NCBI GenBank assembly: GCA_026874595.1 | Contig: CM049310.1 | Location: forward strand, 39,685,558-39,749,557 | Direction of reading: 5' to 3' | Length of the DNA stretch: 64,000 bases | Source of the DNA: Sipunculus nudus | Taxonomy: Eukaryota; Annelida; Sipuncula; Golfingiida; Sipunculidae | Shown here: positions 1-64,000 of the stretch, in pieces | Layout: the number at the start of each line of letters is the position of its first letter | Numbering within the stretch: the stretch's first letter is position 1 | Notes under the pieces: generated by a model | The model's database searches: none | The model's input: only the letters and a program-made list of their open reading frames with translations | What the model was told of the DNA's origin: nothing | Translations under genes and position numbers: made by a program

Positions 1-194
1 ATGAGTAATCTTTACTGGGCTTGCCATACAGAATAAATTGGGTGATATGTCCATATCTTGTTCGAGGTTGTGAAGGTGTATGCGTCTTTCATAATTGTAT
101 ATAAACCACACTCAAGGAAAACATGAAAGGCGTTTTCTTTTATGAATCCACATCTACAGGAAGGATTGTCAATGATGTGACGTTGTGTTAAGTG
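1..194 (-). mobile_element. LINE 3' remnant (zinc-knuckle end of a reverse transcriptase), first half
   Basis: Read on the minus strand this encodes a fragment of the form CRCG-x3-ENA-x-H-x3-L-x-C, the small C-terminal zinc-binding region that follows many LINE reverse transcriptases. Bases 122-205 are closely matched at 4341-4420. The fragment is cut by the LINE insertion at 206-1314 and resumes at 1326. It is a dead remnant; the family (CR1/L2/Jockey-like) is not resolved. Confidence 0.6.
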
Positions 195-205
195 GTAATT
201 TAGAT

Positions 206-1314
206 AATAATGGAAATGTTGTGCCCTTCACCATATATATGACAGAATAGGGGTGTTAAATTGTTAGAGTATATAAAATGGAGGGCAATTTTTCAAAAAG
301 TAAAAAGTTCATGTATGGATCTAGATACAGAGAGGATTAACTCAACGGAAGAAATTTCTAGTTTTACTTTAGGTGAACTTGATAATGGTAAAGTATTAGA
401 TCTAAATTTCTTTAATTAAAAAAAAAAGATTTATGAAATATTGGTCAGCTCAGTAGATTCTACATGTAAACACATTGTCCCAAGAATTTTTAGATTTTGT
501 GATACATTTTATTTAGAAAATATTGACTGGAAAAAAGTCTTTCAGCTAGCATTCAAAGTTTGTATAGATACTAAAACCAGATGTTTTCAGTTTATTGCAC
601 AATATTTCAGCTAATAATTATTGGTTAAACAAATGGGGAATAATAGAAAATAATCTCTGTACATTTTGTCAACTGGAGACTGAGACTGTTGAGCATCTAT
701 ACTGGTCTTGTTCATGTGTTCAACACATTTGGCAGATATCAATAACTATCTATTCAGAATCTGAGCAAAATTATATTCTGGACAAAAATTGATGTAATCT
801 TGGGGAATCTTAATTTTGGTGTTAGTATCAATTTATTCATTATCTTAACCAAGTGTTACATTTATCAGAGCAGGCAACAGAATCAAAATCTATCATTTGA
901 CAGATTAAAAAAATACCTGAATAATATTCGAAATATTGAATTCAGTATATTTGTGCGAAAAGGAAACACAGATCTTTTCTATGACAGGTGGCACTCAATT
1001 AAGGTATAACATTTTGTTGAACTAATTAGAGAAGTATAACATATTATTTACACAAACAGTCATGTAAGTGTATAAAGCTTGTTTTTTTTTTTTTGTTGTT
1101 TTTTTTTAAACTGCTATGGTTATTTGTATATACATAGTAGTATACATCAGTATACTCATGTAAACCCATATATTTTGTCGATTTGTATTGTCTTGCTTAG
1201 TATGTAACGATGTATTTTGTAGTTTTGAACAAACAGGTGTACAGGACAACAAAGAGGAAGATTTTCCTAGTCTATGTATTGTTTTTGGAAATAAAAATTC
1301 ATTTAAAAAAAGTA
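206..1314 (+). mobile_element. 5'-truncated LINE insertion with 11-bp target-site duplication
   Basis: The 11-mer GTAATTTAGAT flanks this block exactly, at 195-205 and 1315-1325. A related copy at about 4341-4517 reads straight through the junction with a single GTAATTTAGAT, so it serves as an empty site. The 3' end is A-rich (ATTTAAAAAAAGTA), as expected of target-primed reverse transcription. The insert carries only the C-terminal end of a LINE ORF2, so it is a 5'-truncated copy of about 1.1 kb. Confidence 0.75.
420..1009 (+). pseudogene. LINE ORF2 C-terminus (L1/Tx1-like), frameshifted
   Basis: Three frames together give the tail of an L1/Tx1-type ORF2. First comes a block around FCDTFYLENIDWKKVF (about 497-590). 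Then follows a zinc-binding segment at 595-792 (LNKWGIIENNLCTFC, then ETVEHLYWSC, then HIW), a C-x2-C...H-x4-C arrangement. A tail at 800-1009 contains INLFIILTKCYIYQSR, typical of the conserved end of this group. Frameshifts and stops separate the blocks, so no protein is made. The family assignment rests on these motifs alone; endonuclease and reverse transcriptase core are absent because of 5' truncation. Confidence 0.7.
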
Positions 1315-1325
1315 GTAATTTAGAT

Positions 1326-1424
1326 TGCTACATTTCAATCTTAATCTTGAATGAAATATTTAACATTTTCTTTTCCCAATGAAATAGTACATAGGTGGTT
1401 TCAAGTTTGTTTATTAACGTCTTT
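1326..1424 (-). mobile_element. LINE 3' remnant, second half (after the insertion)
   Basis: Matches 4421-4517 closely (shared landmarks TTTAACATTTTCTTTTC and GTACATAGGTGGTTTCAAG). It is the continuation of the remnant at 1-194, split by the LINE at 206-1314. Confidence 0.65.
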
Positions 1425-1924
1425 AAAGATTGATTGATTGATTGATATACGTTAATTCCTCCAATATATACATCACAATGTTTCATGTGGACAGAAGGTA
1501 AATTAATATTTCGAAACGCAAATTAATTTTAAAAATATATACATAAATATGCATAAACTAATGTGTACACATACACATATCTAATCTAGTGCATCTAATA
1601 CACCCATACAACATATACACACATACATATAATGAAATACATAATAAAATACCTATATATACATTTACATATATACATACATACATACGTACATACATAC
1701 ACATAAACATAAACATACATATACATACATATAATGAATCGCGACACTATAACAACATGAGCTTCTGACACAGCTAAACTAGTACGCACATGAAATATCG
1801 CTTTACATTATACATTCACGGACCAGAGAATGAAAAATTAATAACAAAGCAAAGGTCTTACTTTAGTTAAGAAGTTAATTTCAGGTAGCATAGTTTTAAC
1901 CAATTGTCTTACGAGTTAAATATT
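1425..1924. other. No gene; low-complexity DNA
   Basis: Holds a short GATT repeat (about 1427-1445) and an imperfect ACAT/ATAC-rich stretch at 1560-1735. The open frames through it are products of the simple sequence. Nothing else supported. Confidence 0.6.
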
Positions 1925-4335
1925 CTAGATTCGATCAATTGAGAAGTAAATAAATTTCGTCCACATATAAAGGAAGATTTCATGAACTCCCTCATCCAGA
2001 ATCAAGTCATCTGGTAGCGGTCAACCAAAAATTAATTTTAACCATAAGCTTATGATCCTCCCTGAGCTTAGAAATAAATGCTTCTGACGAAAAGGTCCTA
2101 ATCCGCTGCCACATCAAATCACGCAGCTCGTCTAATGAATAGCATCCGAAAAGTACGTGTTCAATTTTATCCCGGAACATTGATCCACATAAAATACATA
2201 ATTCCCTGTCAGAAAATTGAAGATTTGGAGTATAAAATACGTGCCAAATACATAAACATAAATAATGAACCTGGAAAAATAAGAGCGACTATCCAGAAGG
2301 GAGACAGGAACAAACAGGCATAACATCGTAAAATGTACGTAGGCGATCATCAATGGAAACATTTTCCACGTGTATAGATTGTTCAAAAGCATTTATTGCT
2401 TGTTTAACAATACTTTTCCATGCTCGTTTACACGGGAATGATCCGGAGTCGAGATAATGCTAAAAATACCCAATAAGTTGTACTTAGTGAGTATGCTCAA
2501 TATATCGCCGACAAAGCTTCTTCTAGCTTGACGTCTGCAAATATGGACATTAAAGAATCGTGAGATTAATATAGATTTACAAATATTGCCATCTGGTAAG
2601 TAACATAGTATACACAGAAATAACAATTCGTGAATGTCAATAATACTTCCCACGCTCGAAAACCCCATCATGGTCAGAACACAGGTAGTGCTGGTACGCT
2701 TTCCGAACCCTTGTGAAATTTTAAGACAAAACTTAAGGAATCGTTCTAAATCTAGATATTCTGATTCAGGAAGACCACACCTCGCAGCCATACAAGGCTC
2801 GCGGTTAAATAACTGAACGTAACAGTTTCCCCATTGTGATAGGATTCAGTTTAGAATCTCCTGCCTATTTCAGACATAAAGGTGGATCTCCCCTTCCTAA
2901 TCGCTTGCTGTAAACGGTCTTTACTACTACTATTGTTGGCCAAAATAACACCCAGGTGTTTCACACTGCAATCTTGACGATTTTTTTATCACCTAAATAC
3001 CAAGATATAGTATTATGAAGAGCGGCTTTTCCAAAAATCACGATTTTAGTTTTGCTTATATTGTAATTAAACCTCCACATTTTCCTGTTATTTTCACAAA
3101 TATCAAGCATGGACTGAAGGGCTCTTGCGGAAGCAGTCAGTAGACAGACATCGTCAGCCTGGGTTGGAGAACCACAGTACAGCCCTTCCCTTCAATAGAC
3201 CAACCACTATTACGCAACTGTTGAAGAAGGCCATTCACGTACACCAGGTACAGCCAAGGTGATAAAATTCCACCCTTTCTCACCGACTGTATACATCGAA
3301 GGGCCTTGAGGTGACGCCACAAACGCGTACTACTTAACGGCAGTTTTGGTACAGATCGTAAAGAATATACCAGAGTTTTCCATTGATCCCCAATTCATTT
3401 AATTTAAATAGAAGACCATCATGCCACACGACACCAAAAGCTTTTGATGTGTCCAAAAACATGCATATAAATGAGAATTGCGCTTGTTATATTAGCTAAT
3501 GCATTCTTAGACAACAAAGGACGCATTCAAACTTGATAGCCCTTTCTGGTACCCAAACTGCATAGCGTCTGAAAAACCAGACAGAGATCCATTTTGAACT
3601 AAGTGCTAGAAGTATCTTCTCACAAAGTTTAGATATACAGGCAGCAAAGTTATACCACGGAAATCGTTAACGTCATACGTTCTTCTGCCACTAACTTTTG
3701 GTATAACCACTATTACTCCAAGTTTTAAAAGTTCAGGGGTGAACTCGCGACAAAACATGGCGGAAAAAGACTATATAGGTGTTTTTTTAAGGAGCGGCCC
3801 CCCAATTCATAATATGCTCATTAGATATATTATCATGATTGCAAGCCTTTCTTTGATCTAGTGTTGCAATGGCCGAGAACACTTCCTCAGAAGTGATGGA
3901 TTCGTCGAGAATGGGGGTCAGGTGCCTGTATTCATTTTTATTTTAGACTTTACTGACTTTTCTATATTTCTTAAATGATCGTCATCGAACTCTGGGCTAT
4001 AAAGAGGGGAGTACTGATCAGAAAAGTGGTCTCTCCATGCATGCAAGATTTCCGTCCGATCACGTAACATTGATCCATTAAATAACAATTCGGACGGCTG
4101 ACAAGACTTCTTGCCGGACCTTTGTTCCATGAAGGGCCAAAAGGTAGCATCATTCTTATCTGCTAGTTTATCGATTTCGTCACAGTCCTGCCTTTCATGT
4201 ATCAGCTTAAGCTTTCGCGGCTTTTTTCTAAATAGCCGTTTGGCCTCTTTATACCTACGGAAGTCAATATCACCAGTGTCATGCGATTTGCCGTTCAATA
4301 ACCACGATTTTCGCATATTTCGCATTTCTTTGTGA
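1925..4335 (-). pseudogene. LINE reverse transcriptase, degenerate, nearly complete 3' two thirds
   Basis: Reading from 4335 downwards, the minus strand gives the linker between endonuclease and RT (FWPFMEQRSG, then GSMLRDRTEILHAWRDHFSD; 4325-3918). The RT domain follows in several frames (FRGITLLP; RKGGILSPWLYLVYVNGLL at 3137-3322; QADDVCLL near 3150), then ALYGCE-like and SQGFGKRT blocks (2393-2791). Last is a terminal zinc-binding segment of the form C-x2-CGS...EHVLFGC near 2100-2200. Many stops and frameshifts. The same family occurs on the plus strand at 44.2-45.6 kb (shared GS(P)xQADDxxLL and ALYGCEL). The 5' endonuclease is not present here. Confidence 0.8.
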
Positions 4336-4340
4336 AAAAA

Positions 4341-4517
4341 ATGAAAGGCGTCTTATATCATAGATCCACATCTACAGGAAGGATTTTAGATGATGTGACG
4401 TTGTGTTAAGTGGTAATTTAGATTCAATCTTAATCTTGTATAGTATATTTAACATTTTCTTTTCTCAATGTAATAGTACATAGGTGGTTTCAAGTTTGTT
4501 AATAAACGTCTTTTAAG
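4341..4517 (-). mobile_element. LINE remnant; empty-site copy of 122-1424
   Basis: Collinear with 122-205 joined directly to 1326-1420. It has only one copy of GTAATTTAGAT and lacks the 1.1-kb insertion, so it shows the pre-insertion state. It directly abuts the LINE ending at 4335. Confidence 0.7.
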
Positions 4518-5240
4518 TGCATGTACACTGTTACTATTTTGTATTTGAGGTTATTCCACTTAGTGATAGTATCGGGTAAGAATGATTTTTGATAAAGTGA
4601 TGTGTTAGCATGAACAGATCATGGTATGTAAATAATGGTATCTTCAGCAGATAATTTAATGTGACTAGTGATGTTGTTTGCAAGATCGTTAACGAATACC
4701 AGGAAGAGGCCCCACAGGTGAATCCTTGTGTCACTCCTTCTGCTGTGTATGCCCAATTAGAAAACTCATGATCCATAATCCATACCTTATCGAAAGCTTT
4801 ACTTATGTCAAGGAACACCGCTCTTACTTCTTTGTTGTTATCAAGTGACTGACAAATATAGATCTACGAGTTGTTAAGTGGTTTTATCGCCTGGTATGAA
4901 GCCTGACTGATGAATCGAGAAACAGGAGTTTGCTACGAGAAAATTATAACTTATTCTGTACAGTATTTTTTCAAAATTTTGCAGATGCAAGGAAATTAAA
5001 GATATTGGTCTATAAGGGATTTGATTTGTCACCTTTTTTATAAACTGGTGTCACCCGCCATCTTTCCATTGTACTCGCAGTTCTTCTGACATTAGGGATG
5101 AGTTAAAAAATCGATAGAGTGGAAAGCTTAGTTCATGTGAACATTCACTTAGTAAGTATGAAGAAATATTATCAGGGCCTGGTGACTTATTCTTATCTGA
5201 TGTATTCTAATGTATTCAACTAGTGTTTTTTATTATTGTT
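4518..5240 (-). pseudogene. Second LINE family, reverse transcriptase remnant
   Basis: Minus-strand frames give SPGPDNISSYLL, YRPISLISLHLQNFEKIL, SGFIPGDKTT, FLDISKAFDKVW, then FLVFVNDLANNI...KLSAEDTIIYI, and a tail of the form YQKSFLPDTITKWNNL. These are RT motifs in order, of the Jockey/CR1-like type with a NYRPISLL-like block and an FADD box degraded to SAED. The catalytic box runs almost directly into the C-terminal tail, so there is also an internal deletion. It is dead, and distinct in sequence from the LINE at 1925-4335. Confidence 0.75.
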
Positions 5241-5323
5241 TGTAAACTATGAAGTGAAATTCCATAATATTTTGTATGGTATATAAGTTTCTGCCGAAAT
5301 TAATATATCACTATTTGTGTGGC

Positions 5324-5324
<1 letters not shown>

Positions 5325-5363
<39 letters not shown>

Positions 5364-5423
5364 TATATCACACTTTCTCGACCTTGTCTCTCTCCCCCCC
5401 CCCCCCCCCACACACACACACAT
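5325..5423. repeat. Compound simple repeat: (TA)n, poly-C, (CA)n
   Basis: Uninterrupted TA run followed by a CT patch, about 15 C residues and a short CA run. Open frames across it are artefacts of the repeats. Confidence 0.9.
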
Positions 5424-5678
5424 TTAAGCACAGGCGCATGCAAGCACAAACAAATGTGACACACACGTTATATTGGATGACAAAAACAGAGGCAACGTCT
5501 CAGGAATATATTATTTATTTTGCCATATATACAGAACAAAAAGTATCAACATAATTATAACATATTATGTGATATATATTAACAGACATATTTACAGACT
5601 TAAGGCATTAACAGTCTATACATATCACAGGCAATATCACAGTTGTGCCGTCCTGGCGTATAAATTATTCATAGTTAT

Positions 5679-6485
5679 TTATAAATCCCTATAGTCCTGA
5701 CCCATGTCCAGGTCACAGATCAAGTCCAAACTGATATCAGGTAAACAGTCCTCCCAGGATCTGAGAGAGAGGATTTCTTCCAAGAACAACCCACTCTCAT
5801 GGCTGCTCTCATTCTCACTTGGCGCATCATTCTGCCGAGACGAACAACACGTTAACTGTGTGATGTTACCATCTGCCGGTAGAGGGCAGCCTCTGTCTGT
5901 CGTCTGATGCACTTCTGCCGTTGCCAACTTCACAAGTAGAGCTGGTTGTGGCGCCCTTTGGCCTCGCTCCTCTTCAAGAAGTCCAGGAAATTTACTGTAA
6001 TCTATGTGATACTCTGATCCGACCTGGACAGAGAGAGGCTGGTCGACCGACACGGAGGGTTCTGTCGTCTGCTCTGTATATGACGTCATCTTGAGCTTCA
6101 CCATGGACTCGTAAGTTGAATGTGTGATGTTACATTCTGCCGGTAGAGGGCAACATCTCCTTGTGTTATGCCCTGCCTCTGTCGGTACCTTCTTCACAAG
6201 AAGAGCTGGTTCTGGCGCCCTCTCCCCTCGCTCCTCTTCAAGAAGTCCAGGGAATTTACTATAATGTATGTGATACTCTGATCCGACCTGGATAGAGAGC
6301 GGATGGTCTACCGGCACGGAGGGTTCTGTCGTCTGCTTTGCATGTGACGTCATCCTGAAGTTCAACAAGGGTTCGTATTGGCTGTAACAGTAATTCCCCA
6401 TGGCGCTCCCGTAATCTTCATAACTGTATGAGTTGTGACAATGCGAGTCACCCTGGAGAAAGTAATCCCTAGAGAAAGATGTCGT
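5679..6485 (-). CDS. 3' exon of an unidentified gene with an 88-residue tandem duplication
   Basis: I do not recognise the family. The minus-strand frame is open from an acceptor (TTATCCTTTGCAG|ACGACA, AG at 6487-6486) to a TAA at 5679, about 268 codons. The product starts TTSFSRDYFLQGD and is rich in S, Y and E. It holds two in-frame repeats of 88 residues (264 bp), each with QTTEPSV-x-VD, PLS-x-QVGSEYHI and YSKFPGLLEEERG, then a CPLPA-x2-NIT segment. The C-terminus is acidic and hydrophobic (SWEDCLPDISLDLICDLD), which could suit a transactivation or docking tail; that is inference. A frame extends upstream to an ATG at about 6524, so a single-exon start is possible, but the strong acceptor favours splicing. 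Frame conservation between the two repeats argues for real coding. The upstream exons and the 5' end are uncertain. Confidence 0.6.
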   Translation of the reverse strand, partial: TTSFSRDYFLQGDSHCHNSYSYEDYGSAMGNYCYSQYEPLLNFRMTSHAKQTTEPSVPVDHPLSIQVGSEYHIHYSKFPGLLEEERGERAPEPALLVKKVPTEAGHNTRRCCPLPAECNITHSTYESMVKLKMTSYTEQTTEPSVSVDQPLSVQVGSEYHIDYSKFPGLLEEERGQRAPQPALLVKLATAEVHQTTDRGCPLPADGNITQLTCCSSRQNDAPSENESSHESGLFLEEILSLRSWEDCLPDISLDLICDLDMGQDYRDL

Positions 6486-6630
6486 CTGCAAAGGATAACA
6501 CCAACTTGACATGAGTAGAGCTGCCATAGTATGCAAATGAAACGTGGTCTTTCAATAGAATGACTATATAATTTCCAGACTTTCGCTGATTTGATCCTTT
6601 TGACCAATCTGCAGGTTTGTCGTGGTGTAC

Positions 6631-6758
6631 GTCTTGAGGTTCTGAGATCATCTGTTGAGGAATGACGGGAGAAGTATCCTTATATGATGGCTGCTGTCTT
6701 GTGAAGTGCTCAGAGTTTGTCACATCCAGCCACTGAGGAAGCGTTGTTTCAAAGAACA
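6631..6758 (-). CDS. Possible upstream exon of the 5679-6485 gene
   Basis: Minus strand, open from a candidate acceptor (TTGTTTGTCCAG, AG at 6760-6759) to a weak donor (CAAGAC|GTACAC, GT at 6630-6629). The peptide contains FFETTLPQWLDVTNSEHFT and ends SEPQD. Splicing to 6485 would be phase-compatible (phase 0) across a 145-bp intron. The donor is not a strong consensus, and the frame stays open past it to 6469, so the boundary is tentative. A further open stretch at 6770-6897 (LTVDKPRSRLNSDNDPALF) may be another exon or a decayed one. Confidence 0.35.
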
Positions 6759-6899
6759 CTGGACAAACAAGTGAGTGTGTTGATAACTCATTAACGGCTC
6801 TTAAAAGAACAAAGAGAGCGGGGTCGTTGTCGCTATTCAGGCGTGACCGTGGCTTGTCCACTGTGAGGACTAGGCGTTTCAGGTGAGAACCAAACAATA

Positions 6900-8040
6900 T
6901 TTGATGTTAATTAATACGACATAACAAGGGACTTACGGTTTGACTGAACTGATGCGTGACCAACTAAGGTGTCTAACTTCATTTTCTGTTGTTAACAAAC
7001 TGTCTTTTATCTTCATTTACTTCAAAGACTAAATTTATACTCCTAAGGAATTACAAGAGATTGACCGATTTAATATTAATAATCAAAATCGGGTGTTCAG
7101 GACCGAATCTGACTTTGCAAATGAAACTTTGTAACCCCCCCCCCCCCCTCTATTCCTGACCAGTTGACACCGATTAAGGTGTTTACGCCCAATGATATTG
7201 TGAGGTCTATTATGCCTGTGCCCAAGGTGTTGGCTTCATCGGCGGATCAGAGGATTAACAATACAGGTAGTCCAGGTGTCTGAATACATTTTAATGCTGT
7301 GGTTCCTGAGCCTTAACCATTCACTGAATACACTTGTGATTTGTATTATCAATTATTTATTGTTTAGCATTGATAAATTTTTTTATTCAGGCAGGCTTGT
7401 GCTTACTGTGTCTTCTCTTTCGGGGGGGCCCTGATAAAACAGTCATAATATAGGGTGTTATAATACCTTTAACCTGTAGGGATTGATAATTATTCTAGAA
7501 AAAGGCTGTTTAAGTGATAAACCTATGTATATATTTGAATTGGAAAGATGAAGTAACCAGTATGGTGTAAATACAAAATTGTTTTGTATGTCAAAGTTAT
7601 CGAAGAGTGATAGAGCACACGTTATCATTATTATTTTGAAAAAAATGATTAACACTTGGCCCCAGTCCACAGGTAAAAACGGTGGAACACTTTCTATTGA
7701 ATTGTAGTAAACACAGATTAATTAGAAAGGAATTCGAGGAATAAGTCGGCCATGTACTAAATATTGATTTCGGTAATTTTACATAAAAAGATAGATTGGT
7801 GTTTTTACTGTCAAACGGCGACGTTGTCAATTTAACTGCAGGATTTGCACCAGAAGCATTTTGTAATCGGCTGTGATGCATCATGATTCATTTCATGTTA
7901 ATCTCACTCACTTCTGGACCATAACATTTAAATTGTGTTATTTAATTGTTGTTTTCAAAGTATAGTGCTTCATAAACCCTAGAGGCTGGATGTGTTAATA
8001 TGTATATTTAAATTGGTGAAAAATATGTACAGGTTGCACT
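6900..8040. other. No gene recognised
   Basis: AT-rich DNA with poly-C at about 7134-7148 and a G run near 7422. The segment about 7600-7680 resembles 8145-8215 (shared AAATGATTAACACTT, GCCCCAG). No convincing coding frame. Confidence 0.5.
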
Positions 8041-8300
8041 TTCGTAAACTACTACTACTACATATTGGTCAAATACCAGAGTGGTTTGACAACTCATTAA
8101 GTCCCCCCTGTAGAACAAAGAGAGCGGGTGTTATCTTAATTATTATTTTCATTGTTATTTATATTTTTATAATTATGGTAAACAAATGATTAACACTTAG
8201 CCCCAGACCACATATTGGAAAAACACCAGGTTCGGTTGATAACTTAATAACTCCTCATAATAGAACAAAGAGAGTGGAAGTGTGCGTGTTACCACTCAGC
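8041..8300. repeat. Two decayed partial copies of the exon-like segment at 6770-6900
   Basis: GAACAAAGAGAGCGG-type sequence preceded by TTGACAACTCATTAA/TTGATAACTTAATAA occurs at about 8085-8130 and 8225-8275, matching 6780-6815. Both also share the CATATTGG-x-AAA-x-ACCAG lead-in with each other. These are degenerate duplicates, not exons: stops interrupt the minus-strand frame. Confidence 0.5.
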
Positions 8301-8699
8301 CGTGACAAGAGCGATTTATTATCGCAAAGAAACGGATTTGGGTTAATTAATGACGCGCCAGAGGCTCCATGGTTTGACGGAGCTGAAGCGTGAAAGGGCA
8401 AATTCTTATGGTCACATAATACAAGTTACAAACTACGTTTGATCTTATCAACGTTGCAACTTGATCTTACAAATGTTTTGTATCAATATTTAGATGTTTG
8501 CTTGTAAGTCAGAGAGCCTTATGCCATATATGACTTGCCTATGGCGTATCCTTATGCAGGGGCGTATTTACCTACGTTTATAATGTTTATAAAAAATCCC
8601 AATTTTGATTACCTTCCCATTCCAAGTCAAGCGCCCCCTCCCCCAGACTTTATCTGTGAAAAAGTGTTAAATATATGTAATATTTATGTTTTTATGACT

Positions 8700-9115
8700 G
8701 TATATTTTATTTTTAAAAGTTTTTTATAATGTTTAATATTTCACATTATTTGAACAATGTTTGATATTTAATTATAATGTTTAATTGCGATATTTTTTCT
8801 TTAAAAATTTTTTATTGTTTAATTATTTTTTTATTTCTATGTCTATTATTATAATGTTTAATTTTTATGTTTAATTATAATTAGGTTTAAATGTTATATT
8901 AAATATTTTAAAATTTGTTAATATTTTAAATAAACATTCCTGTAATTTCATTTTTTAATCATAATGCGTAACTGCGATATTTTTCTCTAATTATATTATA
9001 TTGTTTTTATTAAGTTTTTATAATTATTTTTATTTTTATAATATTCAGTTGTGATTTTTTATGTTAATTATGTAAATATTATAATTGATGTTGCCATAAT
9101 TATGGTTTTTATTTC
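8700..9115. repeat. AT-rich irregular repeat
   Basis: More than 80% A+T by eye, with recurring ATAATGTTTAATT and TGCGATATTTTT words (for example 8777-8800 and 8962-8985). No coding content. Confidence 0.6.
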
Positions 9116-9296
9116 TATCATATATTCCTATACCAGATGTCGGTAACTGGCGTACGGGAGAGAGCTATGATCGCGGGCAAAATAGTAAGGCAATTATTAT
9201 GCAGTCACATTTGGATCGGGGCAGTCAAAGCTCACAAAACTCTAGCCGTGACAACCAGACTCATTAGGCCCTGATATTTGGCTGGTAAGCCTGCTT

Positions 9297-9800
9297 GAGT
9301 CTAACTACAGGCTGTAATGCAAACAATTCTTATTTAATTGATCTTTCATGTTTAACGTTACAGTTCCTAAGGTTGAGTTTACCTTTAAAGCTTGGTCAGA
9401 TCTGACCAAAGTGGTTCAGACCACGATATTCGGCGTTCAGCGCGAGGACGTGACAATCCCATACATATGATGCATGGTACAGATGTGTTGGCTTAATTGA
9501 GAAATAAGTTATAAATTAATGGTCAGTACGTATGGAATTATTAGCATTTACTCTCAAGAAAACAAGATAATTGTTACCACCATCGGCTCATATTTACAGG
9601 CTGGCAAGGCGTGTTGGGAAGGCTTATAAGAGGGTCTATTTTTGGGCGACATTATGAGGGAACCACCATTATTATTAGGTAATTTGCATAGATCCTCCTT
9701 GTAATATGAATGATATTCCCGTTTTGGGTTGTGTCGAATCAGAGGGGAACCCTCACTCCCAGGACTCCGTTAATGGAGGCTGAATGTTCGGGCTTACCTG
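9297..9800 (+). repeat. Dispersed repeat, copy 1 (partner at 53343-53922)
   Basis: Collinear with 53343-53922 through many blocks: AATTCTTATTTAATTG, GACCAAAGTGGTTCAGAC, CGATATTCGGCGTT, ACTCTCAAGAAAAC, GGTTGTGTCGAATC and GAATGTTCGGGCT. Divergence is considerable, so this is an old pair. No terminal repeats were identified and no protein is encoded. Class unknown. Confidence 0.65.
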
Positions 9801-9959
9801 AGTCGTGTAGAAGCGAAGATCGAGGAATGAATCTATGGTAACAGGTCATATCCTGTATCGCATACAAGTTGGCTGCGTCTAGTAACCTGTGTGAGCCATG
9901 CCTGTATTCACGCGGTCAGAAATTGAACAAACATAGGAAGGGATTTACCAATATGCTGA

Positions 9960-10302
9960 TTTAAAATAAACTTCTCTCACTCCTGTTGATGTTGTTAGGA
10001 AGTATACTAAAAAGGCTAAAAATTAGTCTGGTTTACGTTAATTGACAGTGTACCTGTAAGCCATGAGGCGTTTAAGAAATGACGAAATATCTGTATCCTC
10101 AGTTAAACTATTTTATTATAAGTAAATTACCTGTCAAAGCTGTCATATGCTTTTTTTATACTTGTAATCAGTTTTTTTCCCCTTTTTAAACCTTTTATTG
10201 TTATCTTTTATTGTTATCAAATTCAAAGCGGGCTCGGAATGATGCTTATTACCTGAAATGTCAAATTTAGTGTTTAAAACGTGTAAGCACATGTAATTGC
10301 AT
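9960..10302. other. No gene recognised
   Basis: AT-rich sequence with poly-T patches; nothing supported. Confidence 0.5.
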
Positions 10303-10305
10303 TGT

Positions 10306-10346
<41 letters not shown>
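10303..10346. repeat. (TA)n microsatellite
   Basis: About 40 bp of TA. It resumes at 10732-10784, directly on the other side of the TRIM at 10347-10731, so the element sits in a TA tract. Confidence 0.95.
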
Positions 10347-10350
<4 letters not shown>

Positions 10351-10727
10351 ACGAAGACAAATTGTTAAGGGGAAAAATCCTGGGCCAATCCGGGAGTCGA
10401 ACTATGGTCGGTGGCGCACAAGTCCGGCGTACCAACCGAATCGCTAGAAAAGCAAGCTTCACTAGCAGTTCAGTCCGCTTTTAATGGCACCCCCAAGAGT
10501 CACACTTTGGTGAGCTTATTCCCTGGGCCATAAAGTTAAACCGTCACGTTAGACTAGCCCCCATTTTGGGACGAAGGCAAATAAATGACGGGAAAATCCT
10601 GGGTCGAACCCAGGTCGGTGGCGTACAAGTCCGGCGAACCAACCGCTTCGCTAGAAAAGCGAGCTTCACTAGCGAGACAGTTCGGTCCGCTTTTATGGCA
10701 CCCCGTAACACAACAATTTGTCTTCGT

Positions 10728-10731
<4 letters not shown>
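10347..10731 (-). mobile_element. TRIM (miniature LTR element), decayed copy with an inverted tail
   Basis: Same family as the intact copy at 12740-13166. It begins TGTTACGAAGAC and carries two LTR-like stretches, each with the tRNA-like block (the B-box is degraded; GGGTCGAACC at 10601 in the second). An internal segment carries GAGTCACACTTTGGTGAGC. The primer-site region is decayed (ACTAGCCCCCATT at 10552-10564). The distal LTR ends CCCCGTAACA at 10710 but is followed by 21 extra bases (10711-10731) that are the reverse complement of the element's own first bases. The whole unit therefore has perfect inverted ends and is flanked on both sides by ATAT. Confidence 0.75.
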
Positions 10732-10786
<55 letters not shown>

Positions 10787-10861
10787 CACACACATAAATA
10801 TATATATATATATATATTGTTTACGTGAATGTTATTCTGTATTACTGACTAAAGCCGCTAT

Positions 10862-11320
10862 CAAATATACCCTACGGGGTCCGTACATTGAGTAAAATCA
10901 CCATTTTTGGCTATATTCGCACGGTGCCCGCAAAGTACCCGTACGACTTTCTATATTTACTCGCTGTACGGGCGCCGTGGTGCTGAGCTGGCTGCGCTCA
11001 ATTCTTCCGGCGTTTTCAACTCACCGTAAGCCCGAAGAAAGGCCGTAGACAGCACGTACGGTCGCCTTACGTGATCCGGCCGGTGTCCGTGCGGCACCCG
11101 TACGATTTTCCGGGTAATTTTCCCGAAAATATTCGTACGGGCGCTTTGCGGTGTCCGCCGTTTGTGAACGGGCACTGTCCGATAGCCTTACGGTAGCCGT
11201 AAGGGCTCGATGTGATATGTGGAAAGTCAAATGGCTGCTGTGCGGGGTCCGCACGGCTTCCTTGCGATGTTAATTTTGCCCGTGCGGTGTCCTCACGGTG
11301 CCCTAAATCTGAGCTGTCGG
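10862..11320. repeat. GC-rich segment with ACGG/CCGT iterons
   Basis: Much richer in G+C than its surroundings, with many CCGTACGG, CGTACGG, ACGGTGCC and CCGTAAG words in both orientations. Related wording occurs at 13690-13850 (ACGGTCGCC, GTACGG). It looks like an arm of the same transposon family as 11680-13850. Open frames through it carry no recognisable domain. Confidence 0.5.
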
Positions 11321-12319
11321 ATATATGAATACAGCCACATCGGCATATACATATATTATAAACACTGAACCTCTGTGCGCTGAGGCTAACTTCTCTGAAC
11401 GTGTAAAGTGTTTTATTGAACCTTGAAAATTTATTTGAATAAGTATAGCGCTCAGGTTTGGTACTACAATAAATATAATATCAGTAAATGATTTCCAATG
11501 ATCATTTTGTAGTAAAAGTTAATTATGAAAAATCGAATCGTGTTACATAAGAAAAACTTTGATTGTAATATACTGAAAAATATTATTGGTCTCTATCCTA
11601 TTTGACCGTTTCTTATTCTTTAGCTTAATGTTCAACAGCGATATATAAAGCAGGAAATAACCTTATGGTGGCCACACGGTGCAATTCACACCAAAATGCC
11701 GGTGCTGCTACGGTTTAAACCGTGGTAACACCTTGAAGAATCGTGCAGAACCCTAGCAATACCTTAAAGAACCTTAAGAGTTTCTTGAAGAACCGTGGAA
11801 AACCGTGAGGCACCGGGATTGAGTCCCGGAAGTTTTAAACGGTTTAAAATTTCCGGGACGTATGTCAAGGTACACCGTGGGGAAGGTGATACCGGGATAA
11901 ATCGTAGTCAAATCGTAGTAAAAGCGTAGTGAAATCGGATACACCGTAACAACACCTTGACGCCACCGTGAATTTCCGTAGTATTTCCGGGACAAACGGT
12001 GACTTTAAGAGGCTTTCAATGGCTCCACGGTTCTCCACGGTCCTTTTACGGTACTGTCACAGCGTCCAAGGTACAGCTACGACTAACCACGGTCTAACCA
12101 CGGTTTTTCACGGTATATTAAGGTTTTCTCACAGTGAAGGGACGGTTTTTTACGGAAATTGACGGTGGAGTCACGTTCGAGCCACGTTATGGCTACGGAT
12201 ATCAAGGTAACGCTACGTAAGACTACGCCACAAGGATGAGAAAGTACTAGCACTTTGGTATCACGGTTTGCCACGGTTTACCACGGTCTTGTATATAAAT
12301 AGGGGTGATTTTTCAATGC

Positions 12320-12735
12320 TTTCATTCTTGCGCATGTGTTCTGCAGAGATGTCCCAACAACTTGACCAGAAGAAAAGACTGCAAATGATGCAATGGCAAT
12401 AGCAGCTGAACGAATACAAGTGAACCAGAAAATATTGCAAGCAAGTTTGCTTGCGGCTGTGGTGAACAGTAAAAGGACAAAAAGACCTGTACAAAAACAA
12501 GGAGGAAAGGCTCATAGAAGGAAAAGGAGATCGTGTTCGGTATTAAGTTATCATCACCAACGTCCCTGGCTGCGCCTGGAGTAGATCTATTTGCTGATTT
12601 TGACGTTGAAGCTCCTAATTCATCATCAGGTCTCTGTGTGTCTTCTTCCTCATCTGTAACCGTCTTGGTTGGCTCAGCTTTTCTCTTTCGCATTTTTTGG
12701 CATAGTAATAGCCTAATATTCGCTGTCAAAAATAA
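12320..12735. pseudogene. Short ORF scraps inside the foldback element
   Basis: Plus strand 12393-12584 encodes a basic peptide with VVNSKRTKRPVQKQ and AHRRKRRSCS. Minus strand about 12694-12530 encodes MRKRKAEPTKTVTDEEEDTQ followed by a low-complexity acidic/serine stretch. Divergent short basic and acidic proteins are known in PIF/Harbinger-like elements, but no DDE or Myb motif is visible. These may be N-terminal exon remnants of transposon proteins or chance frames. Confidence 0.25.
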
Positions 12736-12990
12736 ATAATGTTACGAAGACATAGCTGAGGGGAAACATTGGGCCGATCCCGGATTCGAACCCATGTCGG
12801 TGGCGCACATGTCCGGTGTTCCTACCGCTTCGCTAGCAAAGCAAGCTTCACTAGAAAGACAGTTCGGTCCGCTTTTATGTCACCCCGTAACACGTCCCCT
12901 CTTAAGAGCGTTCTGCTATCAGAACAAAACTAATTATCCCTGGAGTCACACTTTGGTGAGCTTATTTCCTGGGCCACAAAGTTTACTGTC

Positions 12991-13008
12991 ATCCCGGACG
13001 AGCCCCCA
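12991..13008 (-). promoter_or_regulatory. tRNA-Pro primer-binding site of the TRIM
   Basis: Exact 18-base TGGGGGCTCGTCCGGGAT on the minus strand, two bases inside the 5' LTR, the normal distance for an LTR-retroelement primer site. Confidence 0.85.
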
Positions 13009-13055
13009 TTTGTTACGAAGACAAATTGCTGTGGGGAAAACATTGGGCCGATCCC

Positions 13056-13109
13056 GGATTCGAACCCATGTCGGTGGCGCACATGTCCTGCGTTCCAACC
13101 GCTTCGCTA
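13056..13109 (-). promoter_or_regulatory. tRNA-like Pol III promoter (A and B boxes) inside the TRIM LTR
   Basis: On the minus strand TAGCGAAGCGG (13109-13099) fits the A-box consensus TRGCNNAGYGG. GGTTCGAATCC (13066-13056) is a perfect B-box. They are 32 bases apart, as in tRNA genes. The other LTR has the same pair (A-box about 12827-12837, B-box 12785-12795). A full tRNA cloverleaf is not evident, so this is tRNA-like rather than a tRNA gene. Confidence 0.7.
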
Positions 13110-13979
13110 GGAAAGCAAGCTTCGCTAGCGAGTCAGTTCGGTCCGCTTTTATGTTACCCCGTAACAATAAATAAAAACTGTCAATAAACACTGAGTGGGC
13201 ACGGATGAGCGGCTTATTTTTCTCGTGTTTTTTTTTTTCAAACTGTGCTGGAATGCTTGTGCTACCGCTCTTTAATAGCCCACGGCTTGTCTACCGTAAT
13301 AAACCGTAGTAACACCGTAGTAAGATCTTAGCGGCACCGTGACCACCGCAAGTCCACCGTAAATCCACCGTGGCAGCACCGTAAGTACCGTAGCAACACC
13401 GTAGTGGCACCGTATAGAACCGCAGGTCAAACAGCTACACCGTGTGTCAAACCCTGCTGAACCGAAATGACACCGTGGGCACCGTAGTGTCACCTTATTG
13501 ACACCCTAAGGCCATCGGGACAAACCGTGAGTATACCGTGCAATACCGTACTGACAACGGGGAAGATGATGACTGTTGACGATCGTCGAGACCTCCACGG
13601 TGGATTTTACGAAATTTCGTCCCGGTTTTCCCGGTTTAAAAACCGGGACGAACCGGGGTACATAAAACACCGTAGTAACACCTATGGTCGGTGTGACTGG
13701 GCCCTTATTACCAACCAAGTTTCGGAGGTCACCGTACGGTCGCCGTAGATTATGTGAGTGCAAACAACGTGGGATGAAAAATCACACGGTAACCGTACGG
13801 TCTCGAAAACTCACGGCAAGCCGGGGGTTTGAAAAAATCGTACGGCGCCTGGTGTATATGTTAGCTAGGCATTACGAATACTTCTTACTTCGTATTCAAT
13901 GTAGGGAACAAACCCAGAATATATGTCACTACAGGGATTTTGTGACAGAAAAGTTTGGTTGGTCTTTTCATTGATCAGT

Positions 13980-14465
13980 CCCCAGCAACCCTTTTGAACT
14001 GGCCATGGCCCTTCATCTGTTTCATAACTATACATTATACACACTTTCTCAATACCTTAAGCGTGCCCATTCTTAACCATATTAGGTTCACATGAAATTC
14101 ATTCTTCCTTACTGAAAAATGTAAGTGGAAGTATAAACATATAGCGTCCTGTGCTACTATCATAAATCAAGGTTTCGACTTACAGTAAATGTCCGTGATT
14201 CATGACAAACATATCTTTTTTCTTCGATGAGCACAATATCGTACCTCCGGTACAACACACGGTCTTTTTATATATGTAGTTAACAGACACACATGGAGTG
14301 TATTTATCAACAGACAGAACCAAAGTACTATAAGTAATACATGTAAGAGAGACACTTATAGTATTGGAGATGCGTTGAAATCGCAAGAGAAACTTTGTAC
14401 GTAGTCAAAATAAACTGACAGTATAGGATGCTACATATGCACTATGACAAATGACTAAGTATCTC
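13980..14465. other. No gene recognised; searched for the missing last receptor exon
   Basis: This lies downstream of the receptor exons on the minus strand. Two short minus-strand stretches could be read as a seventh membrane helix: one with FILTTYKVSL after a TGTCAG acceptor near 14414, another with SLTCITYSTLVL near 14320. They are in different frames and neither is convincing. A poly-C run starts at 14471. Confidence 0.3.
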
Positions 14466-14876
14466 TAATACCCCCCCCCCCCCCACCCTTTAATCTTTAG
14501 TACCAGTATACTCTTAATTTCGACAATCGACTTGTAACATCGGGGATTTAGTGTATACGCCAAAAGGCGACCCCCATGAGCGGTTTCGATATTTTTTAGT
14601 TGCCAGGGCACGTAAATACAATTGGCAACTACTCCATGTTCAGTTTGAAGGTGGTAATCTATCCGCAGAGAGAGTTTGGTGGTCAATAGACCTGTATGTT
14701 TTAAATAGAAGCCGGATGATCTTTCTGTCTTTGACCGCGCCCTCCTCCGCAAATTAAAGTAGAATGCTATACTCGGTAAGTCCTTACAAACGTTTTATCT
14801 AATCACGTGTTACAGAACATGCTTTGCCATCATTCTGAACTGTACTGTACAGTACTATACTTTGCGTTTTACCTAC

Positions 14877-15050
14877 CTTGATATTGACGATGATCGCTGA
14901 CACAGACACCACCATCATATGAAGTGACACGTGGACAATCCAGAAGGCACTGGTGACGCGGTGAGACGTGTCGTACCCGGAATACACCAAGTTGTACATC
15001 AGGAGGCACAAGAGTGGGATGTTGGTCAGGTACGTGTTGGCCACATATAT
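14877..15050 (-). CDS. Gustatory-receptor-like gene, exon 2
   Basis: A 174-bp phase-0 exon of 58 codons on the minus strand. It is bounded by a good acceptor (TTCTTTCCAG|ATATATG, first base 15050) and donor (ATCAAG|GTAGGT, last base 14877). It joins in frame to the exon at 15510-16583 across a 459-bp intron. The peptide starts IYVANTYLTNIPLLCLLMY and holds two hydrophobic helices, about residues 8-25 and 34-57, which would be helices 5 and 6 of a seven-helix receptor. The last helix and its characteristic TY motif must lie on another exon that I could not identify. The frame stays open past the donor, but that tail is not receptor-like. Confidence 0.7.
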
Positions 15051-15298
15051 CTGGAAAGAAAGGTGCACACACAAATACCTAGAGTAATTAAATCACACAA
15101 AATGAGAGTCAGTTGTGTTTATACTGCGTATATTTCCAAAGAATTAAATGATAAGAGGAAAGGAAATGTAACAACAAAAAAATGCGAACATAATTCGAAA
15201 GTCAACATAATTCTATGACAACACTGCTAATAATCAAGGACCGAAGTTTTAGAGGTTTTACCCTCTTTTGCTTATATTGGCACTTCGGTGGTATAATA

Positions 15299-15334
<36 letters not shown>
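15299..15334. repeat. (AAT)n microsatellite
   Basis: About 36 bp of TAA/AAT within the intron between the two receptor exons. Confidence 0.9.
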
Positions 15335-15335
<1 letters not shown>

Positions 15336-15509
15336 CAATCAATTCAATATAGAAAGTATATTTTTGAAAAAAACTTCATAAACATTGTGCCATACACATA
15401 TACAGCGTTAGTCTCTTGTTGATGACAAATTTGTCGTATGAAAATATAGTTAAGATTATGTCTACCTTATTTAACCTTCATTTACTTTGAAATTTACATA
15501 AGTTTATAC

Positions 15510-16583
15510 CTTGAAAAGCGTGTCTGCATCCTCAACTAGCTGACATCGCTTCTGGTGCATGACCCTAAACTTCTCCAGATCGGCCGCGACCTGTCCATCG
15601 CGCATGATCGCCTGCGAGAACGTCATACACACGTGACGAAACTCCCGGTAAAGAATGTAGCAGACGACAGTAAAGAAACTCATCGTAAAGCCTGCAATCA
15701 TAGTGTTAAAGAACAACAAAGCTAAAACGAGGATTTTGGCGGCTACGTAACCTGGGGCTTGCGGAGATAAGGGGACCATGAATGTATCGTGCAGTCGCTG
15801 CATGTTTTCTGGCCCAAACATCCCGTAACACGTGATGCCGACATTGCATGTTACCAAGACAACTGTCAGTCCGATAAAACCTTTCATCAGTCTTTTTAAG
15901 GGTTCTTCATAATCAACAATACCGTCAATGAAACAGACTTTATCCAAAGTGATGAAGAATTCCTCCAGCCCTTTTTTCTTCCATAAGCATATAATGTACC
16001 CCAATAAAGCTCTTGCAAAGCACTCGTACCAGAATATGCAACCTTTGATTTTGAAGAAGAGAAGCGTTCCAAATGTGTCTCCTTCTGTGAAGGCAAGCAG
16101 AGAGCGGGCGAGGTTAAGGAACAATACCACAAGCAACACTGTACAATATATTCTCGAAGGCGTCCACTTTTTGGATCTTTCTTTAGATCGCACGAAAAAA
16201 GTGCCGCATGCCATCTGACAAAGAAAGAGTGGTTTGATAGCAGTGTAGAAATGAGTTTCAGTGATGTGTGTAAGTTCTATGGTATGCGCCATCGATGTTA
16301 GAGCCTTGCCTTTCAAAACCTGCCCCAAGGTGGAGTGCATATGCTGCAACGTTGCCCTGTTTTCGGTTGGGCGCATGCGCATTCGTGAAACGGAAGGCAT
16401 CGTGGTGCCGGGGATGTTTGGGGATGCCGTATCCGTTTCTTTGGTCTTGCCCCTTCGTTCTGAGGTCTGGTTATCTTGATCTTCCTTTGGGACGCATTTT
16501 TCTTCACAGTTTTCTTGTCTTTGTTTCTGTTCTATCTCCTCTTCCACATACAGCATTGTCGTTCTTTTTGAGAGTTGATGCAT
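15510..16583 (-). CDS. Gustatory-receptor-like 7TM protein, exon 1
   Basis: A single 358-codon exon from ATG (16583) to a donor after AAG (TTCAAG|GTATAA, last base 15510), phase 0 into the exon at 15050-14877. The first ~95 residues are hydrophilic (charged, Q/E/K-rich). Then come HFYTAIKPLFLCQMACGTF and four hydrophobic helices: about 144-165 (YCTVLLVVLFLNLARSLL), 177-203 (GCIFWYECFARALLGYII), 233-255 (GFIGLTVVLVTCNVGITC) and 282-315 (VLALLFFNTMIAGFTMSFF). The short loop ending WKKKGLEEFFITLDKVCF is characteristic of insect-type gustatory receptor and GRL proteins, plasma-membrane proteins with an intracellular N-terminus. In molluscs and other non-insects GRLs need not be taste receptors. 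Ligand and tissue cannot be inferred. No 5' UTR exon or promoter was identified. Confidence 0.75.
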
Positions 16584-16599
16584 AATGATCAGTTCACTG

Positions 16600-18470
16600 T
16601 AAAATCTGCTTGTGAAGTGTTGTGATATAAATGTTCACTAGATGCAGAGTAATTCCCTACAATTCTGTAACAGAGAAAGGTAATCCTTTTAAATGAAGAC
16701 GTCAAGATGAAGTTCCAATGTTAGAGAAAATGAGAATTTATGTATATATTACAATTATTGTATCAAGTAATGATGTATTCATTTGTTATATGGTTATATT
16801 AAGGAGTATTTTACCTTTCCAATCCTTGGCTACTTGGTCACAGACGTCCGTGTCAGGTATTGATATAAAGCCAATCTGATGATTTCATTTAAGGATAAAC
16901 CTTTTAGTTCCTCAGGAATGATGTTATCAAGACTGATGACAGAAAATCCAAAACCTTTCGTTCAAAGAAAAGTCCTTTACACGAATGTCTTCACGACGTG
17001 TTTAAGGCAAGCAAGGGTAAAATAGCTGGGTGTTGTCTTGGGGCAGTATATAATAACGTGCGCAGATCAATAAAAAATTATTTTGATTCCAATGAAGCTA
17101 CATGAGGGTTTCTGAATAGTAATATTAGGTGACAGGCTATGCTACGTCATATACCTTTGTCAGTTCTCATATTAAACCCGTCTCTCCGTGTAATTAAGGC
17201 TTATTGTGAGCGTGGTGAAGATTGACAACAAATTATTTTGCGTTGATAAGAGCGTTTGGTGGATCAATATCCACTGCTCCTGAAGAAATAAGAGGTGAAA
17301 ACGACATGATTATAACCTGAGAGCGATAAAAGGTCCTCCACAACACCTGGCGAGGAGCCGTTGTTCCCACTCCTCGCCTTTTTAGGCCAGGACAATTTAA
17401 CGTTGTGATTTCCGGCACGCTTATTTCCAATCTTAAAAGATTCACGATTTTAATGTTATGATTTCCAAGAACATATGACACTTTTATTTCCAATCTTAAA
17501 AGATTCCAAAATTTAACGTTAACCGCTGCATGCTCTTATCAATGGATGCTTTGTGACAATCTTCTTCCGACCATCTATGATATTAGTTCATATAAGGCTT
17601 TAAAGGTATTCACGTAACATTTTATATTTCATGACATCAATCTAGGCGCCATAGGACTGGTTATTTAGAGATGTAAATTATATGATCATAGGGCGTTTTA
17701 CAGTACCTATTAGTAATAAAATACATGTAATTATTCTTTTAATTTTGATATATTGCTTCTTTAATAATATGAACTGCTGAAATTAATGTCAACATAAATG
17801 TTTAAATAAAATTACTCATGTGATATAATTTTCCTATTATGGTAGCTATATCAATGAATATGCAAATTAATGTGATATTTTTGAGAAAGTTTACATACAA
17901 CTAGATCAACTTCAAAACAGAATGTTTATATGCAAAATTTACTAATATGTTCAGATTTAATTTCATTTATTGATGTTACATAAGTACTGACACGTCCCCT
18001 GTTTGATAAACTTTAAATCATGCATTTTTTATATTATAGGTATGTAAAAAAATAGTTGCATGGTTCTTCATGTTTGTATGTGTTTATGTCGCCTTGTTAT
18101 AAGTTGTCTATTTTTGTATCTTATCATGTATATCTGTATGGATATGTGTTTCTTTGTAATATAAAGTCAGTTAAAATGTGTTTGAAATATTCCCCAAGAA
18201 TATGAATAAGAAATAAGACTTGCTCTGACAGCCTATTCGGAATAATTCAGTTTGTAAATTTTTAATTTTAACTAATTTCCTATAAGGCCCATTAAATTTT
18301 AAAAGTTTGTATTTTAGACATGAAGAAAGAATCTTTAGATACTCCCTGATAAAAGAACCGTCCGGCCTAACGTGTCCGTGGCCTGAAAGAGCTAATGTCT
18401 GAACGGCACCAAAATGCCAATGAAAGCAAAGCGATCCCTGAGACCGGCAAGGACCTGTCACATATATGTA
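16600..18470. other. No gene recognised
   Basis: AT-rich DNA upstream of the receptor start. 17400-17420 and 17480-17510 share TTTCCAATCTTAAAAGATTC, a small local repeat. No coding frame with recognisable content. Confidence 0.5.
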
Positions 18471-18479
18471 CAAAAAGGC

Positions 18480-19530
18480 TTGTGTTTCCTGGAAATAAAT
18501 GGCAGGGGCGTAGCCGGGCCATGCCCCCCCCCCCCCCGCCCCTCGGTCGGATCCAGTACTCGCCATACTTTCGAAATTTCACTTAAACTAATATATATAT
18601 ATTTATATATATTTTTTTTTGTTAGTACCAATACATGTATATTAGCACCCCCCCCCCCCCAGTTTTAGAATATCTGGATCCGCCAATGATCATGGCCCCC
18701 TCCCCTCTCTCAATCCTGGCTACGCCCCTGAATGGCAGAAACTTAAAAAGATGTTTCAAGTGTTTAGTACTGCCTACGTCCTAGAAAAAAGACTTGTACT
18801 GCAGAAAATATATATATATATAAAGTTAGCGAGTCATTTCGTGGAGCTCAATTAACCTTATACCAAGACCGAACGTACGGATCATAAAAGGTAAAAATTA
18901 CCACAAATTTTCGGACAACACTGGATTTCGAACATACATCGAACCCACCCTATATCCGCTGGACAAACGGGTGCGACCGACTTTCTTGAACTACTCCGTT
19001 ACAGTTCCTCAGCCGTAGGAAGCTATGACAAGGGATCGATACAGGCTTTACAGAGGATAATTATATATAGAATCACGTCATATCCCGGATAAATACATAT
19101 AACACCTACTGAAATCCAGACTATGACCATTTCAGAATTTTTTTGGTGGTGATCTCATTTCTATATTTGGATAGCAGAACCCTCCTACCTCAAATTTCTT
19201 TACGTTGAGAAAAAAATAAACTGAACTTTATCTTTATTTTCATTTGCCTAATTTCAATATATTTGGACGAATCATGTCCACAAGATAAAAATAAACTTAT
19301 TACTGGTTCCCTAGCGGTTATCGAAAAAAATATCTTCTACTTTAGCTAGTCCTCAGCTCCGTTTTGTCAGGAAATGTATATTTCACCTATTGGAGTAAAT
19401 GTATAAACAGGACACAAATCTACTTTCATGAAGCGATGTATGTTTGTTCTTACTAAAGTGGTATATGTTTACTGTTGCATTGCTGGTTGGATATTCCAGC
19501 ATAGTTTTAAGACTAATTGATCTCTCTAAA
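18480..19530 (+). repeat. Segmental duplication, copy 1
   Basis: Collinear with 19720-20521 over its length: TTTCCTGGAAAT, AAGTTAGCGAGTCATTT, GAACCCACCCTATATCCGCTGGAC, ACGTCATATCCCGGATAAATAC and GAAGCGATGTATGTTTGTTC. Copy 1 carries a 228-bp MITE (18503-18730) absent from copy 2. Both contain a degenerate tRNA-like patch on the minus strand (TGGTCCAGCGG-type A-box and GTTCGAAATCC). No protein is encoded. Confidence 0.8.
18503..18730. mobile_element. hAT-like MITE, 228 bp
   Basis: Ends CAGGGGCGTAGCC...GGCTACGCCCCTG, 13-bp terminal inverted repeats, with poly-C runs inside. AATGG flanks both ends (18498-18502 and 18731-18735). The duplicated copy at about 19733 has the uninterrupted site (GGAAATGAATGGCAGAAAC), which confirms insertion. 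The CAGGGGCG end is typical of hAT-type MITEs, but hAT elements normally make 8-bp duplications; here AATGGCAG could also be read as an 8-bp duplication overlapping the end. Confidence 0.75.
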
Positions 19531-19719
19531 ACATCTGATACCGAACAGTGCTCTGTCCCCTTTCAAAACAGGATGTATTGTTAGGGAGACACACAGGACG
19601 ACACGTTTCATCCATCGTCAATTTCCATTTTTCAACATCGGCCCGGTAAAGACTCACCACTGACGTAAGCTTCTCCTGCGCTGGGGGTAAAATTAGTCAC
19701 CTTAATATAGGCTCATGTT

Positions 19720-20521
19720 TCCTGGAAATGAATGGCAGAAACTTAAAAAAGATGTTTCATGTGTTTAGGACTGTTTACGTCCTGGAATCAAGACTTGTAC
19801 AGTAGAAAATACGTAAAGTTAGCGAGTCATTTGGTGGAGCTCAATTAACTCTATACCAAGGCCGAACGTCCCGATCATAAAAGGTGAAAATTAACACAAA
19901 TTGTCGGACAATACTGGATTTCGAACATACAGCGAACCCACCCTATATCCGCTGGACCAACCGGGTATGACCGACTTTCTTGAACTAATCCGTTACATTT
20001 CCATAACCGTAGGAAGCGATAACATGGGATCAATACAAGCATTACAGAGGATGATTATAATAAAATCACGTCATATCCCGGATAAATACAAATAGTACCC
20101 ACTGAAATCTAGACTGACCATTTCAAATTTGATTTTTGATGGTGATCTCATTTTTATATTTTGGATTACAAACCCTCCTACCTCAAATTTCCATACGTTG
20201 AAAATAAACTGAACTTTATCATTATTTTCATTATCCTAGTTTCAATATATTGGGACGAGGACATGTCCACCAGATATAAAAATAAACTTATGGCTGGTTC
20301 CCTGGGGTTTAAGCGGTTATCGATCAAAATACCTACTGCATTAGCTAGTCCTCTGCTCTGTTTTGTCAGGAAATGTATATTTTTAGCTATTGGAGTAAAA
20401 TGTGTATAGACAGGACACAAATCTACATTCATGAAGCGATGTATGTTTGTTCTTAGTAAAGTGGTATGTTTACTGTTGCTGGCTGGATATTCCAGCATAG
20501 ATTTAGGACTAATTGATCTCT
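19720..20521 (+). repeat. Segmental duplication, copy 2 (no MITE)
   Basis: Partner of 18480-19530. The spacer between the copies ends AAAATTAGTCACCTTAATA (about 19690), which recurs at about 21589, suggesting a further broken copy or the original junction. Confidence 0.75.
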
Positions 20522-20559
20522 TGTTATGCCTCAATCCATAGGGAGGGAGGCCTATAGGG

Positions 20560-22037
20560 GTTGAAGAGTTTATTATATATTCATATTTGGGTAACATTTT
20601 ATGTGGGCGATCCTACTAGAAGTCTCCCCGAGTGCAAAACCATGCATGGAATTTTTTTTTGTCTTTTCTTTCTTCTGTCATTTTCTGTTTGCGATAAATC
20701 TCCAGTATTGCTGATTTTCAAAAGCTGATATTTGGGCACAATATTTGTCATGGTCACAATTAAGCATATTCCCAGGTTCACTCGTACATAAGTGACTCTA
20801 CATTTGTTAATATTCCTGGATGACGTTCCTGAGTCCGGGTCATGTGCCTGATCCACACCAAAATGTAATCGTCTATTTCTTGACCCATTCCTGAAATACC
20901 CTGGAAGTTAATGAGGTTCCTTTCAATATCGATCGAGTTATGTTGTGAAAAATACACACACAAATTCACACATACGAACACGTGCGCTCACAAACACACA
21001 CACAAGCACACACACAAACGGGGATGGACGCATTTCCTCCTGACGGAGGCAGCAATTTACCCCACGTCCTGTATAGTTCATAGAAAAAAATAAAATGAAA
21101 TGTCTGTGGGACTTATGACTTCAGAAACATATGCATTCCATGTGACTGTAGTACGTTAACATGCCGTTTGCAGTGTACGCCTTTTGATTCAGTGCTGCAA
21201 GCCACGTAAATGTAAGCCCTTTGGTTTGTCCGATTCAGAGGCGGCTTTATCATCTACTGCATTAATTAAGAGCTTTAAAATATGTGGTCTCGTGCAACTT
21301 TTAAATGTGGCGTGAACGCTGAAATTTTTTACCAGCTTTTACAACTGGTTTGCAGTTGTATTGGGAAAGATGTTTTATAACCCAGGTTTGGTATAACAGA
21401 CTATGGTTGCTACACTTAGTATAGCTTTCAGAGGCGGATTTGGAGGAGGCACACTGGGCGCCCTCTCTTTTTCGAAGTAAAAATATGGGAAATAGAATTA
21501 TATTAGCTTGATACCACACCAGCAACGCCGAAGTTAGCATCGTTTTCTGCCCTACCTCTGCATGTTTGAGTTCATCGCCCTTGAAATAAAATTAGTCACC
21601 TTAATAGGGAATATGTTTGTGGTAGACTGCGGGGGTATAGGGTGTGTGCATGTCTCAGATAAATCTTACCCAAAGGTCACTTGGCTCCATGGGTTCGCTA
21701 TCGTGTTAGCGTATAGCGATAGCGACCTCTGATGGATTCTGGTCTCAGATCTTGAAGAAAATACATAGGGTGGAAGGGGAGCACACGTGAACTTCCCCAT
21801 GCCCAAATTATGCCCCTTCGTAACCCCTTTTTATATTGCCCACAGCTTGTGTTTGTATTTAAAAAGTAAAAAATGATGTAATTTTAAAGACTACAGACAA
21901 ATGTATTACCTATATGAATCCATATAGATTCCAGTTGTTGCACTGTAGAACACCACTCATCGAGTTCGAATTTATCGACGGGGGGGGGGGGGGAGCGGTT
22001 GATTAACTGAAAGTGCCTTTTCTTTTTATTGTGTTTA

Positions 22038-22046
<9 letters not shown>
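20560..22046. other. No gene recognised
   Basis: AT-rich DNA with an ACAC-rich patch at about 20950-21016 and a poly-G run at about 21980-21992. Nothing else supported. Confidence 0.5.
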
Positions 22047-22095
<49 letters not shown>

Positions 22096-22104
22096 AGAGA
22101 GAGG
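22047..22104. repeat. (GA)n microsatellite
   Basis: About 58 bp of GA with minor interruptions. Another GA run is at 22887-22924. Confidence 0.95.
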
Positions 22105-22527
22105 GTGGGCAGATAAACAGAAATTATATAGCTATAAAAAATCTCATATACACAATACATAATGGCCAAATTTTGGGTAACGTAATGTGTTTAATTTCAA
22201 AAAGAGAATCAAGAAGAGTAGAAAGAAATGCAAACAAGAAAAGTTGTGGAGTTTCATATCCCCGTGCAGGAGACCAATATTTTAACTACTTTCCCGTACA
22301 GTTTTCGCAGAAATAATTTTAACTCTGTTTAGTGTTTAGTACATTTGTGCTAACACGTACATACAAGAAAAAACAGGAAACTTATCAAGTCCGGTTAGTC
22401 TATAATTTTATCATCTTATCTCAGCCGGAATTCCAGAGGGATGACAAACCTGGACATGATGAAAACTGTTTACTATCACCAGAGTAATGACGCACAGTGC
22501 GGTAATCGCTGTGTGGTCAGAGCTACC

Positions 22528-22650
22528 GTATATAAAGCCCTGCCCGCATTCCTGTTTCATTCATTTCAACATTCGCATTCCTGTTTTGTAGATTTCAACA
22601 GGCCACATTCCCCGGCTGTTCTGCAAAAGAGGCCCCTGGTCAATAAACCG
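22528..22650 (+). promoter_or_regulatory. Possible TATA promoter and noncoding first exon for the NTR gene at 29454
   Basis: CGTATATAAAGCC (TATAAA at 22531-22536) is followed about 115 bp on by a strong donor, AAACCG|GTAAGTAT (GT at 22651). The first exon of about 90 bp would then splice to the acceptor at 29446, seven bases before the NTR start codon, across about 6.8 kb. The locus at 34.25 kb has the same plan before the second NTR gene. The pairing is inference. Confidence 0.35.
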
Positions 22651-22880
22651 GTAAGTATACCAATTTTCTGTTTCCTTATTCACAGAAGATCATTTTGTAA
22701 ATATTATTGCTTTAATGTTATACACATGCACTTGTAATGCACTATCTTTTTCTTCTAATTAATCTCCTTTCTGTTTAATTAGAAAATAATATATTCGTTA
22801 TAATGTGTATCAAGGCATAAAACTGATAAAGTAATCGTAATATTATTTAGGATTTTTTTCATATAATGTAAAAAAGTATA

Positions 22881-22924
<44 letters not shown>

Positions 22925-22952
22925 GCATTCTGCGTAACACATTCATGTTGTG

Positions 22953-23150
22953 GAGCGTCATGGCGTAAAGGTTTAGGGCGCTGGACTTGTGACCCCGAGG
23001 TTGTGGGTTCGCGTCCCGTACTGACCGCCGTTAGACTGGTACCCCGCTCTATTATGTCACCGCTGCTCTAGGCCAGTCATAGAGACGGGCGTACAACGCC
23101 ATCTTTTGTACTCTCGGCAGACCGGTTCAAACTCCAGTATGTATTATATA
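22953..23150 (+). mobile_element. tRNA-derived SINE, copy with head
   Basis: TGGCGTAAAGG (22961-22971, A-box-like) and GGGTTCGCGTCC (23005-23016, B-box-like) are 33 bases apart, the tRNA spacing. The body that follows (GACTGGTACCCCGCTCTATTATG, GTACAACGCCATCTT, AACTCCAGTATG) recurs inverted at 23437-23573. Confidence 0.6.
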
Positions 23151-23436
23151 TGATAAAAATTAGCATTTCGTTTGCTCAGAGAAGTTACCTAAAGTTGGCT
23201 GTACATTAAGTGTGACATTAATGATTAGATTAATAGCTATTACTAATAAATCACTGCTACGTACAGTGGAATATCAAAAATTCAGTATATCGTATTATCT
23301 ATACATCCATCATTCAATTTTTGTGCAACAACTCATTTTTCAATATTTGAAAACAAGAAATAACTAGAGAAAGTTATTTTATAAGAAATCTTCACGGATA
23401 ATCAACTAGGATCGCGTGAACGTCCATGACAACCGG

Positions 23437-23815
23437 TATGAGCGTGCATACTGGAGTTGGAACCAGTCTACAGGTAAGTCAGGAGTTGCAACTGGGAGTA
23501 CTTAAGATGGCGTTGTACGCCTGTCTCTATGCTTGGCTGAGGGCCATAATAGAGCAGGGTACCAGTCTATGACCGCCGTCTGCTAAGACTCCTAAGGCAA
23601 AATCTTTGGGTGCGCTCTCTCGACGCAGAAATGAATGGGTACTGGTCATGGGAGGAAGGCAAATGCAGAACGAATAACCTTCTAGCGCCTGTTATGGCTG
23701 CTTGGATTGTATGAGAAAAGCTACAAGATTGAACAAGTCCGAAAGACAAGGAGGCTTAAGTGTATAAAGTCGGAAGAGACTGACATCGTGGGTGACATAT
23801 CAGACTATAAACCAA
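23437..23815 (-). mobile_element. SINE body, inverted copy
   Basis: On the minus strand it contains the body seen at 23026-23146, preceded by a segment (GTCTTTCGGAC, CATACAATCCAAGCAGCC, AGGCGCTAGAAGGTTATTCG) that recurs on the plus strand at about 29010-29165. The two copies at 23.0 and 23.4 kb face each other, so a transcript through both could form a hairpin. Confidence 0.6.
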
Positions 23816-24184
23816 CACTTTTACCACCTTCACTTTTGCATATGTTTAAGATTTTGTGAACAATGAACTTGTTATTATTAAAATGACACGGATCCGTTTA
23901 TTTAAAGACATTTTGTACATGTAAAGCAAATTTAGCTTCGTGCAATTTTATATGATCCAATCCAATACTGGCGCATATTACAGATGCAAATTATATGTCA
24001 AAATTAAAATATAAAACCAAGATTTAGTGATTTATAGCAATAATGTTTGAAATTGACATTATTGCAGGTCAGCATATAGCATAGAACTACAGAAAATGCT
24101 CCAGCTGTAAATAAATCTAAAGTTGGGTCAGCCTTTTCAGGACTTTTTCGTAACTTGTGTAGTCGTATAATTATGAAACCATTT

Positions 24185-24188
<4 letters not shown>

Positions 24189-24266
<78 letters not shown>
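24189..24266. repeat. (GA)n-(GACA)n microsatellite
   Basis: About 55 bp of GA then about 22 bp of GACA. The long RE- or LS-repeat open frames here are not genes. Confidence 0.95.
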
Positions 24267-24267
<1 letters not shown>

Positions 24268-25164
24268 GGATGGAGCAAAGCGGATGGAGATTATATACGG
24301 ACACACGCACGGACACCGTCTGCGAGTGCACTCTATGCATGGAACTCAGCCATGAATGTACAGGCTTTTTCTCCATCCTTGAAAATATAATACGTTTTTA
24401 AAGTTAGACACGTCAAATTATCTATGTCTATCTCCATGGACGGGGTTCGTGCAAATATTATTGACTCATTCGAAAGGAATGTATGTTGTTTTGGCCGACT
24501 CCGAGCATAATGACCTGTAATAGCACAAATTATCAGCAAACCTCCCTCACATAATGTTGTCCAGTGTATATACATAATATATGTACACGCACGTGTTATA
24601 CACATTAGGCTTTTAAGTAATTGCAAGTTTTTGGGCAATTGTCCTAGATCATACAACTAAAAATTAACTTTCAGGCATTTGTATGATGATTAATAGGTTA
24701 ATGAGATGTAATACGTTAATAGCTCTAAAAAGCTCTTTAATAACTTAATAAATGGGTATTATTCTAAAAAAAATTGGTTAATACTGTGCTTGATATATTG
24801 TTCTAAACTTATCTGTTATTATGCAGAATTAAAACCCCGCATCAAAGTTATACTTAAACATTCTGTTTTTGTTATTATCTCTAATAACATGCAGTTATTC
24901 AGTGGTAATTAAACCATGCATGCAGAACTAAGCTTTGGTGGTGCATAAATCAGCACGGAAATTGAGGGTAACGTCAAGCAAAGTCATTAAAACATGATTA
25001 ATTAAAGAAATTAGATATATTCTGGTGATAATTTCCCATATCCGGGCATCTGCCTGCTCGTTGAATACACGTTTATGACTATGATACCACTTTTGAAGTG
25101 CAATTTGTATAGACTAATTGTTATGTATAATTGCCATGGGGATACCCTTGTTCAGGTTGTATCC

Positions 25165-25235
25165 TCTCTCTTCCTCTCTCTGTCTGTCTGTCTCTCTCTC
25201 TCTCACTCACACACACTCATACACACATACCTGTT
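25165..25235. repeat. (CT)n/(CA)n repeat and adjacent dispersed motif
   Basis: CT- then CA-rich tract. About 100 bp on, CTGAACGCCACCA...GCCATGGAGAGTGCTT (25331-25362) recurs after another CT tract at 53150-53182 (CCGAACGCCACCA...GCCATGGAGAGTGCTT), so this is part of a dispersed repeat. Confidence 0.6.
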
Positions 25236-25399
25236 CACACATTTAGAGTTTGCTATGAGAGTGGGTTGTAGTTGCCCGGTTTTTTTCTCCTCGGGTTATC
25301 CGGTTGCCTCCACCCCTATATAAAGACTATACTGAACGCCACCAAATGAGCCATGGAGAGTGCTTTGATGAAAGTGCAACTAGACTGAATAGAGTTGCC

Positions 25400-28383
25400 A
25401 TGTATAATCAAGGCTAAGCAGTTAAAGTCATTTTGTAAATACCTGGCAACTCAGCTCTGACATTTGAATACACAAAGTCCCAATTAACTTAAACACCTGC
25501 AACTTATATAATATATAATTATGATGAAATACAGAGAGTGAGAATTGTAGTAATAGACTGGCCCTTAGTACATTACACTGAGGTTTATAAATAAGAGGTA
25601 CAGAGGAGAAATTTTTTCATAATCATAGCTTTGCAAAATGTAAAATCAGCTGAAATAAAACCTGTGAAGTTGAGATTAAGTTCTGTATTACTTTTTCAAT
25701 ATATCTGTTTACAATGGGGCGGGCAGACAATCACCACTATATATAAGCAAGTGCACGATCTCTACTTGTGTATAACGAATTAATTTGACATTGAAGGCAT
25801 TGGATTTTTACTTGGCCCGTATGTATATATGAAACCTATATGGTGAAGTGATAAACGACGTTTCTGTGGTACGGAGTCAGTTATTTGATAAAGCATATTA
25901 ATGATAAAATATTATCTAAAATTGTTAAATTTAAAAGACATGTTAAACTGATCGACTGCATCTTAAAATCCCTGACAGCGGTATCTATACTGCTTGTCCA
26001 AAGCACCAGTATTATATATATATAAATGTATTATTTATATTAAAAACGAAATATTCTCTCAGAATATACAAAGGAAACATTTTGCCATTCATGTGCAATT
26101 TTACATGTACACTGTTATTGTGTTGTCAACATATGGGACTGTGTTATGAGGTCTGTAATCCTGCGGGGAAAAATCGCTCCAACCAAACCAGTTATGGCTG
26201 TACATTATTCTTCCATTTCAGCTATTTCATCTGGAATTGTCCTATTTATAAATATTACCAAATTTTACTGGGTACGCTTTCATGGGACAGACTATCCATA
26301 TGACTTTCGTTTCAGTTTAGCAGGATTATGTATAGGCATCTCCAAACGTAACCTTAATTCTAATTGTTTATGAAAACTAATCGATTTTTTAAATATTTTT
26401 TTTCGTTATATTGACCAATCTACAATTAACAAAGCTCTGGACTGATGCACAAAACAGATAAACCAAACATGAAAAAAAAACACGACTTTAAACACAAATG
26501 CCACTAAAAAAATCACAACTGATATACCTGTAAGAAGGTCTCGCCCTATAGGTGTATATGTACGTGACTGCATTACTGACAGCCCGTAACTGGTGGTTTG
26601 CGGAGTCATTTGACAGGAGTCATAATGCGGTTACTGCGGTTACTGCGGTCATGTTTGTGGTGAACACGTTTTCGGACATGATGTATTCACGGTCATCTTG
26701 ATCCGTGTCAACTCCGGTCAATATGTCTGGGTTGTCGCCAGACTACTAACCAGAACGTATCTGTAATGTGTGACAGACTTCTTTAAACAGCATGCTACCC
26801 ATTTGCCAGAGGTCGTTTATACCTTAAACAAACCAATTCCAGTCAGGCAGTGTGGGACGGCTGGGACTACTTGTCTCAATTGTCAAACTTTAAAGTCCAA
26901 ATTTGTTACATTTCAAGGAAACACCTTCTGTTTACATTTCACTTACGTATATACGTACAAAACATTACTTATTTCGTGAATTCCTCACCACAGAAACACA
27001 TATCTTATGTAATTTGCCGTGAAACAATTCTTATCCAGCGTACTTGAACGGACTACATTACTCTCTTCACTACATTGTGTATACCATGCATCTGTGTATA
27101 TAGAGGCCGCGGTGCATTGTGGGGTTCAGATTTTGACGCCCATAAACCATAACCAGCAGAGACGTACTCTTGTGAGTCTGATTCTGCGCAGTGTGACAGC
27201 ATGCACGAGATAATTGTGTAATCCTCCACTGGCTCCTGCTCTTTCTTGATCATTTCACGAGTAAATGTATAACAAGCGACATTTTATGCCACGTTTGAAG
27301 TTTTCATTATCTTATTACCTTGTTGTATTTTAAGGTTTCAGGCAAGTTATATTTGCCCATCCGGCAATATTTTACAGAAATATTCACACTTGGGTTGAAG
27401 GTAAAGTGAACATATAATATTATACCACGTGATCTGTGTTATGTTAATGAGTTTGCATGATTAGTTATTTGAGAGAAGCATTGAGCCGAGAACGAGTGAA
27501 CAGACAGAGGGCTAAATCTGCCTTCAGACATGCCTACAGCTTTTTAAGAAGCCAGACAAGATAGAAAAAAAATCATAACTAGCTTAAATAGGAAACAATT
27601 TCCTCTCTTGAAATTGTCTCAGTTTGTGCGTTATTTACAATAATACATTTTCTTCTGACAATCTGTCTTATAATAGAGTGGGAGCTGGGGCATGTTTGCA
27701 GGTAAATTAAATTTGTAGTACAATGTATATAATTATATGTATATCAATCTATTCATCCACGTTTGACCAGATGCGACAATCAAGACCTGGAGAGACCTCT
27801 GGTGGAGAATGCTTTAGTCAGTCGGACCACCCCTGAAGTTCCTTTCAGAAACCTTGTCCTGAATCAGTTTCGGGATACTTGACGGTGGTGCCGCGTAACC
27901 GGAACGCATCCTGTCTCTGTTTACATCATCAGCCTCGTTTTGACAAAAACATGACCGATGAGAACATCTGTGTTCACTGAATAACTCCAAAAACCTATAT
28001 TTATATCGGATTTGTAGTTGCCAGTATAAAGTACCTTATGTTTTTGTCGCCTGCTTTTGACGTTATCATGCTGAAGTTGTTTTCCCACACACTTTCGATG
28101 GCAATCTGGACTGTTTTGAGCGCTAGTTTGGTCTTCTATGAATCATTGAAAAAGATATCTTTAACCCAAAATTCTGTTTTCTTTAGACTGGGACAAAATG
28201 TGAGATTTTCCATGTGTCACTGTGCGAAGGAGAAAGATGTTTGTTTTAGCATATTATGTTCAATTAATCCGCAAAAGGCATTAATCATCGTCATCCTAAT
28301 ACAAGTATGAATGTACGCTTTTGAGTATATTTAATGCTTGCTGGTAATGCAAATTGCAATGTTGTGATTTTGCAATTTTAACG
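25400..28383. other. No gene recognised
   Basis: AT-rich intergenic or intronic DNA (it would be intron if the 22.5-kb first exon belongs to the 29.45-kb gene). Small feature: GCGGTTACT repeated at about 26626-26645. No convincing exon. Confidence 0.5.
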
Positions 28384-28391
28384 ATTTAATT

Positions 28392-28935
28392 ATCCCCCCC
28401 CCCCCCTCCGGGGAAACATGTTGATTTCAGTGCCATCGTCTGTCGTCGTTCGCGTCGTAAGTCTTCGTCATCTGTTGGAAATCTTGTAAAAGCGATAACT
28501 TTTGAAGGATTGCATATTTTTTCCCGATATTTGACACATAAATTGTTTTTACCAAAGTCTCGAAGGAGATCGAAAACTGATTACCTTGACCATCTTCACG
28601 GTCAAATATGCCGCAATGTAAAATTTTTGTGAACCCCACAACCTTTGAAGTATTTCACATTTTGTCCTCAAATTAGGTACACGACTCATTTCAACAAAGT
28701 TCTTGGACTAGTTCGAAAACCGGTGACCTTGACCAAAGTAAAAAAAAGCCGATAGATATTGTCTTTGTCTTTTGAACACAATAACTTATGACGTTTTGCA
28801 TATTTTCCCCTCATAAGCGACACACCGGTTTATTCATCCAAATTATCGGAGGAGTTCGAAAACTTGTGACCTTGACCTTGATCTTCTAGGTCAAATCTGC
28901 TGAAATCTTTTGAGATACATGTAGTGTATATTTTT
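28392..28935 (-). mobile_element. Hairpin-ended tandem-unit element F
   Basis: On the minus strand about three units of 146-148 bp, each containing GGTCAAGGTCA...TTTTCGAAC, are followed by an ACGACG/GACGA-rich tract (28436-28465). Then comes a terminal hairpin CCCC-GGA-GGGG running into a long G run. The plan of units, GACG tract, hairpin and homopolymer matches elements B and C elsewhere in the window. Confidence 0.5.
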
Positions 28936-28954
28936 ACCCCTTATGGTTTGGGAT

Positions 28955-29170
28955 GGTAAAGGTAAAGGTGGGTTTTTTAGTCTGACATCACCGACGGTGT
29001 CAGTCTCATCCGACTTTACACTTTGCCTTCCCGGTCTTTCGAGCCTGTTCGTTCTTGTAGTTTTTCTCAGCTCCCTGGGGAGCATTCAACCCAAGCAGCC
29101 ATATCAGGCGCTGAAAGGTTATTAATTCGTTCTACATTTGCCTTCCCCCATGACCATAGGGGGAACATAT
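28955..29170 (+). mobile_element. SINE-related repeat, third copy
   Basis: Matches the minus strand of about 23640-23815: TTTTAGTCTGACATCACC, CTTTCGAGCC, CCAAGCAGCCATATCAGGCGCTGAAAGG, TTGCCTTCCCCCATGACCA. It is followed by a TA/TG microsatellite (29200-29270). Confidence 0.6.
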
Positions 29171-29197
29171 TGCGCTGCAAAAACAAAGCCATTCTTG

Positions 29198-29247
<50 letters not shown>

Positions 29248-29453
29248 AGGGTGGGTGTGTGTGTGTGTGTGTTCTGGGGGAGAGAGAGAAAAAAAATCGC
29301 TTAAATATAGGCCTTGGCAGTCCGAGCATTCTGTTTATTTTACGCATACTTTTTACGCATACTTCCGGTTCAATCAAGCACATATAACATGCAACATATT
29401 TCTGTTATTATTTAAGCAATTTACGAAAGTTTTTTTTTATCTTCAGAGCAAAG

Positions 29454-29903
29454 ATGCAGTGGATCCTCATTTTAGCGGTCGAATTGGTAGCAGCACACTG
29501 CGCATGCGCACAAGTACCATTTGCCACAACATGCCAGAACACATGGGACATGCCGTTTTCTGAGCGTGCAGGTTACGCGCAAGTCATCGTTCGCGCCAAA
29601 TACACGGCTCAAATGATGGACACGAGGCCGAGCTCCAAGACGTACCTTCAGCCTTTCTATCTCTTCCGGGTCCAGTGTTTGCTACACAATGATCTGCAGC
29701 AGCCCGTGCACAGCATCCTGCTGATAAATGAAAAGGTGCCCGGTCCGTGCGGCGACCATCTCGACACACTCGACAGGAAACACCTCCGCAAAGAATTTGT
29801 GTTGCTGCTGAAGTATGAAAACGGAAAATTCACATTTGATCGGATACATGATCAGGATGCCGTTCTCATGGTTGATAAAGAACCTGAATATATGTGCTCG
29901 TAA
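29454..29903 (+). CDS. Small secreted NTR/TIMP-like protein, paralog 1
   Basis: 149 codons, ATG to TAA, in one coding exon whose acceptor (TTTATCTTCAG) lies seven bases before the ATG, so a noncoding first exon is expected. A hydrophobic signal peptide (QWILILAVELVAAHCACA) leads the protein. The mature part has the N-terminal half of the netrin/TIMP (OB-fold) pattern: AQVIVRAKY (compare the A-x-VVIRAK of TIMPs), a strand ending VQC, VPGPCGDH, then KEFVLLLKYENGKFTF and a final cysteine. Four cysteines are shared with the paralog at 37601, suggesting two disulfides. TIMPs inhibit metalloproteinases through a cysteine at mature residue 1; here about eight residues precede the first cysteine, so classical inhibition is doubtful. 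The TIMP C-terminal subdomain is absent. Polyadenylation signal at 30243. Fold assignment is by motif only. Confidence 0.75.
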   Translation: MQWILILAVELVAAHCACAQVPFATTCQNTWDMPFSERAGYAQVIVRAKYTAQMMDTRPSSKTYLQPFYLFRVQCLLHNDLQQPVHSILLINEKVPGPCGDHLDTLDRKHLRKEFVLLLKYENGKFTFDRIHDQDAVLMVDKEPEYMCS

Positions 29904-30242
29904 CCTTGTTGTGATTTCTTAAGGGCAGGCTAAGGTCAAGCCCTTAAAACGATAGCTGCGGTGACTGCATATACTGGGTTATAAAAACTGTTTAAAGCAA
30001 AAACGAAGGTAATATTAGCCTGATGTAAATGAATTTGGTCTTATTTTAAAGAATATATTGAAAGGTTAAAAATTTGACTTTACCTCGTGTTAAAAGAAAC
30101 ATAGAGCCAGGATTTGTGAATCTTTGTTTACGCTTACAATGTACAAGCATCCATTGTATTTATAATTAATGTGTGCTACCTGATTGGCATTATTCTTTAA
30201 AGAGATGCGCATGTATGATATATTTTTTGTATAAATTTGGAA

Positions 30243-30248
30243 AATAAA
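30243..30248 (+). terminator. Polyadenylation signal AATAAA for the 29454 gene
   Basis: First AATAAA downstream of the stop codon at 29903, giving a 3' UTR of about 360 bases. Confidence 0.55.
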
Positions 30249-30659
30249 CATGTTTTATAATTTAAATCATTTGTTAATATCATTTTTCTCTTTTGTTGAA
30301 TTTTTGTTTCCTAAAATTGAATCACAGACGTGATCAATGTGGAGTGATTGAAGAACGGAGGACGAATGATTAAGACATGTGCTCAAAGAGAAACAGGCCT
30401 AATTCTTAAACAGGTTTAATATATTTTTCTTTGAGTTATTGAAGAATTTCATTTTTGTTTATTTATTTTAGTGTAAACGCAAAAGGGAAAGGTGACGTAA
30501 TATGATTTGTTGCAGGTACAGGTTTGACATGAAACAGACGTACGGCAGCCATGCAGGTTTCCGGAACTTTACACCATATGTTATAAACATATCCGGGTAC
30601 ATTATAGAATATCAGGAGGATGGAGTTGATTATAGTGTGACTGAAACCACCAAGTTCAA

Positions 30660-30675
30660 GCTCCCTTTCTCTTTC

Positions 30676-30772
<97 letters not shown>

Positions 30773-30782
30773 TGCACACACA
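30660..30782. repeat. (CT)n then (CA)n microsatellite
   Basis: About 120 bp, nearly uninterrupted; open frames through it are artefacts. Confidence 0.95.
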
Positions 30783-30799
30783 AATATTTGGGTTATTTT

Positions 30800-33700
30800 G
30801 GTGTAAGAAAAAACTTAACCTTAGTTCATCCCGTTTAAATATTTTCTAGAATATGTTAGATTTTTATTACTTGAATTTCATTTAAATTGTTAAGCTTTTG
30901 GGCTCTTAAGGGCGTACGAATCCAATAAAATCTCGCAAAGAATCGTTTAATAAACAAACACAAGGTGGCGCTTATGAAAATCTTGGATTATATTTTTCTT
31001 CCGCCTTTTTATACGACGTTATCTTCGAAATGGAAATGTAAATATCCCGTAGACAAAACCTGCTTTGACACTTACCCTCATTACCGGACTGATACGTTAT
31101 GTGTTTACATTTTCTGTTTACCGCCGCATGTTTTGTTATACGATATCAGAAGAGGGAGGAATGGCTGGAGCCGAGTGGTTTACCTGTCAAGTGTTAATAC
31201 ATCAAAAACCTGCGCCCCTGGATGTCAGCCTTTTTGCTCGCAGACTTATTTACTACTACTATTATCTACTGTTATAGGTTTATTCAAAGTATAACTCCTG
31301 GAAATGAGACAAATAACCTGGTTAATAACTGACCCAGTTGGTCCAGTTCTGTATCATTTCTTCAAAAGTAATAATACATAAAATGTAATTAGAAAGCACC
31401 CACAGAGCGCATATATCCGCGTCCAGGTCCGAGCCATAATTTTGACGCGCACTTCCACGTTAAATTAATGGAATTAATAAAAAAAAAACGATTAATTGAC
31501 ATATATATATAATTTGAAAAAAATAAATAAATAAAATGGGGATCTGCCTATTGCCCATCCTTCCACAAAAATTCAATGACATTCATTTAGACCTTTTGAA
31601 ATAGATTAATGTGGCGAAAAACTACCGAAGACCTCTAAGAGTTTGCTATCATTTTGTAAAGGCTCTGACTACAGTCTGACTTCAGCCAATTAAGCTGGTG
31701 ACATACTCCCGGCTTAAACCAAAATATTGGGCATGGGAAACCGTATAAGTCATAAATGATAGACTTTCAACTTAGCATACACTCCTATACGCGTTGGTCT
31801 CGTTACATTACATCTAACTAGGTCCACAAAACCACTGCTTGAACAGTTCCGGTTAAGTTTCTTATGTATGGCTAATTAAAGAAAACGGTGTGTAATTACT
31901 TGTTTAAGAATGATTAATTTAAGAATGTGACATTTTGATTCCGCTACATTCGTTCCTATGCATGTAATGCAGTTATATTGCCCTTATTATATACCTTAAA
32001 GTGACAAACGTGCTAGGGATAAAACAAGTTGTATACTTGAGCTGTAAAATTGTGCAAAAGAGGTCAAAACGCCCGGCTTTTTAATCATGTTACGCAGAAA
32101 ACTTCAGTACAGCTGAGAAGCTTGACCGGCTTAGTTCGCCTTTATATGCTATTTATTTGCAGATGGTGTAGCGTGTCTGGCGGATAATTTTGAAACGTTC
32201 ATAATGAGCATATAAAGAAGCCTGAGGCCTACATGTCTAGACTGCAACGAACCGTTCTGTTGTTTAACTGTAATCCTTTTTTTTTGCTTTTAATTTCCAA
32301 GGAGAGATTTTCATGACAATTTACTCTCTCAGCGTAAAATAGACCTCTGGATAATCCGTTACACCCTTAATGTTGAGGTTTCAATTTACTTACACAGCAC
32401 CAGTTGTTCAGAGACAACGTCTGCAACATATTATTTTGACCAAAAAAACGAGAGAAGTCTATTTAATTTAAAAATGAATAATGAAATATGCAACCAGTCT
32501 CAATTAAATCGTTATAAAGCGCATATAAACGCTTTCATATATTTGGATTGATTACAGCGTGTTCCACCACGCATGCGCTGTCACAGGGTTCGCCCAGAAT
32601 GGTCCCGAATATTTTACATGCGGAAATATATATGACACGGGAAATTACCACCAACTGAATGACTCGTGAGTGTTCATTTCGAGGATTTCGTCGGCGATCG
32701 ATTTCCATGAACTGAAGAAACCGACGTTAAAGAAACGACCAAACTGTTTTCATCAAAATATAACAGAGCATCTCTGTGTTACATTATATACTAGTATTAC
32801 ATTGACTGAATTGCAAAAAGGATATAAGCAATTTTACTCTACAGTGAGCATATATCTAGGATATGATTGAATCCAAAAGAGTAATATTACATTTAAATCG
32901 GACGTATTTGAGAAGTAGGTGGTATACTGATAACCAAAGCGTTTTACTTTAGTAAAAAGAAAAAAAAATCCTGTTCTGTGATCTAAATGAGACCATCTGC
33001 TTGACCCTATGTGAAGGTCACAAGCCTATGAAAGGTTTTTAAATACAAAACCAAAGAATTCACACCCAATTAAAGTTCTGAATCCACAGTTTAATTGGGA
33101 TGCTCGAATCGTATTTGAACAAACTGAGTTAATCTCGTTCCCCTTCATGAATGACTAGATGTTTGCAATCGCCCAGCGATCGTTGGAAGGCTCCCTCTGA
33201 CGTCCGCAACTGAGCGATAAAGGGGAGCCAGCTATGAGTGTACGGCCTTAGAAATTAGGGCAAGGTAAAAATAAATATAACTTTGACTAATATCCTGACC
33301 AAGAATAGTTTCTGAAAGTCGGCCATATTTGAGATCTAACGTAAACACGGAGAGAAGGAAGAGGGAAAGAATTAATTTTCTTTTTAATTTTAAAAATTGT
33401 ACTTGATTGTTTTGTACTCTGAGAGGACTAAAGAACATCCGACCACAACATATATATATATATATATATATGACAGAGGACTGTCATAATAAGTTAAAGA
33501 AGATAGTCTTGCATTGTATTGGCTCATATCACGGCCCTGAAGGCATACTGTAATTCTGTATAAAAAGTTAGAAATAATGTAAACCCTATGCTATCAAACT
33601 ATTTACTATTAATTTGTACCATTCACATAACGGCAACTGAGGATAAATTATGAATTGTCAAAATTGGTAATTTACCTGTAGGGGATGTCCCTGTCTTTAC

Positions 33701-34240
33701 GCTACAGGATCTTTCTTTTTTTCATTGGCGAACTGACATAACATAAATAATTTGCTAACAAGCCACTTGTACAATTATATTTAAATGAGTATCAAAGGAT
33801 ACAGTGTTGTCGTAAAAAGTATAAGAGGATTTACGACCAACAGCCGGCACTAACTGATACCAGGTCCGGCCACGGCAATGTCGTAAAAAGCAACTTGTCT
33901 ACATGGTTGCCGAAGCCACTTGAAAGAAGATGTTTTACGTCAACAAACGATGCGGATACTTGCGGCCAGTCGGTACTTGTTCAGTAACCGTAGACGTGTT
34001 ACAATTACCCCATATCTTGCACGCTGGGTCCCTGCCCATGTTTATAAAATAGGATAACAAGCTGGTTGTATCGTATTTTGGCGGCTTTGTATCAAGTTGC
34101 GATCTAGCAGTATCTCCTGGGAGGAGCATCTGTTGTACGGTATTTACTGCGGGACAGGTTGTGCGCAGACACCCTGAACCCCGGCTCGCAACATCTTGTA
34201 ACGTGTATCTGCAGTGTATGGTATAGATAAAACATCCTTA
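30800..34240. other. No gene recognised
   Basis: AT-rich intergenic DNA between the two NTR paralogs, with a (TA)n run at 33450-33471. I see no exon with recognisable content. Confidence 0.5.
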
Positions 34241-34251
34241 CTGGACATACG

Positions 34252-34337
34252 CTATAAATCGACTGGGTTGGTTTTCTTATTTGACCGCTGTACTGAGGTG
34301 TGATGGGAAGACTACGTTAACGCTGGTTGAGTTAAAG
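34252..34337 (+). promoter_or_regulatory. Possible TATA promoter and noncoding first exon for the NTR gene at 37601
   Basis: GCTATAAATC (about 34251-34260) is followed 80 bp on by a donor GTTAAAG|GTAAGTG (GT at 34338). Splicing to the acceptor at 37588 (TAATTTCAG|GATCAAC) would place 12 untranslated bases before the ATG across a 3.25-kb intron. This is parallel to the arrangement proposed for the first paralog; it is inference. Confidence 0.35.
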
Positions 34338-35921
34338 GTAAGTGTGATATATTAATAAGGAAAGGTGTCAAATATGCTTCTGGGCGACCCGGGGAACAAT
34401 ATCTGGTGTATCCAAAGGATATACATGTATGCAATACGATTAAAACGATAAGTTGTAACCATCCACTGCGTGTTTAATTTTCACCATATCACCATGTTTG
34501 CGATATCATATCAATATCCACACAGGTTTCACATTTAACATTTTGTCAAAGCAGGCAATACTGAGTTAAAGTATTAAACTTAATTTTCTTACTTACATAT
34601 CCATCATTCGGGCTAGTTTACCCTCCGAAAAATCAAGGTCATGGGACCATTGCTTTTAATAAAAAACCGAGTCAAACTTGATAAACGGACAGGCATGCTT
34701 TACTGGGACTTGGGTCGAAAAATTTTCTAATTCAGCGTCTAGACAGTTTTGGTTTTCCTTCCTAACTTGAAAACCGAGTATGTGCCCAATAGCTGCGCAT
34801 GGATAAAAATCATGTTTTCCCCATCCAAGTATACTCGAATTCGGCTTCTTGTTCGTAATATATTCTAAAACTTAGTTGTGAAGCCACAAAATGAGATGAA
34901 GAGAGGCGTTCAACGGTGTGAAAACAAATACCCTGCATGGATCCAAATCATGTTCAAAACTATACCATCATTCAATCGGCCTTTCTTCGTCAAAGGGTAT
35001 TCTAAGTTTTATTAAAAACCCAATCACAAAAAAAGTAGAATTCTATAATAAAATCGATCAACAGACGCCTATCTAATCCTTCTTTGCAGAAATAGGTGCC
35101 AATTCACCTAACTTTTGAAATAGAATTTATGTGATTTCTAGCTTCTGTTTATATTTTAACAATCCAAGGTTAATTGTGGTTGTGAATAGTTCTTATAATG
35201 CCTTCGTGAAGGATGTGTGAACTTATTTATCAACAACATGTTTGTAAACACAGCAATGTTGACAAACGGGAAACATGTAACCTAAGGTGGTAGGCTGCAA
35301 ATGTGCGGAGGTGGAAATGTCACTTGTTGCAAACGCCATTTGTAAAGCTCTGGCGTATCTGACTTTCTGCAAGATGCCGCTTAAATTGTTGATTTTTTTT
35401 TTATTTTCGCGGCCCCCACATATTATAAACACGTTGTTATAAACAAATCAGGCAGCCTGTGTGCAGTGATATCAACGTTTTCTGCTCAATTTTTTAAAAA
35501 ATTACCTTTAGTTATTAAAGGTCAGATAGGTGATTGGGCTCTTTTAACCTAATTTTTCTAACATTTAAGATAAAACTGAACGTTGTCTTTCATGCACAAG
35601 AATGAACCTGCTATTCATCCATGAAGTATATTAGGAATTTTCAAGGATGGGTGATTATGAGCGTGGTTTTAATTCTGTATAGCAAAAAAAATACATTTAA
35701 TAATAATGAAAGGGAAATCTAAGAAAGAGTGGTGCAAAGCACCCCGGCCATTCCAACCTGTCATTGATATGGTAAAGGAAACCAAGATTTTTTTTATGTA
35801 GTGTATAAGATAACAACAGTAAACAAAACTAATACTGCCGATTCCCTCCGGTCTGGGCCTTGCCGTAAGCCTTTAAATACATGCATTACACAACAGTAAC
35901 CTCATTCAACACTACTGATAA

Positions 35922-36800
35922 CTAGAATATCAGCAGAAGCTGATAAAAGCCCTCAGCCAAAAGAACAGTGTTTATAGGTGGTAACAGTAACAAGTACAAA
36001 ATATTTGTTCTCTTATGGATGTATATCTGTATATGTCTCACTTATAAATTTAAACTGGACAGGTATGTACCATGTTTCCTAACAATCCACCATATGCTTT
36101 TAGAAGATATTCTGCTCACAAGGCCAAAGTTGAAAAATCCAAAAAAAATTCATTAAAATCAGAAATTGTAGGTAGTGCCCCCAAACCTCTGCAGCAGGTA
36201 CAGACCATCAGTTTTAATGATCATAGTAAGTTTTGTGAAAATCCACCAAATGATCTCTGAGAATTAAGCTTCTAAGGGTTTTTCTATATTCAGCTCTAAA
36301 ACGTAGAAAAATAGGTCAAGGTCAACCATCTTCGAAGTTGACTGAGATATTGTTGATATAAATCTTCACTAATGAAATAAAATTCCCATGGTGAATCCTT
36401 TTAGAGATATCCCGCTCACAAGGCCAAAGTTGAAAAATCCGATAAAAATTCATTAAAAATTAGAACTTGTAGGTGGCGCCACCAAACTTGTGCAGCAGAT
36501 AGAGACCATCAGTCCCAATGACCATAGTAAGTTTTGTGAAAATCCACCCAATGGTTCCTGAGACATAAACTTCTAAGTGTTTTTCTATAATCAGCTCTAA
36601 AATGTAGAAAAATAGGTTAAGGTCACCCATTTTCGAACTTTTCCGAGATTTTGTCGATATACATCTTCATCGAAGAAATAAAATTCCTACGGTGAATCCT
36701 TTTAGAGATATCCCGCTCCCAAGGTAAAAGTTAACGGACGCCGGACGGACGGACAGCTTGGGTGTTGACAATAGCCCATCAGCTCAGGGCTTAGGGGTAA
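35922..36800 (+). mobile_element. Hairpin-ended tandem-unit element C, apparently full length
   Basis: Starts with a perfect hairpin TATCAGC-agaa-GCTGATA (35926-35943). About 160 bp of unique sequence follows, then two units of 300 and 301 bp (GATAT...GCTCACAAGGCCAAAGTTG at 36107, 36407 and 36708). Next are a GGACGGACGGACAG tract (36733-36755), a weak terminal hairpin AGCCC...GGGCT (36773-36791) and an A run. One unit holds the palindrome GGTGGCGCCACC (36473). The 5' end recurs inverted at about 60100-60242. No coding capacity. Structure resembles molluscan Helentron-related repeat elements, but no hallmark terminus is proven. Confidence 0.6.
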
Positions 36801-37600
36801 AAAAAAGCTTACATTTTGTGTTTATGCTGACATGCAGTACATGGCGCTGGTCATCATCATTCATTTTTGGGACCATGGGTCTTGTTTCGGGGGGCCATGT
36901 CCGACTCACTTTTTAGGGTTGGGAACAGAGCACATTTTGTCCCCCTCGCGTTCTAGGGGAATAAAGCAGATAAATAGTTTCTAGAGAATTCCCATCATTC
37001 AGTTCAAATATTGTTGTTTAGTCATATTTTATTCAGGATTCTTTAAATTGAGAAAATTTAAAATATTGCATGTGCCTCAATTGCCTCAGCTTCATAGGTC
37101 AGCCTACCATAGGTTTCTATAGTTTGAAAATTGAGCACAAGTATCTTCATGTAAAGAATATATTTTATTCCAATATATGTTGCGGGATGAAGAAAATTAT
37201 GATATTCGTGGAGAGGGTTTTTGTCTTCCGTTTCGCCAGGGAAGTTATCTGGAAGAGATTTTGAGCTGGTGTCTTTGTTTCCGGGGGGGGGGGGACAATC
37301 GACCCTCGCATTTTGAGCAAACTAGGCCCATATGCATATATGACACTGGAGTAAGTAACGTCAATGCTTTTCTTGCATCTCCATATCAGAAACAGTAAAA
37401 CCCCATGGCGCCAACCATCCTTTCGCATTTAAATCTTATTGTATACATCCCTGATAAATTTGGCTAAAGCATTACAAAGCCCAGACCACTTCAGGTACGA
37501 CATAAAGGGGTTTTACTCTATATATTTTTGAATTTCAGGACTTATATGTTAATGTAAGAAAAATGACACATATTTATTCTAATTTCAGGATCAACACGAG

Positions 37601-38053
37601 ATGAAGTTGCTGCTTATAATAACCGTGTTTTTAGTGGCGTACAGTGAAGCTCGCTCTAGAAGATATCTGTGCGACAGGTGGCGCACCATGTCTTTTGCTC
37701 AGCGCGTGCGTCACGCACAGATCGTTGTTCGCGCCAAATACTTGGCTCGCCTGGTAAATACCAAAACAACAGGCGGCTCGTATATGCAACCGCTATATCT
37801 ATTTTACGTCCAATGTGTCTTAAAAAACCGAAGCAGAAAACGTGTTTATAAACATTTGCTGGTTTCAGAACGGGTGCCAGGTCCCTGCGGGGATCATTAT
37901 ATGGCGCTTGCCAAAAGACATATGAAAGAGGAATTTCTTATATTGTTAAGGATCAGAAACGGAAAGTTTAGGTTTCATCGGATTAACCATCAAGATGCCG
38001 TCATACCAGGACCAGAAATGGCGCCATTTCAGTGTTCTGCGAGGTATTTCTGA
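37601..38053 (+). CDS. Small secreted NTR/TIMP-like protein, paralog 2
   Basis: 150 codons, ATG to TGA, in one coding exon with an acceptor (TAATTTCAG) 12 bases before the ATG. Signal peptide KLLLIITVFLVAYSEA. The mature protein is strongly basic (RSRR, KNRSRKR, AKRHMK) and repeats the pattern of the paralog at 29454: AQIVVRAKYLARL, QPLYLFYVQC, VPGPCGDH, KEEFLILLRIRNGKFRFHRI and NHQDAV, with roughly 45% identity by eye. The four mature cysteines align. As in the paralog, the first cysteine is several residues in from the predicted mature N-terminus and the TIMP C-terminal half is missing. Same strand, 8 kb apart: a tandem duplication. The basic surface may suit binding to polyanions of the matrix; that is inference. 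Function unknown. Confidence 0.75.
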   Translation: MKLLLIITVFLVAYSEARSRRYLCDRWRTMSFAQRVRHAQIVVRAKYLARLVNTKTTGGSYMQPLYLFYVQCVLKNRSRKRVYKHLLVSERVPGPCGDHYMALAKRHMKEEFLILLRIRNGKFRFHRINHQDAVIPGPEMAPFQCSARYF

Positions 38054-39026
38054 AAACTATAACTTGATGGCGGCAACGGAAAAAATATGTTCCTGGTTAA
38101 ATATCTCGGATTGTTCATGTTGAAAAAATCATGTTTGGATATTTTTGTGTTTTTGATAATCTAAGAAAATGTTCATGTAAATGTATTTATAATTGTATAC
38201 TTTATTTTATATAGACCTATGTTAGGCTCTGTTCTAAATTATTCTAGGGCACGCCTAAATGTGATGATCTTTTTGATATGCACACATATATTATGTGACA
38301 TATAATCATGTATATGTATTTATAATTATTGATGTTAATGGAGAACATCAGTGACTCTGCTTTTAAATATTCTGAGGGCTGACTCTATGCTGTATTATTT
38401 TGATATGCACATGCCTATATTTGTTACGCCATTAATGTGCCTGCAAATGGGCGAACTTTTCACGTGACCTTGAGTATTTTTTCTTGGTACATCGTAAACT
38501 CATTTATAAGTGATGGTAAAGTATTTACTTTTTATGTAAACAATTACTTTCATTCTTCTCAAAAGAATGATAAGAACCCCTTTGGTGATAATACGTACCA
38601 CGTTTACGCCTGTTTGTCACAATTCCTTATACATCGTTTTCTGTATTCTTTCTTAGTGATATATCGTAATATTTCATTGCCTGGAAACAGGTGCTCGTAC
38701 GAACTGTTTGACGTACTAATGTATCTACCCATCCTTGCGATGGTTGCAAATGTGATACATATATGGTCTATATATGCACAATTTCATGCACAGATATTTA
38801 CATTTACATACCAATAATTATTACATACGTTGTTATGTAAACTATATCACATCATGCATTTCTTGTACTTAAATATTAAAGCAGCATGTATATGTACATA
38901 CCCAAGGGTAAATTGTATGGCAGCAAGATTCAGTGTCTAAAATTAATACAGAAAGAAATGGGAGACACGCAGTATTGCTAAATAAATTGCACACTTGACG
39001 TGTTGTCAAATATATATTTGGCAGCA

Positions 39027-39032
39027 AATAAA
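39027..39032 (+). terminator. Candidate polyadenylation signal AATAAA for the 37601 gene
   Basis: About 970 bases beyond the stop; an ATTAAA at about 38875 is an alternative. The interval 38060-39060 is AT-rich with no other feature and is probably 3' UTR in part. Confidence 0.4.
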
Positions 39033-39135
39033 GAAATTATGTTTTCACAATGTTGTTCACTTTTAATTTATAACATGCGTGTATCATGGATCTAGATGTT
39101 ACCCATATATGATCTAACACAATTTCTAATGTTAT

Positions 39136-39849
39136 TAGCCCAATTCACACCAGAAAAAATGTGGCGCGCGCTAGACCGGTCCAGAAAAATGTGGAGCGGG
39201 CTACATTTTAACTTGCGTTCACACTGTGCCGGACAAAGTGACCATGCAGTGCGCGCTACCCTGTCAGGTTAGGCCGCATTGCATTTGGCCCGGCCTAGAA
39301 TCTGCATTGCGTTTACACGCAGATAAATACTGCAAGCTATAGCGCGGTCTAGATTGGATTCCCCCTAGACCCAGTTGTGGCTCTGTTTAAACAACAGAGC
39401 CACAACTGGGTCTAGATTCCCCCTTGGCGCATGACAGCCGAGTCTTGCTGGAGCGCGCTGTATAGACACATCCGATCGTGACGTAATAGAAACTAGGTCA
39501 CTGACCACGTGGTGCTCTGTAAGGCAAAACATGGGCTGCGGCAGGCACTGGACAAGCTATTTACACTACAATACCAGTCTGAGTTACGCTTCATTTTTCT
39601 CCCTGTTTAGTGTCATTTTGCATATCAAACACCATAAACCATGTCATTCTAGTGTCCCTACAATTAACTAGTCATTTTAACTCCAGGAGGCCTTCCCTAG
39701 AACATTCCACTTCTGTCTGGCGCGCGCCAGGATGTAGAACCGGCTCAAAACGGTGGTCAAATGTAGCGCGCTCCAGACCGAAAATCCACGAAATCTGGCG
39801 CGTTTGGGGGATGTAGAGCGCTCCAGAAAAACGTGTGTAAATGGGGCTA
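39136..39849. mobile_element. Non-autonomous DNA transposon with TIRs, 0.7 kb
   Basis: Ends TAGCCCAATTCACAC... and ...GTGTAAATGGGGCTA, inverted and imperfect, followed inward by GTGGCGCGC and GCGCTCCAG-type sequence in inverted orientation. A 3-bp ATT flanks AGCCC...GGGCT. Strongly GC-rich compared with its neighbours. It carries a 51-bp palindrome (39365-39415). No transposase. Superfamily not assigned; TIR style and 3-bp duplication would fit a Harbinger-like element only loosely. Confidence 0.6.
39365..39415. repeat. Perfect 23-bp stem palindrome
   Basis: CTAGACCCAGTTGTGGCTC... and its exact reverse complement, ...GAGCCACAACTGGGTCTAG, separated by a few bases around TAAAC. Confidence 0.9.
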
Positions 39850-40283
39850 TTAATATCAAAATGGGTTGAAATGGCTCATATATTCGCGTACGATGGATCG
39901 TAGACATATGCAGGTAATTATAGTACCTTATGCGCATGTGCATGATATAATACCTCGTGAGCACCCGTTATTTTACCAAATATTTCGAGAAAAAAAAGAC
40001 TTGCAAACGTCAAATGTGTACAGTGCCCGACACTTCAATCACCACGTACGCAAATATTTCACATCGCACATTAACATACACGTAAACAATCGATATGGTG
40101 CCTAATTAAAAATGAAATTTAAATTCAGAGTGATGCCATGTGCGTTTTTTTATGGCCTGGACATACATAATCGGTTTTCACAAGAACAAATGGTTTCATA
40201 AAAGTGAATGCTGACACATCAGACATTAGCGTGGCCCACATACATACCAGGTATTTTAAATATACATTACGTGTCTTGTTTTT

Positions 40284-41886
40284 AGCTCGGCTCACTGTAA
40301 GTCATCTGAGCTGTAGTGATCACTCTTTGTCCGTCGTCCGTCCGGTCGTCTGGCCGTCCGGCCGTCCGTCCGTTAACAGGGCACAAACTGTAACTGCTGG
40401 ACCTAGAATCTTGTAACTTGACATCCTGGGAGGTTCATAAAAAATCTCCTATCTCCTTGGAACCCTGAAATTAGGTCTCTGTTACCCATATTCTTCCAGC
40501 TACGGGGCTCCAAAGTACCCCCAAGAATAATGGAAAATTTGATACAAAGGCTCAATTATCTGAACAACTAATGCAGTGATCACCAAGATGTTTAGCATGG
40601 ATATTGATCATGGAGTGTTTCATCAGTTTCTGCAGTCTGGTGGCGCCAACTGTATTTTTTCGATTTTTACGAATTTTTTTCTCTATTTTTGAGACATCTT
40701 AAGATGTGGTCATCTGTTAACAGGGCACAAATCGTAACCACTGGACCTAGAATCTTCTCACTTGCCTTGCGGGGAGGCCCATGAAAAGTCTCTGTGGAAA
40801 CCTGAAATTAGGTCTCTGTTACCCATATCCTTTGAGCTATGGGGCTCCGAATTACCCCCCAAGAATAATGCAAAAAAAGCTCAAGTATCTGAATAACTAC
40901 TGCATTGGTCATCATGATTCTTTGCATGAATATTGATCATGGGATGTTCCATCATTTCCTGCAGACTGGTGGCGCCACCTGTATTTTTCCTATTTTCACG
41001 ATTTTTTTCTCTTTTTTTTCAGACCTGCAATGAAACTGTCATATTTAACAGGGCACAAATTGTAACCACTGGACCTGGAATCTTCAAACTTAATATACAG
41101 GGAGGGCCATAAAAAATCTCCTGGAAAACCTGAAATTAGGTCTTTGTTACCCATATCCTTCGAGCTATTGGGCTCTGAAGTACCCCCCAGAATAATGCAA
41201 AATTTGATACAAAAGCTCAAGTATCTGAATAACTACTACATTGATCATCATGATTCTTTGCATGAATATTGATCATGGGATGTTCCATCACTTTCTGCAG
41301 ACTGGTGGCGCCACCTGTATTTTTCCCAATTTTACGATTTTTTTCTATATATTTGAGACCTTCAAAGAAGCTGTCATCTGTTAACAGGGCACAAATCGTA
41401 ACCGCAGGACCTGGATTCTTCTAACTTGACATCAAGAGAGGTCCATGAAAAGTCTCTATGGAAACCTGAAATAAGGTCTCTGTTACCCATATCCTTCGAG
41501 CTATGGGGCTTGTAAGTACTCCTAAGAATAATTAAAAATGTGATACAAAAGCTGCAGTATCTGAATAACTAATGTACTAATGACCATGATTTTTTGCATT
41601 CATATTGATCATGGAGTGTTTCATCAGTTCCTGCAGACTGGATCGCGCCACCTATTTTTTTTTTAATTTGTACGCATTTTTTTCTCATTTTGAGACCTTC
41701 AAATAAAGCTTCATCTTGTAGCAGGGCACAAATCGTAACCACTTGACCTAGAATCTTCATACTTGACATCTAGGGAGCTCCATGAAAAGTCTTCATGGAA
41801 ATCCGAAATTAGGTCTCTGTTACCCATATCCTCTGAGCTATCGGGCTCATAAGTACCCACGAAATAATTAAAAATGTGATACAAAA
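40284..41886 (-). mobile_element. Hairpin-ended tandem-unit element B, inverted copy
   Basis: Read on the minus strand, about 4.5 units of about 335 bp end in a GGACGG-rich tract (40330-40376). The terminal hairpin AGCTCAGATGAC-ttaca-GTGAGCCGAGCT (40312-40284) and AAAAA follow. Units carry GGTGGCGCCACC (40968, 41303) and GGGTAACAGAGACC. Same family as 48066-52818 but in opposite orientation. Confidence 0.75.
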
Positions 41887-42619
41887 AACGGTGTTTGTTT
41901 CTGGGGAACTCCTCTGAGACTCTTGGACTGATCTTCCATAACCCGGCATAGTTGTTCCCTCACCTATGTAGTTGTGCATAACAAGACAGGTGGCACCACC
42001 TGCAATCCTTTCTGGCCATGGCATAGTAACCGAGGACGCGCTTTCTGATTGGTTGATATGTCTACTACTGGAGTCTTCAGATGGTGACACCGCTTACGTA
42101 ACAATGGTTCAGCCAATCATGCATGTACTTCAGTTTAACCGTAAGCCGATGTGCCATGGCTGTCGGGCCTAACAACGGGGGCTTCTTGCCTGCCTATCTC
42201 AAATATTAAGTAAATAATAAAGAGATGGACCATATAGTGCGCAAACGCTAGGAAAATGTCAGTTAAGTAATAGTTATAAGGAAATGACCCAGAAGAGAAA
42301 CAAATTTAACCGAAATCCCCCCTTATAACAATTCAAACCCCTGTGATTCGATTAAGGTCATAGAGAGTTCATGGATAGGTCAAATTGGAGATATATTATA
42401 TAACACCTAGCGCCATCAGTGGTGCAACACATGAATGGCAATGCAGTCTTGTTATCGTAAAAGACTCGTGAGGACTGTATTAACGAACAAACAGCATATT
42501 ATATAAGTATAAAACAGGTGATTTTGAGATAGTAAGTCACTGAGCCGTAAGGATCTTGCTAGGTAACTTTTATTCCGAAAAAATAACTAATAGCTTTAGA
42601 AAATACACATGTTAGGAAA

Positions 42620-42940
42620 AAAAATAAGGTTTGGTTCTCAGGCAATTTTTTTTCAGAAATCAATGCGGGCGGGCGGTTTTTTTATTTTTTATTTTTTTTT
42701 TTTGTATATGTTTCGATAAAATGCCAAATGATAAGGAAAAAGCATTATAATAACAGATTTGTTTTGCTAAACAAGTAAAAACACTACATAACAATGGAAA
42801 TTTTATCAAAATTGTATGATTTTATCTTCTTGAAAGAAATGTCCGAACGGCTGGAGATAAAAATTGGTAAGTTTCTATTAAAATTTTTGATGCGGGGGGT
42901 TAAAATTGTCGCGGGCGGTGCCTGAGAACCATACCTTTTA
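42620..42940. mobile_element. MITE with GGTTCTCAGGCA terminal inverted repeats
   Basis: AATAAGGTTTGGTTCTCAGGCA (ending 42644) and TGCCTGAGAACCATACCTTTTATTT (from 42919) are inverted and near-identical. A GCGGGCGG patch lies just inside each end (42664-42673 and 42911-42917). About 310 bp, no coding capacity. Confidence 0.65.
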
Positions 42941-43424
42941 TTTAATTATTTTTTGCCTTATAGCAAATGTTTGTGCAACTTTAGCTTGGCATGGTTGAGT
43001 AAATATTATTTAGCATATTATAATTCAACCATGCATAAATCATATAGGGTACCTGCATGGTACAATTTTAATGCATACTAGATACTACAATAACGACGTG
43101 AATCTTTAATAAAAACATACCTACATGTATGTTGATAAATATCCATATCAGTCCGAAACATTCATCAGTATAGAACAATATATAACTGACCATTCAACTT
43201 TTCTTTGTGATATTTGTCATAAGAAAAGGAAATATCAGCTGCCAAATGTATTCTCAATAATGCGTTTGATATACATATTAGATACCTAAACCTTTATATT
43301 CAGCTGCTTTCATTAGTATAACTATATATCACACATACTGCCCACTTAAAGCCCGGGCCATGCAGACCCACTTGAGGGCCTTTGCCACATGGACACACTC
43401 AGTTCAATATGGTCAACGTCCCAC

Positions 43425-43885
43425 AGACAGGGTTTCTGCATGCACCTCAAACCAAAAGAAATTCGAGGACTTTTCCAAGACTTTCAAAGCCCTTGTCAGC
43501 AATTTTCCAGGACCTAAGTTTAGTATAAAATTTTGTGCAAGCTCAATGATTAATTTAATGATTTTTTTATTTATACATGTACCATTATGTCAACTGTCTG
43601 AAATTGTGTATATGCAACTAGCAAAAGCACATGCTTCAGTCCAAAGTGTATTCTGTCCTTCAAAGGACACATATGGGGAAGGCAACACTTTGTAGTAAGT
43701 AAGGCCTGACAAGCAAAGCTGAAGATTTATCGTCCCTTCATTTCAAACTTGACTGTGAAGACCAAATTTCCATGAGAGTCAAAGATCTAAGAGCAAAAAA
43801 ATAAAAATTTCGAGGACTTCAAGTCAAGGCCTTGAATTTTATATTTTAAATTCCATGACTTTCCAGGTTTTCAAGGACCCGGAGG

Positions 43886-43890
<5 letters not shown>
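43425..43890. mobile_element. Probable hAT-type MITE remnant
   Basis: Left part reads CAGGGTTTCTGCATGC...AAATTCGAGGACTTTTCC; right part reads ATTCCATGACTTTCCAGGTTTTCAAGGACC...GGACCCT, partly inverted. Such GGACTTTTCC/TTTCCAGG ends are common in hAT-derived MITEs. Ends are not proven. A (TA)n run follows at 43889-43962. Confidence 0.35.
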
Positions 43891-43961
<71 letters not shown>

Positions 43962-43962
43962 C
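43889..43962. repeat. (TA)n microsatellite
   Basis: About 74 bp uninterrupted. Confidence 0.95.
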
Positions 43963-44215
43963 CTAAGTGAAAAAAAGAATGATACAGTCGTCGGAACCGT
44001 ACTGCCATAGTCCTGCCTACTTTGACAGGATCGTGATAAATGATGTGTTTACCACATTCAGGTTTATATATTGTGTTATGATAGATGATCCGGGGGCTGA
44101 TGTGTTTTGACAGGCAAATGTGCAGATCTCAGCGATTCAGTCTGTTATAGTGATATCCATCTACTCTCACAGACACGTCCCTGCAAATTAGCACGTTAAC
44201 AAGGCTAACGTTCTA

Positions 44216-45610
44216 AGACGTTAAACGTTCAATGTTTGACTATCTGTACAGCAGGGTGGGGTCCTATATCGCCCCGGTGGTTTTTGGTATACATAAATCA
44301 TCTCTTAGAAGAAAGGCGATATTCTAAATCTGGAGCCTATATTGCCGATACTTATATGGGTTCTCCAGTACAGGCTGATGATATTGCGCTATTGTCGCCT
44401 ACACCCCGGTGTCTCCAAAATATGATCAATATATGCTGTGCTCACAGTTTAAAATGGCTTTTAAACTTCAATCCCCCCCCCCCCCAAAAAAAAAAATCAG
44501 TTATTCTGACGTTTGGGGAGTGTTCATCGTTTGATAAATATTATTCTAAGCGGGCGTGGTAATGGACAGGACATTATTCGACAGGCGAGGAGTCACGTGC
44601 ATCTTGGTTTACATTTGCAGACTGACTTCACGCATAAAGAATCTGTTGCCAACGCGTGTCATAGGGGGAAAGGATCTTTTCTCTCATTGGTTGGTATCGG
44701 TGTTTGGCCAAAGGGTTTAAATTTAATTTCGTGTATGTTTCTATACAAACAGAGCGTAATTCCTAGTGCTTTATATGGCTGCGAGCTATTGAATAATCTA
44801 AATAAGACTGAACTCCACATATTGGAAAAATTTCACAAGTTTTGTGTAAGCACTACTCGGAACTTCAGGCCCACTGTTTGAACAAATATTGTTTTATCAA
44901 TTAATGGTAGGTATACCTTGTTTAAAATCTTTTATTGATAAAGCAAAGCTAATATTTTAGTAATTTGTATAGATTAATCATTTAAAATCCTAATAAGAAA
45001 ATCGTGATATACCGTTTTATTAACTTCTTGTTGAATAAAAATCTGAAAATATACGGATTTACCGCCGACACGTATCGACTGTTATATGAACAAATATGAA
45101 CTGTTTGATACCATTTATAGCTGCTTAATCGGTTGTTATACCTTTCCAGAGAGGGACGAATGGAGATGTAGAGTAATTGAATTAAAGCATGAGTATATAC
45201 CACGCGTGAATTTAGCGTTTCCCGAGATTTGACCTTAAGTAATTTTTTCGAGGTTCACGGTGATCGCTTCTCGCCGTCTGCTCTGTGGGTAACATAAAGT
45301 CAGATACCTGGTAGGCCCTACATTGCCTCGGTTCAGGTACTTAGCGCAGATACTTGTGAATCTGGAAATTTTTTATATGCAACATCAGTTCCTTTGTCAT
45401 CTTTGTGAAAAATTATATGCCAATGCAGTAATACATGTATAGTTGAATCCTGTACTGCTACAATTATCCAGAGAGAACATATATGGAACTTTATTTGTTA
45501 AAAATTACCCGTTCAGTTTGAGGCACAATCGGTTGCCCTGTCGGACACTAAACTCGCAAGTGCCTTGATAAAAATGGACATTGAATATTGATTAAATTAA
45601 TCTTCCGGAT
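44216..45610 (+). pseudogene. LINE reverse transcriptase remnant, plus strand
   Basis: Starts within the RT domain (PRWFLVYINHLLEERRYSK, then GSPVQADDIALLSPTPRCLQ, the catalytic ADD box at about 44370-44385). It continues in another frame with HLGLHLQTDFTHKE, SVIPSALYGCELLNNLNK and LEKFHKFCVSTTRN (44513-44881). It ends with scrambled C-terminal blocks, ERDEWRCRVIELK and a C-x2-C...H...C-type zinc segment near 45390-45480. Same family as the minus-strand LINE at 1925-4335. 5'-truncated, frameshifted, dead. Confidence 0.75.
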
Positions 45611-45639
45611 ACGAACACTATTCAGCCGATTTACTAAAC

Positions 45640-47000
45640 GAGGTCTCTATATTCTTCAATTAAGGAGTCAAAGAAGATTCTTCATGAACTATCTTGATTA
45701 TTATCAAATAACATATTAATTGCCTGTATGCCATACAACAGATAATGTTTTCCTATTCTACCTTTTTGATTATTGGTTTGTAATTTGTAATGCTTTTGTA
45801 TTAGGCCTACTTCTGTAGTGACATTTTGTATGTTGATCTTCGCTTTGTCGGAGGAAATAATGGTTAACAACAGTATCGTATATGCATGCATGCATGGTCG
45901 CTTCTGAAATTTATAACAGCAGAAACTGTAGTATTGTATAAGCCGAACCAACAGAGATGAAAATTTTCTGCCGTTTCAACGTAAAGGTTTAAAGAACAAG
46001 TTCCATCATGTTTTATATATAATATAACATGAGGACATGCAACAACCTATACATTTGTCAATCAACTCAAATCATGCACGCCTAGGAAATGCCTGCATTT
46101 TGGTTTTGAACTGTCGGGAATCATAACAAGTGTGTGTGTGTGTGTGTGTATCCTTTCCCATATTTACCCAAAAATCCGGATACATTAGCATTGTGTGGTT
46201 ATTGTAGTGCCATCTATCGGGAATAACGTGAACTACGCTAATACGGTTAATACTCTGGTAAAGTATAAATACACTTGTGTTGACTCAGGTTTGGACATAA
46301 ATTGCGAAGGAATATTCCGTATGCATGAAAATAATTCTTCACTCTAGACAGTCAGATAAGGTTTGCCCATATTAGCATGGTCCATAGTTTTGACAGGTAT
46401 GATTCGAAGGCTGCTTATGAGAAGCCTTTGGCATCTATTCTTTTAATATTGGGAACGGTGCCAAGTGTGTCTTAATGAGGTAATTCCCCATATTTGCCCA
46501 TAAATCATGAGATATTTGATATTACTCCGCGAAAATAATACGACAGCGTCATCTGTCAGAAACTATAAACTAAATAAGAACGGGTATAAAACTCTGGTAT
46601 ACTACATATAAGAACACATGAAACCTGAATTAAAATTGAATGACGTTAAAGAAGAGAGAGTGGGCGGGGGAAAGAGGGGGGGAGGGGATAGGGCGACTGC
46701 AACAGACAACAAGTGCCCCATGGGTCATGACGCTCAGCTGACTGGGAAGAGATTCGCAAAAGGAAATTTTATCATCAGAATGGTAGTATATACCCATTCA
46801 ACTGAAGCATCAAACAGATTAACCAACAGGCCAAGATTTAGTCTGTATTTATATATCTCAAAAATAGAGAAAAATGTGTAAACTTTTAAAACTAGAATAC
46901 GGGTAACCGACAAGTGACTACATGTATCTGCCAAAATCGGATGGTGAGGCATGGATTGAGTGGCAAGGGGAAATAGAGTGAGGTATGTTGCATATTAGCA
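45640..47000. other. No gene recognised
   Basis: AT-rich; a (TG)n run at 46130-46148 and a GGGGGAGGGG patch near 46666-46688. Open frames here lack any recognisable domain. Confidence 0.5.
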
Positions 47001-47026
47001 TGGATGTCTGCAGCCTAAATGTGTAT

Positions 47027-48062
47027 GTAGGTTGTGCCACCTACCACAAATCCAGAAAGCTGTCCAAGTTGTATACACCTGCAAAATTTTAGGCAGAAAA
47101 GTCAAACCACTACATGTATATGAGCGATTTTTGCCCATGGCAGACAAACAGACAAACACTGTGCAAAAATCTTTGCAGGTAACCCCTCCAGTTTTGTGTA
47201 TGATAAAGACCTATGTGAGATCTAAACACATGCACAATTTTGGCCCAATCGGTCAAATGGTTCCTGAGATATGAGCTTGGATGTGTCCAGCGTTAACTAG
47301 AATGTAGGTGGCGCCACCTGTCATAAAATCAAGAAAGCTGTCCACGATGTATAAACCTGCAAAATTTTAGGCAGTTATGTCGAACCACTACAGAGAAATG
47401 AGTAATTTTAGGCCACGGCAGACTAACAGACAGACGCTGTGCAAACATTGTTACAGGTGGCGCCACCATTTTTTGTGTATGTTACAGAGCTATCAAAGGG
47501 TTACATTTGTATAAATTTTATTTCCTGATCGGTCAAACGGTTCCCGAGATATAAGCTTGGATGTCATCAGCGTGAACGTGAACGTAGGTGGCGCCACCTG
47601 TCATAAAATCAAGAAAGCTATCCTGGATGTATACACATGACGAATTTCAGGTGAATTAGTCGATTCACTGCAGAGATATGAGTGATTTTAACCCAAGGCA
47701 GATGAACAGATGGACACTGTGCAAACATGGTTACAGGTGGCGCCACCATTTTTTGTGTATGTTATAAAGCAATCCAAGGGCTACATTTGTATCAATTTTA
47801 TTTCCTGATCGGTCAAACGGTTCCCGAGATATGAGGGTTTATGAGTGGAAACAGACCCACAAATGGACACTGGATAGAGAGGAAAGGTCAGAGGTCAATG
47901 CAAATTGGTTAGGCACCAGTTCACATGTGACCCGATAATAGGTGTAAGTTTGGGAAAAATCGGTCAATTAGTCTCCGAGGAGCTCTCTGGAAACGAACGC
48001 CGCGGGGGCGGAGGAACTCGGTCAAAAACATAGTATCCGCAAAACTTCGTTTTGGCGGATAC
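47027..48062 (+). mobile_element. Hairpin-ended tandem-unit element A
   Basis: Units start at about 47027, 47304 and 47584 (277-280 bp), each with two half-units. GTAGGTGGCGCCACCTGTCA begins the first half and ACAGGTGGCGCCACCATTTT the second. GGTTCC(T/C)GAGATAT recurs as a closing phrase. After a unique segment the element ends in a hairpin GTATCCGC-AAAAC-ttc-GTTTT-GGCGGATAC (48033-48062) and A5. It directly abuts element B. No coding capacity. Confidence 0.65.
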
Positions 48063-48065
48063 AAA

Positions 48066-51000
48066 AATACAGGTGGCTCCACCAGTCTGCAGAAACTAAT
48101 AAAAACACTTAATGGTCAATATCCATGCAAAAAATCATGGTGATCTCTGCATTAGTTGTTCAGATACTTCAGTTTTTGTATCAAATTGTCCATTATTCTG
48201 AGGGATACTTCGGAGTCCTATAGCTTGAAGGATATGGGTAACAGAGACCTAATTTCAAGTTTCCACAGGCACCTTTCATGGGCCTCCTTGCATGACAAGA
48301 ATGAAGATTCTAGGTCCAGTTGTTGCGATTTGTACCCTGTTGACAGATAACCACATCTTTAAAGGTCTCAAAAAAAAGAAAAAAAATTGTAAAAATTTGA
48401 AAAAAAAATAGAGGTGGCACACCCAGTCTGCAGAAACTGATGGAACAGCTCATGATCAATATGTATGCCTAAAATCATGACCATCAGTGTTGTAGTTATT
48501 GAAATACTGCAGTTTTTGTATCAAATTTTCCATTATTCTGGGGGGGGGGTATTTTGGACCCATACAGCTTAAAGAATATGGGTAACAGAGACCTAATTTC
48601 AAGTTTCCATGGAGACTTTTCATGGGTCTCCCTGTGTGTCAAGAATGAAGATGCTTGGTCCAGTTTTTATGATTTGTGCCCTGTTAACATATGTTCATAT
48701 CTTTAAAGGTCTCAAAAATACAGAAAAATTTCGTAAAAGAAAACGAACAAATACAGGTGGTGCCACCAGTCTGCAGAAACTTATGAAACACTCCATGATC
48801 AATATCCATGCAAACAATTATGGTTATCTCTGCATTAGTTGTTCAGATACTTTAGCTTTTGTATCAAATTTTCCATTATTCTGAGCTGTACTTTGGAGTG
48901 CCATAGCTCAAAGGATATGGGTAACAGAGACCAAATTTCAGGTTTCCATGGAGACTTATCATGGGTCTCCCTGTGTGTCAAGAACGAAGATTCTAGGTCC
49001 AGTCGTTACAATTTGTACCCTGTTGACAGATAACTACATCCTTAAAGGTCTCAAAAATGGAGAAAACAATTCGTGAACATTGAAAAATACAGGTGGCGCC
49101 ACCAGTCTGCACAAACTGATGAAACATCTCATGATCAATATGTATGTCGAAAATCATGACAATCAGTGATGTAGTTAATGAGATATTGAAGTTTTTGTAT
49201 GAAATTTTGACTATTCTGGGGGGTAATTTTGGGCCCCATAGCTCGAAGGATATGGGTAACAGAGACCTAATTCTGGTTTCCATGGAGACTTTTCAAAGGT
49301 CTCTCAGTGTGTCGAAAATGAAGATTCTAGGTCCAGTCGTTACGATTTGTGCCACGCTAACAGATGACAGCATCCTCAAAGGTCTCAAAAATAGAGGAAA
49401 AAATCGTAAAAAATCAAACAGTACAGGTGGCGCCACCAGTCTGCAGGAACTGATCGAACATCTCATGATCAATATGTATGCCAAAAATGAAGACCATCAG
49501 TGATGTAGTTATTGAGATATTGAAGTTTTTGTATGAAATATTTTACTATTCTGGGGGGTACTTTGGGGCCCCATAGCTCAAAGGATATGGGTAACAGAGA
49601 CCTAATTTCTGGTTTCCAAGGAGATTTTTCATGGACCTCTCAGTGTGTCAAGAATTAAGATTCTAAGTCCAGTCTTTATGATTTGTGCCTTGTTAACAGA
49701 TGTTCACATTTTTAAAGGTCTCAAAAATAGAGAAAAAAATTCGTAAAAAAATAAAAAAATACAGGTGGCGCCACCAGTCTGCAGGAAGTGATGTAACATC
49801 TCATGATCAATATGTATGCCAAAAATCATGACCATCAGTCAAGTAGTTAATGAGATATTGAAGTTTTTGTATGAAATTTTTGACTTTTCTGGGGGGTACT
49901 TTGGGGCCACATAGCTCGAAGGATATGGGTAACAGAGACCAAATTTCAGGTTTCCATGGAGACTTATCATGGGTCTCCCTGTGTGTCAAGAACGAAGATT
50001 CTAGGTCAAGTCGTTACAATTTGTACCCTGTTGACAGATAACTACATCCTTAAAGGTCTCAAAAATGGAGAAAACAATTCGTGAACATTGAAAAATACAG
50101 GTGGCGCCACCAGTCTGCACAAACTGATGGAACAGCTCATGATCAATATGTATGCCTAAAATCATGACCATCAGTGTTGTAGTTATTGAAATACTGCAGT
50201 TTTTGTATCAAATTTTCCATTATTCTGGGGGGGGGGGTATTTTGGACCCATACAGCTTAAAGAATATGGGTAACAGAGACCTAATTTCAAGTTTCCATGG
50301 AGACTTTTCATGGGTCTCCCTGTGTGTCAAGAATGAAGATGCTTGGTCCAGTTTTTATGATTTGTGCCCTGTTAACATATGTTCATATCTTTAAAGGTCT
50401 CAAAAATACAGAAAAATTTCGTAAAAGAAAACGAACAAATACAGGTGGTGCCACCAGTCTGCAGAAACTTATGAAACACTCCATGATCAATATCCATGCA
50501 AACAATTATGGTTATCTCTGCATTAGTTGTTCAGATACTTTAGCTTTTGTATCAAATTTTCCATTATTCTGAGCTGTACTTTGGAGTGCCATAGCTCAAA
50601 GGATATGGGTAACAGAGACCAAATTTCAGGTTTCCATGGAGACTTATCATGGGTCTCCCTGTGTGTCAAGAACGAAGATTCTAGGTCCAGTCGTTACAAT
50701 TTGTACCCTGTTGACAGATAACTACATCCTTAAAGGTCTCAAAAATGGAGAAAACAATTCGTGAACATTGAAAAATACAGGTGGCGCCACCAGTCTGCAC
50801 AAACTGATGAAACATCTCATGATCAATATGTATGTCGAAAATCATGACAATCAGTGATGTAGTTAATGAGATATTGAAGTTTTTGTATGAAATTTTGACT
50901 ATTCTGGGGGGTAATTTTGGGCCCCATAGCTCGAAGGATATGGGTAACAGAGACCTAATTCTGGTTTCCATGGAGACTTTTCAAAGGTCTCTCAGTGTGT

Positions 51001-52818
51001 CGAAAATGAAGATTCTAGGTCCAGTCGTTACGATTTGTGCCACGCTAACAGATGACAGCATCCTCAAAGGTCTCAAAAATAGAGGAAAAAATCGTAAAAA
51101 ATCAAACAGTACAGGTGGCGCCACCAGTCTGCAGGAACTGATCGAACATCTCATGATCAATATGTATGCCAAAAATGAAGACCATCAGTGATGTAGTTAT
51201 TGAGATATTGAAGTTTTTGTATGAAATATTTTACTATTCTGGGGGGTACTTTGGGGCCCCATAGCTCAAAGGATATGGGTAACAGAGACCTAATTTCTGG
51301 TTTCCAAGGAGATTTTTCATGGACCTCTCAGTGTGTCAAGAATTAAGATTCTAAGTCCAGTCTTTATGATTTGTGCCTTGTTAACAGATGTTCACATTTT
51401 TAAAGGTCTCAAAAATAGAGAAAAAAATTCGTAAAAAAATAAAAAAATACAGGTGGCGCCACCAGTCTGCAGGAAGTGATGTAACATCTCATGATCAATA
51501 TGTATGCCAAAAATCATGACCATCAGTCAAGTAGTTAATGAGATATTGAAGTTTTTGTATGAAATTTTTGACTTTTCTGGGGGGTACTTTGGGGCCACAT
51601 AGCTCGAAGGATATGGGTAACAGAGACCAAATTTCAGGTTTCCATGGAGACTTATCATGGGTCTCCCTGTGTGTCAAGAACGAAGATTCTAGGTCAAGTC
51701 GTTACAATTTGTACCCTGTTGACAGATAACTACATCCTTAAAGGTCTCAAAAATGGAGAAAACAATTCGTGAACATTGAAAAATACAGGTGGCGCCACCA
51801 GTCTGCACAAACTGATGAAACATCTCATGATCAATATGTATTTCAAAAATCATGACCATCAGTGATGTAGTTAATGAGATATTGAAGTTTTTGTATGAAA
51901 TTTTTGACTATTCTGGGGGGTAATTTTGGGCCCCATAGCTCGAAGGATATGGGTAACAGAGACCTAATTTCTGGTTTCCATGGAGACTTTTCATAGGTCT
52001 CTCAGTGTGTCGAAAATGAAGATTCTAGGTCCAGTCGTTACAATTTGTGCCACGCTAACAGATGACAGCATCCTCAAAGGTCTCAAAAATAGAGGAAAAA
52101 GATTCGTAAAAAATCAAACAGTACAGGTGGCGCCACCAGTCTGCAGGAACTGATCGAACATCTCATGATCAATATGTATGCCAAAAATGAAGACCATCAG
52201 TGATGTAGTTATTGAGATATTGAAGTTTTTGTATGAAATTTTTTACTATTCTGGGGGGTACTTTGGGGCCCCATAGCTCAAAGGATATGGGTAACAGAGA
52301 CCTAATTTCTGGTTTCCAAGGAGATTTTTCATGGACCTCTCAGTGTTTCAAGAATTAAGATTCTAAGTCCAGTCTTTATGATTTGTGCCTTGTTAACAGA
52401 TGTTCACATTTTTAAAGGTCTCAAAAATAGAGAAAAAGATTCGTAAAAAATCGAAAAATACAGGTGGCGCCACCAGTCTGCAGGAAGTGATGTAACATCT
52501 CATGATCAATATGTATGCCAAAAATCATGACCATCAGTCAAGTAGTTAATGAGATATTGAAGTTTTTGTATGAAATTTTTGACTTTTCTGGGGGGTACTT
52601 TGGGGCCACATAGCTCGAAGGATATGGGTAACAGAGACCTAATTTCTGGTTTCCAAGGAGATTTTTTATGGACCTCTCAGAATCCCAAGTTACAAGGTTC
52701 TAGGTCCAGCGGTTACGATTTGTGCCTGGTTAACGGACGGACAGACGGACAGACGGACAGACGGACGACGGACAAAGAGTGATCGCTATAGCTCAGATGA
52801 CTTTCAGTCAGCTGAGCT
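48066..52818 (+). mobile_element. Hairpin-ended tandem-unit element B, 14-unit copy
   Basis: About 14 head-to-tail units of about 336 bp, starting near 48070, 48411, 48756, 49090, 49427, 49763, 50099, 50443, 50778, 51115, 51450, 51786, 52127 and 52462. Each reads ACAGGTGGCGCCACCAGTCTGC, then TGATCAATATGTATG, a GGGGGGTA run, AGGATATGGGTAACAGAGAC, and TTGTGCC...TTAACAGATG. The array ends in a GGACGGACAGACGG tract (52733-52773), the hairpin AGCTCAGATGAC-tttca-GTCAGCTGAGCT (52790-52818) and AAAAA. Frames stay open for up to 119 codons by chance of the unit sequence; no protein family is visible and phase is not kept by the 336-bp period plus indels. Confidence 0.8.
48441..51814 (+). repeat. 1.69-kb internal direct duplication within array B
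   Basis: 48441-50127 and 50128-51814 (five units each) appear identical by eye except for one base in a poly-G run (10 versus 11 G). Neighbouring units outside this block differ at many sites. Very recent amplification, gene conversion or an assembly artefact. Confidence 0.85.
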
Positions 52819-53342
52819 AAAAACTGATCCCCTTGTGTTATTGCCAAGAGTGAGTGTCTAGCAAAAAGCTCACGTTGATTTTAGCTCAATGTTATACGGA
52901 CTGTCGATAATTGTTGAATGACAAGGGTATGTTAGACATTTAAGTTTATCTGATCTGTCAGCTGAAGTAATCAACAAGGAAAGTCTCTGGTACAGCATCC
53001 CTGTCGGGTAAAACCCCGTTCATTTTACCCTCTTCTGCTCAGGGGCAGACTCAGGTTCACTTAAATCTGGAACAGGTCTCTCTCTCTCTCCCTCTCTGAC
53101 TCTTTCTCTCCCCCGGATCCTCCCAGTTCCTTCACCTTACAAACTACCGAACGCCACCATCCGTGCCATGGAGAGTGCTTCGTAATGGTTATTATTTATA
53201 ACCTGTTGTACATTTCATAAAAAATATATAAAGTGTGCAACCTATACAAGAAGTTTATATTGATACATTACTCAGTGTCTGCATACGAGTGCAGAGAACG
53301 TTACATAATCCTGTCATGACACTTCCTTTCTCTTGCTACATA

Positions 53343-53922
53343 GAAACTAGCGACAGGCCTGCAACGCAAATAATTCTTATTTAATTGTTCTTTCGTGTTT
53401 GCAATACAGTTCCTATCGTGGAGAGTTTACCCCCTAAAGCTTTGTCATATTTGACCAAAGTGGTTCAGACAACGATATTCGGCGTTAAGCGTGAGGACAT
53501 GCATTAACCCCTATATATTTCGCATGATACACTTGTGTTTACTCAGTTAAGACATAAATTGTAACTAAATGTTCAGTATGTATGAAAATATTGGCACTTA
53601 CTCTCAAGAAAACCAGTAACTGTTACCTCCATCGGCTCTTGTTTACAGCCTGGCAAGGCATGCTGGGAAGGTTTAGGAGTGTATATATTCTTAATTGGGT
53701 GACGTCATGGCGATCTATGAGGGAACGACTATCTATAAGTATATCTATAGCTATGGGTAAAAGTATATCTATGGGAATAAGTAGGTATAGGTACTTTGCA
53801 TAGATTCCCTTTAAATATGCATGAGATTTCCGTTTAGGGTTGTGTCGAATCGGAGGGGAAACTCTCCCCCACATGTGTTTGGACTCGATTTCTATATCGA
53901 GGCAGAATGTTCGGGCTACATA
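53343..53922 (+). repeat. Dispersed repeat, copy 2 (partner at 9297-9800)
   Basis: See the partner. This copy has an extra TATCTATA/GGGTAA-type minisatellite at 53730-53790. Confidence 0.65.
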
Positions 53923-54104
53923 GAAACCAGATCCATATAAAATACCTGTTTCCAGTGGATTTCCACTCAATTTATATAGATTAAAGAAGGAATGCGGTCA
54001 CAAAATAAGATTTATACATATTTCTCATTGGTAGGCATGTAAATGTCCAGCTACATCTATAGCGTTTTCATTGCATCGAGTACTGGAGTCCGAGTCAGGT
54101 AATG

Positions 54105-54235
54105 TCTATTTAAGTGGCGCCCCCTGCAGCTGAAGTACATTATACTAGTCACGTGATCACAATGAGTGTAAGTTTGGAGCCGCGAATTGCAGCCGTTCCT
54201 GAGATATTTGTAACAGACATTTCATTTTTCATCCT
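54105..54235 (+). repeat. Solitary unit related to the tandem-unit elements
   Basis: AAGTGGCGCCCCCTGCAGC (54112-54130), GTGTAAGTTTGGAGCCGCGAATTG and CCGTTCCTGAGATAT follow the phrase order of units in elements A and C, but there is no array or hairpin. Confidence 0.4.
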
Positions 54236-54239
54236 TGAC

Positions 54240-55900
54240 AAATTATCACCAAATATTGCATAACTCGAAGTATATGGTCAGACTTTGCATTCTGATAGTT
54301 TTAAAACTGTATAGAAGAGGCACATATATATTGTTTCAATTTTATGACCCAAAGCAAACCTTTCTTCAGCAAACATTAACACTGAGAAGAATCTTTCATT
54401 CAGAGAACATAAATCATATTTTTGTCTTATATATTCAACTCCGACTTAACTGGCCCATTTAAATGCAAAAGTTTCAAATAAAGCATATGCGAATACAAAT
54501 GCAAAGACCAAATATCAAATTAGAGTGTGATAAAAATGAAAAATTCAGATGTAAAAAATATGCACTTATATAGCTAGGCCTACAGATGCATTTGCACTTG
54601 ATTTCTGTTTTTCTGTGTGTTTATTGTAATGACGATATTAGTCTATGGAGCTGCTGGAATGGTAGAATATAGTACTGAAATATTATAACACGATTTTCAA
54701 TTAATGTTGTGATTTTTATTCTAAGATAGGCCTACTGCTTAAGAGCTGCATTTGAATTTTGAATTTAAAAAATCACATTGCTACATGTGCTACGAATGTT
54801 CTATTTTAAAATGAAAATGCAAATTTGCGTTTTTGAAACAAAGTCTGGTATCGATTCATGCCAGCGCCATGACTTATGATCTTGGTAAACCCAAAGTTAG
54901 TAGAAAATCAGCTTAATAATTTCTAAATAAATTTGAAAAATGTTTCACGTTTACTGTTCCGATTATGATTTGGAAAAAGGGTGAATTGTTTATCCCTTTT
55001 GCTTACATATTTTGGCAAAAGCAGCTTTTAACATTTTTGCCTGGTCAAGACATTTACCCTTCACCCCCCCCCCCCCCCTCTCAATTTTCCTTGAGTTGCA
55101 AATGGTAAACCATCCTAAAGCCAGAGGGTACTACTCGCCGGACTGCGATTTCCCACTCGGAACTCCTCGGCCGAATTCGGATTCTAATATCGTGTCTCGC
55201 GAGATGAGGCGATTTCTCTGTTTCTGCAAAAGTGACATCTATCGGGGAATTAAGACACTATTTTCAGTCATCGAATGTTGATTATATTTTCGAATTCGAA
55301 TTTGTTTCCTTTTCCCATTTAGTCAATATAAAAATTTTATAAATGTCTTTTTAATATTGATATTTTGATAAATTCAAAATAATAAAACCATTAATTAACA
55401 ATGGAAAGAATAAACAATTAATACGAAACTAAACCAGTGTTTTGTTTGCAAACGGATATTCCAAATCCAAATCAGTGTCCGTGGATACTGCAAGCCGAGA
55501 AGAGATCTGTGGTGCATGTGAAAGCCTAAAATGTTGTAGAATGTCACTTTTTGCGGAGGCGCAATCAAGAAATGCTCAGGTAGGTTGCTTTAAATGTATC
55601 TTTTGCTCCACAGAACTCTTAAAATACACTTCATGTGGGTCTGTCAACGTTGACCTGAGGAGACACGCCACCTGTCTGGTATTTCTCCACTTGAAAGTTG
55701 AACAGCTGAGCTGTCTGGACAACCACCCCCACACACTTGATCCAAGTTATTTAATTAATATTATTGATGTCTTATTGATCTTGAGGTACGACTTTACAAT
55801 CAGTACCTACATTCTGGACTCTGTTATACCACTACTAGTTAGTAAGTTAGTAAAAGTTATATATCCAAATAGCCCCCCATATGGCAAAACTATAGAATCC
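54240..55900. other. No gene recognised
   Basis: AT-rich with a poly-C run at 55064-55078. The 166-codon open frame at 55442-55942 runs into the Merlin end and has no recognisable domain. Confidence 0.5.
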
Positions 55901-56240
55901 GTCCTACCTTGCCTGTCCAACCATGATTCGGTGCGACTATAGAATCCTTGCCTACACTTAAAACGACTGGCAGCCAAGTCTGCAGCACCTTACCTTATTC
56001 TGACACGGGTGTATGTTCCAATATTTGCCATTCACACATATTATTCAGTTCCATCTGCTCAATATACACCGCTACATATCTTGCATTTCTCAGGCGATGC
56101 TGCATCGGTATACAATGTCACCATGATGCAAGATTATCACCAGTTCGGCAAACACTCACACACCCTATTGAATGCACTCTTTTCTGAGGGGCACTTCTGG
56201 GATTTTCAACAAATTCACTACTATACAGGGCAAGTGCAGT

Positions 56241-56445
56241 GGGGGGGTGGGGGGGGTCTCCCCCCATTTCTCTTTACTTTTTTATTCATTTTACACGTAC
56301 CACCACTATGCAAAGGAAGTAAAAGGGGGGGTTTGGGGGGTCTCCCCCCAATGTTACTTTACTTACTTTATCTACCTTTTACACGTACCACTACTATGCA
56401 AGGCAAGTTGGGGTGATGGGGGGGTTTGGGGGGTCTCCCCCCAAT
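56241..56445. repeat. Three GC-hairpin repeats inside the Merlin element
   Basis: GGTTTGGGGGGTCTCCCCCCAA-type palindromes at about 56250, 56335 and 56428, about 90 bp apart. They are separated by ACACGTACCAC(C/T)ACTATGCAA and TACTTTACTT(A/T). The G runs could also form quadruplexes. Confidence 0.7.
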
Positions 56446-56759
56446 ATTCGCATAATTATTTCATTTAATTCCATTATCTCATGCTTACATCATTTACAAT
56501 TAACAATATAATTGTGTCTACATGTAACCAGTCCTTACCTCAAGTCCTCCCTTGACATCTCATATCCATTCTCCTCTTACGTCTCAGTGCTCCTAGTGCT
56601 GGTACCAAAATGTAACATATATACATTCACCCTATTTACAAATGTTCCTCCTCCTTCCCTGTCCTTAATGACAGAATTTGCAGCTCTCTTTGCCACAATT
56701 TCCATCATATAATGTTGTCACACTTTTGACAAATTCACTAAATAGGTTTTTCCCTTGGT

Positions 56760-57600
56760 TTTTTAAATGCCAAATGTAAAATCTAGGTAACTTTGCAGAT
56801 GACACGATTTTACACCAAACCTTGGCATGCCTACACCTCTCTTTACCTTCTGCTAGTCACCCTCTATTGAATTGGTGTGGCAACCAGTGACTGGATCTTT
56901 AAAGTTCTGGCTATGATTTACACTTTCATGGACATAACCATGTGCACTCAGACAATCGTACGCTTTCCAGCAGTCCGATCTTATGATAGATCCAGCTTTT
57001 ATATACTTCTTGATTAAAGGCAAAAGTGTTTCCTGCGACCTGTCGGGTACTACAAACATGAACACCTTCCTCTTGTCTGTCTGTTCACGACCCCCAAAAA
57101 CCCAGTCATCTTTTACCATGTGTCCTCTATGGAACTTTCATTTGGAAAATTTTGATTCATTAATTTCCACAATTATTCCCTCACCACCAATCCGTACATC
57201 GTCTGTCTGTGAGAGGATGCTGTGTTCGCAAACCTCTCGACAAAAATTACACCAGTCTACACTGGTATTACTGCTTATTTTCAATTCATTTATCATTTGA
57301 GTTTGAGTCATACCAATTGACCACATATACGTGAGTTGTATGATATCCTCTATGGTCAAGTTGGCGAAACTAAACCAACTGCCATGCCTAATCGATAATC
57401 TAACATAATGTTTCACCGGCTGCCTTTTCTGACACCGCCACTTATAGGCGTCGCCAATGTCAACTCATCTGCACTCACAAGGGACATATCCCCACCACAT
57501 TTATAGCACTTTCTCTCATTTTTAATCATTCCCACACTCATTAACCAATTGATTGTACATTCTTTTGATATCAGGATTTTTTGCATCAGGGTCTGCCAAG
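56760..57600 (-). pseudogene. Merlin transposase, inactivated
   Basis: Minus strand, three frames. The N-terminal zinc-like part reads CTINWLMSVGM and CYKCGGDMSLV (57560-57470), then YKWRCQKRQPVKHYV (about 57440). SIRHGSWFSFANLT, a helix-turn-helix-like stretch and DWCNFCREVC follow. The DDE core starts GGEGIIVEINES (57178-57150), then in another frame HRGHMVKDDWVFGG, VVPDRSQETLLPLIKKYI, IIRSDCWKAYDCL (second acid) and GCHTNSIEG (glutamate) near 56860. The usual first catalytic Asp of VEIDES is Asn (codon AAT). At least two frameshifts, plus a stop right after SIEGD, make it dead. Matches the ISXO2-like/IS1595 DDE fold used by Merlin elements. Confidence 0.85.
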
Positions 57601-58194
57601 TTATGTCCTGTAATTCAGGGATATCCTTACGTTGATAGCTGCCTTTACAGGGGTTATACTGTGTCCCAGTTGTTTTTACTTTTTTTTTTCACCAATTATC
57701 ATACATTGTGTTTCTGCGCTGTCACTTTAATTCTCTGTTTCACTGCGGTGTGTGTGCTTTTTCTGCTACTGGTATTACCCGATACTGTTGTGCGCCGTTC
57801 TGTTCTTTCACTGGACACCTCACAGAACCCCCAGAACTGTCACATTCTATCACCTTCATTTTCTTTCAGTTTACTGTGCTCTCCTTAACTATTTGTCTTT
57901 TTTGCCCGCACGATTGTGTATGTTTTGCCTGTTCACCGCTTTACTCCATGATCAACTTGTCTAATTTACTCCTGAATTTCTTTATCTTTGGCAATTAAAA
58001 CTCACTGTCCGACGACATGATGCCTACTGTTAACGTCAACAGATTAACTACCTTGACAATCTTGACTGTTATTGATTACATCACTCCTTATTACATAACC
58101 CGTTATTGTTATCATTCGACACTAGTGAACCAATGCACTGAACGACCTGTAACTTAAATAAAACCCCCGTTTCCCGGTCAGTATCAAGCCTTCA

Positions 58195-58248
58195 TGGCTT
58201 AGGGGTTAAACTCCTGTCTGCAGAGCGGAAGGTCGCCGGATTGATTCC
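58195..58248 (+). ncRNA. tRNA-like Pol III head (Cys-like) inside the Merlin element
   Basis: TGGCTTAGGGG (58195-58205) fits an A-box and GGATTGATTCC (58238-58248) a diverged B-box, 32 bases apart. The middle reads CTGTCTGCAGAGC, like a tRNA-Cys anticodon region (GCA). The acceptor stem does not pair well, so it is more likely a SINE head than a tRNA gene. Confidence 0.45.
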
Positions 58249-58549
58249 CACATGGGACTTTGTATGTTTATTTATTTGCATGTTTGTGATAATACATAAT
58301 TTCTCTTCCAGATTCCTGATGATGTATAGATTGCTGAGAGTGTCAAAGTCACTTAGTCAGATAGAACAGAGATGATAGAAAGTAGAGAGGAACATGAATG
58401 AATAACAACACAGATGGTACTGAAACATATTTATTTATAATTTTTTTTAACTCTATCCCCATCAAATATATCGCCCTCTTTAGCTTGACTACTATTCCTA
58501 TAGCCAAATTCATCATTTTATGCGTAGGCAAGGATTCTATAGTTGCTCC

Positions 58550-58668
58550 CATGATTCTCAGGGCACCTAAGTTGTGACAAAACATGCGGCCAAACTATAG
58601 TATCCGTCCTACCGTGCCTATCCAACCATGATTCACAGGGCACCTCAGTTGTGACAAAACATGCATGT
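58550..58668 (+). repeat. 79-bp tandem duplication at the Merlin target
   Basis: TGATTC(T/A)CAGGGCACCT(A/C)AGTTGTGACAAAACATGC occurs at 58552 and 58631. The intervening AACTATAGTATCCGTCCTACC is matched on the left flank of the Merlin element (55889-55909). The target was thus itself a repeat that resembles Merlin ends. Confidence 0.6.
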
Positions 58669-58861
58669 ACAAATCCTATAAGATATGCTTGTATCACTCC
58701 TATCTCTTAAGAACTTGTTTTTTTCCTGGTATATCCATATATCCATCTTTAACACTGTCTCATTCTAACACATTTCACAGCATGTCCTCCATTTTTGAGG
58801 TGTTGCATAAAATATTGATTCTCAGAATTTCCTCTCTCTCCTTAAATATCATGCTTATTAT

Positions 58862-59035
58862 TTTAGGCTAAGCGGTGGTTTGGGGGCGTGGCCCCCAATT
58901 TAAAATAAAAACTATTTATAGACAAAAACATTAATTTCACAATTGACCGTCAGGTGGCGCTAGAGATTTTTCCCTCCCACTCCTTAAATATCATGCTTAG
59001 GCCATCCTTAAAAATTTCTGTGTTGGGGCTAACAT
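58862..59035 (+). repeat. GTTTGGGGGC...GCCCCCAATTT hairpin repeat, copy 1
   Basis: GTGGTTTGGGGGCGTGGCCCCCAATTTAAA-type hairpin (two parts, 58874-58903), then TTCACAATTGACCGTCAGG, TGGCGCTAGAGATTTTTCCC. Matches 61360-61500 almost word for word. The final GGCCATCCTTAAAAA...TGTTGGGGCTAAC (58998-59031) recurs inverted at about 61305-61342. Confidence 0.7.
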
Positions 59036-59269
59036 TGGTCCAAAAAAAGTCATCAGGTAGGGAGGAAAAAAATATTTTTTTTAAACGAGGATCTGGAGTT
59101 TACTACACCTTTTTTTACCGGATATTAGCATATGCGAGGTTTATGTCAAATTACATACCCGTACTCCATTCATTCCTTGCCTCGATACCATTGAAACTTG
59201 CACAACAAGGTATCTCTGAACAGATTTTGTGTTTTATTACAGGCTTAAAATCCTGTACTTGGGTTTAAA

Positions 59270-59430
59270 ATGTTTTTGTACATGCTTTGAACATGTACAT
59301 GTCAAACATTCACTGTTTGAAAAGTTATCAAGTACTTTTCCAATAATGGTCAAGCATGTTATCATGGAAGCATTATAACTTATGTATATCCCATTGCACA
59401 GGTTCGCATTAGGCCTGTAAGCCTTGTTGT
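59270..59430 (+). repeat. Element D end without its array
   Basis: GGTTCGCATTAGGCCTGTAAGCC (59400-59422) with the preceding ATCCCATTGCA and AAGCATTATA matches the 3' end of the element at 63160-63640. Confidence 0.6.
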
Positions 59431-59679
59431 GGATTTCACATGAATTTGCAGACAATTTTATTTTGTGTTGTATGCGAGTGTCAGAATTGTAGGAATGAGT
59501 GCAGTTTGAGATTTCCTTTGCAAGTGAAGAGGTATAATTAAGAAGGACGGTAATAAATGAACTCTTTAGTAATGGTCAATGCCTAATAAGGTAGTAGAAT
59601 ATATAAAATGTTTATATAAATATATGTAAAACTGTACTTTTTGAATGACGAAACCATAAATTGGATGTCGGTACCCTGA

Positions 59680-60242
59680 TTAGGAATTTTATTTCTTCGG
59701 TGTTGATGTATATACAAACAAAATCTTGGTCAAGTTCGAAGATTGGTGACCTTGACTTATTTCTTGACGTTTTAGAGCGAATTATAGAAAATAACCGGCG
59801 TTTGTTAACATTTACCATGTGAGGAGGATATCTCCAAAAGTATTCAACACACAAATTTCATTTCTTTGGTGCTGATACATATCAACAAAATCTCGGTCAA
59901 GTTCCAAGATGGATGACCCAAGGTCACAGAGCTTATAATAGAACAAAACTTAGGAGCTTATTTCTGAGGAACCACTGGATGGATTGTTTTGGAATATGGA
60001 ATGGTCATTGGCCTTGATGATCTCGTAAGTGCTGCATGACTCACAAAGACTGGGGCCAGACTAACAAAGTTCATACCTCTCTAGTTCCAATTCACAACTT
60101 GAACAAAAGACATATGTACAGATATACATCCATGTGAGAACAAATATTACATGAATACTTTTTACTGTTACCACCCATAAATACTGCTCTTTTGGCTGAG
60201 GGTTTTGTCAGCTTTTGCTGATATTCTAGTATTTTTCTGTAA
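59680..60242 (-). mobile_element. Tandem-unit element C-like copy, inverted and truncated
   Basis: On the minus strand 60242-60100 repeats the 5' end of element C (hairpin TATCAGC-aaaa-GCTGAC, CCCTCAGCCAAAAGAGCAG, GTAACAGT). Then come two units of about 167 bp with GGTCA(A/T)CC/GGTCACC...TTCGAACTTGACC (59730 and 59897 regions). The GACGG tract and 3' hairpin are not seen. Confidence 0.5.
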
Positions 60243-60249
60243 TTAATGA

Positions 60250-61360
60250 CTGAGCGAGCAATGTTGATCTCTATCTCATCTACGTCTAAACAAGAAATGC
60301 CGTACGGTCAGGAAATATCTGTTTATTATAAAAGCTATTAATAAAATGAAATAAATTTACAAAGGCAGTTAAAAAAAAACACAACCAAAAAAAGACAGTC
60401 GCTTATATGTTATGCCTGTTCTGATCAGCTGTGGCCGGTAGAAACGATGCGTCAGACACCTCGCAAAACCCTGTCATGATCGCCACAGAACTGACGAAAT
60501 CACGCAATTCTTGTAATACCAAACATCTGATTTGTGGAGATCGTGCATTACACATCGTCAGTTGCAGATTCCATTAAATATGCCCGCTTCATTTGCTTGA
60601 TATAGGCCTACTCACGGTGCCAACGTGAGTGTTGCTGAAAAATTATAACCAGCGTAAGCGACACGATGTCAGTGAACATTTTCCCGCCAAAATAGTGATG
60701 AATGAAGTCATATGGGGTGAACTTTTACTACGGACCTCTTATTGGCTCTCTGGCTATGACGCGTGACTCCTCCGCCAATCACAAGAACGTTTGCGTAGGC
60801 CAGGCACGTGTTAATGCATATCAACATGTCACATGGTTTAAATGCCAACATTGGTCAGTTGACAGTATGAATGTCGAGAGAACTTTCATTTAATCAGTTA
60901 ATGCTACAGCGTTAAGCTTCCGCTTTATTTGAAATCAAATAAGAACCATTTCTAATTGCTCAATATTTTTTTTCAGCCTGTTTCGCCAGAACAACGAAAT
61001 TTGATGGCGGTTTCCCGGCAGTTTTTCTACTCTTGCGCACGAGTGTAGCGAACGTTCCACGTGTATATATATAGGCACAACCTGACAAATTGTTAGGGGT
61101 CAAATTAAACGATCGGCGACGTTGGGTAATACCTTTCATTATGGAAATTAAGTGCATCAAAAAATGTTATAGAAGGACTATTTTTCTAGCACATGAAGGC
61201 AGATTTTTACGGGCCCAGGTGCTTGCGGCAGATCATATAAAAAAAATATTAATTTGCAGATATGTAAAAAAAAAATTCCAGCCGCAGCCAAAAATCAAGA
61301 CCGGCCGGGTTAGCCCCAACACAGAACTTTTTAAGGATGGCCTTATTAATTAAACCTGGG
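60250..61360. other. No gene recognised
   Basis: No exon with recognisable content. 61062-61080 has a TATATATATA run after a GC-richer stretch, which could be promoter-like, but no downstream gene was seen. Confidence 0.4.
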
Positions 61361-61685
61361 TTACTAACCAGAGCGGGGGTTTTGGGGCGCGGCCCCCAAT
61401 TTAAAATTAAAACTATTTATAGACAAAAACATTTATTTCACAATTGACCGTCAGGTGGCGCTAGAGATTTTTCCCTCCCGCTCCTTAAATATCATGCTTA
61501 TTTTTAAGGCTAAGCAGGGGTTTGGGGGCGCCGCCCCCAATTTGAAATAAATATATATGTTGATTAATTAAACATGGGTTGCTAACCAAAGTGGGGGTTT
61601 GGGGGCTCGGCCCCCAATTTAAATAAAAAATATTTATTGATAAAAACATCAATTTCACAATTGACCGTCAGGTGGCGCTTCTGTA
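61360..61685 (+). repeat. GTTTGGGGGC...GCCCCCAATTT hairpin repeats, copies 2-4
   Basis: Hairpins at about 61367-61403, 61513-61543 and 61587-61622. Two are followed by TTCACAATTGACCGTCAGG, TGGCGCT. Partner of 58862-59035. Confidence 0.7.
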
Positions 61686-61734
61686 AAACATAGTTATAAT
61701 TATCAGGGAACCACGGTTTGGTATCTCAGCAAGT

Positions 61735-61790
61735 TAGCTCAGATAGTTAGAGTGCTGTGTCAGATATCATGAGATTGCAGGTTCAAACCC
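61735..61790 (+). ncRNA. tRNA-like Pol III head near a Merlin-type end
   Basis: TAGCTCAGATA (61735-61745) and GGTTCAAACCC (61780-61790) are 34 bases apart, in the order and spacing of A and B boxes. It lies 150 bp before the Merlin-type end at 61940. Acceptor stem not convincing; likely a SINE head. Confidence 0.45.
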
Positions 61791-61939
61791 AGGTAGTGCC
61801 AGGCCAGTTTACAGTTGTATCATGTGTTACCAATGAATAGAAGACGTACAGACAGGCAGAGAGACTGAAAATATGTGTGAGAAATGCTTGAAGGGGAAAT
61901 GGTAGGTGGAGAGAGGTAGGGTACTTTTTGTCCCTAGGA

Positions 61940-61957
61940 CGGATTCTATAGTCGCTC
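61940..61957. mobile_element. Solitary Merlin-type terminal repeat
   Basis: GGATTCTATAGTCGCTCC is the right-hand end of the Merlin family defined at 55930-58549. No matching left end was found nearby, so this is a truncated or non-autonomous relative. Confidence 0.6.
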
Positions 61958-61959
61958 CC

Positions 61960-62770
61960 TACATATTGCCAATTATTGGTTTTATTTCTAAAATTTAGAC
62001 TAAATACATTTTAGAATTCATTTTACAGATATATTAGTTATTACGTTTGGAGTACATATAAAATGCCACTAGTAGCATGTTGGTGGTATCCTAGTCCAGA
62101 ACTGGACTGTTTGGGGCCTATTTATAATCTGATGTCTTTGTTGCCCCGTCAAAGTCCAGCATAGCCGCCGACGGCGACGCAACAGGTTTCAGGTTTCTGT
62201 TGCGTCGCCGGCCAACCAAAGGGCTAACTGGGGTTATAGCAAGATACGATCTGTTACTCTAAGAAAGGAAATTGAATAAAAATATTTCCTATGGTTTTAA
62301 TAAACCAATGTTCACATAATGTTGTATTTCGAAAGGCCTGTAATAAAAAATAACCATTCTGGAAAGCATGAAGCACCTGTAACATCAACAACTGATATTA
62401 TTTGTCCAGAGAGAATTGAAGCATTAACAGCCCCGGTAGACATCTTGCATTTTGGTGGCTGTCCTGTATAAGGCTTTAGGCCTGTGTACTATTTTGTTCA
62501 TATTTTAACTTCCTTGGTGCAAATTAGGGCTGAGAAGAGAACAGTAATGTTTTCTAGTGGTCAAATATACAATACACATAGATGTATCATGTACTGAACA
62601 TTAATCAATGGATATATGTTAAATCTCACAGTTGTGTATGGAGTGTTATAATCACAGTTAACTGCAGGTGCAATTGAGGAGTTTATTCTTATGGGCTAAG
62701 TCCAGCACCAAAATATTATTCCTGAGAGTCCAGTGGAGAATCCCACTGGAAGGCTGTAGCTGCTGTTACA
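61960..62770. other. No gene recognised
   Basis: AT-rich; a short palindromic-looking patch GACGGCGACGCAACAGG/CTGTTGCGTCGCCGG at 62169-62212 is an inverted repeat of about 14 bp. Nothing else supported. Confidence 0.5.
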
Positions 62771-62771
62771 G

Positions 62772-63053
62772 GCCAACACGTGACGAAATACTGACCCAGT
62801 CTTATCAAATAAGTTGTTTTTTACCTCTCTGTATCGAATCCATATCCTCCCAGTACTGATATATCCATATATTTTCCTAACGCATCTGACTACTCGTATT
62901 GAAATGGGCTTACAGGATATATCACCTCAAGGGGATAATTATGAAAATATATGGATATATCAGTAGGCCTACTGGGAGGATGTGATTTTGATGCTGATAG
63001 GTGAATAACAACTAAGATGATAAGACTGGGTCAGTATTTCGTCACGTGTTGGC
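62772..63053. mobile_element. Foldback element with perfect 36-bp arms
   Basis: 62772-62807 (GCCAACACGTGACGAAATAC...) is the exact reverse complement of 63018-63053. An inner pair (62841-62877 and 62943-62982, CATATCCTCCCAGTACTGAT and its inverse) continues the symmetry, with GGCCTA added in the right arm. Total about 282 bp, no coding capacity: a foldback MITE or young palindrome. Confidence 0.8.
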
Positions 63054-63159
63054 AACTACCTTACCTTACTAAGCCTGGTCAACCCAGTGCATCAAACTCA
63101 AGGGAAGTTTGATGTATTGGCCTGATATGTTGACCTGTCAATGCGTCTTTGATGGCTTT

Positions 63160-63640
63160 TTCGTTCACAAGACAAGTGTCCCCACCTACATTGACTTTTG
63201 CACAGTGTATGCGCCTGCTTATTTCTACAGAGAAATTTGATACATCAGCCTAAAATTGGGCATATTTATACATATCAGGAAGCTTTATCGTGTACAAGAC
63301 TGGTGGCGCCACCTACAATAATTTTTGCACAATGTATGTCCCTGCTTATTTCGCAGGAGGGGTTTGACATATCAGTCTGACGTTGGGCATACGTTTATAT
63401 CTCTTCATTGTATACAAGACTGGTAGTGTCAGCTACAGTCATTTTTGTGTTGTGTGCACCCATGCCAGAATTTCAGCAGTGATGTTTGTGTAATTGTTTC
63501 TTGTTCAAAATATTTAGTACTTGCATTGTTCAAATACATGTTACACATGTTCTTGAAAAGTAATGGTCCAGCATTGAAGCATTATATCTGGTGTAATCCC
63601 ATTGCATAGGTTCGCATTAGGCCTGTAGGCCTTGTTTTTC
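63160..63640 (+). mobile_element. Hairpin-ended tandem-unit element D
   Basis: Two and a half units of 120-122 bp starting ACAAG at 63172, 63294 and 63414; the second reads CTGGTGGCGCCACCTACA. The end is ATTAGGCC-tgta-GGCCTTG (hairpin 63619-63632) followed by a T run. A second copy of the end is at 59270-59430. Confidence 0.55.
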
Positions 63641-64000
63641 TTTGTCTCATGACTGCTGCAATTTCTTTAATATAAAAACAATCCAAGAAAAACACAAGCA
63701 TAAGGTTTTCAATAGTGAATTTATTCAATTATAAACACAGAAACTGTTCAAACAGTAAACAAATATAATAACAAACAAAAACAAATAGTAAATAATCTCA
63801 TATATAATAAGCTGTATATATATACAGGCTTAAAATTCACATTTTTAAGATAGGAAAAATTACATAGGCCTGTTATGGGTTGAATGTCCAGGCCTGTAGA
63901 AATTTTTTTAATCCCTCAGTAATTTTTTAAATGACCTACAGCTGGCAAGTTAAATTTAAATGACGCAAGTTATTTTTTTAGCCCACTTGCAGCAGCCGCA
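63641..64000. other. No gene recognised
   Basis: AT-rich to the window edge; no feature supported. Confidence 0.5.

Follow-up and report, generated by a model that had tools for sequence, protein, structure and literature searches.

A probable Helenus-type miniature LTR retrotransposon in Sipunculus nudus, with tRNA-like promoter boxes and a primer site in two forms

We propose that a 427-bp unit in the genome of Sipunculus nudus is very probably a TRIM of the Helenus type, that is, an LTR retrotransposon that has no genes of its own and relies on Ty3/Gypsy proteins for copying and insertion. The unit lies in the window (the whole 64-kb stretch of DNA that was analysed) and reads on the minus strand, from 13166 to 12740, as a 156-bp LTR, a 118-bp interior and a 153-bp LTR. 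The flanks of its genome copies show that both LTRs and the interior enter a target together, leaving 4-bp duplications, with ATAT as the preferred target. Comparison with tRNA-Pro-like ends in the same genome shows tRNA-Pro sequence, in a fraction of the copies, at those positions of the primer-binding site (PBS) that reverse transcriptase copies from the primer.

Anatomy of the element and its place among known TRIMs

The first-pass annotation had described a miniature LTR element with LTRs of 153 and 156 bp, TGTTACG...CGTAACA ends, a 118-bp interior, a tRNA-Pro primer site and a purine tract, and all of these lie where it had placed them (Table 1); they read on the minus strand, whereas that annotation named no strand. 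The A box and B box that it had reported for each LTR are also present in both, 32 bases apart in each. The ATAA duplication that flanks the element was absent from that annotation and is added here. The 5' and 3' LTRs are 91% identical, and no ORF of at least 150 amino acids was found in the element. Its PBS starts two bases after the 5' LTR; in most of the 27 copies that we read, three bases (AAA) separate the two. Among those copies, 24 of 27 have a purine run of at least 8 at the end of the interior, and full length is 430-433 bp in 24 of the 26 that have two LTRs.

Strict pairs of A and B boxes occur twice in the window, both times within this element. Simulation of 60 windows with matching trinucleotide composition gave no such pair and a single B box in total. 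As the simulated windows lack the pair and the unit is repeated genome-wide, the element is no chance arrangement.

Table 1. Features of the window element and of the second family copy, in window positions
Feature	Position	Strand	Basis or remark
Target site duplication ATAA, copy 1	12736..12739	.	flank of unit
3' LTR, 153 bp	12740..12892	-	sequence reading
B box GGTTCGAATCC of 3' LTR	12782..12792	-	motif
A box TAGCGAAGCGG of 3' LTR	12825..12835	-	motif
TATA-like CATAAAAG of 3' LTR	12872..12879	-	motif
Polypurine tract core AAGAGGGG, ahead of 3' LTR	12896..12903	-	purine run
Non-coding interior, 118 bp	12893..13010	-	no ORF of at least 150 aa
PBS TGGGGGCTCGTCCGGGAT, exact complement of tRNA-Pro 3' end, 18 nt	12991..13008	-	
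5' LTR, 156 bp	13011..13166	-	sequence reading
T4 run 3' of B box in 5' LTR, possible Pol III terminator	13037..13040	-	
B box GGTTCGAATCC of 5' LTR	13056..13066	-	motif
A box TAGCGAAGCGG of 5' LTR	13099..13109	-	motif
TATA-like CATAAAAG of 5' LTR	13146..13153	-	motif
Target site duplication ATAA, copy 2	13167..13170	.	flank of unit
Second family copy, rearranged, within (TA)n repeat	10347..10710	-	70% similar overall to the 427-bp element
21-bp inverted copy of LTR 3' end, attached outside the second copy's 5' LTR	10711..10731	+	

TRIMs with tRNA-like LTRs ("TRIMp3") have been described as Helenus from fungi, animals and one plant (Kojima 2024, PMC10886601). According to the sections of that paper drawn on here, Helenus is found in six animal phyla, with 4-bp duplications and Gypsy-like primer sites; animal members have two LTRs, a total length of about 311-1263 bp and no coding capacity; and tRNA-Pro is among the primers listed for bivalve Helenus. 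The window element is likewise short and gene-less, with A and B boxes in both LTRs, a tRNA PBS, a purine tract and 4-bp duplications, and it shares with animal Helenus a Gypsy-like partner for the PBS and the formation of tandem arrays (which one published Helenus family has). By its anatomy, the window element is a member of this published kind. The first-pass idea of a tRNA-type counterpart of Cassandra stood as far as the tRNA-like boxes in each LTR are concerned, but the kind is not new.

Two features set our element apart from what those sections say of Helenus. The first is the T4 run together with the TATA-like box, which are not discussed for Helenus there (the sole mention of "terminator" concerns Cassandra, and "tata" is absent). 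The second is the occurrence of two PBS forms, which the part of its PBS section drawn on here does not mention. A narrow literature search for a two-form PBS returned a single, unrelated paper, which does not show that such a PBS is unpublished. A separate search for later literature under the name Helenus returned PMC10886601 itself and a 2026 meeting report. Use of Pol III by TRIMs is presented in PMC10886601, in the same sections, as validated for Cassandra only and as a prediction for Helenus.

Our element resembles Cassandra in its tandem LTR arrays and in having a Pol III-type promoter (predicted here) in the LTR; Cassandra is a plant element with a 5S-derived promoter, whereas here the boxes are of the tRNA type and Rfam gives no 5S match. 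The biv-TRIM of bivalves (PMC6934838) is another animal TRIM with tandem forms, and it has solo forms too. However, no clear PBS is reported in the part of that paper drawn on here, and the conserved inner segment of biv-TRIM is not seen in our element by eye. Finally, tRNA-derived SINEs also have A and B boxes, but SINEs are moved by LINE machinery, whereas our element has LTRs, a PBS, a purine tract and duplications of a fixed 4 bp.

The neighbourhood of the element contains a few other features. A palindrome, GGTGGCGCCACC, has 18 exact copies in the window and is common to tandem repeats of differing periods (280-338 bp); the repeats that bear it lie at 36097-36732, 40372-41886, 46992-47832 and 48059-52734, and also at 63302. 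An open frame of 359 amino acids at 15504-16583 looks by eye like a membrane protein with several passes, perhaps a chemoreceptor; it had no Pfam match.

Integration as one unit

The assembly that we searched has 1.43 Gb in 153 contigs. With the window element as the query there were 4307 first-look candidates, and scoring 40 of them gave at least 47 matches; the second copy gave 3103 candidates, and 40 scored ones gave at least 64 matches. An exact pattern for the junction of LTR and PBS was found at 577 or more places in the genome, and its reversed control at none. The copy number is several hundred or more, as a lower bound. When viral contigs were scanned with two patterns from the element, neither had a match. 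A search for COX1 led to bacterial-type cytochrome oxidase genes on side contigs C60-C89 and C123 (two were read); for one of these, the nearest named relatives among the best 80 matches are about 58% identical and come from bacteria of several phyla. The assembly therefore probably includes associated bacteria. The molluscan haemocyanin domain had no match in the assembly and none in the control genomes either, so nothing follows from its absence.

The first set had 30 loci. L003, L020 and L026 were dropped for lack of usable ends, and 20 of the remaining 27 have an exact 4-bp duplication around the pair of LTRs. Shuffled pairing of the ends gave a mean of 4.0 and a maximum of 10 (2000 shuffles). 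There were no 5-bp duplications around the pair at any of the 27 loci, and as for the single repeats, a duplication surrounds the 5' LTR alone at one locus and the 3' LTR alone at none. In an extended set of 64 loci, both ends are intact at 54, and at 38 of these the complete element is bracketed by an exact 4-bp duplication; shuffled pairing gave a mean of 5.5 and a maximum of 13 (5000 shuffles). This set leaves out L133, L134, L021 and L123, which are duplicates or a damaged copy, and the strand was picked by score; L151 and L155 look alike too and are counted in it. The duplicated target is ATAT in 13 of the 38. Since the duplications lie around the whole unit, they indicate insertion as one piece, with a preference for ATAT.

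The first-pass annotation had looked to genome copies with duplications of 4-6 bp, and those found are of 4 bp. It had also named duplications around single repeats, and never around the pair, as the sign that the repeats are two independent SINEs that happen to lie paired; the counts above run the opposite way. Each repeat alone does contain both an A and a B box, as a SINE might, but we consider paired SINEs very improbable. Besides the duplications, the copies that we read have, time and again, an interior with its PBS and purine tract separating the repeats. Furthermore, arrays of three to six repeats each have one duplication around the whole: among ten arrays with both ends intact, it is an exact 4-bp duplication in six, off by one base in three, and off by more in one.

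A DNA transposon of the MITE type, with TGTTACG...CGTAACA as its inverted ends, is hardly credible either. The 7-bp inverted ends and the TA-rich targets would fit such a transposon, and so would the second copy in the window, in which 10711-10731 and 10347-10367 form inverted ends of about 20-21 bp inside a TA repeat. However, a MITE would not account for long direct repeats, a tRNA primer site, a purine tract and a PBS that carries tRNA sequence.

Not all of the loci are independent insertions. The window element (L001) and L002 share about 1.6 kb of homology, at 90%, that extends into the flanks, so these two are not independent, and likewise for L131 and L132. An LTR's own partner is its closest match in only 10 of 27 elements, which counts against the proposed reading, although the mean LTR identity is 0.918 within elements and 0.895 between them.

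Promoter-like parts of the LTR

Among the 56 LTRs of the first set, the A box is intact in 46, a strict B box is present in 30, and 24 have both; in all 24, the spacing between the boxes is 32. The TATA-like CATAAAAG is kept in 42 of the 56. A run of four or more T, 3' of the B box and starting at LTR positions 120-134, is found in 51 of the 56 LTRs and in 22 of 23 LTRs of a second set (from the second copy's query), and in 25 of 27 if only 5' LTRs are considered. The 3' LTR of the window element has only T3 at this place. In 25 of 56 and 7 of 23 LTRs, another run of at least four T immediately precedes the A box, beginning at LTR positions 50-56. The interior has such a run in 4 of 27 copies, including the window element.

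The order of these parts (TATA-like box, start near LTR position 45, A box, B box, T4) is that of a tRNA-type gene, and as read from the motifs the transcribed unit would be about 85 nt long. Through the A and B boxes, TFIIIC and Pol III would be recruited, and RNA synthesis would begin within the LTR, some 13 nt upstream of the A box. The T4 of the 5' LTR lies between this putative start and the rest of the element, so a full-length RNA needs either read-through or another polymerase. The T4 run thus argues against a simple Pol III origin of the full-length RNA. That only 24 of the 56 LTRs retain both strict boxes also counts against the proposed reading. Full-length RNA might arise if Pol III reads through the T4 of the 5' LTR and terminates within the 3' LTR; alternatively, Pol II may make it from the TATA-like box, and the product of Pol III would be the RNA of about 85 nt. 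Insertion would then be the work of a Gypsy integrase with specificity for TGTWAC...GTAACA ends.

The element could also be an ordinary TRIM that is driven by Pol II, in which the tRNA-like stretch is the relic of a SINE that once inserted into the LTR, without any promoter function. We regard this as possible but rather doubtful. The TATA-like box fits it, and the T4 run would cut a Pol III RNA short. Models of tRNAs do not recognise the stretch either: neither the Rfam covariance models (20 loci) nor ARAGORN (33 loci) called a tRNA in the element or its relatives. For the window element, Rfam had no match at E up to 10, hence no 5S. The folding of the tRNA-like segment is not unusual (z = -0.99; 34 of 200 shuffles fold at least as well). 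With no model match and ordinary folding, the label "tRNA-derived" depends on both boxes and on the distance between them.

Against the relic reading, the spacing is fixed at 32 wherever both strict boxes remain, and the A box and the core of the B box are the same in both query sets while their flanks differ. When we compared the majority bases of the 56 first-set and 23 second-set LTRs, 11 of 156 positions differed. The ends, the TATA-like box, the A box and the T4 contain no such differences; the B box has one, at its free position; and 8 of the 11 are in the stretches that flank the T4 on either side. With only 11 sites, and none at all in LTR positions 1-72, the comparison no more than hints at selection on the boxes.

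The primer site, a candidate helper and tandem arrays

At positions 13-18, the PBS has either the sequence CGGGAT (form P) or a YAACGT-like one (form N), and the bases before and after are mostly shared. In the window copy, the 18-nt PBS is the complement of the genome's tRNA-Pro-like 3' ends plus CCA. Such ends are found at 127 places, versus 6 in the control. Among the 100 of the 127 that were listed, 39 match exactly the 15 bases that are copied in P (hand count), most of the others differ from P by a base or two, and none has the N form. By hand count, 38 of these 100 ends are clustered in about 218 kb at C5:41589676-41807381, and they differ at position 18. The dispersed GTTCGAATCCCGG form of the tRNA-Pro-like end may be a SINE or pseudogene family.

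Whether a copy is P or N is not linked to the rest of the element. When a sample of 18 P and 17 N copies was permuted 3000 times, 2417 permutations came up to the observed statistic, and the nearest neighbour is of the same class for 19 of 35. A smaller run of P/N against relatedness gave 1274 of 2000 permutations and 13 of 27 neighbours, with L002, whose site is damaged, scored as N. The difference between P and N ends within PBS position 18. Plus-strand strong-stop DNA copies 18 nt of the primer, and the pattern in the PBS looks as if the tRNA had served as the template for rewriting it.

The near-equal shares of P and N in that sample are rejected as an estimate, as they are biased by the query. 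A less biased count comes from the first 100 of the 577 junctions, with 25 P and 75 N. If we subtract eight P-like junctions of a local cluster on C2, then 17 of 92 are P (two N-form junctions of this cluster are kept in the 92). All 15 single elements from the second copy's query are N, although this query is N itself. A P minority, together with 15 of 15 N in the second set, argues against a simple fifty-fifty rule and counts against the proposed reading.

The first-pass annotation had suggested looking for an autonomous Gypsy/BEL partner. We did find Gypsy elements with the same PBS, one of them with similar ends, but it is only a candidate. The first two patterns for a helper gave three matches, all copies of the miniature element itself, and no matches, respectively. 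A third pattern that was not tied to the LTR ends gave 54 places with the same PBS sequence behind other bases. At least one of the 54, C13:10513704, was rejected: it is not a primer site and coincides with a tRNA-Pro-like 3' end. Eight of the 54 were read in detail. L164 is a relative of the miniature element, and the other seven match it over only 18 to 42 bases, at the PBS. L161 has reverse transcriptase and RNase H domains; L162 has a retroviral-type protease, and gag matches below the curated cut-off; L163 has SCAN and zinc knuckles.

L169-L171 are one element, with reverse transcriptase, RNase H and integrase domains in an open frame of 1337 amino acids; this order, with integrase after RNase H, is that of Gypsy. 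Its LTRs have TGTAACGG...GTAACA ends and are about 1.47 kb long, and the pieces of them that were compared are 99.6-100% identical. The same 18-nt PBS follows after a gap of 3 nt, and the target duplication is CATA. A MYND zinc finger is seen upstream of the reverse transcriptase in this pol frame (L169:2179-4179). What L169-L171 and the miniature element have in common are similar ends, the gap, the PBS and the length of the duplication. A comparison of first stretches between candidate helper and miniature element showed nothing longer than 27 bases (L166). So L169-L171 is a candidate for the helper, and no more.

Three to six LTRs, in the form LTR-(interior-LTR)n, are present at 13 of the 64 loci. 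In these arrays, the first PBS is P in 4 cases and N in 7, and the inner ones are P in 0 and N in 21 (Fisher p = 0.009, which is generous because inner sites within one array are related). The script left four sites unscored, and two of them were read by eye: the first site of L154 is P and the second site of L041 is N.

Both routes to an array, during reverse transcription and after insertion, have been proposed for Cassandra in the part of Kalendar 2020 (PMC7215508) drawn on here. That all of the arrays here arose after insertion, by unequal recombination between LTRs, has in our view a little short of an even chance. L131 has three LTRs, and L132-L134, which are copies of the same locus, have two; the shared flanks are 97.8-99.9% identical among L132-L134 and about 93.7-98.7% identical between L131 and L132. 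(These four loci, at C17:38068065-38109606, are within a larger duplicated unit, and three of them are about 8.9 kb apart.) In L039, the inner units are near-identical and the outer LTRs have diverged. These cases imply that the repeat number also changes in place. However, unequal recombination should have duplicated the tRNA-like PBS into inner places too, and it is found at none of 21 inner sites and at 4 of 11 first sites.

We tentatively suggest, as something that could well be wrong, that the PBS records each reverse transcription, with positions 13-18 overwritten by tRNA-Pro sequence in some of the new copies. If so, arrays with P at the first site only would each be one product of reverse transcription, from a multi-unit RNA or a strand-transfer concatemer, and not the result of growth after insertion. 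The RNA or product of an array would then cross several LTRs that bear T4, which would point to leaky Pol III, or else to Pol II, as the source of the mobile RNA.

With its hundreds of copies, its candidate Gypsy partner and the two distinguishable forms of the PBS, this genome allows two questions to be addressed by counting: whether arrays of such elements form during or after reverse transcription, and whether or not the T4 run shapes the transcript.
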